From Lotus japonicus (taxonomy: Eukaryota > Streptophyta > Magnoliopsida > Fabales > Fabaceae): a DNA stretch of 64,000 nucleotides. The stretch lies in the NCBI RefSeq assembly GCF_012489685.1, contig NC_080044.1, positions 82,260,732-82,324,731 on the forward strand. Direction: 5' to 3'. Each line of letters opens with the position of its first letter. Position 1 is the stretch's first letter. Of this stretch, positions 1 through 64,000 are shown one piece after another. Position numbers and translations under genes: made by a program. Below the pieces are notes generated by a model. It saw nothing but the letters and a program-made list of their open reading frames with translations. It was not told where the DNA came from and made no database searches.

Positions 1-720
1 TAGACTTCTTATTGAATATCACTAAATGCTTTGCCGACAATTAATATGGCCGACAATAAATGGTCGAGAAAAATAATTAGTAGTTTTATTGTTCACACTC
101 TGAAATATCTCCCCTCCCTGTTTCTAAGGTACCCTAGTGTAATAATTGGTGTGGAGTGTAATTACAACTCCCGAATCATCGTGACTCGTGAATGCAAGAT
201 CTTCTGGTAAACACCTTCTTTCTCCTTCATGAGCGAGTATTGTATATGATATTCGTGTAGGGAGACTAACAATAAGGTCTCTCTATTTTTTCCAAGTAGA
301 TGTACCAAAAGATGTTGTTTTCTTGAAATCACATTCTTCATTTGTTTAATACTTCACTTGGATTGTTATTTTAATTACTTCTTCAAGACACGAGAAAAGA
401 TATCGCCTGATGAGCAATAAATGAGTTCGCTTAAGAAATGTAGAAAGAATGAGACAAGAAACGTCGTTGCTGTTGGAGAGGCTTTTAACCACTTGATCTT
501 TTTGTCAATTTGAAAGACCTAAATCTTTAACTAGCTTTTTAATTACTTCTGTCACCATGTAATAGTTTTCTTATGTCAAGTTACAACTATTTGTGATGTA
601 ATTTGTACTTGTGGTTGTTAATTTGATTGAGCTCTATCTTTATGTTGGCTCAATATATTGATATGAAGCTTTATTATGATGAGTACACTATGTTATAATC
701 TGCTTAATGCCGTAAACATT

Positions 721-766
721 AGCTTTAGTTTGTTATTTTTTTTTTGAACTAAGCTTTAGCTTGTTA
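721..766 (-). mobile_element. Micro-insertion 1: oligo-T core between 15-bp direct repeats
   Basis: The copies agctttagtttgtta (721-735) and agctttagcttgtta (752-766) differ at one base. They flank 16 nt (736-751) made of ten T's followed by gaacta. Read on the minus strand the core is TAGTTC plus ten A's, so the A-tract touches one repeat copy. This is what target-primed reverse transcription leaves. I infer a LINE- or SINE-machinery product truncated almost to its tail. Confidence 0.6.
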
Positions 767-810
767 GTTGTGATTGTTAATGTTATACAGTATCATTTTC
801 TAACTATTCC

Positions 811-862
811 AAAGACCATCAATTGGCTTCCATCAAAAAAAAAAAAAGACCATCAATTGGCT
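811..862 (+). mobile_element. Micro-insertion 2: tccatc plus oligo-A between perfect 18-bp repeats
   Basis: The 18-mer aaagaccatcaattggct occurs at 811-828 and again at 845-862 without mismatch. The 16 nt between them (829-844) are tccatc followed by A's that run into the right copy. A perfect duplication means a recent event. The A-tract next to the downstream copy fits retroposition better than a simple tandem duplication. Confidence 0.72.
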
Positions 863-1206
863 AAACATTACCCATAATTTTTTTGAAAGAAAAAAATAAT
901 TATTGCTAGTCAGGCGCATGAACCATATTAATGTGAGTTAATGAAATATTTCTAAGACATTAAATACTGCATGCTTTTAGAATATGGGCTATTTTTAAGT
1001 ACCGGAGTATATGGTAATAGTTTTTAAATTATTTTAATGAACACTTAATTATTTTTCTAATATCATCTTTCTAAGATAATAAAAACTTAAATATGTTCTA
1101 TTGCATGCTTTTAGAATATTAAATATTTGTAAATAATTTGGACAATCAAATTATGTAGATAGACATTAAACATTAAATACTTGGTATCTCAAATTCATGA
1201 GTTATT

Positions 1207-1252
1207 AAATACTGCATGCTTTAGTAACCAAAAAAAAAATACTGCATGCTTT
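1207..1252 (+). mobile_element. Micro-insertion 3: agtaacc plus oligo-A between 16-bp repeats
   Basis: The 16-mer aaatactgcatgcttt occurs at 1207-1222 and at 1237-1252. The core at 1223-1236 is agtaacc plus seven A's. A related sequence at about 962-1000 reads through the same site without the core, continuing into 'tagaatatgggc', so it acts as a paralogous empty site. That makes insertion, rather than deletion, the natural reading. Confidence 0.72.
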
Positions 1253-1608
1253 TAGAACATATGGGCAATTTTTAAAACCTTCCAATCTCAACATTTAATA
1301 ATTTTCGTTCTTTCAAGGTCAATGAAATTTTATAATTTTAAAACATTTAATACTCAATATTTAATAATTTTCAATTTTTTATTAATTTAATACTATAGCC
1401 TTTTCCAAAACCCATAAAATAATTAAGTATATTAATATAACATATTCGTGGGGAATAATTATTTCTGTTAAAATAGATATATTACATTATTTTCTCTTCG
1501 AAAAGATAGATATTACATTATTATTTCAACTTTTGCATTTATTTAAAATACTGATAGAACCTTACCTATTTAATATTTATTTATAAAACGATTATTACTA
1601 GACTTAAT

Positions 1609-1646
1609 AATTTCACACAAGAGTTCAAAAAAAAATTTCACACAAG
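1609..1646 (+). mobile_element. Micro-insertion 4: agttc plus oligo-A between 13-bp repeats
   Basis: The 13-mer aatttcacacaag occurs at 1609-1621 and at 1634-1646. The 12-nt core (1622-1633) is agttc plus seven A's. The gttc-A(n) tail is the same as in micro-insertion 1, which suggests a shared donor RNA 3' end. Confidence 0.65.
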
Positions 1647-1654
1647 GTTAATGT

Positions 1655-1691
1655 GAATTTTAATTTTATTACCCAAAAAAAGAATTTTAAT
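1655..1691 (+). mobile_element. Micro-insertion 5: tttattaccc plus oligo-A between 10-bp repeats
   Basis: The 10-mer gaattttaat occurs at 1655-1664 and at 1682-1691. The 17-nt core (1665-1681) ends in ccc plus seven A's. The repeat is AT-rich and short, so chance is not negligible, but its form and position match the neighbouring cases. Confidence 0.5.
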
Positions 1692-1734
1692 AGTGTAAAA
1701 TAATAGTAGTATGAATAAAAGTTGGGAAAAAAAG

Positions 1735-1743
1735 TATATAAAT
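1735..1743 (+). promoter_or_regulatory. TATA box of the SERINC gene
   Basis: The sequence tatataaat lies about 240 nt upstream of the CT-rich leader and is a good plant TATA match. Transcription would start roughly 30 nt downstream. No transcript evidence is available here. Confidence 0.45.
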
Positions 1744-2029
1744 GAGGGTTGAAAGGAACAGCAATGTGGAGGGTAAAAGTGGGTACAAGAAGCATACGGC
1801 GGGAAAATAAAAGTAGCAAAAGCGGAGAAAAGCGAACCAGAAAGTCCAACCTCTCTCTCTCAGATCTTAAATAATTGATTTGAGAGCCAAAAGCAAAGCA
1901 AAGAAACACACCAACCCCCAATTCACGATCTCATTCTGTTATTTCTTTTGAAAAAGAGAGTGAAACCGCCGAACCAAACAGTCATGAACTGACTCAGATC
2001 TGCTTCTTCTTCTTCTTCACCATTGCTTC

Positions 2030-2064
2030 CATCTTCTTCTTCTTCTTCTTCTTCTTCTTCTTCT
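2030..2064 (+). repeat. TTC microsatellite in the SERINC 5' leader
   Basis: Ten or more ttc units sit in the untranslated first exon, just before the splice donor at 2072 (ctctcag|gtaatc). CT/TTC-rich leaders are common in plant genes. Confidence 0.8.
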
Positions 2065-2553
2065 CTCTCAGGTAATCGCACTTCTCCATTTCTAGATTCT
2101 TCTTTCGCTTTATCATCAAGTGATTCTCATTTTCAGTTCCATTTCTGCAAGCCTTCATTTCTTAGATTCTCGTTTCGTTTTCTCGATCGGCATTTGCTTG
2201 TGACTTAATTAACTGTTCCGATCGATGATTCATTCTAATTAGCATTATATAACTGTAATCGTGTTGACTTTGAAGAATTTGAAAATTCTGTTTCTGTGTT
2301 CATCAGATTTATCTGCATCTAATGTAGTAGTTAGTTCGTATGCATTTTCGTTTTCTGGATACAATTGCTGAATGTATATGCATCATGATTCATGATCGAT
2401 GGTTTTGATGTTTGTTTGCGGAGAAAATTAGTAAAGTTAAAGTTTAGACGCTTACTTCGAGGCAAAGGAAAACTAATCACTCCCCTGCACTGCACTCAAC
2501 CGCTTCACATAATAATTAAAAAAGAAAAAGAAAACTCTCCATCATCATGCATG

Positions 2554-2584
2554 ATAATTGTGTACCAAAAAATAATAATTGTGT
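2554..2584 (+). mobile_element. Micro-insertion 6: acc plus oligo-A between 10-bp repeats
   Basis: The 10-mer ataattgtgt occurs at 2554-2563 and at 2575-2584. The 11-nt core (2564-2574) is accaaaaaata. It lies in the first intron of the SERINC gene and has the acc-A(n) type of tail also seen at 1223 and 25988. Confidence 0.5.
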
Positions 2585-3200
2585 TTCGCTTTTTTTTTTC
2601 CACTAACAAAATTGAAGATAAAATGCAGGTTCTCATTTATTTTCTCATCCAGATCCTGCGTTGTTTTTCATTTCATTTTTTTTTAATTCTCAGTGACTAA
2701 CTAAATGATATTAAAAAATTTTAATAAAGTTATATTCATATGCCATTGTTTGGTTTGCTAAGGATAAGATAACATGCAATGGAATTTAACTAAATGATAT
2801 TACATGCCATTGATTTTATTTCATCCAATTTTTCACTTTTTCTCCCCATCAATTTAGGGTTTATGAAATCAATTTTTCCCCCATTTCATCATATAAATAT
2901 TCAAATCATAAAATACAAACAACGCTGCGAATGTTTGCAGGAGAATATAATTTTCCTCCAAAATTTATGGCGTGTACCAAGTGAAATAATGATCACTTTC
3001 AAAGAAAAAAGAAGCAGTGAAACTACTATTATCTCCAGTTAGGTGAAGATTATACCATAAGTAATATGTTCATTTTGGCCTAGAGAGCTGCCCAAACCCC
3101 CCAAGATTTAAGTTGTTCTTTTATTTAATTCAAGGTTTAGGTAACAGTTTTGAATCTCACATGATATTTTTTCCTGAATTACAATACAGGGGACTAGAGT

Positions 3201-3270
3201 ATGACATCTCTGGTTGAATGACACCCATTTCTTCAGTGCTCCATTCATGATCTGCGTAGCATTGCTGTGA
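3201..3270 (+). promoter_or_regulatory. Three chained upstream ORFs in the SERINC leader
   Basis: Exon 2 begins after the acceptor acaatacag (AG at 3188-3189). Before the main ATG it holds three small ORFs: 3201-3221 (6 codons plus stop), 3218-3250 (10 codons plus stop) and 3247-3270 (7 codons plus stop). Each start overlaps the previous stop in the tetranucleotide ATGA. The main ATG follows 12 nt later at 3283. An even shorter ATG-AAC-TGA lies in exon 1 at 1984-1992. This arrangement could restrict translation of the main ORF through termination and reinitiation; that is inference. Confidence 0.6.
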
Positions 3271-3282
3271 ATTGAAGAAAAG

Positions 3283-6200
3283 ATGGAAACTGGGGTAAGC
3301 AACAATGGTAATGAGGCGTGTACCATATCCAAGGATACCTCATGGTGGGGTCAATTCCGTAATGCATCCAATCCTGGGATGGCAAGATATGTCTATGCCT
3401 TGATGTTTCTTGTGGCAAATCTGTTGGCATGGGCTGCCCGTGATTATGGTCGTGGTGCTTTAACTGAAATGGAGAGTAAGATTGCTAAAACCCTCACATT
3501 GATGAACTTTCATATCCTATATATGTGAGAGTGAACCCGTGATTATTTTGGAAAAACCTTTGAATTTATGTCTTAATCTTAGTTATTTATGGTTAGGTCT
3601 AATAATTAAAATTTATATGTGTGTATATATATTGGAGGTTCCTAATATACTCACTTGTTTTATAGAATGAGTACGATACTCCTTTTAAAAAATAAGTCGA
3701 GCACTTTTTTTTCAGAGTAGTATGTTAGCAAATGATGAATAATATAATCATACAATCATAAATCATTTAATGGTTATATAACCACTTGAAATGTCATTTG
3801 ACTTTCTAAACAATTTACATGACCTCATTTTTACAGGGAATGTAGCAAATGGGATGGAATTTTTCATTTGAAAGTGAGCTAAGTAGCTAACAATTAATAG
3901 TTAAGATTAAAGCATTAAATCATGATTATTTAAATGATTTATGTGACTATTAAATAACTTTTAAGCTTAATATATGCTTGAGATTTATATATCTCACTTT
4001 CATATAGAAATGGCCCTCTCACTACATACATCTATATTGAAATAGTTTTCTCCTTAAAATTCACCGTCTTAGCCAGAAAATCTGATGTCTCATCTGAATG
4101 CACACTTTATTCTATAACAATATGCTGGATTAGATATTATGAAGAATATTCAAAAGTTCACAATGTACATAATGCTATCCATTGAAATTGTTTGATGACC
4201 AAAGTGGAATGAAAAAGCATTAATTTACAAATTCTGAACATTAGAGGGGTTTGTCTATCCGTCTATCAATGTTGGCAAATCGTTCACTTCAATCAATAGA
4301 AATTGTTGGGTGTCCTCATGTACACATATGGGACGACTAGATCATTTTCCTTCGAACTTAAAGCTGTTTTCATCTAAGGTTGTTATCTCCATAATCCATA
4401 TCATGCCATTGACTTCAAATCTAATGTATTGAACTGAACCTACAGGATTAAAAGGATGCAATGGTGGAAAGGACTGTTTGGGTGCTGAAGGTGTTTTGCG
4501 TGTGAGTTTGGGTTGCTTTGTATCCTTTTCAATTATATGCATGAAAATATTTGCTCAAGACTTCATATAAGTTTGTAGCCAAGAAAAGAAAGCTTTAAGA
4601 ATATTATCAGCCAGTAATTCTATTGATTTCTGCTAGGGGTAAAATAAAAAACAAAAACGTATGTTTACACATTGACATATGTGTTTTATCATAATTTAGT
4701 CACTTATCTTAGGTCAATTTCATAGTCCTTTAGCATTTAAGATGAACCTTAATACGAATTCAGATATTTTATTTCATAATGTTTTTGACAACTGCCCGCA
4801 CTTCTAAACTAAATGAAGTGAGAGATACATGGCACTCTGGATGGTGGTCAGTCAAGATTGTTCTCTGGGTTGGCATGACTGTCATCCCATTTTTACTCCC
4901 TTCAGAATTTATACAGATTTATGGTTAGTAAGTTTTTTCTGCCAGCTAGCCTCCAAGTATTAATGCATCCTCCATGATATCAAAAGTTGTAACATTGTCA
5001 TTCATTTGATGCACATTTTTTTTTTTTGCCAGGGGAGGTGGCGCATTTTGGTGCCGGGTATAGTTTTGATCTCTCACAAATTATTTTCTCATGCCATTTT
5101 TCCCAAACTAATCTGTGATTTTTTGAAGTGTTTCTGTATTTCCTTTTCAGGGTTTTCCTCCTAATTCAACTAATAAGCATTATCAGCTTCATTACTTGGC
5201 TAAATGATTGCTGTGAGTCAGAAAAATATGCTGCAAAATGGTAAGATTTTATCAGTTAGAGAACTATTAGAAACACCTGCTTCCAAGCATGGGCTATATA
5301 AATTTTTAAAATTGGTTAATTTAATGTTTTAGTAAGGTATATTCTTTTAGAAATTGAATAATTCAGTATTCTGCTTATATAAAGTGGAAAGGAGAAAATG
5401 TTTCTCGAATTTTCTAAATTCATATTAGCTTTCCGAGAGCATTGAAAGTAATCAAGAGCTAGAGTGGGATTACCAGCTATTGTCTGATCTATATTATTTG
5501 AACTTATCTAGCAGTTTAGCATTATGTGGCCAGCAATGGGGCAACAAACCTAAAATTATGCTTTTGTGCATTTTATCCCTTTTCCACTTGCAATGCTTTG
5601 ATAAGCTGACAAACAAGCTGATCTAATTGTATAGGATATCTATATCTTGAAATGTTTGCACTAATTATCAATATTTCATGCAGCCAAATCCATGTGATGT
5701 TATTCGCAACGACTGCATATGTTGTCTGTTTGGTGGGGATCATTTTGATGTTCATTTGGTATGCACCAAAGCCATCTTGTCTGCTCAATATTTTCTTCAT
5801 TGCTTGGACACTAGTACTTCTCCAACTTATGACAAGTGTGTCTCTGCACCCAAAAGTAAGTTCTATTTTTGTAGCAAGATCTTTGCTTGCTCAATTCACT
5901 TCATCGTATATCAGAACTTGAAGTGGAATTTCTTCATCTGCAATAGGTGAATGCTGGCATTCTAACTCCAGGGCTTATGGGGCTTTATGTTGTCTTCCTT
6001 TGCTGGAACGCTATTAGAAGGCATGACTACCGACTTTTACCTGATAGTTTTGGACTTAAATTGATGTTGATGTTGTCTTTATCTTTTGATTTCTATTCAT
6101 GCAACCCCTCTTGACTTCCCATTTTCATTTCTTTTGAATTAGATTTAGAATATTTTTGTATGCAGTGAACCTGATGGAGGAAGCTGCATCAGAAAGTCAG

Positions 6201-7598
6201 ACTCTTCCACCAAAACAGACTGGCTAAGCATCATTGTAATATATATCTATATATTTGTCTATTCTTGTTTAACTGAAATTTGAACTGTGTTAGAACAGTT
6301 TTTTAAACTGATAGTTGTGAATTTACAAATATATGCTCATTACCATTTTCATGTACATATATCCATTTAATATGTACCAGGAAAATCTGATATTGTTCCC
6401 AGAAAAATCAAGTTCAATATTTCTTGTCTAATTATGAAAAAATTTAAGCACATTTTAAGTCAAAATATATTTTGCCTTATGGTTGTGCATATTGTCATAT
6501 CCCCTTTATGATTGCTCTGTGGCTAATTTGGAAATCTTTGAACTTCATTTTATTTTCATTGCTGGTTGACATGTGACAATGGCTCTTGTTGGCAGAGCTT
6601 TATTATTGCAATACTGGCAATTGTTATTGCGACATTTTCAACAGGCATAGACTCCAAGTGCTTCCAGGTTAGTTATAATCCCTGAACTTTTCTTGAATTT
6701 CAATATTAGGTTCTCCAGTACACATCTGACAGTTCCCTGCAGTTCAGGAAGGATGATGATATACCAGCAGAGGATGATGTACCATATGGTTATGGCTTCT
6801 TCCATTTTGTTTTTGCCACAGGAGCAATGTACTTTGCTATGCTATTGATTGGATGGAATAGTCATCATTCTATGAGAAAGTATGGCCCCCTTCCCTCCTG
6901 TATTTGGTCCATATCATGTTGTCTGCATCTTACTCGTGTTTCTTGTTTTGATTTGTTCTCCAATATGAAAAAAAATAATGAGGGGTAAACAAAGCAGATG
7001 CATTTCCTGTCAGTTAATCTTACAATGATCATAGAAATCCAGGTGGCATAGAACCCAATAAATATGGTTCTCATATAGTTTAGAGGTAACTTATTTGCAT
7101 GACACGATACCATTCTGGATAAGAGAATGTTACTGCAATCGATATTTTTTCCTGCTTCTCACTTATATAGGTTCATTCCGAGTTTGTTCTGTCTTTCTTT
7201 GAGTGCACACATAATATAATATCAAGTTCGTATGATGAAATACCTTATTCTTCTTCAGATGGACAATTGATGTGGGCTGGACCAGCACCTGGGTCAGAAT
7301 AGTAAATGAATGGTTGGCAGTCTGTGTTTATTGTAAGTATTTTGAGTTTGACTAGTGCTTTAAGAGTACTTCTTAACCATTCTCCTTTTAATAGAACCAA
7401 GTCTAGCATGAACATCTGAGTTTTAAATTGACATAATAAAACAACTCATGCGTTTTAAACTCATAAAGAGATTTAGTAACTCTTCCTGTATATTTCTTGA
7501 ACAAATGCAGCACAACTAAATAAAGTTTGAATGTTTTGACAGTATGGATGCTCGTAGCACCAATAATATGGAAGAGCCGACAAACCGATTCTACTTGA
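3283..7598 (+). CDS. SERINC/TMS family multipass membrane protein (serine incorporator-like)
   Basis: Twelve coding exons: 3283-3475, 4446-4519, 4764-4923, 5033-5057, 5151-5240, 5684-5855, 5947-6020, 6166-6235, 6596-6667, 6743-6879, 7259-7332 and 7543-7598. Together they give 398 aa, the usual length for plant SERINCs. The protein begins METGVSNNGNEA and ends WKSRQTDST. Family signatures are GCNGGKDCLGAEGVLRVSLG, TSKLNEVRDTWHSGWW, GYGFFHFVFATGAMYFAM and WTIDVGWTSTWVRIVNEW, with about ten hydrophobic segments. The family is proposed to take part in serine and sphingolipid/phosphatidylserine metabolism in endomembranes or the plasma membrane; the plant function is poorly defined. The ATG was chosen because it opens the conserved N-terminus and follows the last uORF. 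The intron after 6020 uses a GC donor (AGAAG|GCATGA), required to keep AG|T GAA CCT (Ser-Glu-Pro) in frame; the other introns are GT-AG. A 5'-UTR exon ends at 2071. Identity is sure at family level. Confidence 0.93.
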
Positions 7599-9316
7599 GA
7601 ACTCCCAAATGTCACCATTCTAGTTTTTAATATTTGGTTGAGGATTAAGATCTTCAGATATTCCCATATCTGAGCTGTAGTGCACTCCTCCAACACTGCC
7701 AGATACTCAAAAAAGTAGTTTCAGCATCCGAGGAAACTCTAAGGCAGAAGAAATGGTTCTTTAGATGGCTACTGCACAAAAGCAATGGTCCTCAAACAAA
7801 TGCGGTGTACTGGTTGGATTTGTTTAGGATTTAGGGTTTTAGGGATTAACAAAGAAATACACCTTTTACCTGTACATGTGTCAAAGAGGGAGCATAATGT
7901 AATTCAAAATGATTTAATAGATGCTCATTAGATTTTTCAATCATAATTTTTGGAGTTATCGACCATTGTCGTCTAATTGATAGAGAAATTTAGGCGGACT
8001 CCGCTACAATAAGAGGGCATGCAATTGAGTTTGTGTGAGAGTTCATAAAGTTTAATTAGTTGGCTACCTTGATATATACAACTTTTTAATGGCTAACACC
8101 AAGCCTAGCATGAGAAATTTCACATCGGTTACATTATACCTTAGAGAGTAGATCAACAACAATGAGTGACCTCATATAAGAAGATATTGACTTCACATCT
8201 AGAATTGGTTTCTGAACCAAGAAGAATGCACATTAAAAACATATTGACATGCACAAAGATAGAAAAATAAATCACATAAAAAGTCAGGGTTCCAGAAATC
8301 CTAATCTTACATCCTTATAGAAAATCTAAAGAGCATAACATAATATGTAAACTATCTAAAAATCGCATTATTTTATGTGCAGGATTTACAAAACTTGAAA
8401 CCTAAAACATAAGTTAGTAGCTCACCAATTTCACAGCAATAAAACGAACTCTGCATAGAATTATGATTTGCGGTCACTGACAACTCTGCAGCTCAAAAGT
8501 GTATATGAGGTTAAAGGAAAGATGAGGACAAATCAAACAGATGAAGAATATTTATACCTAGAGACTAAACTATGAAGGATATGGAAAGTCTTAACAATTA
8601 TCTTCCTCATTCCATTCATTGAATAGTATTAATTTTAGAATTAATTGAAATTGGAAGAAGAGTTTTGGAAAATGAAAAGTCATGAATCATTAATTTAGAA
8701 AATTTGAAACAATTAGAATATTATAAAATCAATAATTTTTTTAAAGTCATAAAATCATTAAAGTGTTCTCAAATTTTAAAAAATATAAATATTTGATTGG
8801 ACATATGGAAACAAAACTACTTAATTTCTAAAAATTTAGAATAAAGAAAAAAAAATTCTAATAAAACAATATATTTGTATCACTCACAAAAATTACATAG
8901 AAAATAAAAATATTATTTTAAAATAAGTATGCATGCTTTTTAGAGAATTTTTGATTTTTTTTGAAGTTGAATTGTTGATTAAAATAATGGAATATGAAAA
9001 ATCAATGTTTTTAAAATCACACATTAACTAATATTTAAATTTAAAACGTTAAATTTAGTTAAGTTTGAATTAATAATTCAATGAATCAAAACTAATTATT
9101 TTTGCCCTATAGAATTCCATAACTTATATGATTTAAATGATAATAAATTTATTTAAATAAATTGTAAGGACGGTCACGATCAAAACTAATCAACGATCAT
9201 GATTGATTTCCAAGAAAAGATTCTACAAAATTACATAAAGACCCATGGTAAAATATTTATTCATAAGTCATAGTTTATTGTATGACTATTTTACCCTGCT
9301 TGTTGCCAAACTTCTA
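7599..9316. other. Intergenic AT-rich region
   Basis: This holds the SERINC 3' UTR and then repeat-like AT-rich DNA. Around 8110-8180 there is 'tcacatcggtta' with 'gacctcatataagaag', a motif pair often seen in decayed plant retroelements. I found no exon with recognisable protein similarity on either strand. Confidence 0.5.
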
Positions 9317-10391
9317 TCTATAAACTCTATAAAGGGAGAGTTTGTGCAGCCTTAGGGATAAACCTGTCATTTAACAATTAATTTCACAAACTATGAAAGT
9401 TGGGCATGGATATTTTAGTAATAATGCATTTTATTCTCATTCATTCATTACAAGAATTTAGGTTTCTAATTGGATCATATTCACTCTTTCGTTCCATTCC
9501 ATCTGATAGATAGTGCACACATTAATGCTTTACCGTCTCTCACTCTCCTCTTGACTTTTGGTTTTCCTTCGTCTCTTCACTACCCTTCAATCCTTCATCA
9601 GTTTCTTAGCCACTAGATCTTTCACATTCTCTTCACTACCCCTTATTAATTTCTTTCACTTCTTTTCCTCATTAAAGCACTCTTTTTTTTAGCACTGGAA
9701 GGATTTGCATCGAAGGTTCGGTGGATGCAGCTTCAGATTCTTACTAATGATACCATTGGCACCGGATTATGTTGCTCCCATCGGCGACGAAATAGTTGTC
9801 GTCGTTGGTGAAGTCTTCAGCGTTACACGGCGTGCATTGGGATAGGAAGGGCGACAAGCTCCGATCGACATGCATCGCCGATCGTGCCTCTGATTGGAAG
9901 CTCGCTCTGTGGCGCTACCTTTCATACCGCTATCAACAGCAGCTTAATGAAGGATGACTTCAAGCATGGGAATATAAAATCAGGGCATTGCTGGTGGAAG
10001 CCTTCCAGTAACAAAAATTAGAGAAAATTGGTTGTTTAGATTTCAGTGTTTGGACAAGCGAATATATACCTGACTTTATCACCACTGTTATTCATATGGA
10101 TTTTTAATATTTTAACTATTAAGGTACAATTGTTTCGGTGCAAGGCATTGAATAACTCATGAAATTTCATGTCATGTCCATCAATATCCAGTCATGTGAT
10201 CTCAGATTGCTGTTAAGTGAATATCATGTGTGCAATGAGCCGTGCAAAACGTGATCTAGGAAAGGTTATTATGCCAATACAAAGCTATGGCGTGGAGCCT
10301 TTCAATTTCTTGAAAGGTATGTGAATACCACAACACTATATTTTGCTGATTTTGTTTTTCAGTTTTAGTTTTTTTTACCAATAAACAGAAC

Positions 10392-10478
10392 CTTGCCTCT
10401 CAATTCTGCATAATAGATAGCTCCAAATCCACCATGACCAATTTTATTATCCAAACTGAAGTTGCTTTGCTTATATCA
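10392..10478 (-). pseudogene. Captured exon fragment of a LysM receptor-like kinase (CERK1/NFR1 type)
   Basis: On the minus strand this reads [18 protein letters not shown] followed by AELRGK, then a GT donor at 10391. It is the glycine-rich loop (GxGGFGxxYYAELRG) of the LysM-RLK kinase domain; the tyrosine pair and AELRG are typical of the CERK1/LYK3/NFR1 group. Just upstream, 'gatataagcaaagcaacttc' looks like the family's ELAKAT-x-NF segment with a few codons deleted. No further kinase exon is near. The fragment lies inside the 9317-15152 element in antisense and is best read as a Helitron gene capture. LysM-RLKs are chitin and Nod-factor receptors, but nothing suggests this fragment is functional. 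Confidence 0.75.
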
Positions 10479-11672
10479 TTGATGTTGTACTGTTTTATGT
10501 CTAGGAGCAGCCTCACTTGAGGAGCTTACGATGGCAGATAATCTCATTTAGCTCAACTTCTTAATTAATTTCCTTTGCAGTATATATCAAAGCAAATCAG
10601 CAGTTTTCTCCTTTCTGTTTTTCTTTTAATTTTTACTCTGCATACACTCTTTAGATTTCACTGTCATATGATGATTAAAATGGGTTTCAATGTGGACGCC
10701 CTAGCAGGCTGAATTGGATTTGACTAAGAAAAAAGACATGAAAACTATTAATAAGGAACAAGCATGCTGCAAATGAAATTTCTTTAAGCCAGTCTAGCTC
10801 AAGTTCTCAGTCGAGGTTTGGAAGTTAATAGTGTAACCTCTAAATCTTAGACCTGAACCTCATTTATGTTGATTGAACTTCATGGTTGTTTCTCTTATTT
10901 TGGAATTTTTGGCTTGATGATTTGATTTGAGTCAGTTTGGGTTTTTTCTTCTTCTGGGTGAGGTTGGATTAACTCCTCCCGGATAGTATTTGACAATTAT
11001 ATTACTAGCAAGTGCATTTGTTGGATGTTCATTTGAAGACAGTATTGTTATGAAAATTGACTCTGGCTATACTGTTCATTCTTTGGGTTATTGTTCTATT
11101 AAATGTGTGGTTACTCTTGATTTCAATCCTTCTCATTCTAGGGTATAATTTAATGGTGGCTTCTTAAAATATTTTTTGGCAGGTCCTACCTGCACAACCT
11201 TCTAAAGCATTAGAAACCCCCAATGAATAATTGAATATTGATATTTGTTCTTCTGATATTTGCAAAATGGGTATATTGAACACCTACCCATTGCAGTCAT
11301 TAATAAGAGGAATAAACAGATTTCTTTCCCCAATAAGAGGAATTTTGTTGAATATACTCTTTCAAGAGTTGCTGCTTTTTGCTCTCTTGGTGAGTTTCGT
11401 TCACAGCCTCTCCTTCAGCAGTTGTGCAGCAGCCCCCTCATTATGCAGAGTTGCAGTAGTTCTGCTATGGTAAGGTATAGTTCCTTTGAGGTGTTGTTGT
11501 TTGAAGGTGAATTAGAAAATAAGCTTAGTTCTTTTATCCTTAATTATTAATTCTTATTATCAATTTGTCGGAATTTGAAACTCGCCATGGAACAAGAGAT
11601 GCAAATATAAAGGTAGAATTCATTAGTTTGGTAACAAATGTTGAGTAAAGCATATAAATTGGTACTGAATTG

Positions 11673-11743
11673 AGCACTTACCTGCTATAGTGAGAGTTTT
11701 CATGTAAAAAAATGGCACTTATCTGCTATAATGAGAGTTTCCA
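11673..11743. repeat. 30-bp direct repeat around an A-rich spacer
   Basis: Bases 11673-11702 and 11714-11743 are 30-bp copies with three differences, separated by gtaaaaaaatg. The layout resembles the micro-insertions, but the repeat is longer and more diverged. It could equally be a simple tandem duplication. Confidence 0.5.
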
Positions 11744-12444
11744 TTTAGAAATAATTTTGTTCCAAATTTTTGGTGGCATTCCCACTGCTTTGTGCGCAGG
11801 TATCAATTTCTAATTTATTTTCTATCATTTGCATCATTGAGGGAAATATTTGGTTGCTTCAAGTCTAAATTAAATCCAACTAGATCCAAGCTTATGTGCA
11901 TGAAATTACCTTTATATTGGACAGCAGTTCTAGCATTAATTTACTTATTGTGTTTCATTTTCTCTTCGAGAACACTTCCCACTGAGGTGTGTTTTAGAGA
12001 GGAGCTGTTGTTGAGGTTGGCTTAGTGAGATAAGATGGTGGGTGCTCTTTCAATTGCAGGTTCGATGCTGGACTGTAAAGTTTAGCAGTTCCTTCACTGG
12101 CCGTGCGTGGGAGTGAAGGCTCAGTCTGAGCAAAAGGTTGCAAGCAGCACCTTAGGAAGAAAAGCGGATTTAAAATGGTAACATGATCAACGTTTTGTGT
12201 TTAAAGTTGTGATTTGTAAAAAAGAAAAAAAAATAACACCCTCTGTTCTAATGTTTTGAAAGATATCATTTTTAATTTGTTTTTTTTTTCTTTCTTTTTC
12301 ATATGCTTCTCCTTTATGATTGCTTTGTTAGCTTAAAGTTGTTTAGTCCGTAATAGTGGTTCTGCTTATAACATATTTTAAGAGATTTTAGCCAGTATCA
12401 TGAGATTTTGTACATTGCATCATTATGGGAAAGATTGTTTATCA

Positions 12445-12697
12445 GATAATTTTAAGTTGTATCTTGCTATAGGAGTCTGTGGAACCTTTAAAATAAAAGC
12501 AGCTTTCTTGAAGAGATTAACCCTCCATTCCAATTCTACCTTTTCTTATTGTATACATGAGATTGGAAACATACATCATATTGTACACAATGTTTAATTT
12601 TATATTTTAGCAGGAAAAATTAAGGGATAATAACATAATAGTTAGTGATCACATCTGCAACTTAGTATATATATGTTTTTTTTTATAAGTCACTTAG

Positions 12698-12732
<35 letters not shown>

Positions 12733-13008
12733 ATGATGAACATATAGAATGTGAATTTTATATTTGAAGGCTAAAGTTACATTAACATATGTGAACTTCA
12801 TCACCTTGGTCTATGTTGCTTTGTCAAATATATAATACATCTCATGATTCTAAACTTAACTAATATTTTATATAAAATAATAGATAATTTTGAGTTGTAT
12901 CTTGCTATAGCAGTCTGTAGAAGGTTTAAAATAAATGTGGCTTCCTTGAAGAGATTAATCATGTATTTCAATTCTACCTTTTCTTATTGTATACATCAGT
13001 TTGGAAAC
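12445..13008 (+). repeat. Diverged 126-bp direct repeat pair
   Basis: Bases 12445-12570 and 12882-13008 are alignable along their length (shared blocks ttgtatcttgctata, ttgaagagatta, ttctaccttttcttattg). In one frame both translate without a stop and share YLAI-VC--FKI----LKRL and NSTFSYCIH. I do not recognise a protein family. They probably come from duplication inside the Helitron, and the open frame may be chance. Confidence 0.6.
12660..12706 (-). mobile_element. Micro-insertion 7: oligo-T core between 15-bp repeats
   Basis: The 15-mer acttagtatatatat occurs at 12660-12674 and 12692-12706. The 17-nt core (12675-12691) is g, nine T's, then ataagtc. On the minus strand the A-tract lies next to one copy. 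The right copy continues into a TA/TG microsatellite (12692-12733), which lowers confidence in the exact boundary. Confidence 0.5.
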
Positions 13009-13576
13009 TTGCAAAATGAAACTTAAATTGAAATATGCTAAGAAGGATAAAGAGGGCCTCAAAGAGTACTAGATATGTACTCAGTTTAAATCTTCATAAA
13101 CCATTACCTTTATGTGCTTATTTTCAGAAATGTTGCTTTCAAACTGTCTCCTTTACAAAGTAACAAAGATGAGATCTGCTTCAACCCTCATTATGAGCAA
13201 CTCTTCTAGCTGGAATTAGAACCACTGCAAGGCTAGAGAAGGGATATGAAAGAGTAAATTAAGAGCGGTAAAGCAAGTGAACTGAGTGAGAGCACAATTT
13301 CAGTTCTTTTATAATTAACTTTGTGTAAACAAAAATTACACTTTCGGTGCATAGACCTTTAATCCCATTGTTTGAGTACTGTTTACTATTGTGCATTTGA
13401 AATTATCAAAATTAAAATTTGGTATTAATTCTTCCATTAAACTAATTATTAAATTATCTCTATTTAACCTGATCTGGGTAGTTTCAATAATCAAAATTTA
13501 AACTTTAAAATTTTACTTTTCATCATTTGCCTATTTTTTTAAAAATGAAAATTTTAAAAATGACTAAACTCTAACA

Positions 13577-13621
13577 AAATAAGTGGTAACTTAATGTACC
13601 AAAAAACCAAATAAATGGTAA
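13577..13621 (+). mobile_element. Possible micro-insertion with gtacc plus oligo-A
   Basis: The copies aaataagtggtaa (13577-13589) and aaataaatggtaa (13609-13621) differ at one base. They flank a 19-nt core containing gtaccaaaaaa but ending in cc rather than A's. It is weaker than the other cases. Confidence 0.35.
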
Positions 13622-13961
13622 ATGTTTAAATAAAATCACAATTAAATAAGTAGTTTACTTAACATGTTTTTAAAAAGAAGAATTTACGGGTTCTGTTAGT
13701 TCCTATTTTGAACTATAACACACTACATAGATGTCTTCAATGAAAATTAAAAATAATAAATTTTTTTGGTGAAATGATGTATTGTCACCGTAAATTTAAT
13801 TGAGATTAATTTGTATGAACTGTAAATAAGTTTTACATAATTATTCAATCACATCGTAGTTCATAATTTATTTTAAATTTAAGAATACTTAAAATATAAA
13901 ATAAAATGTTGTGATTGAATGACTGTGTTAAACGTTTTACATTGTCACTGCATAGATTTTA

Positions 13962-14195
13962 GGCTTAATAGCTCTTTTGGTCTCTCACTTATCACGATCT
14001 TACACTTTTGGTCCCTTTAGGAAAAAATTAGCAAAATTAGTCCCTCCCATTTACACACTTTTGCCGTTTTAGTCCAAATAGGGATCACTTTTGCAAATAA
14101 ATAAGCAATGTGAAGGACCAAAAGTGCTAATTTTTTTATTGGGGTCCAAAAATGCAAAATCATGATAAGTGAGGGACTAAAAGAGCTATTAAGCC
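13962..14195. mobile_element. MITE with 37-bp terminal inverted repeats and 9-bp target duplication (Mutator-like)
   Basis: The left end starts ggcttaatagctcttttg and the right end is its inverse, ending caaaagagctattaagcc-like. The terminal repeats cover about 37 bp with three mismatches. The 9-mer tagatttta flanks the element exactly at 13953-13961 and 14196-14204. A 9-bp duplication is the hallmark of Mutator-superfamily elements. The element is 234 bp and does not code for a transposase. It sits inside the Helitron-like element and so inserted later. Confidence 0.85.
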
Positions 14196-16184
14196 TAGAT
14201 TTTAATCTCAATTTAATTTATTTACATATGGATTTAATTGATTTTTGCTACATCAGTAATTATGTTTTTATTTTAATTAAAATAAAAAATAATATAACCG
14301 TTTGTCTTATGTGGCATAATATGATTGAGTGTGAACTTTACTAAATTAAATATACTATATGGAATTTGAGAAATATAACGCTATAGAATATAACTTTATC
14401 ATATGGAATTTGAGAAAATTTAGTACTAAGAGAAAAGATACTATTGTTATGAAATGAAGGCAATACAAGTGAGAGGGTCAGAGAGGAGAAGAGAAAAAGA
14501 AATCAGAAAAGTAAATGTTGTGAAATGGGGTGTGGCTGCTTGATGCAGCCTCCTTTATTTATAGCACTAGAACTAGGTCAATTACATGAAGAGAAGATAC
14601 ATGTGATAAATAATATTTTCACAAACTCTTTTCCCCAAAACTATATAAATTAGTATCAATGCTCATTCAAAATGTGCACTTCACATAGTTTGTGTTGAGG
14701 TATTTGCATTAGATTTCAAAAAGGCTCGATCTTTAATAACTTTACAGGTACATATACCCACATGTTAGATACAGATAAGAGCGGATCCACCTTGAAGGAG
14801 AATTGCCCCACAAAGATTCCATAAATTATTAAATGGAAGACATAAAAAAACATGAAAAATAAGATTAATTTATGATGTAAATCATCCCAATTTAATTACT
14901 GTGATCAAAACATTATCATGATTATAAAGTCAGAAATATCTAATAAAAGATTTATAACCTATTTTATTTGCCTTATTATCAATTAAGATTTGTAACTGAT
15001 ATCCTACTCTATTTGCCTCATGGTTTATAACTAATCCAATTTCTTCTTCTTTTTTGAATAAACATAATAAATCTAGCACAAATTTATAAAAAAAGAACAC
15101 ACGATAAATAAAAATGACTATCCCCGTGCATCGCACGAGTAAAAAGTACTAGTTTCTTTTATATAATACTAGTACTTTGACCCGTGCGATGCACGGGGGT
15201 TATTCATTTTGATTTTGTGTATGCTTCTATAAATATATTTTATGGATTAAGAGAACTAAATTTATTTTAGATATACGAAATCATAAATTTGTATTTTTTT
15301 TTACTTAATGCTTCCTTTTATTTTTTTAGTTATTATTTTACTTTTATCTTTTGTACTTGTTTTCCAAAATGCTTGATTGATAGCTTTTTATATTTATTGA
15401 ATAGTTTAATTTAAGGGGTTGAAGTAACATGTATGTACTAAAAATAGCCACGAAATGTTTTTCTTACAATTGAAATAATTACATTGAGAATAAAATTGTG
15501 AGTGTATGGTTGCACATTTCTTGTGAAAATATCTTCATATGACATTGCGAAAGTCTTCTTTATAAACTATATTTGAAGTACATGTAATTAGGATTTTTAC
15601 ATGTGGCTTAAGCTTTGAAGAAGATTGGAGGTCTAAAAAACTGATGAAGATTGAGGGTCTAAAAAACTGAAGAATATTGAAGGTCTCTTCAAAGGTTCTT
15701 AGGATCCCCTATGAATGAGAACATTGACTTTTACAAAAAGGCAAAAGTATGGAGCACTGATTTTTAGTGAATGCGGGAATGCAAAAAGGCAAGGAGAGTG
15801 TTATAAAGTGGACGACTGTGATTGAATCAGGGAGAATAATTTGCATTTTTACCAAAATGATCATAGTCAAAATTTAAATATAGTGTAATGAACTGTTGAA
15901 TCACTATTCTACCCTCAAGATGTCATATGTAACTTCATACGCTTTTCTTATGCTTGGAAATGAATGAAGCCCCTTGGTGAAATTTAGCAATAATTTTAGA
16001 TAATATTCACTTTTTTATACTCTATAATTCCTCAAAATCTATGTTATTTTGTTGCATCTATCAAAAAACAGTTTATGAATTAAAAGAATAAAATTCATCA
16101 TAGATATAAGATATCATAAATTTGTTTTTTTACCGTGAAATAACGCAAAAAATCCTATTTGCAAACCATGAAAAATTAGGAACA

Positions 16185-16460
16185 TTTAGTTATACATGAA
16201 AGCCACCTTGGAATCAAAGAGGAAATCATTAGGATATGGATATCAAAGAGAAAGTTATAGCAAATTTAGATATTTTTAAGGTAGTACTTCACTATCAAAC
16301 TCCTGCGTATATATGCCAAATGAGGAACATTTAGTTATACATGAAAGCCATCTTGGAATCAAAGAGGAAATCATTAGGATATCAAAGAGAAAGTTATAGC
16401 AAATTTGGATATTTTAAGGCAGTACTTCACTATCAAACTCCTGCGTATATATGCCAAATG
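16185..16460 (+). repeat. Tandem duplication of about 140 bp
   Basis: Two copies start at 'aggaacatttagttatac' (about 16180 and 16323) and end at 'gcgtatatatgccaaatga' (about 16320 and 16461). They differ by a few substitutions and a short deletion in the second copy. No coding content is recognised. Confidence 0.8.
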
Positions 16461-17251
16461 ACTAAAAGTTTGTGCCTTAATCTAATGCATATACCTTATC
16501 ATGGACTATGAGAAATGTATGTGTTACTAAATCATATAATTATAGGAAAAGTTGTTAGTGAAAATTTTATTTTTTTGGAGTGATATTGTATTTAGCATTA
16601 AAACCACCATCTCTAACTTTTATGAATTAATATTAATATCAATTATTAACTAATTAATAATTCTCTAGATAAAAAATAATTAATTGTGTCATATGGAATT
16701 CTATAACTCATATTAACTAAATTGGGATGAGCCGAATAATAATAAACGGATAGTGGGAAGGTTATTTTTTATATTTGACATTTTAAAGAAAGATATGTAT
16801 AATTTAATTGTTACAATAATACTTAATATTTATATAGTTGCGAGGAAAATGGATAGTGGAAAAGTTATTTTTTATATTTAATATTATTTTCACTGCCACC
16901 TTTAACTTTTATGGACTAATATTAGTGTTAATATTATATTATTTAATTAATAATTCTATAAATTCAAAGTTATTATACGTGTCCTATGTATTATGTAACC
17001 GACGTAGACCTCATTATTTGGTGGGTAACTAATATTAAATATGGTTTTAAAAACAAAATTTTGTGAAGGTGAAAGGGGCTAGTCCAATATTTATTTTGTT
17101 ATTCTCATATCAAATTTAACACTCTTTTGAAATCTAATTTAATGATAAAATTCCTACCTTTAATTGTTACATATTAATACTAATATCAATTGAAATATTC
17201 TATAAATAAAAAATACATGTCCTATTGAGTTCTATAACTAATATTAACTTA

Positions 17252-19071
17252 CCTGTTGTGCATGTTCATTAAAAATAGAAAACGTAATTTTTGTTATATC
17301 TTCGTACTTTATTGCAAAATTACAACTTTTGTTTCATATGAACCCCTCTGCTAGGGTTTCTGGGTCTCACGCCCCAAGGACGGCGGCGGCGGGCCAGCAG
17401 GGCTCGACGGGTGCTCGCGGCGATGGCGTCGTGGATGGCGAGGCGGAAGGCGGCGAGCTTGACGGCGAAGCAGACGGTGGATTGGTCAGATACAGCGCCA
17501 GGAGAAGAAGCTGCTTCTCTGTGTTCATCGACGGGATTGAAGAGAAGATCGATTACCTCCATCTTCGCGAGATTTGCTCGAAGTTTGGCAAGGTTCTCAA
17601 TCTTTTTGTACAACGACAGAGAAAGATTGGTAGATTTTTTCGTTTTGGCTTTGTTCGTTATGGTTTGAAAGAACAAGCGATGAAGGCTATTCAAGGTTTG
17701 AACGGGTTTAGATTGGGGGATGCCTCTCTGTCGGTTTCCTTGGCTAGGTCCCCTCGGGTTTGTGGCTCTCCCTCTTGCGTTCTTGGGCTGGGGAATCAGG
17801 CTGCTCCTGGTCAGGAACAGAGGTCCCCTGCTTCTGCTCTCTCTTGGCGAGATGCGGTCTTGGGGCAGAGGAAGCTTAGTGGTCTGCTTCCTTTTCCAGA
17901 GGACGAGGTTAGGATGCTTGGTGGCGTTGGTTGGAGGACTGAAGGGTTGTCGAGGCTTCCGGATAAATTACTCTTCCCAGAGATTTCTTGCCTGAGCTCC
18001 GATTTGGGTGGTGATGCGAAGGTAGGAGAAGGGTTTTCTGATGCCGTTGTTGGTAGGTTGGCGTTGGATGTGGCTCGAGAGGAGTGGTGGCACAGTGACG
18101 GTTTAGATGTTGATGAGGCGGTTGATGAGGATGTAGCTCAGTGGGGTGTTGCAAATCTTTCAGACATGCGTGGATTTTGGGAGAATGGCTTGTCTTTTCT
18201 TCTCCTTGGCCTCTCGGCTGGGAGATGGAAACGAAACCTCTCTTCTGGTCTTCGCTTAAGAGTTCCTCCTGCTCCCTCTCTTCTGTCGGTGTCTTTGGCT
18301 TCTTGGAGTTTGGCGGCTGTGAGGTCTTTCCCTCTCTTGCATCTGCCTCCGGCTGGTTGGAGTGGTGGATGTTGGGTTAGCCCCAAGCCTGTCGATTCCG
18401 TCTCCTCAGATTCTGGTTCAGTCGCAGTTGGGACCTCTTCACTTCTTGAGATCATGCTGGCTCTGCCAGGGCCTCTTCCTTCCTCGGCGGTGCCCTTTGC
18501 TAGGGGGGGCGGAAGGCGCTGGCTCTGTGTCTGTCGAGGGCTTGTCTGCTGTGGAGCCTGCTCTCCAGCCCCGTCGGCGTGGTCGTCCCAAAAAGATCCC
18601 CCCTTCCTGCGTGAGTGCTGCTCAGCCTCTGGCTTGCGTGGAGGTGCAGGATGATGTTGAGGGCTTTTCTCTCTTGGCAGCGTCGCATCTCTTCCGGCGA
18701 GCGGTGGCCCTTACTTCACGCGGTCGAAAAAGACGTGGCTTCTCGGCAAAGTCTTGGGGCTTGAGTTTGAGGGAACCGACCTAGAGGCTATTCGAGGTTT
18801 GGAAAAGGTGTACGAGGATCATTCCAATGCTTGATTTGTGTAGTTTTCCGGGCTATATTTTGGGATTTCTTTGGGTGTGCTGTTGGTTTTTCCATTGCTG
18901 TACGGTTTGGTTTTTAACCCGGTTTTGTTCCTTTTTTCGGCCTAGTTGGGTTCTCTTTTGTTCGTTGAGATAACTCGTTTTTTTGGGTTATCTTTTCTCC
19001 CTGAGGGTGTTGTCCTTAGGGGTTTTTTGTGGATATTAATAGATATTCCTTCATCTTTCAAAAAAAAAAAA
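17252..19071 (+). mobile_element. LINE-type retroposon with an RRM ORF1-like region, poly-A tail and 18-bp target duplication
   Basis: The 18-mer ataactaatattaactta flanks the insert at 17234-17251 and at 19072-19089 with no mismatch. The insert ends in an A-tract (19060-19071) after 'cttcatctttc', a typical plant LINE 3' end. It is GC-rich and sharply distinct from the AT-rich flanks. It encodes an RRM ORF1-like protein (17329-18834, frame-disrupted) but no reverse transcriptase, so it is an internally deleted LINE or another RNA moved in trans. The perfect duplication shows a recent insertion. The host DNA, with several 'taactaatatta' motifs nearby, is the - strand Helitron-like element. 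Confidence 0.85.
17329..18834 (+). pseudogene. RRM-containing LINE ORF1-like protein, frameshifted
   Basis: The frame opened at 17329 gives an RRM at about residues 60-145: RNP2-like VFIDGI, RNP1-like RFFRFGFVRY, then AIQGLNGFRLGDASLSVSLA. This resembles the RRM of plant LINE ORF1 proteins that bind the element RNA. The frame stays open to 18654, but its later half reads as low-complexity shadow. Another frame (18362-18784) carries an AT-hook-like QPRRRGRPKKIPPS, and a third carries the likely C-terminus KTWLLGKVLGLEFEGTD to a stop at 18832-18834. At least two frameshifts are therefore likely, one possibly near the G run at 18505-18511. I regard it as a dead copy. The antisense 124-aa ORF here is a shadow. 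Confidence 0.65.
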
Positions 19072-19947
19072 ATAACTAATATTAACTTAATACACAATAA
19101 ACCAAATATGTTATCCGGGCTATGAAATTTTGTCATAGGTATTCACTTTATAGAGATTAATATTAATATTAATTGTATATTCTCTAAAATTTAGAAAGTC
19201 TAAAATATCCTATGGAATACCATAACTAATATTTTTATTTTAGTGAGTAATTTTTGCATCCATATAAGATTTAATGTCAAAACATCAACCTGCATTATCT
19301 TTATGTTGCTTACTATTTTCCGATTCTATTAGAAATGAGATCAGAACTTGTTAGATGTTCTAATTAGATTATTGGATTGTTTGATCAGTGGTGTTAGCCC
19401 TAAATCTCTTTTTGACTCTGTACCGGCAATTCCTTTATTATTATAATCTAATTAATTCAATTAGAATTAGAATAAGAGTCTAAAATGAAATAATAATTAA
19501 GAATATTAATCAATGAAACTAACCTTTTTCCTTCAAATCTTTGCAACAACGTCAAACCTGAGCCGCACCAGAGATTCGAAGATCCGTTCATTCTCCGCAG
19601 CATCAACAACCACGACAGGAGAATTCTCAGCGGCTGTCCAAACTTGCGCTTTTTAGGTGACTTGAAGGATGAAGAAACGAAGAGTCTGGCAAATAAATCA
19701 CAATGGATGCGTTATTGATGAATTGAACCGAAACGGAAGAGGAAAAACAAAAACAAAAACGTAAAACAATGAAATGCTGAAGGGAAACAAATGGTCAAGA
19801 TTGAAATCAACGACCAAGATTTGATCTCTAAATAATTGCATTTGGATTTACTGAATTACCCATCTAGAAACTTCAATTCATGTATCATGATTTATTGATT
19901 CACTAAATTGCCCCTAAAACTGCATAAACTTCTCCTTTATATATATT

Positions 19948-19950
<3 letters not shown>

Positions 19951-19981
<31 letters not shown>

Positions 19982-21885
19982 GTAGCCTATATGCACATTT
20001 AAGACATTTTTTATTTTCTATGCAATAATAGAAAGCATATGAGAATATGATTGTAGAATATGAATGGTTGTTGTAACATCATTAGGTAATTTAAAGTGGG
20101 ATATTAAAGGTTTATATTTTTTAACTTCTTATAAATTAATTTCTTAAATGTATGTAACTCCTAAATTGCCTTAATTTTTTAACTTCTCATAATTCACTAT
20201 TAGGCACTTTGGTAAATCAAATGCTTGTGAATCAACGGCTGAGATTCAATCCAAGTGAAATAAATGACTGCTTTTACTAAAATACCCATGCCCAACTTAC
20301 ATAGTTTTTGAAATTAATTGTTGAATGACTGGTTTGCCCCCAAAGTTGCTCAAACTCTCCCTTTATATAGTTTATAGATAGATAGATATTGTAGGGAAAA
20401 ATGTTAATGGAATGTTTTTTTCCACATTGATATGAAATTTAATGTAACAACATCGAATAACGAAATTTATTATATGATGGATCCTTTAAAAAAAATCAGC
20501 ATCTTAGAGAAGATAAAGAGTTGTATACAAATATTTTAACAGATGCAACATATTGTGGAGTGCAAATGCTTCATTGGAATTCACTATATTAATTTATCTT
20601 TAAGACATACAAAAAGTGCAAGAAACTTATATGTTTTCAAAATAATACATTAGTAGAAGGAAACAATAGCGGCAAAGTTTGAAAGAAAAAATATTGAAAC
20701 GAAATCAGTTAAATGTTAAAGGAGAACGGAGGCTTCATTGTATTAGTTTAGAAGAAAAGAAAATTATTTAGTTGATTTAGTTGATAATAAAACAATGAAA
20801 AAAAGCAAGAAACTTACATTAATTGGACATTAAACTATCAAACAAAGGGAAGCAACATCATGAAATTGAGGGTGAAAAACAATGAAACACGATTAGAGAA
20901 TGATAAAGGAGATGACTTTAACCGTTTAATGTTACAATTGACAGTGAAGAAAACACATTTTTAATACAAAATATAAGTTAATAAAATATCATAATAATTT
21001 TAATAATCCATAAGAACAAAACATGCATCAATGACGAAAGTAAAATAAAATGGATAGCTTTCACTGATTGAATTAGCGGCAACAACATGCAAATTACGAA
21101 TAAACACTGAATTTTACCCCGGTGAAAGATTAGGAATGAGAAGAAAAAAGTTCGGCTGAAAAGAACATAGCCTAAGAATGAAATGTGAAGAAAAAATGAT
21201 GGTGAAATCAAAATAAATAAACCAAAAGGGAGAAAAAAATGGCCTCTTACCTGATGGACAAAGTTAGTTGAGAAGAACATCAAAGCCTAAGAATGAAAAG
21301 TGATGAAGAAGAAGTGGTTGATGAAGTAGAAAAGACGAAGAAGAAAATTTTCTAACCTGGTGGAAGATCTTCTTGTGGATGGATCATGCTATTGGAGAAT
21401 CCAGACATAAGAAATTTCTTGCATAGGAATAGAGGTTATGAAGATCAAGATAGAAAAGATGAAAAGAATTTATAAGGAGAATGAAAAGACGTTTCATATA
21501 TGAGAGAAAAGGAAGGGACTCTTGCACTTATTTTTGTAACCACAATAAAGAGTTACAAAAGTAACAAAAAAAACAACTATGAATGTGAACAGACAGAAGA
21601 TGAGAGGTTGCAAAGGAATGGACGGCTGTGATTGCATCTTTAGAATATAATTTCACTTTTACTAAAATGTCCATGTTAAAAATTAGATTGTTGTGCATTT
21701 CATTATTAAATTACAAAGTTGCCCTCCAAGCTTAAAAAACTCTTCTTTTATATATAGTATAGTATAGATAGATAGATATAGATAGATATAAATAGATAGA
21801 TAGATAGATATATAGATAGATAGATATATATATAGATATAGATATAGATATAGATAGATATAGATATAGATATAGATAGATGTTC
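19951..21885 (-). repeat. Three Helitron-type 5' ends, each next to a GATA microsatellite
   Basis: Minus-strand 5' ends of the form TCTATAxxxTATATAAAxG lie at 19952, 20378 and 21768. Each is preceded on that strand by TATC (GATA) repeats: 19951-19981, 20377-20389 and a long compound array at 21764-21885. The subterminal sequences share motifs ('ggctgtgattgaa/c', 'ttactaaaat', 'atgccca', 'cattattaaattacaaa'), so these are diverged members of one family or nested insertions. From 20500 to 21500 I see only AT-rich filler with no exon. Confidence 0.55.
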
Positions 21886-22437
21886 TTCCCTGTTAAGACT
21901 TTTTGTCCTGTAATTTGTAAAAAATAAAATAAAAATATACTATATTGTTATATAATTTTTAAAAGGTGAAATTTTATTAAAATTAATTTTTACATGAAAA
22001 TATTTTCATGTAAAATGTTCATCCTCGTGGGAACTTAATCCTTAATTTAAACATCAACGAATAGATTTCATATCACTCATTTCTTTCTATTCTCATATCT
22101 CTCTCTTATTTCAATCTTAGTGAATAAACTTGAAAGAAGACGTGATATGTAAAATTATCTTGTCATAGTTTCATTTTTCTTTGAGATAGTAATCAGATTC
22201 TCTTTTCTTTCTAAAATTTAACTCTCTAAATTGAGGGTATAAAATTTACACAAAAAAAAAAAACCAATCACACATCTTCTCTTCCAATTAAGCAGTTATA
22301 TAAATTATTTTACCATCACAGTGCTACAAATAGTATTTATTCGGGAATATTTAAACTTTAGTCCACAAATATATACGGATTTGGGAATCGTATTATTGAA
22401 ATAACCCATTTTCTTAATGGATGTCACTATCACCTTG

Positions 22438-22486
22438 AAAATTATACACTAGATTTCAAAAATAAAATAAAAATTATACACTAGAT
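22438..22486 (+). mobile_element. Micro-insertion 8: ttc plus A-rich core between perfect 17-bp repeats
   Basis: The 17-mer aaaattatacactagat occurs at 22438-22454 and at 22470-22486. The 15-nt core is ttcaaaaataaaata. The ttc-A tail matches micro-insertions 1 and 4 and the LINE end at 19060. Confidence 0.65.
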
Positions 22487-22679
22487 CAGAACGAAAAAAT
22501 TAATAACAAACGTAGATTATATCAAATGAATGAACAAAGAAAATAATCAAAAGAAGTTTTCTTAATTTCTTCTTTATCTCATACTTCATTGATTATTCAG
22601 AGTTGAGTCATCAAATATCTGATAGCTCTGTGGACCCTCAGCACCAGATCAGTTTCCTTTTTATGAAATTAACATTAAA

Positions 22680-23935
22680 TAAATAATAAGATAAATTAAG
22701 ATAAAATCAAGAAATAAACAACTTAAATCATAATCAAATCTAAAATTTAAGAAGGTATTAACTAAAGATATATAAAAAATACCAAAATGTTGCAAGTCAC
22801 AATAAAAACTCATAAAATCCTGAATTAAATAAAAATTCGAAAATTCAATAAAAATATCATAAAAATTAATTAATGCTCTAAAAAGAAATCAAAAATAAAA
22901 TAAAAGACCCAAGATAAAATCAAGAAATAAACAACCTAAATCCTAATCAAATCTAAAATTTTAAAAGGTAATGATCAAAGATACATAAAAACTATTAAAA
23001 TCTAGCAAATCACAATAAAAACTCATAAAATCTTGAATTAAATAAAAATCCAAAAATCCAATAAAAATACCATAAAAATTAATTAATACTCAAAAAATAA
23101 ATCAAAAATAAAAAAGGAGTCATCTAGGTAAATCTTAGATAATTAGGGCAAATATTTTAAAATTCGGTTTCAAGATAAAATAACACAACATATGAGAGAG
23201 GCTATCTAATAGAATGACACGTGGAATTTTTTTTATGATAATTAACCTGAGAATGACACGTCATTGAGAATTAACCTGATAATGAAAACAAAAATTATTA
23301 CCTATAGGGGACGAGATGGTTAATGCAGTATTTTAGATAATTATGAAAAATATTTTAAAATTTTAATTTTTTATAATCAAAGAACTACATATTTTATTTT
23401 TATATTATAAATCATTAGAAATAATAAAAGGAGAAATCATAATTAAGGCTCTCAGGATAATTCTCATAAAAAAATAAATTTTTAAATTTTATATTTGATT
23501 AGGATTTTGGTTGTTTATTTCTTTATTTATTTTTGATTTATTTTATGAGTATTAATTAATTTTTATCGTATTTTTTTTTGAATTTTCGAATTTTTAATTA
23601 ATTCAGGATTTTATGAGTTTTTATTGTGATATGTTAGATTTTGATCGTTTTTATCTATATTTATTTAGTACCTTTTTAAATTTTAGATTTGATTAGGATT
23701 TAGGTTGTTTATTTCATGATTTTTTCTGTTTTATTTTTGATTGAATTTTAAAAGATTTGCCCTAATTGTCTAAGATTTACCTAGATTAAATAAAATAAAA
23801 AATAGCATAAAATTTAATTAATAAAAACTATCAAAATCTATCAAATCACAATAAAAAATCATAAAATTATGAATTAAATAATAATCCAAAAATTCAATAA
23901 AAATACCATAAAAATTAATTAATACCAAATGATTA
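22680..23935. repeat. Direct and inverted copies of an AT-rich repeat
   Basis: A unit of roughly 190 bp containing 'caagaaataaacaac', 'ctaaatcctaatcaaatc', 'cacaataaaaactcataa' and 'aaattaattaatac' occurs twice in direct orientation (about 22690-22890 and 22912-23110). It occurs once inverted (about 23483-23745) and partly again in direct orientation (about 23806-23935). The inverted arms could form a hairpin of about 200 bp with a loop near 370 bp. The family is unknown and no ORF is credible. Confidence 0.7.
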
Positions 23936-23955
23936 TTCAAAGGTAAAAAAATTAT

Positions 23956-24202
23956 ATGTGGCATGTTTGGATCAAATTTTTTCTTTTCATCATAATCAAT
24001 TTTGAAACCCATAAGCTACACATGGAAACTTCTCTGTAGAATTGATTCTGGCTTCAGAATCAATTATGGAAGGGTTTCCAAACATGCATTTGGAAACCCT
24101 TATAAAATTGATTCTATATCTAAAATCAATTATGAGAACTTCTAGACTTCTGGTTTCAGAATTGATTCTAAGCAAAAATAAGCTTATCGAAACATGGTAT
24201 TA
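23956..24202. mobile_element. Possible MITE with gcatgtttgga ends
   Basis: The segment opens with 'gcatgtttggatcaa' and closes with 'ttatcgaaacatgg'. An internal palindrome (ccaaacatgc) lies at 24074-24084, with repeated 'agaattgattct' and 'aatcaattat' blocks. Such blocks with CATGTTTGG ends are common in plant MITEs. I could not define a clear target duplication. Confidence 0.4.
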
Positions 24203-24671
24203 ATAATTAATACTTAGTACCCTTTTGGAGGGTCAGCAAAGTTTATCAAGTTACCGATTACCAAATGATAATTCCAGGAATAAAAAGTCTCTTCTCTTCC
24301 ATTTGTAGGCTTAAGGACTAAGGCATGTGATGTCTAATTCTGAACTTGTGTTATTATATGTCCTTCAAGTTGGTTTTGAATTCTTTCTTTTGTTATAGAT
24401 TTTAAGTGAATGTCATAATGTAGGCAAATATTTGATCAGAGAGGTTGGAGGACATATCGCATGCCAGATGAGAAGTCAGGGGGACATGGTGTCAAAATCA
24501 AAATTAGTGATAAACCCCCCACAATTCAAACTAACATATCTTATATAGCAGATTAATTCTCAAATGAGAATTAATCAAACAGAATATGGGCCTGGAATCA
24601 GTGAGCAGAGCAGAGTCACGCATTCTTCTTCTCTCCCTCCCTGTGCGTTCTTCTCGTTGGTTCTTTCTTTC

Positions 24672-24673
<2 letters not shown>

Positions 24674-24721
<48 letters not shown>
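24674..24721. repeat. TA dinucleotide microsatellite
   Basis: More than twenty TA units lie about 190 nt upstream of the start of the next gene and could serve as its TATA region. Lysine/tyrosine-isoleucine ORFs crossing it are artefacts. Confidence 0.9.
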
Positions 24722-24723
<2 letters not shown>

Positions 24724-24907
24724 CCCAATCTGATTTCACTCACTCGCCCTCTCACAAGCCCTAATTTCTTCCCCCAATTGCACTTTCTCGGTCTCTCTCT
24801 TCCACCGCCGTCTCGCGATTTTCTTTCTCTGTTTGCATATTTCGATTGTTCGGTACTGTAGAGCTTTTTGTTTCCCAATTTCCTGGCTCGTTTCCCTCAT
24901 CTATTTT

Positions 24908-25491
24908 ATGCAATGGGGTTTCCTTGGCGCTTTCTTTCCCTCCCTCCCGCCAGGTAGGTTTCTTTGATTCTCTCTCACCGTTATATTTTATTTTTCGCAT
25001 TCACTTTTGTTCTTGCGATTGATTGATTCGCTCGCCAGGGCATGAACTTTACTACATCTTCACTCGTCAGCCCGACCACGGCGTCAAGGACCTTAAGGCT
25101 TACTGCATCGGAATTCTCTCTAACGTCCTTGGCAGGTGCGTGTTTGTTAATTTCTGAAAATTAATTCACTTTTCATTCATTCATTAATCAATTGCATTTG
25201 CAGTGATGATGCTGCAGAAGGGGCTTACCTTTTTCATAACCCTACTGGCTTCTTTGCCTATTTTCCTCTTGACAAGGCTGATCTACTTCAAGGTTTGCTT
25301 TGTTCTATTCTTTGATTCTTGATTTTCTAAATTCACACAAATACATGCATAATGCTTGCTTGCTGTTTTAATTTCCAGAGCATCCCAGCGTTATTCAGGT
25401 TTGCCCCCAGTTCAAACCTTTCCCCTCCCCGCCCGGCCCGGCCCCAATCAACCTATCCTATTTTCCTCCTGACAAGGCGCTAATTGATTGA
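24908..25491 (+). CDS. Small unrecognised four-exon gene
   Basis: Exons 24908-24953, 25039-25135, 25204-25292 and 25379-25491 join in frame into 114 aa. The start is MQWGFLG; the body contains HELYYIFTRQPDHGVKD, KAYCIGILSNVLG, GAYLFHNPTGFFAYFPLDK and EHPSVIQVCPQFKP. Donors (CCAG|GTAGG, GGCAG|GTGCG, CAAG|GTTTG) and acceptors (cgccag, gcag, tttccag) are good, and exon codon use looks like a real gene. I do not recognise the family. The last exon may be a truncation artefact: after EHPSVIQ the sequence GTTTGC could be a donor, and the tail 'YFPPDK' resembles the exon-3 phrase 'YFPLDK' (25256 and 25456 are similar in DNA). It could be the 5' part of a larger, broken gene. A CT-rich leader (24725-24900) precedes it. 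Confidence 0.5.
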
Positions 25492-26559
25492 ATTCAACAG
25501 ACTTCTCTTTGAATAAATTTACAACTCATATTGTAATGCTGACCTTAATTGGTTTTGTTGATGAATTGGTTCTTATTGATATTATTTTGTGGATGGAAAT
25601 AACAACCATGCCTATTACCTTTCTATGCTTTATGCACCTCTTATTACTCATTTTCTATTTAATTAAACACACACTAGGATTCATTCATGTGTACAAAATG
25701 ATTTGAAAATCTTTATTTTGGTGGAAATTAAAAGTCAAAACTGGTACTCGGCTTTCAATGGAGTAATTTTCTAATTTCAAGTAAAACATGATGTATTCAA
25801 TTTGGGAATATATTGAGTCAAGAAAATCTCAACCATTTTTTGCATTTCCCTCTTTCATGTCATTTCCTGCATTCTTTGAATCTTTCTTTTGTTGCCACAT
25901 TTCGTCATTCTTCTTGGTGAAAAGAAGAATATACTGTGTCAAGAAAATCTCAACCAATGTTTTTTTTGAACGTGAATGTCCTACATTTGTTTTTTTTGGT
26001 ACAATGTCCTACATTGTTAATAATAGAGATTGAATTATTGAATATTGAGAGTAGAACTCTTATATAAAAGAAAAATCAACTATCATAATAAATTTCAATA
26101 ATTTCAGTAGAACTCAACTACTCATAATTTAACAGTTTACAGATTTCATATACTTTCACGTAGATCTTAAAAAAATTAATGAGATTACAAAATAATACAA
26201 GGCAAAATCGGAAAAAAAAATTAATGCAATTAAGGGGCACCAAATAAAAAACGCACCATTACCCAAATGACACCACAATTGCCGCACGTTGCTGCACCTA
26301 AAATTTATTAGTCACCGCGCAGGGCTCTATTGACCCCTTCAAATAAACTAATTATCTCAATCCTGTAAGACCCCTCTTTTTGGTAGGCAGATTTCTCGCA
26401 TTCATCTTTCCCCACACCGCAGATGACTGACCGTAAATTTCTCAATATGCTTGGTGCTTGACTAAAGAGTCCGTGCAAACAAACGATACAAACACTTCAA
26501 CCATATTTATACAGGGTAGAACAACTTCATACTTGACTAAAGAGTCCGAGCAAACAAAA
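25492..26559. other. Intergenic region between the small gene and the 3' end of the ArfGAP gene
   Basis: No exon is recognised. The phrase caagaaaatctcaacca occurs at about 25819 and 25940, the second followed by an oligo-T run and the micro-insertion at 25988. The ArfGAP 3' UTR (minus strand) should occupy the right end; 'cttgactaaagagtccg' is repeated at about 26458 and 26532. Confidence 0.5.
25975..26015 (-). mobile_element. Micro-insertion 9: oligo-T core between 13-bp repeats
   Basis: The 13-mer aatgtcctacatt occurs at 25975-25987 and 26003-26015. The 15-nt core is tg, seven to eight T's, then ggtac: on the minus strand GTACC plus A's. The preceding 'aatgttttttttgaacgtg' (25957-25974) looks like a second event of the same kind stacked on it. 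Confidence 0.6.
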
Positions 26560-29500
26560 TCATCCAAATGGGTTTCCTCCTACTGCAGGAAAGGGGTTTG
26601 AGGTAGCAGGGGTTGACAACCTACTAGTCAGGTGCTGATCTGGACTTGAGAAACCAAATGCAGCACCATCATTTCCAAAGCTCCCAAATCCTTGATGCCT
26701 ACATATTCAATTATAATAAGTGGCAATAATTATCAACATTAACCATATTACCATAATGAATTGATACTTGCACAGATCACTTCACACACCACGACAAGTA
26801 AAAGAGTTTTCAGTACATATCCAATAGCAGCCCATTCAAGAAACAATGTTGGTGAAGCTATGGAAATGAGATGCTAAAAAATTGATTACGAATAAAGGAC
26901 TCTCTTAACATGGATAGTCAGACAAAGAAATAACCGAACCTAAAACAGCCTATGCAAAAAGTTGACATTATCAGGACAAAGAAATAGCTACCTTGGCATT
27001 GGAACATTATTTGGCATATGTTGCCCCATGTGTGCCCCTGAAGTTTTTAGAAGGTTTAGAATACAGATAAAGAGCAAATAGCCTCAGCATAAAATAAAAA
27101 TTGAGGAAATGGTGTGAAGGTGTACTTGGTCCCATTGTTGATGAAAGAGTTTGTGCTTGTGGAGGAAGCACTGATACATATGATGATGATGACGGCGGAT
27201 TCCAGGGAATAGATAGATTACCCATGTTTGAAGGGTGCAATGTGGCTGAAGGTGTTACACTAGGCAGAGCACCTTGTAAAGATGACATGGAAGGAAACTG
27301 CAACCAAGGAACACCAACCATAAAAGCATCAAAATAAATGTGCAATTAATTTAAGAAATGGAAGAGAAGATTATGCTATTATATTAATTATGGCAAAATA
27401 ACTAATCCATAGTGGACAAAATCCAAATCATGTTATCTTCCACCAATGGTTAGCCCTTCGCCATAAAACACATCAAGCACTTCAAAAGAGCCAAGTCCCC
27501 AATTAGTAATATTAATGGTTACCAAATTTCCCAATTATCAATATTAATTATTCAATAGCATCAATACAGTACTCACGGATGACCTACAGTCCTATACAAA
27601 ATTGTACAAACTATCATGAGAAATATTAACACTAGTTTATCGATTACATACAGTTGGGGCTTGAACTGGAGTTGGTTCGTTGCTGACATCAAATGGATTC
27701 ATTGACTTCGATGGCAGCGGTAAACTTGGCATGGGCTGTAACAGTGGGAAGAAATATATGAGAAATACATCATACTATTTGAACTAGCCATACATGAAGA
27801 TAAGTTGGAAGCTGATAATTTGGATTTTAACAGTACCACCAAATTATTATGTTGAACTGAGATACCCATGCCATGTGGTGGACCCATTTGCCAACCTGGA
27901 GCTGGAGCAGGAAAGGATGAATAATTCATAGAGAATAGATCCTGCAGAAATCACAATTAATAAACAATAGACATGCACTGATGCACACAATATAGATGAT
28001 TTATGAAGTAAAATAACTAATAAGGAGTAAAGAATACCTGAGGAAGTTCATTCCTCCCACTTGGTTTTATGTCTACAGTAGAAGATTGTGAAACAACACT
28101 GGGTGTATCCTGATTGACCGACTTTGCGTTTGAGATATGATGAGATGCATGTGGCAATGGTGCACTTGGATACCCCTGTACTGTGGGTACAGAAGGTATA
28201 TGCCACGGCTGCCAGATATTTCCAGGAAAGGGTGAACAAACATCACATCTGAATTGATAATAGACAGAACATGTGAGAAACTACAAACCTGATTATTCAA
28301 AGCTCCACCTACTGGCAGCGTAGATTGTTGAATAATGGGCTGACTAGCATTAGTGGTGAACAAAGGTTGTTGATACTGCAAACTGGCTTGCAGTCCTGCA
28401 TCATTGAGAAGTGATGCATGAGATGTTACTGACACACCATTAGCTGGGAATGTAGAGAAGCTGATAACAGTTGGAGCTCCAGCAGCAGTAGCACTAAGAG
28501 TTGATCCTGTCACAGGCCCTGCAAGTGAAGCAGATGAGTCATTGATTATTAACGGTGTCACCCAGCTACTAGGAATAGCTGTTGCATGATGGGAACCACC
28601 TTGGACTCCAGAAGTATGACCAGGTAAAGATGCTGGTACTGACAATTGGGACAGCACAGATTCAAGTGGATTTACATTTGAAGGACCCTGAGATACTTTT
28701 ACCTCAGGAGCAACATCAAAGGAGGCCCAATTATTATCACTGGAATTTGCTGGCATCATAAGTTGAGCCACAGTAGTTTGTTGGGCTTGAGGAATTGCTG
28801 GAGCAGCAGGTGGTTCAGGATCATCATCAAAATCAATAAGGCTCTTAATAGTTTCAATCTTAACTTCTGCTGGGGTTCCGTTGCTGGATGCCAAGCTACT
28901 GGAAGATGCAGTTCTCTACAATCATAATAGTCAATTATAATAATATATTTTTTGTAGAATATCAAATTTGGGAACCTTACAAAGAAAAAGGGGGAGGGAA
29001 AGGAGAGGTCAGGGATAACAACGAAAGCCCATCCCACTAGGAAAACCCCCTAAAGTATAGCGTATATAGACCTTAACTGATTAGAAATTTTGATATTTGC
29101 CAGCACCACTTTTATTTTCACAAATAAAAGATTACATATCGAAAACAAGTAAAAATAAAAGCATCACAACTAAAATGCTTTTCAGAACTACAAAATCATA
29201 AATGCAACAAAATATCACTTTCTCTGTAAACACACCAAAATTTCTATGAAGTTTTGCTGAAGGTTCTTGTACCTGGGTAAGAAAAAGGGAAATGTGGCAT
29301 TGTGGAGGTCTGAACCTCCAACAGCATCACACCCAAGCCTTAAAGACTTGAGCTGGTGCTTATAGCCCATTGGTATTTTTTTAAAAATTTCACTCCCAGT
29401 TAAGAAAAGCAAGGCTATTATCCACTTACAAACACAAAAGAAACCTCAGGGAAAAGGGAGATCAAGTAGCATAAAAACCAGATGGTTGAAGGATATGGAA

Positions 29501-32390
29501 CATCATTGATAATAATTTCACCTGCGAGAGTGCTGATCCATTAGCAGCCTGTCCATTGTTTGTTTTGGGGGGTCCACTGATTCGAGGAGCTACTACATTA
29601 TCTCCCAAAATATCTCTAACAGGTCGACCTACGGGTGGGCTTGAAGAATCTTGTTCTTGGGCTTGCTCAGGAGATTGGCTTTCCACCTTATTATCTCCAT
29701 CAGATAGTCTATGATTTTCGAATTTCCGTCCATCTCTAAATCTATCTTCACGGCGCCAATCATTGATTACTGGAGGACGACCAGGGCTTCTCTTGTAATC
29801 ATATTGCCTATTTTCTTGATCATATCCAGGACTTCTTCCACCGGGACTAGACCTGTCAGGGTAACGACGTTCATCTGTGTCTTCATATGGAGGGCTTTTA
29901 GGTCCTCCCTGGTATGTCTCAATCCTCCTGTTTTCATAGGAATCATCCTTGTCACTCTGTATAACATGCAGCATGAGAAAAGGTGGTTAGAATAAATGAA
30001 GCACAGAGCCACAGATACATATCCAACAAAACATACTGATAGCATGTTCATGAATCATACATGTGCAATTCGAAAATCTAATTTTTTTTTTTGGCCGCAA
30101 CGTGGCTTTGACACAGTAGGACAGGACATTTTTCTTAAAAAAGGTTGAACCTCCTTTAGACTTTTAAGCAAACCTTATTGATAAAAAAAGAAAATAAAGT
30201 AGGGATATTTTGTCAGGTATGAATTTCATTTCCCTCCCATCATATTCATTTCATCATATATGACATGTATCAAGATTTTGTAAATCTTGAAGGTTATATA
30301 CAAGACATTATGAATTATGTACTTTTTTCCATAAAATTCCAATTTCATATACTCTGACACATGTTATGTTTTATAATTTTTAAAATCTGGTGTGCCGCGT
30401 TTCTGTGTTTCATAGGTTAAAATTGAACTTGTGATACTACTTCGTATCTGCTTAAAATAGACGATCGAAAGAGGACAACAGAGATTCAATCACCCTTACT
30501 CTTGGAGGTTTGTCATAGGTTCTCTCACCAGTGAATCTCCTATCCACATAAATGTGCTTAATAAACTCCCGGAGCCTGTCAACATTACTATCACCAAACA
30601 TGACAATCAGAATAATGCACTCATCAATTATAAATAAAACTGTTACAGCTAACAAGAAAATGCTTACTGGCTATCAGGCAAAGAATGACGTTGTGGATCC
30701 CATTCTTTAAAATAGATTTCTTTTGCATGCTGCAAGTATTATATACAATGAAAACCAACATAAAAAATATGTAACATCAGTGAGACTGGAGATATCTTGT
30801 GCAAGCTTACAAGCATCCAACCTATACCTGATTTCCTCCTTCTTGAAGTGCGCTAACTTCTTGTGCAGTAAATTTTGCCATTGAAACTGATTTTACTCGA
30901 TGTGTAAATTCTCGGCTGAAAATTAGCACAAAAAGCAGTTGAGAAGAAAGGAAACACTATTGTCTTATTGACAGTAAAACATAATATATTTTAAACAAAT
31001 TGTAGTTGGAAACCCTACCAAAGATAAATCAGATCTTTGTAGATATAAATTGATGAACTCCAATCCATAAAAAACAACACTCAATACACAAAAATACAGG
31101 AAAAATACATTCAGTATACAGACACTTCAAGTTTCATAGTCAGTGGAGCAGAAGTTTTATGAGAAAAACATAAGGATTATGGAAAACATGTAAATTAAAC
31201 GCACATGGAAAAACTCGAGTCCATTAAAATGAGCAATACTATAGTTAGTATCGTAGGTTTCCATGCAACTTAGAAAACATCTATTCAACAATCTTCATAG
31301 CCAATGCATTTTGACAACATGATGAGCAAAAAGATTATAAGTACTTACTGTATTCCACTGCAGTTTGTGCAAACAAACGTCCAGAAATTTGTGCACACAT
31401 ATTGTGGTCCCTAACAAGAGAGAAAGAAAAAAGATTTATTGTTTCAGTATCAAAATCAACCATTTCCTACCTAGGTTCAGAATAATGTCTGGTAGAGATT
31501 ACCAGCATTTAAATTTAAGTCTAAAAAATGACTATAAACATTGCCAACAGAAGCATTCTATTTAATACTTGAATTTGTCTTTTTGTTTAAGGATCCTATT
31601 TTTGCATGGAATCTAAAGACTCTTGATAAGTGTTCGGTTTCAGTACAGCAAACATCCCTGCAATTTTAATATTCTACAACCATGGCATTAATGAAAATAT
31701 GAGCATGTCTTAATTTTCCTGACACTTCATGAATACTATCATATACATATCAACATATTGCAAAAACTTGCCTACAGGCTACAGTCAATATTAATAATGA
31801 AAGTATAAGGCAGAAGTTTGTAAATTATTTGACATAGAAGTTCCTTGTCTAATAATGAAAACTCTGAAAAACAAAATATTATTAACTGATTAAAGCCTCA
31901 CTTGAACAGATTGCAAACTGCATCTCATTAATTTAATCTTTTATTTTTATTGTTTCCTATTTTCAAAGTTTTATACTGGAAACCGCGAAAACCAAATTTT
32001 ATTGTTTTCAACATTTCCTTTGAACAAATCTGAAAGCAGAAAATGAAATTGAAGAGGACACGGCCAATGATCCAAAATCAAGTTCACCACTGCACATTCA
32101 TTCATTCAAAAACATCACAAAAACTATCACTAATGAATATCAAGTCAACTTTGTGAGTCATCAATATCTTCCATTTTAAACATATTTCTAAGGTTATAGA
32201 TTGATTATAAACTGATATGGAGCGGTACAAACTACACATAAGAATCATTCAATTTGCTAAATTCAGAAGAAGATGGAAGGAAGCATCCTACCAAACTGTT
32301 GCAGTTAACACATCTACGATTTGGTGTAAGTTTGAGAAGACCTCGTATCTTTCGTTCGTTTTTCTCATCTTCCTTGAGTCGACTAGTCAT
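26560..32390 (-). CDS. AGD14: ADP-ribosylation factor GTPase-activating protein, AGD14 type
   Basis: Thirteen minus-strand coding exons: 32390-32292, 31410-31349, 30915-30828, 30729-30668, 30587-30500, 29956-29522, 28915-28289, 28208-28038, 27941-27840, 27735-27652, 27297-27126, 27037-26992 and 26698-26560 give 724 aa. The start MTSRLKEDEKNERKIRGL lies in exon 1. The ArfGAP zinc finger is C-x2-C-x16-C-x2-C (CVNC...CTNC), followed by SGIHREFTHRVKSVSMA and FKEWDPQRHSLPD; the catalytic arginine is in HRVKS. The rest is a long Arg/Ser/Pro-rich, probably disordered tail with NPF motifs (MNPFDV, SNPFPA, GNPFG) that in other proteins bind EH domains. ArfGAPs stimulate GTP hydrolysis on ARF during vesicle coat cycling. 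A 5'-UTR exon ends with a donor at 32662, and the acceptor lies at 32402-32401. Exon 5 ends PPR and joins SDKDDS; other homologs may have extra residues here, so that junction is the least certain. Confidence 0.92.
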
Positions 32391-32813
32391 CTCTCAACTT
32401 CTGTTACACATAATCACATCACACAATGATATAAGACGTCAATGACTTACAAGAAAAACCAGCAAAACATAGCATAATAACATGATCCAATGAAAACAAA
32501 TCACAAATGAGCATCAGAATCTACAGAGAAATGAAGTAAGAGACAATTGAGCAGGCAATTTGAAAGAAGAATGCAGGAAAAGCAGATCTGAGAAACAAAC
32601 AGCTGGCTAAACGTGCAGGTTGAAACCCTAAGCAAGCAGTTACGGAATGCGAAGCAATCTACCTGGTTTTGCAGTAGGCGAAGAAGAAGAAACAGTTATC
32701 TGCTGCGTTCAACTGAGAGAGCGCGAAAGAGAAAAAGAAGAAAGAGCGAGAAATGAAATGAAGGATTGTTGTTTGTTTTGATTTGAATAAAAGTTGAATT
32801 TGATTTTAGGACA

Positions 32814-32856
32814 GTCAGTCGCAGTCTCAGTCTCAGTCTCAGTCTCAGTCTCGGTC
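32814..32856. repeat. Hexamer (cagtct) microsatellite near the ArfGAP transcription start
   Basis: About six tandem cagtct units lie upstream of the minus-strand 5'-UTR exon of the ArfGAP gene. They are in the promoter or the first leader exon. Confidence 0.75.
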
Positions 32857-33858
32857 ATACATGGTTGGCTAAAGACTAAACTTCCTTCTATGCGACTATC
32901 ACCATCACATTCCCATTTTTTCCAACTTCTAGATAAACAAAATTGACACATGCATTATCCACATTTCTTTAATATACCAAAATAGTTACCATTTTTCTTT
33001 ATATTTTATATTAGAAATAAAAATAAATAGTAATAAATATTAATAATTATAGTGACAATTTCAACTCAACTTCTTTCTCGTGTAATTCATAACTTCTAGT
33101 TAAAAAGTGATTCTGCAATTAAACGTCGCCAATTTTCATCCGGCCATGTCTTTTAATAAAATGTTTCAAGTCGAATGATTCTTTCCGCTTGACTTAATGC
33201 CATAACTTCTATGTCGTGCAATTGTAGTCGTTCATTTAATGAATTGCTCAATCCCCAAGCTTGTTGTCATCATTATTAGAGGAAAAGTTTATTAATTCAA
33301 AATTAGGGTGACTCTTTCTTCTTCACTTCTATATTTTCATATATACTTCTTAAGCTATTCTAGGGTACTCTTGTTTTGGTTCACCTTCTTTTCTGTTATT
33401 CGGTTATTTGTTTCCATCAATTTCTCGTCCATCTTAAGTACTTTAGATGTTTGGATTCAAACCGTAGATCTACATATAACTCTTCGCCAATCTTCAAGTT
33501 CCAAACACATCTAGACATGAAATTTAGTTTGTTGATCTAATTGTTCTCAATTAATGTATGTATAGTGTGAAGAAAAATTCCAACTTGAAACACCTAAGTA
33601 ATTTACTCTAAATCATCCACAGTTTTATCGGCAACAAAGCATGTAAAAACTACTGGATTTATATTCAAACTGCAATTTTTGATAAAAGTTCTTTTTACAA
33701 TATTTGAAAAGAAAAAAAAAACCATTTCTCTCCTTAGCGCATGTAAAACCGTTAAACTAATGACAATACTTGTTTTTGTCGTTTACTAGCAGAATCACTA
33801 TCACCTGAATATAAAAAAGCAGGCCTTTTTTTGTTAAAAAGAAAAACATAACTTGCAG

Positions 33859-33897
33859 ACTTGTGTTGAATTTGTTTGAAAAAAAAAACTTGTGTTG
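33859..33897 (+). mobile_element. Micro-insertion 10: short core plus oligo-A between 10-bp repeats
   Basis: The 10-mer acttgtgttg occurs at 33859-33868 and 33888-33897. The 19-nt core (33869-33887) is aatttgtttg plus nine A's. The repeat is short, but the A-tract position matches the series. Confidence 0.5.
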
Positions 33898-34316
33898 GAC
33901 TAGAAAAAAGGCCAGTAATTTTCACTCGATCACACAAGTATATCTGTGGGCCTTATTTAATTTGTATTTTAAATATTTATACTGAATATATATTTTTTTG
34001 TTATTAACAATTATCCATTGGGTACAATATATTTATACTTGTATCCATTACCACTATTCATATTTTTTTGATTTAAAAATAATATTTTAGAAAAATATGA
34101 ATATTATGAAAATACTAACATTGAAAAAGCATACCATGTAAAAATTAACAGAATACTATTAATGAAATTTTTTGGGCAGTTAAAATAATCATATTGCAGT
34201 AAATCTTTAGAAGTTGGAACACATTTTCCTACAATCAATATTTTGTCACGATTAAAACCACCGCAAAGTGGTATGCATGAAAATGTCATAAAAAAAAGCA
34301 TGTGTTGAAATCAACT

Positions 34317-34432
34317 ATAAATGCAGCACAAGCAACTCCTTATAGGCTTATACTCACTCTACTGTCAGAACATTGTATAAATTATAAATGCAGCACAAGA
34401 AACTCCTTATAGGCTTATACTCACTCTACTTT
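34317..34432 (+). repeat. Direct repeat of about 47 bp
   Basis: Copies containing 'aaatgcagcacaag', 'aactccttataggctta' and 'tactcactctact' lie at about 34317-34362 and 34385-34432, separated by about 20 bp. They differ at one base, so the duplication is recent. Confidence 0.85.
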
Positions 34433-35696
34433 TATCGCCGCATAAGCAAAGCTCATGTGAGTTGTGACTAACGCTCCTGACAAGTGTGAAGTGTATTTGC
34501 TCTTACCCTTGTCAAATTCCTCCATCCGCTCCATTTTTTAAAAGGATATTCCACTTTCACATGGACCAACCTGTAGATAGAAAAAGAACCTTTATTTAAC
34601 ACAATTATTCAATGATGCAATAATTCAAAAACGCTTGAGCTCTGAGTGTCCAATAATGCAAAGGAGCCTGTCCCATTTTGCACTATTATAATTCAAGGCA
34701 TATAAAGACATCAATAGATTCGGCTTCTTCAGGTCTCAATGGGTCACATTTTTTCTATCATTTCCCCCCTCAGCACTTATGGCTAAGAACCATGCAACAT
34801 TTTCTAATCATGCAGTTTACAATATAGAGTGTGATTTGTCACCTGTTGCTTAATTATAAGTTGCTTTAAAATGTTTTTATACATTTTTTTATTCAACAGT
34901 GATGCCAATCTAGCATTTTGCACTGTTTCCATATGTCAATCAACTATGCATATATGCCTTTAGGGGGAAGTAACATGATGCTCAAAACTATTTAACAATT
35001 TGAGGCATGCCATGATCTATTAAGATATCCATTTTCTTTTGTCTTTTGTTTTCTATTTGCATCACAGTTGTATTATACCAAATATGCCTTGACATTGTTC
35101 CTTTATATTTGACCTCTTCTCCGTGCTTATTGTTCATTAATTTAGATGTTATGCTTATCCACATGGAAATATATGCATATTATTTTCCTCCAGCCTGGGC
35201 TTAAACCCCATCACATTCACATATAAAGTTTGTAATTCCTTCTTTCCATCCATGATCACTCACTGTTTCTTCCTTTTCTTATCTCTCTCTTCTGATCACA
35301 TAATCTCCTCTTTTAATACAATTCTGTTTCTTCCATTGCTAAAGTAGTCAGTGAGGCCCTTCTCAAACTATGTTAATTTCCCCTTTCATGGCACTTTTAT
35401 GGTTTGTATCTGTCTATAGTAGACTTTAATTTGGTCAGTATTCAAGAAGTTTATCACATTACAAACAAACTCTAATAGCACTTGGTCTATTTTTTGTATT
35501 GTTCTGGATAAAACTCATTGGTTCTGTGAAGTTTGGTTTTCCCAATAAAATTTGGCCTTAAGCTTCTTTGTTTTCCCTATGGTTGTAGTCACTTTCAACC
35601 TTTTCATTGAGTATTATAACAAGTATTTGGTTGAGACTTGAGCTAGAGGTTAGAGACTTAGAGTAGTGACATAAAAAAGAACTTCTTTCAGCTCAG

Positions 35697-36835
35697 ATGG
35701 GGAAAATTGGTAGAATGTTGGACACTTTCTGTCTTTCTTCTTGTTCAAATCCCTGCTTCTGTGTAAATTCCATAGAATTTGAAGATGAATTTGAGAGCAA
35801 GCCTTTGATTGCAAATGGCAGTGATCATAAACTGAGACTGAAGGATGTTGTTGCTGGAAAGCAAACATTGGGTTTTCAATTGAAGCCCAAGGTGAGGTTT
35901 TTCTTCTCTTTTTCAGCATTGATGTTTCTTTAGCAACACCACTCTTATATGCACTTTAGATCCTCTAATTTGTACTGTGTGATTTTACTCCTCAAATAAA
36001 ATTTTGAGCACATTTATTCGCCAACTAGGGGGAGCAACAATGTAATCAAGCCTATAATTTATTAGACCACTTGTTGGGTGTAATCTGATATCATCTTGTT
36101 CCTCAAATATGCAGATTGTGATATTGAGGGTGTCAATGCATTGCCATGCCTGTGCAAGGAAAGTTGAGAAACATATCTCAAAGCTGGAAGGTGAGGATAA
36201 TCCAACTTCTTTTTTTCATTTAAAAATGTAGCTGCATTTTTTTCTTCTGTCAATTCAGGCCATAACAAACTAATTTAGCAGTATCTTTGGACCAACTTAT
36301 TTTCATTATGATCAATTCTGGCACCTCGAAGCTACTAAGAAAAAGCTCTTCCTATAACTGATCTTGCTTTTAGAATTAATTATAGAAGATTACTTAAATA
36401 GAGCATGTGAGGTTTATATTATTTTCCTTAAACTTGCTCTATTTGTGCCTCTGTTGTGTTTACTTCTAAGTTTCAACAATTCATCTGAAGCTGAACCAAA
36501 TTCGTTTGGTTATTGTTGAGACTATCCATCAAAGGAGAGAAAATTATTTTTAGTGCTCCTGAGTCCTGATAAATGCTAAGAAACAGTCAACATTATTATT
36601 GATTTCCCTCATTATCAGGAAGTACTTATGTGTTATATATAATGCTAGTATTTTGTTTGCTTTGAAACTATTTCTAATAACTGCTTCTTTCTACTTATCA
36701 ACAGGAGTGAGCTCATACAAGGTAGATCTGGTTAATAAAACTGTAGTTGTTATTGGTGACATTCTCCCTATGGAAGTGTTGGAAAGTGTGTCTAAAGTGA
36801 AAAATGCACAGCTTTGGAATCCTACATCATGCTAA
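35697..36835 (+). CDS. Heavy-metal-associated (HMA) domain protein, short NaKR/metallochaperone-like
   Basis: Three exons, 35697-35891, 36115-36190 and 36705-36835, give 133 aa. The N-terminal 60 residues (MGKIGRMLDTFCLSSCSN, FEDEFESKPLI, LKDVVAGKQTLGFQLKPK) are conserved in a plant subfamily. The HMA domain follows (about residues 64-130) with the metal-binding MHCHAC (MxCxxC) and the beta-alpha-beta pattern ARKVEKHISKLEGVSSYKV then KTVVVIGDI. Such domains bind copper, zinc or similar ions. The long-form NaKR1 protein acts in phloem, but no isoprenylation CaaX box is visible: the end is NPTSC. The splice phase GAA G|GA (Glu-Gly) is exact. A leader with no obvious uORF precedes it. The specific metal and tissue cannot be told from sequence. 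Confidence 0.9.
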
Positions 36836-38362
36836 GGGGGAAAATTTCTGTGCAAACCACCACCAGCCTCAGCTGATTGGACCAAGACAAAAAAGTTGTC
36901 ATAAAAGGAAGGAACTCAAATTTCACTATGCCATTTTGTTGTTATTATAAATATATAATAAATATTAATATCCTGTGCCATGTTCCAGCAATACTCTTCC
37001 ATTGATGTTTCTGCTATGTGACTGCACATCTTTTAAATCAAGGTTGAGGTTATGATGAAAGACATCAGCATCATCTAGGTTTAAAATTATGCGATTACGT
37101 TGAATTGGAGATAAATGCAGATTTATTCGACCACCATACTACATTGAAGAGACTTAAAAACCATTGATGATGTGACTGTTATCAAAGTTACACACCTGAC
37201 CAGAATGTAAAGCTATGTTAAACATTAACAGCTATGGCTATGTTTGTTTTTTTGTTTGCACCCCTCAATGTGCTTTTGACCTGCACTGAACACTGTGCCA
37301 TTATGTTTGAGTAGTTTGAACTCATTTTCATCCTAACTCAGTTTTGGTCCAAAACCCACTTTCACCCAACTTAACAAAACCATCACTTTTACTTTAGCTT
37401 TGAGCAGTTGAGGATAATTAATCTTCACAATGTCAACCTAAAAGTGTTTTCCATTAATATTATCTAAACATGATTCATGATATCAAACTGTTTCGAAATA
37501 AAAACATCTAGACATAAATCACATTACAACTAACTTACTTTGACTCAAACTTTGTTTTTCAAACCCACATTCACTTAAATTCTGTTTCACAAACTGAAAT
37601 TCAAACACACACTATAAAGTTGACCGCCATCAATTCGCTCTAGAGAAACTATAACAAATTGTCTTCTTCATTTGTTACATTCAATTTTGGAGCTTTCGGC
37701 TCAAACCTTGTTCCTAGATAACACATAGTGCTAATGGAAGTTCGTAGTCATGACCAAAATTGGAATATTATTGGTATACAGAGTTCTGTCTAAAGAAATA
37801 ACAATGGTTCAAGTTTGACTTAAAGCTCTACTTGGTTGGTTGGAGATTTATACTTTAAGCCATGATAAGATCTATGTTTATTGCTCAAAGCTACTTAAGG
37901 GGATGTCAGAAGTTTAGAAGACCATGGCCACTTTGTTGGTTTGTAAGAAGATTTTAATGAACTATTTATGTGCCTGATCGAGTAGCATATAATATAATTA
38001 CATGTTCGGATCAATCTGACCAATCACTAGGAGGATGTTTAATCTCTAGAACAAATGAATGTTGGTTGCTGAATGAAAAGGAAGGAAAAAATTTAGATGA
38101 GATCCACCATAAGTTTAATCCTCTTAAGTGGATAGAAAGGATAGAATAGAAAACACAAAATCTCCACAATACCCCCACAATACAAGAGTATTGGTTTTGA
38201 GTTTTTTTTTGCAATAGTTCAATTGATTGGTTTTATTTTCTTTTCATTTTGGTTACAAAAGCTTCTCTTTACATTCATTTTAATTTTGATAATAATAGAA
38301 AACTTAGTTCATTTGAAATCTCCACGGAAAGAGGCGACACAAATTTTTTTTTTTAACTTTCT
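36836..38362. other. Intergenic region downstream of the HMA gene
   Basis: It contains the HMA 3' UTR (AATAAA-like motifs near 36955) and then AT-rich DNA. Near 37545-37615 there is a 'caaaccca...caaacacacac' stretch reminiscent of a decayed MITE end. No exon is recognised. Confidence 0.5.
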
Positions 38363-38681
38363 TTATTAGTGACGAAATAAATCCGTCACAAAATTATAGT
38401 ATATAATATTAAAGGAACTAGTGACGGAATTGGGAGAGAGAATTTCCGTCACAAACTATATTACATCGCTCCTTTTGCGACAAAAACATTCACTGAAAAT
38501 TTCCGTGGCTAAGCAATTTTTTACTATTCACTAGGAATTTATGACGGACTAAACTTCGTCGCAAATTGTATTCTGTTGCTAAATACTTCGCGACGTTAAT
38601 TTCTTTCTCCATATTCCGTCACTAGTTTCTTTTATATTATATACTTTGATTTTGCGACGGATTATTTTCCGTCACTAAAAA
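38363..38681. mobile_element. Fold-back element with gtgacggaa motifs (CACTA-derived MITE-like)
   Basis: Two arms of about 68 bp, 38363-38430 and 38613-38681, are inverted copies with several mismatches. Both arms and the centre carry repeated tagtgacgga, tccgtcac and gcgacgga motifs, which are typical of the subterminal regions of plant CACTA elements. The CACTA termini themselves and a 3-bp target duplication are not clear, so this is a decayed derivative. Confidence 0.6.
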
Positions 38682-39842
38682 TGAAGTATATTTTTGAAGA
38701 ATTGATAAAAAGAAAAAAAACTTATCGCCACTGTCACCAGCGATTTCATGAAAAAAAATCATCCCTCTAAATGACGATTTATAATGATTGTATAATTAAA
38801 AAATCACTACTTTGGTAATTTTTTCTAACAATACACTATACAAAAGTCAAAGAAATGCATATATTTCTCTTACATTAACATTGCATTTTCTCTTCCATCC
38901 TAATATCATCTACTACTTCTTATTCTTCCACTACTGTAGCTAAAAGACCTCCAATCACGGCTCGCCACGTGTCCACTGCTTTAACGCAATTTTTTTTTCT
39001 CAGCTTCAGCCTTGCAAACGACGTCGTTCTGAACTCTTCATTGTTCCTCCCCTACCATGACGAACCCTAGATTGCTTTGGCCTGTCATCTCCCCCTTTCT
39101 ACCAACTCTGAAGTACAAGTCACGCTCTTCTGATTTATTCATCTTTCTTCCAAAGTTTTCTTCATCTTCACTTCAATCCGAAACCCTAACTGTGATGCCG
39201 TGTTTTCGTTCAACTTTCCATCCCCTTTTCACCAACCCATCAATTGTGTCCTATCAGATTGATGTGATGATGGTTTGATTTTGGCCGCTGGTTGATGTTT
39301 GCCTCACAATTTCTTTGCCGCCGTTTATGGTCTTACCATTCACATCTCTACATCTCAAACCATCCCATGTTCATGCGTCATTCCTTCTCCTGCAAAACTG
39401 AAATTGTAGGTTTGAATGCATCAACAAAGGTTGACTCTCTAATCAAATGGTCAATGTCAATCCAAGGCTCCATTAATTATCTCCATTGTGTTGTATATAT
39501 TTTGTACTACTCAATCCTCTTATCTGTATTGTAGATTTTGTTTTTTTGAAAATCAATTTTTTTTAAAATTTATGTACTATGATTACCTCCATCTGCTAGA
39601 TGTGTGGTTTTGTCACTGTAGTTTCAAATTTTGGCTATAAATACCCCATGTTGTGAACTCCTACTGATTTGTTTGATTTCTCTTTCAACCACACTTCACC
39701 TCCCCTTCCAGTTAGCTGGTCACTGACTCATGAAATTAATTCCAAATAGTTCATACTTGATAGTTCCAGATGATAATCTTCTATCTATTTTTTGTTTTCT
39801 CCTTTTATGTTTTCTGAATTACATACCTTGTGTTTTATGTAG

Positions 39843-40094
39843 GAGGTACTTAGAGGTGGTCAGGTTGCATCAGCCGTTAGCACTACTGATCATCATGCTG
39901 GAAATTTTGAAGCCAAATTTTATGATATGGTAAATTACCCCCCTCTAAATTTTGAATTCTGTAATGACTTGATTGTGTCCATATCTAGCTTCTTTAATTC
40001 ATATTTGTTATTTTCATTTGTTTAGATTCTTCAAGAAGAATTTAGGGATGTGAAAGGGCATTCTGGACTGATTAATGTTATGGCCTTTATTCAG
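39843..40094 (+). pseudogene. Fragments of eIF3 subunit i (TRIP-1-like WD40 protein)
   Basis: Two exon-like pieces survive. Bases 39843-39929 read GGQVASAVSTTDHHAGNFEA then KFYDM with a GT donor. Bases 40026-40094, after an AG acceptor, read ILQEEFRDVKGHSGLINV then MAFIQ. This matches the C-terminal part of eIF3i (GGGQ-ASAVTTTDH-AGKFEAKF-DKILQEE--GVKGH-GPINALAF). The sequence decays after MAFIQ, where the family continues NPDGKSFSSGGEDG. No upstream WD40 exons are seen. It is a captured or relict fragment, probably carried by a transposon. Confidence 0.7.
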
Positions 40095-40720
40095 TTGTTG
40101 TTCAATTTTCTTCTTTATGAGTGTTTGATGGTGAGTTTAATTAGCACTGAGATACTAAAATGTGGCCTAAATATTGTGTTTATTCATTTGTCACTGAATG
40201 TTGTAGTTGTACCTACTCATGGTTTGTTCCTATTACAGCAATAATAGCTCATGGATCTCTCACAAAACAAGGAGTAGAAGCAAGCATTGAGAAAAAGCAT
40301 TGTAAGGGAACTTGCTGATGATTTGAGAGCTCATATAATATCTTCCTACATGAAAGTAAGAAGAAAACATCTTTTCATTATTTTTCAATTTTCTTTTTGT
40401 TTATGGTTGTTATAAGATTGTGAAATAACTTTTCATGAGGAAACTAAATATTAAGCTTTGTAATTTGAAGATATATGCTTAAATTGATTTGTGTTTTTTC
40501 ACTAAGTGATTGTGTATCATCTCTACACTACAGATCAAAAGGGGATTAAAGTGCAGCCAATTATCCATACAAATTGTTTAGTGCGTAATACTCAGGCAAT
40601 TGGATATTGTATGGCATCCTTTCTTTCAAATTGGAGAACTTGCATTTGAAATTTAAAATGACTTGATATAAACTATAGAATGTTATACCTTATGATCTTT
40701 TAATTTTTCCTTTTTAATTG

Positions 40721-40985
40721 TTTTTTTGGATAAGAAAACTTTATATAAAAGGAAGTACAAGAGATAGAAAATAACAAACCAATACAGAAAACAGAATTGA
40801 GTTAAGGAAGAAAACCAGCTTGAGAGTAACAAAATCTACTCCTAGACCAAGCTAATCAGATACCCACAACCCATTTAAATCCAAATGCCCCTTTTCCCAG
40901 CCTTGGATCAGCAGTTACAGAAGCGTAAGAAACAGAGAAGGATGAATGTAACAGAATGCAAATTAAAAACTTGCTGGTTTTTCTG
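40721..40985 (-). mobile_element. 5'-truncated LINE 3' end, minus strand
   Basis: The plus strand opens with a T-run then 'ggataagaaaactttatat' and 'aggaagtacaagagata'. The complement is the standard 3' tail of plant L1 elements (…cttgtacttcc…aaagttttcttatcc plus A's). Upstream on the minus strand, WEKGHLDLNGLWV-type codons may be the end of ORF2. Possible target repeats 'cctttttaatt' and 'cctttttattt' flank it, but they are low-complexity. Confidence 0.6.
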
Positions 40986-43689
40986 TGTCCTTTTTATTTT
41001 TCAAATTTCATAACCCCGTCATTTATATTAATTATAAACATAACTTTTCCAGATCATGGAAGAAAGACCTGCATTATCTGACCCTGTCAGTGATGGACAT
41101 GTTTTAGTGCAGTTTTATGGAAATAATGGTATTCTCTATCTTTCTACATGGGAGTTTCTTGGATTTTCCTAACCCTGTACTGAATCACACTTTGTTGCTT
41201 TACACTTTACGGTGCTTGGATTGATCAAAGTCACATATATTTCAACCTTTGAGGATACGAGTTCAATCCTGGTCTTGCAGTCTGCTTTTGCAGCTATAAG
41301 TTCAGGGTGTCAAGAAGTCTGTAGTTTATATATACATTTTGATAGCATTTAATATCTGAGTAAAGCCATGCTAGAAGAGGGAGTAGATAGAATACCTCAT
41401 CCTCAACCTAAAAGGAAGAAAGAAGAGGGCAAAGAGAGGCTTATTTTGACTAATTTTAATTTTGCTAAGATGTTGCTCAGCAGTTTGTCTCCCAACTTCT
41501 GTATTGGACCATCAAAAAAGTGTTATAGCATGCAAAAATAAGAACCACAGTTTTTAGATGCATCATATATGCTGCTTATCACCATATGCTGGAGTTGGAA
41601 AAGATGAGAAACATTACTTATAAGTGTTTCTTAATTAATGTTCAAGACCCTTCGTTTATTGTCTTGATAATTTTTGTATCCATGAGATTGTGCTAAGGGA
41701 TTTTAAGACTTTTCCAGATTTTTCATGAAGAATCTACAAATTAGAATAGGATAATCAAGGGTCCAATCACTCTCAAGGCATAAACAATCTGTATTAATGC
41801 CATATTTTGAAAGGATCATCTATGGTCTGTTTGTTTTTCTTAGCATTTGCCTGACCTGCAATCTATTTGTGGAGCCAAGTTGTTGGGAGCAACTAAGATA
41901 ATTTGGATCGGCAATAATGAGATGAAGAGAGAACGTATAGTTCTTATTTGAATTTTTATGGTTCTTATTTTTTATATGACAGGGATTGTTTACCAGGAAT
42001 GGACATTATGTGTCTTTCACTCTAAGGAGTTGCAATGTCAAAATAAAATTTTGATTTGTTAAGGGAAGATATGGTGACAAAGAATGAAGCAGATTGTAGA
42101 AAACTAAAGGCGTCGTGAAAGTCCTCAAAGTTTTGGGAACTGCATAGAAGGTGCTATTTTCTTTAGGCATCTTTAATTATTAGAGCTTTTGAAAGATGTG
42201 TATTTTTCTGTTGGACGTGGAGCATATGTGATCTGTTTTGTCCTGCTTGATTGATTCAAAAACAGGATAACTATCTCAATTTGGTCCCAAATATGATGCT
42301 TTTTCATTGTTCCATTATAATCTATCTAGGGGATCATTGGAAAATCATGCTTTAGAGTGTGGTTGTTATATCAGTCTTGGTAGTGTTACTGAGTGCATAT
42401 GAAAATATTTACTTTTGTTATATGTGGTGATGTTGTGTTGATCTTATATTCAGGGAACATTAATTTTATCTGTGTGGAGTACTATGACATTACCTATCCA
42501 ATAAGAAGTTTGTTCTGACAAAAATAATTGAGAGTCTCTGGTTTAAGTGCTACTAGAATGGTGCTCAATTGCAAAAGTGTACCCATTCATCTTCTCTACT
42601 CTGGTCTTTTGTTTTATGCTATCATGAAATGTTTTGATTTATTTTTCCTTTTCTTTTGGTTATGCTTTTAGAACTATGATAAAAGCAATGGAACAAGAGT
42701 TTTTTAATGGGTTAAATTTTCTGCTTTTAACATCTACAAAATAAATGATTAGGATGAATAAGTTTTCTGCTGTTAAGATGTCAATAAGTTGAGTGTCAGG
42801 CTTAAGCTTAATGGATTACTTTTTATGGATTTGTCTTACCCATTGTCCTTTTTGATGTGGATCATATCTAAGATGACCTTTACCTCTTAACTAATTTCAG
42901 CTTCGAAGAAGGATAGGCAGTATCTTCGCTACCAAATAGAAGTTGAGTGAAAGTTAAAAGATTTAACATTTTCCAGTGAAAATGAGATGCTTAAAGACAC
43001 TGCAATCTTCTCAAGATCATAATTGTCATCTCAAGTGTTGATCTTCAAGGTAATGGCCCTGTGCTTTTTGAATGCTTGAAGCAAATTGAAATCCTATTCC
43101 TATGGACCATGCAACCAACATGTTTTAATTATGGGTTCAAAATTATGGGTGACGTATTCTTTTCAATCAGTTTTAATTATATTTTTTGTTGAATTGATTA
43201 TTTTATCGATCTATTTTGTAGTCAGTTTCTTCTGAAAACCATGCTCAAATTTGGTGTTAGATTCCTTCTCTTGAAGGTAAGAACTTAAAAGAGTAGCCAG
43301 CTGAAAGTCATTGAAGGATGAAATCTTAGGCCTATCTGCTTGCTTTGTCTTTGCAGGCTGCATATAATGTTCCATTTCTGATGCGTAGAAATACTATACC
43401 CAAATTGGAGCTTTCATCTCCACCCAAATCAAATATCATTCATTCCAATCACTAAACGACATGATGGCCTTCTTGCTGGCTCTGAAACAACTGCAGACTT
43501 TACTTCCTCAATGCATTCTCTTCTTGTGAATACAATGGACCTCACTAAGCCTAAAATTTAAGGTTGTCTAAGAGAGCAAAGATCTCATATGGTATTTTTT
43601 TATTTCACATATTGGTTACCTGCATTAGCATGTAGTCACAATCTTAATGGACAATGATATTGAAGTGGGTCAAGAAGTGAAAACTATTC

Positions 43690-43767
43690 ATGCTAAATGG
43701 AGATAATTCTTGCTTAGTAAGGGGCTTATTCATGCTAAATGGAGATAATTCTTGCTTAGTAAGGGGC
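43690..43767 (+). repeat. 42-bp tandem duplication
   Basis: The unit starting tgctaaatggagataatt and ending taaggggct occurs twice, 42 bp apart, with no difference in the shared part. It creates a short repeated peptide frame that I do not consider a gene. Confidence 0.9.
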
Positions 43768-44505
43768 TGGAAAACATTTATCTTAATGGTTCAGAAATTG
43801 CATAGTTTGCTCAAATCTATTGTGATTTTTATTTGTCTTTATTTTTGGATTTCATGTTTAAGTTGGATGTGTATAGATAGTATACAGAATGGACTTGATT
43901 TTAAAAAGAAACTAGGGAAACTAAGGATCCATTGAAACTCTATACATTGATTTTAAAAGGACACAATAGACTTAGTATTTGAAACTATACTGACACACGT
44001 GTTATTTGTTTTATTAATTTGTTTAGTAGACAAATCTAATTTTATATTCTGATAATTTTTATTATGCATCTCCATGTTTCTCATTTGTTAAACCTATTTG
44101 GTTGACTGATTACATAATACATATGACATTTTTTTAGATAAAACAGAACCTGAAACCAGCTCTCATGTCATTATGAATGAGATTTAAATGTTTAACTCTT
44201 AGTTTTATCCATATGAATTAGGGGTTGTGGTTAGTTTATTCAAGTCAAGCGAAGAAATTTATGATTTTTGTGCCCCATGAACATGCTTTAAATACTATTT
44301 AAAACTAATTTATGTGCTTATTACAGAAATGATGATGGTGACCTTTCCATTCATTTAACAGCAATGGTTCTAAACCATATAGGTACGCTACTGTTGGACA
44401 GAATGACAAGACAATCACAATCCAAATGCAACAAATAACTACATTTTTTTTTTGCACTTATCACAGGTACGGTTATAACAGCATGCATGCATATATATGA
44501 TTTGA

Positions 44506-44863
44506 ATTTTTGATGAACTTTTTTAAACTCATTAAATGGATGATTTGAATTAATATAAAGGAATGAAACATAATGAAAAGTTCAATGATATATCCTTTCA
44601 AGTTTCATCTATTGTATATATACATTAAGAAATGAGAATGAAGATTGATTAAATATTGATAAACTTGCTCAGAAGATTTGTGTGTGTATTTATTTAAATT
44701 TTTGAAGAACTTATTCAAACTCATTGAATGTATGATTTGAATTAATATAAAGGAATGAAATAGAATGAAAAGTATAATGATATATCCTTTCATCTGTTGT
44801 ATATATACATTAAGAAAAGAGAATGAAGATTACTTAAATATTGATAAACTTGCTCAGAAGATT
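44506..44863 (+). repeat. Tandem duplication of about 175 bp
   Basis: Copies at about 44506-44679 and 44697-44863 share 'gatttgaattaatataaagg', 'aatgatatatcctttca', 'tgtatatatacattaagaa' and 'tgataaacttgctcagaaga'. They differ by scattered substitutions and a 10-bp indel. No coding content is seen. Confidence 0.85.
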
Positions 44864-45391
44864 TCACTATAGTCTTTCATCTTGAATGTAGAAAGTTATA
44901 AGGGCCCTGCAAATTGCTGCAACACTAGAATAGGACCTATCAAATCTTCCATTGAAGTTTTTTTTTGAGCTATTAAACGTTATTAGTTTCAAGTCTTGGT
45001 TAGCAGAATCAGATAGACTGTCAAAATTTCCATTAAAAGATAATTAAGGTTGGTACTTAGTACTTCTATTGATTGATTATGATAGCCATGCCAAATATTT
45101 ATTTAGCATGAGGGTAAGAAAAACTGTAATTGTTAATATGAAGGTCACCATCTTTGTAGGAGTCATTGTCACGTCTCTTTTCCCATTTTCCAGGAGTAGG
45201 TTTTTATACCCTTAGAATTAAAAGATACTAGGAGGTATGGTTTTGCTTTTATGCCTTAAAGACTTTCTATTGATCTCAATTGTGTGCCTAGGCCTATAGG
45301 GAGACTTTCGCTGTCTTAGTTGTGGATTGGTGTTTACTTTTGAAGATTAATAAGTATAGAAACTATCTGTGTTTGATTTATGAGAATCTGA

Positions 45392-45761
45392 TGTAAACCA
45401 ATGCAACAGTAAACTAGAATTGATAAGTGGATGAAGGAAAACAGATTGATTTGATTAATAGAATTGAGAAAAAAGATACAATAGTCACTACTACTCTAGA
45501 GCTAAGCTCCTATAGAGAATGCATTTCTCCATTCTCTATTACAACAATATGATTCTCAGATGCCTATCTCTAGCTAACATAAATTCCCCTTTATACACCT
45601 GTTCCCCTGATTCCCGTAACTAACTTCCTTAGCCCTCTTTCTCACACTGCCAGCTCATTACATTCTAGGTGCTTCTATTCTTTCCCCTCCTTGGATACAC
45701 GCGCCAAACCTTGGGCCTTGGGTTAGCTATCTCAGCCCATTCCTGACTTGGGGGCCTATCA
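45392..45761. mobile_element. 370-bp insertion with 8-9-bp target duplication
   Basis: The repeat agaatctga occurs at 45383-45391 and 45761-45769. Between them lies a segment starting tgtaaacc and ending cctatc(a). The TG…CA ends suggest a solo LTR, but the duplication is longer than the usual 5 bp and would fit a Mutator-like or hAT element better. The content (CT-rich, 'ccattctctattac') has no coding potential. Confidence 0.55.
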
Positions 45762-46242
45762 GAATCTGACATTCTTAATGTTTTGTTGGAGCTGATATTG
45801 AATCATGGGTGATGCATCTATTTTTTCAAGAACTAAAATTCTTACATTGGGATCCAATGTAAAAATATTAACAACTCTTATTTTAAAGGCTCAGATCTCA
45901 AATCATTTTAACAAATTGTATAATGGTTGCTCTGTGCGTACGGGTTAACACTTTTTTGCATAGAGAATTACTTGGAGATTAAGATATGAGAAATTGAAGG
46001 GTCTTGGCCAAATTAAGACTCAATACAAAAATGTGTTTCTGTAATTATGTTAGCAATCTCCTTGGTACAAGAATTCATCCAGAGTTATAATCTGGCTCAG
46101 GAATTAGCCATAGTTGTTTATAAGCATGATACTCTGGAAAGTATTTTTTTTTTATTTTTGAGTGTCAAGTCATGCTAAGATGAAAACCAAGCTTAGGTGT
46201 CCTCAGCTTGAAATGATATATATGCTTACAGATACATCAAAG

Positions 46243-46470
46243 GTCACACATAGAAGAGTCATACTCTTACAAGTATGTATTCATGTTTCAAAACAATTTA
46301 TAAAATTCATTTTCTTCTATCCATGATTACTTATCCATCTTATAGCATTTAAGTCCAACCCTGCACATAGAAGAGTCATACTATTGCAAGTATGTATTCA
46401 TGTTTCAGAACGATGTATAAAATCCATTTTCTTCTATCCATGATTACTTATACATCTTTTATCATTGTCA
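46243..46470 (+). repeat. Tandem duplication, period about 120 bp
   Basis: Two copies containing 'cacatagaagagtcatact', 'caagtatgtattcatgttt', 'ttttcttctatccatgatta' and 'cttat-catctt' lie at about 46245-46345 and 46363-46462. They have only a few differences. Confidence 0.85.
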
Positions 46471-47295
46471 GCAACCTACTGCTCAAAGGAATTTCAACCC
46501 TGCAAGAGAATTGTATTCAATATTGTGGTATGGCTTTAGCACGATGGAACTAACACATGGAAAAAAATACAACCTAAAAGCGCTCCTCCTTTTACGGCTC
46601 TTTTTGTTTTCACAGTCTAGATCATTAGATGTGAAAGAAAATATTTGCATTATAAAATGTAGCCCTGAATCACTTATCAAGCTCTTAAAGTACTAAAAAT
46701 TCAAATTTGACATCACTATTTTATTACTGAAGTCCTTTCCTAATGATACATTGATGAACGAGAAAGAGTATCTATGTCCTAAAAGTAAAATTGGTTATTG
46801 TTATTATGTCTTTTTAATTTGAAATTAAAAAGGCTCCTCAAGAACATTGTCTTCAAGGAAGTTTTCCAAAAAAATTACAAGGATTAGTTTGTATGATTTC
46901 CTAATTTTTTTCTCTAAAGTTGGGTGCTAATTCAATTAACCAACATTTGAGCAACATATATTATATACCTTATTCGTACCTCTTTGTATTTATTATTTGT
47001 TTATCTTTTACATGTAAGATTGCGCTGGAGATTACACCACAAGTTCATATTAACCGTAAAGGGCGAACCAAACTTAATATTGTAGAGTTATCCAATTAAT
47101 GTCCATAAGTAAGATGAAATATCGAGACAAAACGAAAGATAATAACAACATATAAGTGTTTTACTAATTAAAATTATATGTTTTAGTAAATATATCATAT
47201 TATTTCATATATATCAAACACTAAGTAATTAATTAATAGTCAAAAGAAAAAACACACAATGGTAATAATTAACAATTGATTTGAGTAAAAATTAT

Positions 47296-47330
47296 CTGTG
47301 CATCGCACGGACAAACGGGTATAAAACTAG
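47296..47330 (+). mobile_element. Helitron-type 3' terminus
   Basis: The hairpin ctgtgc atc gcacgg (47296-47310) is followed 16 nt later by CTAG (47327-47330) and T. The hairpin core gtgcatcgcac equals that of the termini at 15125-15137 and 15181-15197, so it is the same family. The matching 5' TC end upstream was not found; it may be decayed or belong to a longer element including the 39-43 kb fragments. Confidence 0.6.
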
Positions 47331-48937
47331 TATAATATATAGTAACACTCATTTTTCACTGTACTCTTATGTTTATACATAATATAGGTGGGTGTAATTC
47401 ACATGAACATAACTTTTCTATTGAGTAATCATTCAATCACATCTTATTTTCTCTCTCATTTCATTTACACACGTTTTTCTTCTTATATCTTTCTACATTT
47501 TCTGTTCCATGAAATATCATTTCACTCATTTATCTATTTTTTTTCATATTTATCCAAGGTGGAAGGGAGATGAGAAGGGAAACAAAACATTATTCCTTCC
47601 ATTTCATTATTGTTTGAGTTGGCATGTGAACAGTGAATATGAGCGCTGAGAGCCAAAGGAGAGGGATGAGAGTCAGAGCGTTGTCAAATCACACACACCA
47701 ACCAATGCTGCTACTGGGACGGCTTAGCTGATATGTGGCTGCGCCCAAAGTGAATCCAAAGCACAAGAAAAAGTGCAAATGAGTCATCAAAAATTATAAA
47801 GTGTTAAAACTATCATGCATTTTATCTTTCTTTAATATTTGATCAATTCCTTTTGCAAGTGTTTCGAAGACTCTGCATATGCACATCTTACCCCATTAGT
47901 GCATCTTTGTAAAGGAATATTTAATTTTGGGAAAAAATTAAATTAACTTTTATGATTAACCTATGAGTTTAAAACACTCAGTTTTACATTATACTATTCT
48001 TTTTCAAGTTCAACGTTTACGTTCTGTTTGTATTATTTAAAATACACTCTATAATTTAGTGACACATACATAAATTTCAAACCAATAAAAAGAGTTTTGA
48101 TAGCATACACCTAAAATTTATAAAAATACTGATCAAAACATGCTAGCTAGGTATGGATTGATGTAGTAAAATTGATAGTTAACTAGTAAATGCAATCGTG
48201 ACTTTTGAAAGGATACTTGAGATGTTTTCTGACTTTTTGATGTTAAATGCCAAAATATAATTAAGAGGTTGCCCGACATGGTAATCTTATCTCGTTGATA
48301 TGCAATTATTTAGATATTTAACCATTTTACATATTCACGTTTGAAATGCTACAGCAAGAAGAAATTAAAAACGTTGAAAAAATATTCGAGATTTCAATAA
48401 TTAATTTAATATATGTTCATGTATACGAAAATTAGATGCGTCTACTTTTGTTCACTAATAAATTCTGAAGTCTCCCAACAACGCTTTCAATCTCCAAAGT
48501 ACTTTCTGAAAATAATGAATAAAATAAAATATATTAATTTCTGGATAATGTTTCCCTCACGCGCAGATAATGGAACCGTGAGTTCACGTACCAATGGCAA
48601 GGGGAATCCATGCTTTATGTACTTTACCTGCAGGCAGCAGAACCCAGCTATTCGCTTTTCACCATCACAAGCTTTTATATTTTTAGGTTATTAAAATAAC
48701 TTTGACCAAAAAAGAAAACGCAAATGGACAATTTTACCCTTCACGTGCCCTTATTTCATTTGGAATTTTTCAGATTACAATAATCGCCTTTTTAATTTTA
48801 AAAAATGATTTCATGTATTATCATATTTGAAATTTTGCAAGTTTGGTCTCATATACATAAAAAAAAAGTAAGTACTCATTAAAATAAGAGGGTTTGAAAC
48901 TCTTCCTATTAAATTTATTATGAAAAAAAGTATAGTA

Positions 48938-49214
48938 CTCCATCCGTCCCTAATTATAAGCTAAAGTTGTAAAAATCACACTTATTAAGAAAGCCTTAAT
49001 TGATGCATTGGTTTTCAAAAAAAATGTACAACTTTCTATGTTTACCCCTATTTATGATAACAATTTTTCATCATTGTACTACTAATGGTGGTGCTCCACT
49101 ACCAATAAATGCAAGGGTGAATATGGAAAGAAATATTAACTTTTGCAAGGTTAGCTTATATTTAGTGACACAAAAAAAGTCTCAATGTTAGCTTATAATT
49201 AGGGACGGAGGGAG
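48938..49214. mobile_element. Stowaway-type MITE
   Basis: The left end ctccatccgtccctaatta and the right end taattagggacggagggag form 27-bp inverted repeats with one mismatch. A TA target duplication flanks the element (48936-48937 and 49215-49216). The ctcc(c/a)tccgt terminus and TA duplication are diagnostic of Stowaway (Tc1/mariner) MITEs. Length is 277 bp, and the small internal ORF is not a gene. Confidence 0.92.
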
Positions 49215-49688
49215 TAACAAATTAAGATAAAATGTATGTGTTTATATAGAATAAACTAAAAACCTAATTAGATCAAAACCCTAGTAAAAGTATGAATTGT
49301 TAAGATTGTTACTTTTGTATTAAGTCAAGTGAACATGATGATTACAAGTAAACACTTTTCTTTTGTAGTAGGAAAGATGTAAACCTAAGCCTAATTTCTT
49401 ATTGGACCATTGAGCAAGCAGCTCAATAGTCCATACATGCATTAAACAATACCTAAGCAAATTATCTACATAGACAAACTCTAAAACTCGAAAAAAAAAA
49501 TTTTAAGGTAAAAGGATATGGGCGAGTCATTCCCCGCCACATTACATAGAAAATTCGTTAAGGTCATAAAGGGCCCAACTGACCACGTAGTGGTAGCCCA
49601 ACAAAAACCTAAGTCGTTCCATGAAGATATCAAACCCCTGAATCTAGAAATCACCTGATCAATCCAATACGAAACCTCTTTACTTTTA

Positions 49689-49817
49689 GTGTGTGTTTGG
49701 TTTCAAATCTGGAGAGGCCAAACGTGGATCAAGAAATCTAAAAGCAACTATTTCTTGCTTCTGTAAACGTGGATCGGGGCCAAACGTGGATCGTGAATGA
49801 GTTTTCCAAACACACAC
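49689..49817. mobile_element. Tourist-like MITE, 129 bp
   Basis: Perfect 12-bp terminal inverted repeats gtgtgtgtttgg / ccaaacacacac are flanked by TTA on both sides (49686-49688 and 49818-49820), the target site of PIF/Harbinger elements. Internally 'ccaaacgtggatc' is repeated. Confidence 0.75.
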
Positions 49818-50196
49818 TTAGATGATTACGAGATGCAACTAACTTGATGTACATCTTATGTTGTTTCATAAAAAAGAAAATTGTAAATTTTGAATTATTG
49901 AGGGGCCGGGGCATTTATGGGCATTGAAGTGAAAATTATAAAACAGGAAAGGAAAGTTATAATAGAAAGGGCAAGTACTGTACTAGGTCTGCATGTTAGC
50001 ATAAATAAATCAAAGCAGAGAAGACAGCACAGTGTGGAGTTAACCGTGCAACTGCAGTAGTAATTAGTAAACCCCGCTTCCTCCTATTCACGCGCCTCTT
50101 CGCGCGTGATTATCTCCACCTTCTCTCTCTGTTCTAATAAAGCGTAAACAACTCGTACAAGTTTCTCTCTCACCAACTATCACGAAGAAGAAGAAG

Positions 50197-50983
50197 ATGG
50201 AGTTCATTTCTCTGTGCCTTCGATTCATTCATTGATGCTCCTTCTCTGCAAATCTCACCCTCTTCTTCTTCTCCCATTCCCTCCTCTTCAAATCAATAAG
50301 GTGCGTGCCTCTTCTTTCAGATTCTATCCTCTACTTTTTTTTTCTTCTGAAAATTCCTTTCTATTTTTTTTTTTTTTTGCTTTTTTCCTGCAGATTCCTT
50401 CTTTCTTCTCTCAACACTGTTATTTTTTTTTTGTTGGGTTTTGTTTTTATGTTATCATGCTCTGTAATTCTGTAACAAGAAGATAAAACACACGTTTTTC
50501 TTCATTTATATTCCATTTTTGGAATTGTTTCTTCTTTTGGGAATAACAAAAAAAAGAAGGAAAAACTTGCTTTGATTTCACTTCTTACCATTGCGGAGAA
50601 CACAATGTGGATGGGGTAGAGTAGTTAAACTCGCTTTAACTTTGGCATTTTTTTGTTAAAAATAAATTTGGTCATCACAATTGGGTCTTTGGGTTGTTGA
50701 TGACTTGATGGTAGGTCTTTGACTTTATGCTATTTGATTTTGTTTGTTTTGATCTTCTCTATGAGGCATTATGAGCTGTGCTGCAATGGGGAATGAAAAA
50801 TGGATGAATTTGAGTCTGATTTTATTTTATTTTTCCTTCAATGATCTCTGTTAATATTGTAGTTAAGAATCATTTAATTTAATTTTCTTGTGTTGCATTA
50901 TAATTCCATTTATTACTGGTTTATCATGTTTCCTTATAACGCTATTTCTCTCTGCTTGTCAGGCAAGGGCCATTCAGTTATAG
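50197..50983 (+). promoter_or_regulatory. Two coupled upstream ORFs in the VIN3-like gene leader
   Basis: In the CT-rich first exon, ATG at 50197 opens a 12-codon ORF ending TGA at 50233-50235. The A of that TGA is the first base of the next ATG (TGATG, 50233-50237). The second ORF runs through 22 codons to the donor AAG|GTGCGT at 50300. After splicing to the acceptor at 50961-50962 it ends at TAG 50981-50983, 11 nt before the main ATG at 50995. The geometry recalls the tiny/small uORF pair of plant S-adenosylmethionine decarboxylase, which also overlaps by one base. Regulation here is inferred only. Confidence 0.6.
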
Positions 50984-50994
50984 TTTGTTTGGAA

Positions 50995-53900
50995 ATGGAT
51001 TCAGAAGACAAATTACTTGCTAAAGGTATGGTTATAAGCTTCTTCTTGAGTTTGCTCTTTCAAAATTTAGTTTCAACGTTTTCTCTACGTGGTGTATATA
51101 TAGCTGAGTATTAGCTAGCTTATATGCATCCTTACTTTCTCACTTTACAGATAAGCTTAGTTTTGAGGAACTTTATCTTGATGAAATATATTGTGATTAT
51201 GTGCTCACATGAAGTAATGCTGTGAATGTGATATACCCTGCTAGTACATATGGTTGAGTTAAAATCTGCTGTAAAGGATCAATATTGTGTCAGGATAAGC
51301 TTGTGATGTTTTGATAAATGCTGAATAAATATGGTTGCTAACTAGTATTTTCAGTCTCCCCCTTTTTCTGGTATAGTCGTGGAATGTAGTTGTGACAATG
51401 ATTTGCACAAGGGTAATATCCGATAGAGTGGTACTCTTCCCTTCCATTTTGTTTTTTAAATTAGAATAGTACAATACGGTCTAAAAACCACAGATTATCT
51501 TTGCTATAGTGAAAGGCTCAATGGTATTGTATTGAGGGAAATCATAATAAGGCCTGTCCTGCATCTTTGACTGATGGAATTAGGTTATTGTATTCAAATT
51601 TGTTGGATGAACACAGTAATTGGCTTATTTCACATAATCTACCTCATCCTCCACTTACATGACCGCGCCGCTGTATATACTCTTACACTAACTTTTTACA
51701 GAACAAATGGCTTCATGGAATATACCATTGAATAATCAATTTACACAATGTCAATTAAGTTTGTTAATTTTCATATTTTTAATCAATGAGAGTGATTTCT
51801 AATTTATTCATGCATTTAAGATCAGCTTCAAATAATAATCTTCAAATATAAGTAAGTATCAACTTTTTATGTGATCATTGAGGAGAAATATCTCTGACAT
51901 CTGGCATGAAATGTGAAGATGGTGATTGCTAATAAATCAATGGTAGGATTGATCAGTGATTTCATTCCATATCTGAATGGTTTAAATGTATAGAATTTTG
52001 AACTTTGATTGGAACATGCACAAATATTTTAAAAATACCCATTCTCTAGAAAGGATTTTTCCAATCTTATCCTCCACTCATTACACTTAGATGCTCCTGC
52101 AGGAGTTTTCATGTTGTCGGCCATAGCGATGCTTTCCTGGTGTGAAATCTTTTAAGACATCTCTCTCTTTTTTCCCAGTGGTGGGGAGGTTCTGGAATCT
52201 GGTGTTTTGAGGTATTGGCTTTAGCAATCTCAATTTCCATGTGAACTTTCTTCTATTTAATTTTATAGGCATCTGAATTATTAAAGCCTATTGTTTGCAA
52301 ACTTTTGCTGCTTTGCTAGTCCTCATTGTGAATGTTCTTACTTCGGTGAGAAAATCTGATCTTATTGTTTGCAATTTTGTGAAAATCATGTTATGTATTT
52401 ATTAATTTCATGATAGCTTGAGGCTTTTATCTCTCCTATTGAATGGTAGCTTGTAATCTAGTTGTTTTGTTCAAAATCTGTGCAATCTGACTGGAGGAAT
52501 CTGATTCCAGGTCTTTCATGTATGTTCATTTAGAAGCAGATCTGCCATAGTTGATTCAAATTTGTGTTGTTCTGGCTAGTTATCTTAAATCATTTTTTTG
52601 CCTAGTGTGGTTCGGTATTAGCATTTCATGATTTCAAAATTACTGTTTTGAAATTTCAAAAGATTACAAATTTGATATTTGATTGATCTAACTTTTCTGA
52701 AGTCAATCACAGTGCAATGTTTTGTAAAACAATTCTCCAACTGATTTTAATTTACAATAGCATCAAACCAGCTTAATGCATACTTGGATAACATGTTAAT
52801 GCTTCCCATTTTCCTGAGTTTGCACATGAATATTTATTGATTGTTGTCTCCTGAATTAGCTCTTACTTGTGCTCATACTCATAATCTTTTTCATACAATT
52901 ATTTCCAGTTCTTCAAATTATTTACATTGTACTCCTTTGAATTGCTCTTATTTTTCCAACCTCTTATGTCTCACACTCTCTTTGTCCTGTGTTTCAACTT
53001 TCAATATTTTAGTATACTATTTTGGGTAAGATGCCCTAATTTTGGATTGGGTCTTTCATCTGTGTATCATGCTTTAGTCTGAGGCTTACAAGTTCCCTAC
53101 AAAATTGGTCCTGGTTTCTCGAATCTTACAAATTTAACAATATGAAAAAGTATTATCTATCAATACTTACACACACATGAAAAGTAGGACCTTCATTTTA
53201 TTAATGAATAGAACGCAGATAAGCTCTTTTGTACCTGACCCGAATAACTTCGTCTGAATAATATAGAATGTTGTAGAAAGCAGTCGCTAACTAATCATTT
53301 GTTCATTGCATTTACATATTCCTATATAGTCTACTACCTTTGTTATTTCTGTTCATCGTTGTTTTTATTTGAGTGTTAGTTCTATTGTTTATATTTGTTT
53401 AATGTCCTTTGTTTTCCTCCAAAGATTTAATTTACAATTGGTTGATATTTGACTTATTTCTATCCAGTTTCTGGTGTTCAAAGCCTTTCTTCCAGTGTGC
53501 ACAGTACTCCACAGAAAAATGGCCATTCAGATGATGCTTCAAGAAGTTCAGAACTCCTTCAGGAGTTCCTGAAATGTGGTTCAAAGAAGGAACTTCTTCG
53601 AGCGTGCTCTGAAAAGAACAAAAAGAACATTTCATCAAAAAACAGGATGACTGAAACTAAGTCAACTGGTAAGATTATTAAAAAACAAGATACAAAAAAG
53701 GTTTCTAGTCTCAGCCATCAGCCCTCCAGGAAGCAACATCGGAAGGGTGAAAACCCCACACGTCTCGTACCTCCTCCTGATCAATCTTCTGATTTTGGAC
53801 ATTCAAACACTTGGGTCTGTAAAAATGCTGCTTGTAGAGCAGTTTTATCTATAGATGATGCGTTTTGTAGACGATGCTCTTGCTGTATTTGTCACCTTTT

Positions 53901-56030
53901 TGACGATAACAAGGATCCTAGTCTTTGGTTGGTTTGCACATCTGAATATGCTCAAGGGGACTCGTGCGGGTTGTCTTGCCATATCGAGTGTGGCCTTCAA
54001 CATGAAAAAGTGGGAGTTATTGATAATGGGCAACTGATGCAACTAGATGGTGGTTATTGTTGTGCATCCTGTGGTAAAGTCACAGGGATACTTGAGTAAG
54101 TAGTTTCTTTTACGTCTGTTATGCTGTGGATGATAAATGATATCCCTCCTACCGTACTTCTGTTGTTTTGACAGTTAAATCACTTAATAACTTTAATTTT
54201 CTGCCTCATTTCTGTCAATCACTCGCTAACTTGATAGGTTTGCAGCAATAAGTTGAACATAGCATTGCAATTTTTCCTACTCTTGATGTGTCATTTTGAA
54301 GAGAGTGGAAATTCATTGGGGCATTGTTCAGTTCCTTGGATTTTACATTCAAACCATTTGCAATATGCTAGTAAAAAGATATCCAGCCCTATATTGATGA
54401 CCTTGGTTGTTCATGTTTAATAATGACAGATGCTGGAAGAAGCAGCTAAGTTTAGCAAAAGATGCCCGCCGTGTAGATGTACTTTGTTATAGGATATATT
54501 TGAGTTACAGGCTCTTGGATGGAACTTCGAAATACAAAGACTTGCATCAAATAGTACAAGAGGCAAAGACTAAATTGGAGACAGAAGTTGGTCCTGTTAA
54601 TGGGGTTTCTGCCAAGATGGCACGAGGCATTGTCAGCAGACTGCCTATTGCCGGTGATGTACAGAAACTCTGCTCTCTTGCTATTGAAAAAGCTGATTGC
54701 TGGCTGGCCATTGCTCCAACTGTAAATCCAGATTACAGAGGTTGGATTTAATGCTATTTTAAGTTTATTGTTTAAATTTCTTTTTTGCTTATCAATCAAT
54801 CTCATTTATTTGGCACATTACATTTTCTAACTCTCAGAGGGTTCACTTCCTGCTGCTTGCAAGTTTGTTTTTGAAGAGACAACAGCCTCATCCGTCACAA
54901 TCATTCTAATTGAAATGTCAAATGTATGCTCTGAGGAAATCAAGGGGTACAAGTTGTGGTATCACAAGAGTAGGGATGAATCACATTCAAAAGATCCTGT
55001 TTCTGTGTTTCCTAAATCTCAGAGGAGGATTTTGATATCTAACCTTCAGTCCTGCACAGAATATACTTTTCGGATCATATCCTATACTGAAACAGGTGAC
55101 CTTGGTCATTCGGAGGCTAAGTGTTTTACGAAGAGCGTCGAGATAATTCAAAACAATCCATCTTCATCTGTTGCTATGAATCTAAAGAAAGAGAACCTTC
55201 AAACAGGGGGCAATTCTTCTGGCTCCAGGAAGGAGTTCAATCCCACAATAAATGGTACTGGATTTAAAGTTCGAGACCTTGGGAGATTTTTGCGTCTTGC
55301 TTGGGCTCAAGAACAAGGTCACCTTGAAAAGCTTTGCTGTGCTGATATTAAAAAATGCTGTGCACAAAGTGAAATGAACAAGCCAAAAATTCCAGAAGCA
55401 CAGTTGCCTTCAGATTCACGAGGCCTTGATTTAAATGTTGTTTCAGTGCCTGATTTAAATGAAGAGCTAACACCTCCTTTTGAGTCTTCCAGGGATGAAG
55501 ATAATGGTTGCACTTTGCTGCAGGCTGTTGAGGCAGATGATGATGCTGCTTCTCATGATCTAGAGAAAAATGGTTTTGCACGATCACATGGGAGTGGTGG
55601 CTCCCAAACCTGGGTGCACGGGCCAACTGGTGAAGTTTCAACTGTCGACTCTCGCGCAAATATATGCAGGAAAAGGATAGCGAGCACAAATGAAGAGACA
55701 CATGATTGTGACAGCACTTTGATAAATGGTTCTCCTGTACGCATTTCCGATGTTTCATACTCCTTGGATGAGAACTTTGAGTATTGTGTGAAAGTAATTC
55801 GTTGGCTAGAATGTGAGGGTCACATCAAGCAGGAATTTAGGTTGAAATTGCTAACATGGTTTAGTCTACGGTCGACAGAGCAAGAACGCAGGGTGGTTAA
55901 TACCTTTATTCAAACTCTAATAGATGATCCAAGTAGTTTGGCAGGGCAACTTGTTGACTCTTTTTCTGACATTATATCCAGCAAGAGACCAAGAAATGGA
56001 TTCTGTAGTAAAGCTGTTGCATCAAATTAA
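50995..56030 (+). CDS. VIL1: VIN3-like PHD-finger protein (VIL1/VRN5 type), Polycomb PRC2 cofactor
   Basis: Four coding exons, 50995-51025, 53468-54095, 54430-54740 and 54838-56030, give 720 aa; a 2.4-kb intron follows the 10-codon first exon. The start is MDSEDKLLAK; an in-frame stop just upstream in the spliced leader supports it. The C4HC3 PHD finger is at about residues 126-205 (CKNAACRAVL, FCRRCSCCICHLFDD, LVCTSE, CHIECGL, YCCASCGK), then the conserved CWKKQLSLAKDARRVDVLCYR region, a fibronectin type III domain at about 324-425 (KGYKLWYHK, CTEYTFRIISYTETG) and the C-terminal VID domain (CVKVIRWLECEGHIKQEF, FSLRSTEQERRVVNTF). Family members bind PRC2 to silence targets such as FLC after cold. 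DLN motifs occur twice (LDLNVVS, PDLNEEL) between FNIII and VID. The length is nearer VIL2, but the N-terminus is VIL1-like; paralogue assignment is moderate. Confidence 0.9.
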
Positions 56031-56921
56031 GGGTGATCTTATTTAACAAGTTTATTATTTTCTCCAAGCTTATTATTTAACATTTTAATTGTAAAAAAAT
56101 CACCCTCTGATTGTTTTTGCCTTCCATGTACAGGCATTTTTTAATTAATCACCTTTGAAGGGATTCATTTTTATTGCAGACAAGTTTTTGTCTTGCTAAA
56201 AGGATCGGCATTGATGATCACAGAAACAGTAAGTCATTTTTCCTGGGAGGGAGGATCTTTGGACGTGAAGTTTCAGGACGTGGAAGGCATTGCATTGGGC
56301 TATTACTTAAATTACTGCAATTCTTTTCAGTAATGAATTTAAATATTTAATCCCTTAAGATATTAGAATTTAATCTTTCTTATCATGACCTTTATTTGAA
56401 AAAGGTACATGATTGAATTGCTGATTTCATTCATACCTGTAATTCATCTGTAATCTTTGTTTTACCCCACACTGTTGCGCAAATGAAAATGCTTGCTTCA
56501 ATACACTGGGGTTTGCTGTGACTTTCGAGATGAAGCGTTTACCTAATATGGATGCAGCCTGTGTTTATTCACCTGATTACTCTTAAATGGTATTGGAGAC
56601 AGGGGAGTGCTACTCTTCTTAACGATATGGTGTTTCATAACATGAGTGCTACACTGCTACTCCTCTTAGCGATGTTAATGGTAATTAGTAACAAATAAAG
56701 AATGTGATTGTGAAAGAATGTGATTGTCAAATCTTAGGTAGCCTTTGGTAACGGAACCGAATATGATAGAACAAGACAATAATGTTACATGTACTGCGTT
56801 TGGTAAATACAACACAAAGAGAACATAACCATACAATTAATTACATATGTACCCCTATAATATTATCACTATCAATAGTGTAGCATTGTAAAACAATCAG
56901 TGCAATAAACTATCAATTTGT

Positions 56922-57034
56922 GTTCCCGTATGATAGTTCAAGTGGTAGGAGTTGGGGGACATATGGGTTGGGTTGGGGGAAGTCCAGGAATCAATTCCTG
57001 GCGGGGTTAATTTATCTTTCCGATGCACAAAAAA
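56922..57034 (+). mobile_element. tRNA-derived SINE with perfect 15-bp target duplication
   Basis: The 15-mer aaactatcaatttgt flanks the element at 56907-56921 and 57035-57049. Inside are a Pol III A box (tagttcaagtgg, 56934-56945) and a B box-like ggaatcaattcc (56987-56998), 41 nt apart, and a short A-tail after 'cgatgcac'. The 113-bp element has the head of a tRNA-related SINE and almost no body. Confidence 0.88.
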
Positions 57035-57107
57035 AAACTATCAATTTGTAATTAATTTCAGAAAAAAAGGAATTCGTACGGTATTTAATTGATCATATCC
57101 ATAATGC

Positions 57108-57245
57108 CTTTGCGACGGATTTCTTCTGTCGCAATATCCATTGTTTGTGAAACTGTGACGGACTGTGCGACGAAATTTCTCTCAGTCACTAGTTTCGCTT
57201 CAAACCAAAGATCTTGTGATGGATTAATTTTTGTCGCAAATAACC
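57108..57245. mobile_element. CACTA-like relict with gcgacgga motifs
   Basis: Repeated tttgcgacgga, ctgtcgcaa, gtgacgga, gcgacgaaat and ttgtcgcaaat occur within 140 bp, as in CACTA subterminal arrays and in the fold-back element at 38363-38681. No intact termini are present. Confidence 0.5.
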
Positions 57246-57670
57246 CGTGTTGGTAATTTGTTTTAAAATTATAGTTTTTGGTAAATAGTTTTATTTATTA
57301 CAACCGAAATTAAAGATCTATACAAGGTAATTGTGAAAGAAAAAAATTCATACATATTAGAGAGCAATGAGTGATTGGTTCAAGTGATACATATTTAATT
57401 CTCCTTAAGTAATGTCTCGAGTTTAAGATTTATGAATTGATAAACACACCCTCTTAAAGGGCTCGCCTCACTAAAAACATGAATGTTCATAGCTTGAACA
57501 TGATTATCTCCGTATTAAAAAAGAAATTGGGTGGTAATTTGCAGTTTAGTAATTGAAGTAAATAGGCAGGAAAATGGAGGGGCTAAAATGTCACAACAAT
57601 ATTAAGTAGGTACTGTGTGTGTGGGTTAACATGGCATGCTGGTTGTGATTCAGTGACAGAAGAGAATAGA

Positions 57671-60600
57671 ATGCGTGTAGGAGGAACTAATCGAATTCTG
57701 AGCTTACTCACTTTCTCTCTCACCAAACCTTCTTCTTCTTCTTCTTCTTCCTCCATCACTTTCCGATCATTCTCCGCCATGGCCGCCGAAGATGATTTCG
57801 TCAAGGGCACTGTTCATTCCAACGGCGTCGCTGTCATCACGCTCGATCGCCCCAAAGCTCTCAACGCCATGAACCTAGGTTTTTTCCTCATCCCTCTAAT
57901 TATTATGCATGCTGTGTTGTGTGTTCTCTCTAGAACAATTGCTCGAGCTTCTCGATTACTTGGAAATTGCTGTTTCAGATTAGTGTCATTAGGTCCAGTA
58001 CAATTTAGGTCAATTTTCATTCAATTTGATGGGAATCAATGATGATCATAGAAATTGATTGTTGAGAAAACTAGGGTTTCTGGTGATGTATATGTTGTAA
58101 ATTAGTTCATTTTTTTGAAATAGTTTTGAGTTAATTATGTAGGATTTGAAGGGGGGAAATGAGGATTTCTCTGTGTAAGTAGTTACCTTACCTCCTGTTG
58201 ATTTTGACTTGACAATCTTAATGGTGCAGATATGGATGTAAAGTATAAAAGTTATCTTGATCAATGGGAATTGGACCCGAGGGTCAAATGTGTGCTGGTT
58301 GACAGCAGCTCGCCTCGCGCCTTTTGTGCTGGTATGGTTTTTGAGAGTCGTCGTTGTGAGAAATAATGCGTAGTTCGTCTATCTTTTAATGCAACATTTT
58401 ATGGAAAGCATGCTTCTAGCTTGGATAGATTATGAATTAACTTCTTTTGCAGATGTTCTGTTTTAGATTTGAGATTATTTTGGTTTAGAGTGCTGGGTAA
58501 GGTTTTGAGAGTCACCTCTGATGGTCAATGCAGGTATGGATATTAAAGGGGTTGTTGCTGAAATACAAAAGGACAAAAGCACACCTTTAGTGCAGAAGGT
58601 CTCATTATATTATTTGTTTTCAACCTCAAGTGTATTAATGCAATGCATGCATGTCCAGTTGCAGTTTTGATGTGCTTCATTGGATATATAGTTTGCTTTT
58701 CTGTCAACATCAACATCTTCTTTGGATGCTACACTGCCTGCTGTTTTATAGTTTATGTTTTGTTAAATAATTTTTTTCTCTATCCCCAAATCTTCTTTCT
58801 TGGTGACCGAGATCTTAGTTTATCTGCAGGCGGTGATGTGAAGCAGATAATAACCAAGAACCACCTGTCAGATATGATTGAGGTCTAGTTGTGTCCTTTG
58901 AAATTAAATGCTATCAGACTCATACCCCCTTTGCTTTATTAAAACCATGCCAATACTAGATGAATATATTTTTTGTTGGAATATTTTGCATTTATAAACT
59001 ATAATCTCTTTACTTAATCACTAGTATGTTTGGATATGCAATAGAACAACCCAAACATGATTTTGGAAGCATTTAATGTGATTTTACACGAAAATTATGT
59101 CTTTTCTAAAACCAAAACTAAGTTGTCTTGAAAGCATGGTTGTGTTGAAATGTAAAGATGATACTTTTACGTTGAGTTTAGATTTTTGTACTAATTTATA
59201 TTTCTAGCTTACTTTTAAGATAAAAGCTTCCAAACACATTATATCACTTGAAACTTAATTCCAGTCAAAATCAACTTGTAAAATCAAGATCAACAATCAA
59301 GTTGTCAAACACTCATCCATGTCAAATTTTGCTCGTGTCAGCATTGATGGCTTTTAAAAACTTCGACATTTTAAAATGATTTGTAATATCTAGTTATTGA
59401 GGAAGTTTCATACTAACGTTAATCCAAAATGAAGTGTATAAGATATGCAACTCTTACTCTATGATTGAAGAAGTCATCACTGCGACATTGTTTTTGTTAA
59501 GCCACAAGGTAATCCCACACCCAAAGATGTGTGGGACTAATAACTGCTTGGGTGTTGGTTTTCCCTTGGCCACAAGGTGTTTCAAGTGGAGGTCCTACTA
59601 ATTCCCCATATGTTGCAAATGTACTAGTTTCTTTCATTTCAAGACCACCATTTTGACAGTCTTTTGCCCCTCGATGTTGAATTTCTTTTGGGTGTTTTAT
59701 TGTTTGTACTGCTAGAATTACATCTGTAGTGTTAGAAATGTAATATAATATAAAATAATTCATGTTTTCACTCAAAACTTACAGTTTTGAGATAGTTGGT
59801 TCTTAACATGGTATCAGAGTGGTCTAGAGTTCGATCATTGTTGCCATAATTATTTATAGTAAAAAAGTTAAATTTAGCACAAGGTAGGGGAGCTTGTGCA
59901 TTATCCATGCTTCAAGCCCAACAAGCTCTTGCGTAATGGGGAATGTTAGAAATAGAATATAAAATCATCCAGTGTCTTCACTCAACTGGTTAAGATTTTG
60001 GGATGTTGGTTCATGAATTACCGTTTGGCTGACCTTAGACAGGTTCTTTTCTCAGTTAGGTTTTAGAATTACCTGCTGAGTGATCTCATATAGAAAAATA
60101 CCACTCAAACTTAAAGGAAATTTTATTGCATATAACCTGCAATGTCATATGTGACTAAATGCTGAGTTGTTAAGAGCCAATGAGAAAGTAAACTAAGTGT
60201 TGTAAGGATGAGAATATTTTGACTTATGCTGGATGAGAGGTTAAATAAGATGAAATTGAATTAGGAATACAATTATTAGAGACAAAATTAGAGTAGCTCC
60301 TGTTGTAGGAAAGATGGTAAACATGTAAAGTATCTTCGTTAGTGGTAAGGTATGTGGGAAAGCACTGGCTAGGATGGTTGATCAAATGGAAGATAGTCCA
60401 ATAATTAGTAGAGGGAGACCAGGGAAAACTGTAAGTCAAACAATTAAGAGAGATTTATTGGTAAACTGTCTATGTTTAAACTTAACACATAGCATTATGG
60501 GATTGCATGGCTCTTGTAACGGACTCCACCTTGTTTAAAATGTCCATGTGTGTTGCTGGTTTCATACTGATTGCTGTCAGAACTATGTTGGATTGTGTGT

Positions 60601-62994
60601 TTTGCTGCATTTTATATTTTTGCATTAGTTGCTTGTACTGTGTTGAAATAATATATCTATTATGCTGCATATTTTAGGTCTTCACGGCTGAGTATTCTTT
60701 GATATGCAAAATTGCTGAGTACAAGAAGCCATATATAAGCTTCATGGATGGAATTACAATGGGTTTTGGAATTGGCTTATCTGGTCATGGCCGCTATCGT
60801 ATCATAACAGAGGTAAGCTCAACATGTAATTAGTTGCCTCGTTTTATTATATATATTTAATGAACTCATAAATAGCCATTCTAGATCTTGTTTATGACTT
60901 TCTTTTACTTTAACATATTTCCAGAGAACTGTTCTTGCAATGCCCGAAAATGGAATTGGCTTGTTCCCAGATGTAGGTTTTGCTTATATCGCGGCTCAAA
61001 GTCCAGGAGAAGGATCTGTTGGTATTTTTCTTAATATAACACAGCGTGTGTAGTTTTTATTGCTTTTATTAGACGTGCTGATAAGGATTTAAGGGTTTTT
61101 AAAGTACAAACCCTTCATGTTCTTCTTTTTGTGCATTATTCTGTCATAATTTGCCTGATGAATACATGTGTGCTGCACTACTGAAGCATCTAGATGTGGT
61201 CTCAGCTCCTGTTACACAGCTTATTAATTTTCTTAAATATGGTTTGAAGGTTCTTCGACTTCTTTTCTATGGAATATCTGAATTCCGATATATTGAAATT
61301 TTTACTGATTGCAGGTGCTTATCTTGGATTGACTGGAAAGAGGATTTCTACTCCTTCAGATGCAATATATGTTGGCCTTGGAACACATTATGTGACATCT
61401 GGAAAGTTAGGTTTATTCAAGGAGGCTCTTTTGGCAACTAACTTGTATGTCAGCTTGAACTTTTTATTCGTTATTGAGACTCTTACTCAAGATATCTCCC
61501 TTTAACCTCATCATTTTGATTGAGTTGGACCCCTGAAATGAAAATAATACATTGACTTGTTTGTGTAGACACAAGTCATTTACTTTCTGCAGCATGCATT
61601 TCACTCATGGTCATCTTGGATGTTTGTTGAAATAATCTATCATAGTATTTACTTTGTTAAGAAGTACATAATTGCAATGAGGGCATACATAATTATCTAA
61701 CAAACTCATTGATTATTCAGTTCCCAGGACCCCCATCAGGACATCAAAGTACTCTTAGCAAGATATGAGTCCAACCCAGAGTCTGAGGCACAATTGAAAT
61801 TGCTTTTACCCGAGATAATTTCTTCATTTGGAGGAAATAAATCTGTTACTAAGACTGTTGATGAGCTTAAAAAACACCAGTCAAGTGCTGACTCTAACGG
61901 TATACTTATTGATCTATTATTTATTTACATTATTCTGAAATGTCCAGATACAGCTGTTGTTGGCTTGTTTCGTATATCAAATATTTATGCTTGAAATTGT
62001 ATGTTTGAATTTGTTGTAAATTGCTTGTCTAGTCGTTGTAATTTTCTTGTATTTTTCTATTTCTAGTTGTGGAGTGGGCTAATGAAGCTCTCCAAGGCCT
62101 TGGAAAAGGTGCTCCTTTTTCCCTTTTCTTGACCAATAAGCACTTCTCTGCAGTTGCCTCCGCAGTAGCGAAAAATGACGTTGAATTATCCACAGTAAGC
62201 ACTTTTTTTGGGGGGATTGGGTGGGTTAAGGTTTCCATGTTTCAAAATTAATTCAATGTCTATTCTCTACATTTGAAATAATCCAGCTTAATGCCGTAAT
62301 GAAAACTGAGTATCGGATTGCCTTGAGGTCTTCACTGCGACATGATTTTGCAGAAGGTGTCCGAGCAGTATTGGTTGACAAGGATCAGGTTTTCTCTTTT
62401 TCTCATGATTTTTATACTTTTTATCTGGTAGTCAAACTTCAATTCTAGTTTTCCCTAAACTAGGAAATGATAGATACAATTGATATGTCTGCAGAAGGCT
62501 AGTGTATGTATTACTCTATTACTAATACTAATAGTTAATACTATCTGTTTTACCTTGGGGGGGGGGGGACTTATTGTCGGTGAAGTGAAATCATGTGAAC
62601 ATATGTTTCTTCTGTGTTTATACTTTATACTTATACTTCCTTTCTTCCCTAGCTTCACAAATACTTGAATCTTCCGTTGAAAGTACACGTGTCTGATTTA
62701 TCTGCATATGAATCTACAGTTTAAAGTATTTAAATTTGGTTCTGTCTTCATATAGTTCCTTCTGTGTGCTATCTTTCTAGTGCTATGAATCTTTTATATG
62801 TTCTCTTTAATCCATGAAGTTATTTATCCTTCAATATTTGGTAAATTTTGTTTCCTGCTTGAGTAATAGATTCAATTACTATTCTCCTGCAGAACCCTAA
62901 GTGGAAACCATCAAGATTGGAAGAAGTTGATCCAGGTGAGGTGGAAGAAGTTCTTAAACCACTAGGACCCCAGGTTGGGGAGTTGTCTGTGTAA
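57671..62994 (+). CDS. 3-hydroxyisobutyryl-CoA hydrolase-like protein (crotonase superfamily), probably mitochondrial
   Basis: Common exons: 57671-57878, 58230-58331, 60678-60812, 60925-61021, 61315-61444, 61721-61899, 62067-62194, 62287-62388 and 62893-62994. Between the second and third of these lie two alternative exons, 58534-58598 and 58830-58882. Using one gives 415 or 411 aa; using both shifts the frame. The N-terminus ([17 protein letters not shown], Ser-rich, few acids) looks like a mitochondrial transit peptide; MAAEDDF at 57779 is an alternative start. Crotonase signatures: [18 protein letters not shown]-(M/G)D-(I/V)[19 protein letters not shown] and [16 protein letters not shown], keeping the Glu and Asp of the hydrolase active site. 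C-terminal [18 protein letters not shown] closes the ECH_2 domain. The family removes CoA from 3-hydroxyisobutyryl-CoA in valine breakdown; for plant 'like' members the substrate is not settled. The 1.8-kb intron before 60678 holds a TRIM. Confidence 0.92.
58534..58598 (+). other. Alternative exon a of the hydrolase gene
   Basis: This 65-nt exon is preceded by caatgcag and followed by GTCTCA. It encodes [19 protein letters not shown] then VQK and leads in frame into [10 protein letters not shown] (60678). It provides Met before the Asp of the oxyanion motif. It is homologous in position and phase to exon b at 58830-58882. Confidence 0.85.
58830..58882 (+). other. Alternative exon b of the hydrolase gene
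   Basis: This 53-nt exon is preceded by tatctgcag and followed by GTCTAG. It encodes [18 protein letters not shown] and also leads in frame into [10 protein letters not shown]. It provides Gly before the Asp, as in classical HIBCH (GGD). Exon lengths 65 and 53 are both 2 modulo 3, so including both shifts the downstream frame. Confidence 0.8.
59730..60013 (+). mobile_element. TRIM (terminal-repeat retrotransposon in miniature) in a hydrolase intron
   Basis: The 5' LTR (59730-59808) runs tgttagaaatg … ggttcttaaca. It is followed at once by tggtatcagagt, the primer-binding site complementary to initiator Met tRNA. The internal part is only about 135 bp and ends in a purine stretch (atggggaa). 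The 3' LTR starts tgttagaaatag at 59944 and decays near 60013. No coding capacity and no clear 5-bp duplication are seen, so it is an old copy. Confidence 0.75.
62557..62568 (+). repeat. Run of 12 G in a hydrolase intron
   Basis: An uninterrupted G12 follows 'taccttgg' in the intron before the last exon. Such runs are rare in AT-rich plant introns and unstable in replication and sequencing. Confidence 0.85.
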
Positions 62995-64000
62995 TTAGAA
63001 GGAAAATGTAGTCTTCTCGTTTCTACAAATGCATTGTAGAATTACAGGGACTGCATCAAATAAACAGATGGTGTTATCAATGGGTCCATGCAAGTGTCAG
63101 GGAACTCCATGACCTTGGATAGGTCGATGTTCCAACTAGTATACCCACATCTGTAAAAATGAAGGCTATGGTTTCGAAAATTTATCTTATTTTTGTAATT
63201 TTTGGAAACTTTGAAATGTCCAAGACTTTACATGGAATAGATGGGCGAGTGCATTTAATGCCTTCATGAGACCTTATCTCATGTAGGTCTAAAATAAGGT
63301 TGTGTTTGTTTTATCATCTTTTTGGGAATGATATTTAAGAGAATACTATGACTAAAATGTTATTATGTAAGTTTATCAATATGTTTGATAGACTTATAAA
63401 GATTTTGTTAGACTGACCATCTAGGAATCAAGTATAGAAAAGATGAGTGTTTAACGTAGTGATAGAAAAATGAAAATTTTGTAATTTCTGAAATACAATT
63501 ATCCACTCAATCTCGGCTAATATTCTCAACATAGGAGATTTGATATTGTAATGCAATTCCCCTTGATTTTTCTCAGAACCCAAATATCAAAAATGAAGAT
63601 AACATTAGAAGGAATGAAGAGGGAAGGAAGAGAAAGTACACCAATGAAAGTTGCACGCTTGAAGGCTAAGAGCCTAAGACCATTCCTCAAAATCACTCAA
63701 CCTTTCTCTTTCCAGCTTTTTCCTATTCAACTCGGCTTCATAATTTCTGTATCTTCCACTCATTTTCTTCTGCAATCAAAGACTACAAATTATGTTGTTG
63801 ATCATACGTTGAATAGTTTCAAAAACCTACTACTACATTCACATTTGACCAAAAGAGAGAACATAGAATCCGAGGATGCCTCCTAGAATCTTACTGTATA
63901 TGATCCAAACATAGCCTCATTTCTGAGAAACACGCATTGAAGATCACTTAGATTGTCTCGAAAAACTGCTTCAACTTGCAGTTAAACAGCTCCACTTAAC
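62995..64000. other. Hydrolase 3' UTR and intergenic sequence
   Basis: The 3' UTR follows the stop at 62992-62994. Beyond about 63300 I see AT-rich DNA. A 111-aa open frame (63551-63886) has no recognised domain, weak codon character and no promoter-like context; I do not call it. The next gene lies outside the window. Confidence 0.5.

Follow-up and report, generated by a model that had tools for sequence, protein, structure and literature searches.

Conserved, mutually exclusive exons in a gene for a 3-hydroxyisobutyryl-CoA hydrolase-like protein of Lotus japonicus

We are highly confident that the gene described here, which lies on the + strand of a 64,000-nt stretch of Lotus japonicus DNA (the window) with its coding part at positions 57671-62995, is the L. 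japonicus gene for "3-hydroxyisobutyryl-CoA hydrolase-like protein 3, mitochondrial," and that it carries a conserved, already reported pair of mutually exclusive exons, here named 3a and 3b. The pair is not new, because it has been known since 2008, including its presence in Lotus (Wang, O'Toole, Brendel and Young 2008, BMC Plant Biol 8:17; PMC2277414; this and the other papers given by PMC number are cited throughout from excerpts).

Gene structure and the alternative exon pair

The HIBCH-like gene was rebuilt from the sequence, and all of its introns were GT-AG. The exon coordinates, lengths, phases, splice sites and proteins obtained in this way were the same as those in the preliminary description of this DNA. 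The features of the gene are as follows.

57671..57878, + strand: exon 1, coding part with start codon and Ser-rich N-terminus (protein identical to P0002)
58230..58331, + strand: exon 2, ending in phase 1, ...SSPRAFCAG, with the first base of the Gly codon (sequence, gene model)
58534..58598, + strand: alternative exon 3a, 65 nt (gene model; length and placement as for the 65-nt exon in the excerpts of PMC2277414)
58579..58580, + strand: GC dinucleotide, the donor required by the fused NCBI isoform X3, P0001 (4 of 9 donor positions match)
58830..58882, + strand: alternative exon 3b, 53 nt (gene model; length and placement as for the 53-nt exon in the excerpts of PMC2277414)
60678..60812, + strand: exon 4, constant, starting in phase 0 (gene model)
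60925..61021, + strand: exon 5, constant, with the putative catalytic Glu178 and Asp186 in 3a numbering (gene model; both invariant in 48 sequences)
61315..61444, + strand: exon 6, constant (gene model)
61721..61899, + strand: exon 7, constant (gene model)
62067..62194, + strand: exon 8, constant (gene model)
62287..62388, + strand: exon 9, constant (gene model)
62893..62995, + strand: last exon, coding part including the stop codon, which ends at 62994, one base before the end of the interval

The exon 2 donor junction at 58331 reads GTGCTG/gtatgg, the boundaries of exon 3a are aatgcag/GTATGG...CAGAAG/gtctca, those of exon 3b are tctgcag/GCGGTG...ATTGAG/gtctag, and the exon 4 acceptor at 60678 is attttag/GTCTTC. 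The Ser-rich N-terminus encoded by exon 1 looks, by eye, like a mitochondrial presequence. A second in-frame ATG is located at 57779-57781 (residue 37, MAAEDDF), where the Lotus record P0025 begins, and several further records of the family are similarly short at the N-terminus; the start of a record at this ATG raises the possibility of a form that lacks the presequence.

Both alternative exons follow the phase-1 exon 2 and are joined to the exon that begins in phase 0 at 60678. Splicing with 3a alone gives an open frame of 415 aa and with 3b alone one of 411 aa, while the two exons together lead to a stop after 128 residues and the omission of both to a stop after 107, which bears out the earlier claim that either exon alone keeps the frame and both break it. 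NCBI isoform X1 of Lotus japonicus (P0002) has exactly the sequence of the 3a product, and a 330-aa Lotus record, P0025 (I3SUC5), shares 329 of its 330 residues with the 3b product; hence, the exon pair does not result from chance. Exons of such pairs usually, though not necessarily, stem from the duplication of a single exon. The likeness between the two exons themselves was matched or exceeded by 299 of 2000 shuffles at the DNA level and by 69 of 5000 at the protein level, where it comes mostly from the shared G-x-D-x-K head.

The preliminary description also asked whether the pair had been described before, and it had been: the exons of this gene family were called "mutually exclusive" by Wang et al. 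(2008; PMC2277414). In the Medicago gene AC145449_47 the 65-nt exon 3 and the 53-nt exon 4 give proteins of 418 and 414 aa; both single-exon forms were backed by ESTs in Medicago as well as in Lotus, and At3g24360, LOC_Os06g39344 of rice and LjTC_2465 of Lotus showed this pattern too, while At4g13360 has the 65-nt exon only (PMC2277414). The sizes of the two exons, their order, their place and the gene family are the same in these genes as here, and LjTC_2465 is very probably the gene analyzed here. The Medicago products differ in length from those of Lotus (418 and 414 vs 415 and 411 aa), while the exon pair itself is without difference. These ESTs, including those from Lotus, support the reading of the exons as mutually exclusive alternatives. 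The word "strictly," which had been attached to this claim, does not hold, as one Medicago EST lacks both exons (PMC2277414) and a fused isoform is present in databases. No isoform with both exons was reported among the ESTs in the excerpts of that study. Since the pair is old and already on record as an example of mutually exclusive splicing in plants, finding it here adds little in itself.

The spread of the exons among plant proteins was analyzed using three protein searches, of which the best 120 matches each (of 7756, 440 and 3523) gave 242 different proteins, a depth that covers flowering plants. When these were sorted by sequence motif, 123 had 3a only, 53 had 3b only, 63 had pieces of both and three had neither, and a stricter motif pattern gave 124, 48, 58 and 12, respectively; these counts are not frequencies, because the second search was directed at fused proteins. 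The 3b-only proteins come from many families. For 13 species, one 3a and one 3b record were paired by hand from the listings, and the protein after the segment was identical within the pair in 11 of them; the Lotus records were one residue apart, and those of Protea agreed at 247 of 290 residues, which suggests that the Protea pair are probably two paralogues. Among the matches listed, 3a was present in Magnolia, Tasmannia, Aristolochia, Persea, Cocos, Elaeis and Typha, and the grasses Setaria, Triticum and Lolium were represented by fused records with a recognizable 3b. All 15 clusters of "lgn" source in the three listings had 3a only (hand count). If these clusters are assembled transcripts, which is our guess, 3b may be rare, although clustering at 90% identity could mask it.

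Records that contain both exons

The fused NCBI Lotus isoform X3 (P0001) consists of 3a shortened by 20 nt, so that it ends at 58578, followed by the entire 3b. It could represent a third, in-frame mRNA, in which the shortened 3a is joined to 3b across a GC-AG intron with its donor at 58579, and which encodes a real 426-aa protein. This explanation is consistent with the fact that P0001 is exactly the predicted fused form, that the same kind of junction is found in 31 of the 242 listed proteins, in eudicots as well as grasses, and that GC-AG introns make up about 1.2% of plant introns (PMC6310983, in excerpt). However, the GC donor site agrees with the donor consensus at no more than 4 of 9 positions, the excerpts of the 2008 EST study report no both-exon isoform (PMC2277414), and the fused protein scores lower against Pfam ECH_2 than the 3a protein (342.2 vs 348.4 bits). 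The residue at the junction is also at odds with such an mRNA, because it is Ser in 30 of the 31 fused proteins and Asn in one, while 115 readable 3a-only proteins have Asn (55), Thr (28), Ser (26) or others (6) there. It follows from the genetic code that an intron cannot begin with GC where the codon is for Asn or Thr, although this comparison was made on proteins only. In Argentina, Castanea and soybean, Asn in the ordinary 3a segment and Ser in the fused form occur within one species. Hence, a genuine third mRNA is unlikely, and the fused isoform is probably an annotation artefact, as judged from the sequences. The contrast between the junction Ser and the mostly Asn or Thr residues of 3a-only proteins suggests that the fused form was spread between annotations by protein alignment.

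In a further 32 of the 242 listed proteins, the pieces of both exons are longer or are joined in other ways, and many of these proteins have translated intron between the pieces, as is yielded by gene predictors. Pieces of both exons are thus found in 63 of the 242 listed proteins (for example P0001, P0012, P0113 and P0146). The both-exon records look like recurrent misannotation, and with so many of them among the listed proteins, annotations of this gene in public databases should be used with caution.

Choice between the two exons

Several explanations of how only one exon is included were considered and rejected. The intron between 3a and 3b is 231 nt long, which does not fit exclusion by lack of room, and U2/U12 incompatibility was discarded as no [AG]TATCCTT donor is present within 57601-63000; both observations argue against a hard-wired block. 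Weak donors are also not a special cause. The 3a donor matches 5 of 9 positions and that of 3b, the lowest in the gene, 4 of 9, but the eight other donors match just 5 to 7 positions, four of them 5, so that the contrast is slight. No strong selector-like pairing was found in 58332-60677. This region contains five inverted repeats of 14-24 nt with 75-88% complementarity, and both arms always lie in the intron after 3b.

The choice could also be explained by recursive splicing, in which the joining of exon 2 to 3a would rebuild the exon 2 donor, and this donor would be respliced to 3b so that 3a is dropped. Exon 3a begins with GTATGG, and the 9-mer that its joining to exon 2 recreates, CTGGTATGG, is identical to the exon 2 donor; at 58534, CAG/GTATGG agrees with the donor consensus at 7 of 9 positions. 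On the other hand, the presence of Gly-Met-Asp in that phase forces nearly all of the rebuilt donor, given a Gly codon ending in T. Recursive splicing also leaves unexplained why 3a avoids joining 3b, and the evidence for the rebuilt donor comes from the DNA of one species, which makes this route very improbable. Our main reading is that productive mRNAs would be those carrying exactly one of the two exons, because the reading frame is lost, and an early stop reached, if both are included or both left out; mRNAs with both exons or with none would likely be targets of nonsense-mediated decay, and splice-site choice would contribute too.

The 1795-nt intron downstream of 3b contains at 59809-59819 the sequence TGGTATCAGAG, which resembles the site where initiator tRNA primes copia-like retroelements. 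Close by lies a pair of 21-22-nt repeats with a spacing of 209-214 nt (59730-59762 and 59944-59971). This region is possibly a small retroelement remnant.

Family assignment and the swapped segment

For both isoforms the best PDB match by sequence was human HIBCH (3bpt), with E values of 2.4e-60 for 3b and 9.3e-61 for 3a. The human protein has 32% identity and carries Gly where 3a has Met; to our knowledge, human HIBCH is without such an exon pair. The plant mitoribosomal protein mS47 (9evs, 6xyw) scored lower with 3a (171 vs 209 bits) and had 28% identity. In family scans 3a scored 348.4 bits with Pfam ECH_2 and 315.5 bits with the NCBIfam HIBCH model PRK05617 (cut-off 274). The full Lotus 3b was represented in these scans by the Cicer 3b protein P0010, with 349.8 and 314.4 bits, respectively, and by the 330-aa Lotus fragment P0025, which reached 258.6 bits and is under the NCBIfam cut-off. 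Both members of the Cicer pair, with 314.4 and 315.2 bits, are above it. By the family models and by the Glu and Asp residues discussed below, both isoforms fit the HIBCH-type crotonases, and hydrolysis of 3-hydroxyisobutyryl-CoA is predicted for them. The structure models had a mean pLDDT of 73 for 3a (48 sequences) and 55 for 3b (Cicer P0010, 38 sequences), and only the 3a model was compared with PDB structures. The swapped segment is not reliably readable from either of them, as pLDDT is below 50 for residues 98-109 of the 3a model and 91-120 of the 3b model.

The swapped residue directly before the Asp is Met105 in 3a and Gly in 3b, and in the 3bpt alignments of both isoforms it is aligned with the second Gly of AFCAGGD of human HIBCH. 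We take this position to be the first oxyanion-hole residue, equal to Leu71 and to Ala98 of rat hydratase. Thus, the earlier claim that the exons swap an oxyanion-hole residue stands as far as Met vs Gly at the HIBCH AGGD motif is concerned. Glu178 and Asp186, in the AMPE...FPDVG stretch of a constant exon, are aligned with 3bpt and invariant in 48 sequences, and we assume that they are the catalytic residues. The oxyanion contact is made by a main-chain amide, and the position is occupied by differing side chains, such as Leu in DmdD (PMC3660561, in excerpt); because of this, Met or Gly need not by itself alter catalysis.

What the swap means depends on how these observations are weighed. The alternative segment could be without functional meaning, in which case one of the two proteins would be a splice variant that is merely put up with, its activity being equal to that of the other or absent, and we consider this quite possible, if somewhat short of an even chance. 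It agrees with the main-chain nature of the contact and the Leu of DmdD (PMC3660561), with the 65-nt exon being the only one in At4g13360 (PMC2277414), and with the equally good fit of the 3a and 3b isoforms to HIBCH (3bpt, NCBIfam). It is harder to reconcile with the ESTs showing both exons in frame in Arabidopsis, rice and legumes (PMC2277414), or with the 53 proteins among the 242 listed, drawn from many families, that contain 3b alone. The other reading, which we put forward tentatively and with rather less than even confidence, is that one gene gives rise to two mitochondrial thioester enzymes of differing preference or rate, with the oxyanion residue and the adjoining segment exchanged by regulated splicing that predates the monocot/eudicot split. 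In our main reading, the swap would affect the residue taken as the first of the oxyanion hole (Met or Gly) together with the segment behind it. As the catalytic Glu and Asp would remain constant, the two proteins probably diverge in the shape of the pocket, in preference or in rate, and probably not in the type of reaction.

In the excerpts of published work, a knock-out of At3g24360 altered several metabolites, including a kaempferol glycoside and oxylipins (PMC6314165), and exon skipping in rice Os06g39344 was observed in one-day abamectin samples (PMC6927115), which would fit a regulated switch. No report of activity assays comparing the two isoforms was found in the literature searched, which was mostly without subscription papers. 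If the swapped position is the oxyanion-hole residue, as we assume, the two isoforms of one protein that differ there would be a natural test of that residue.
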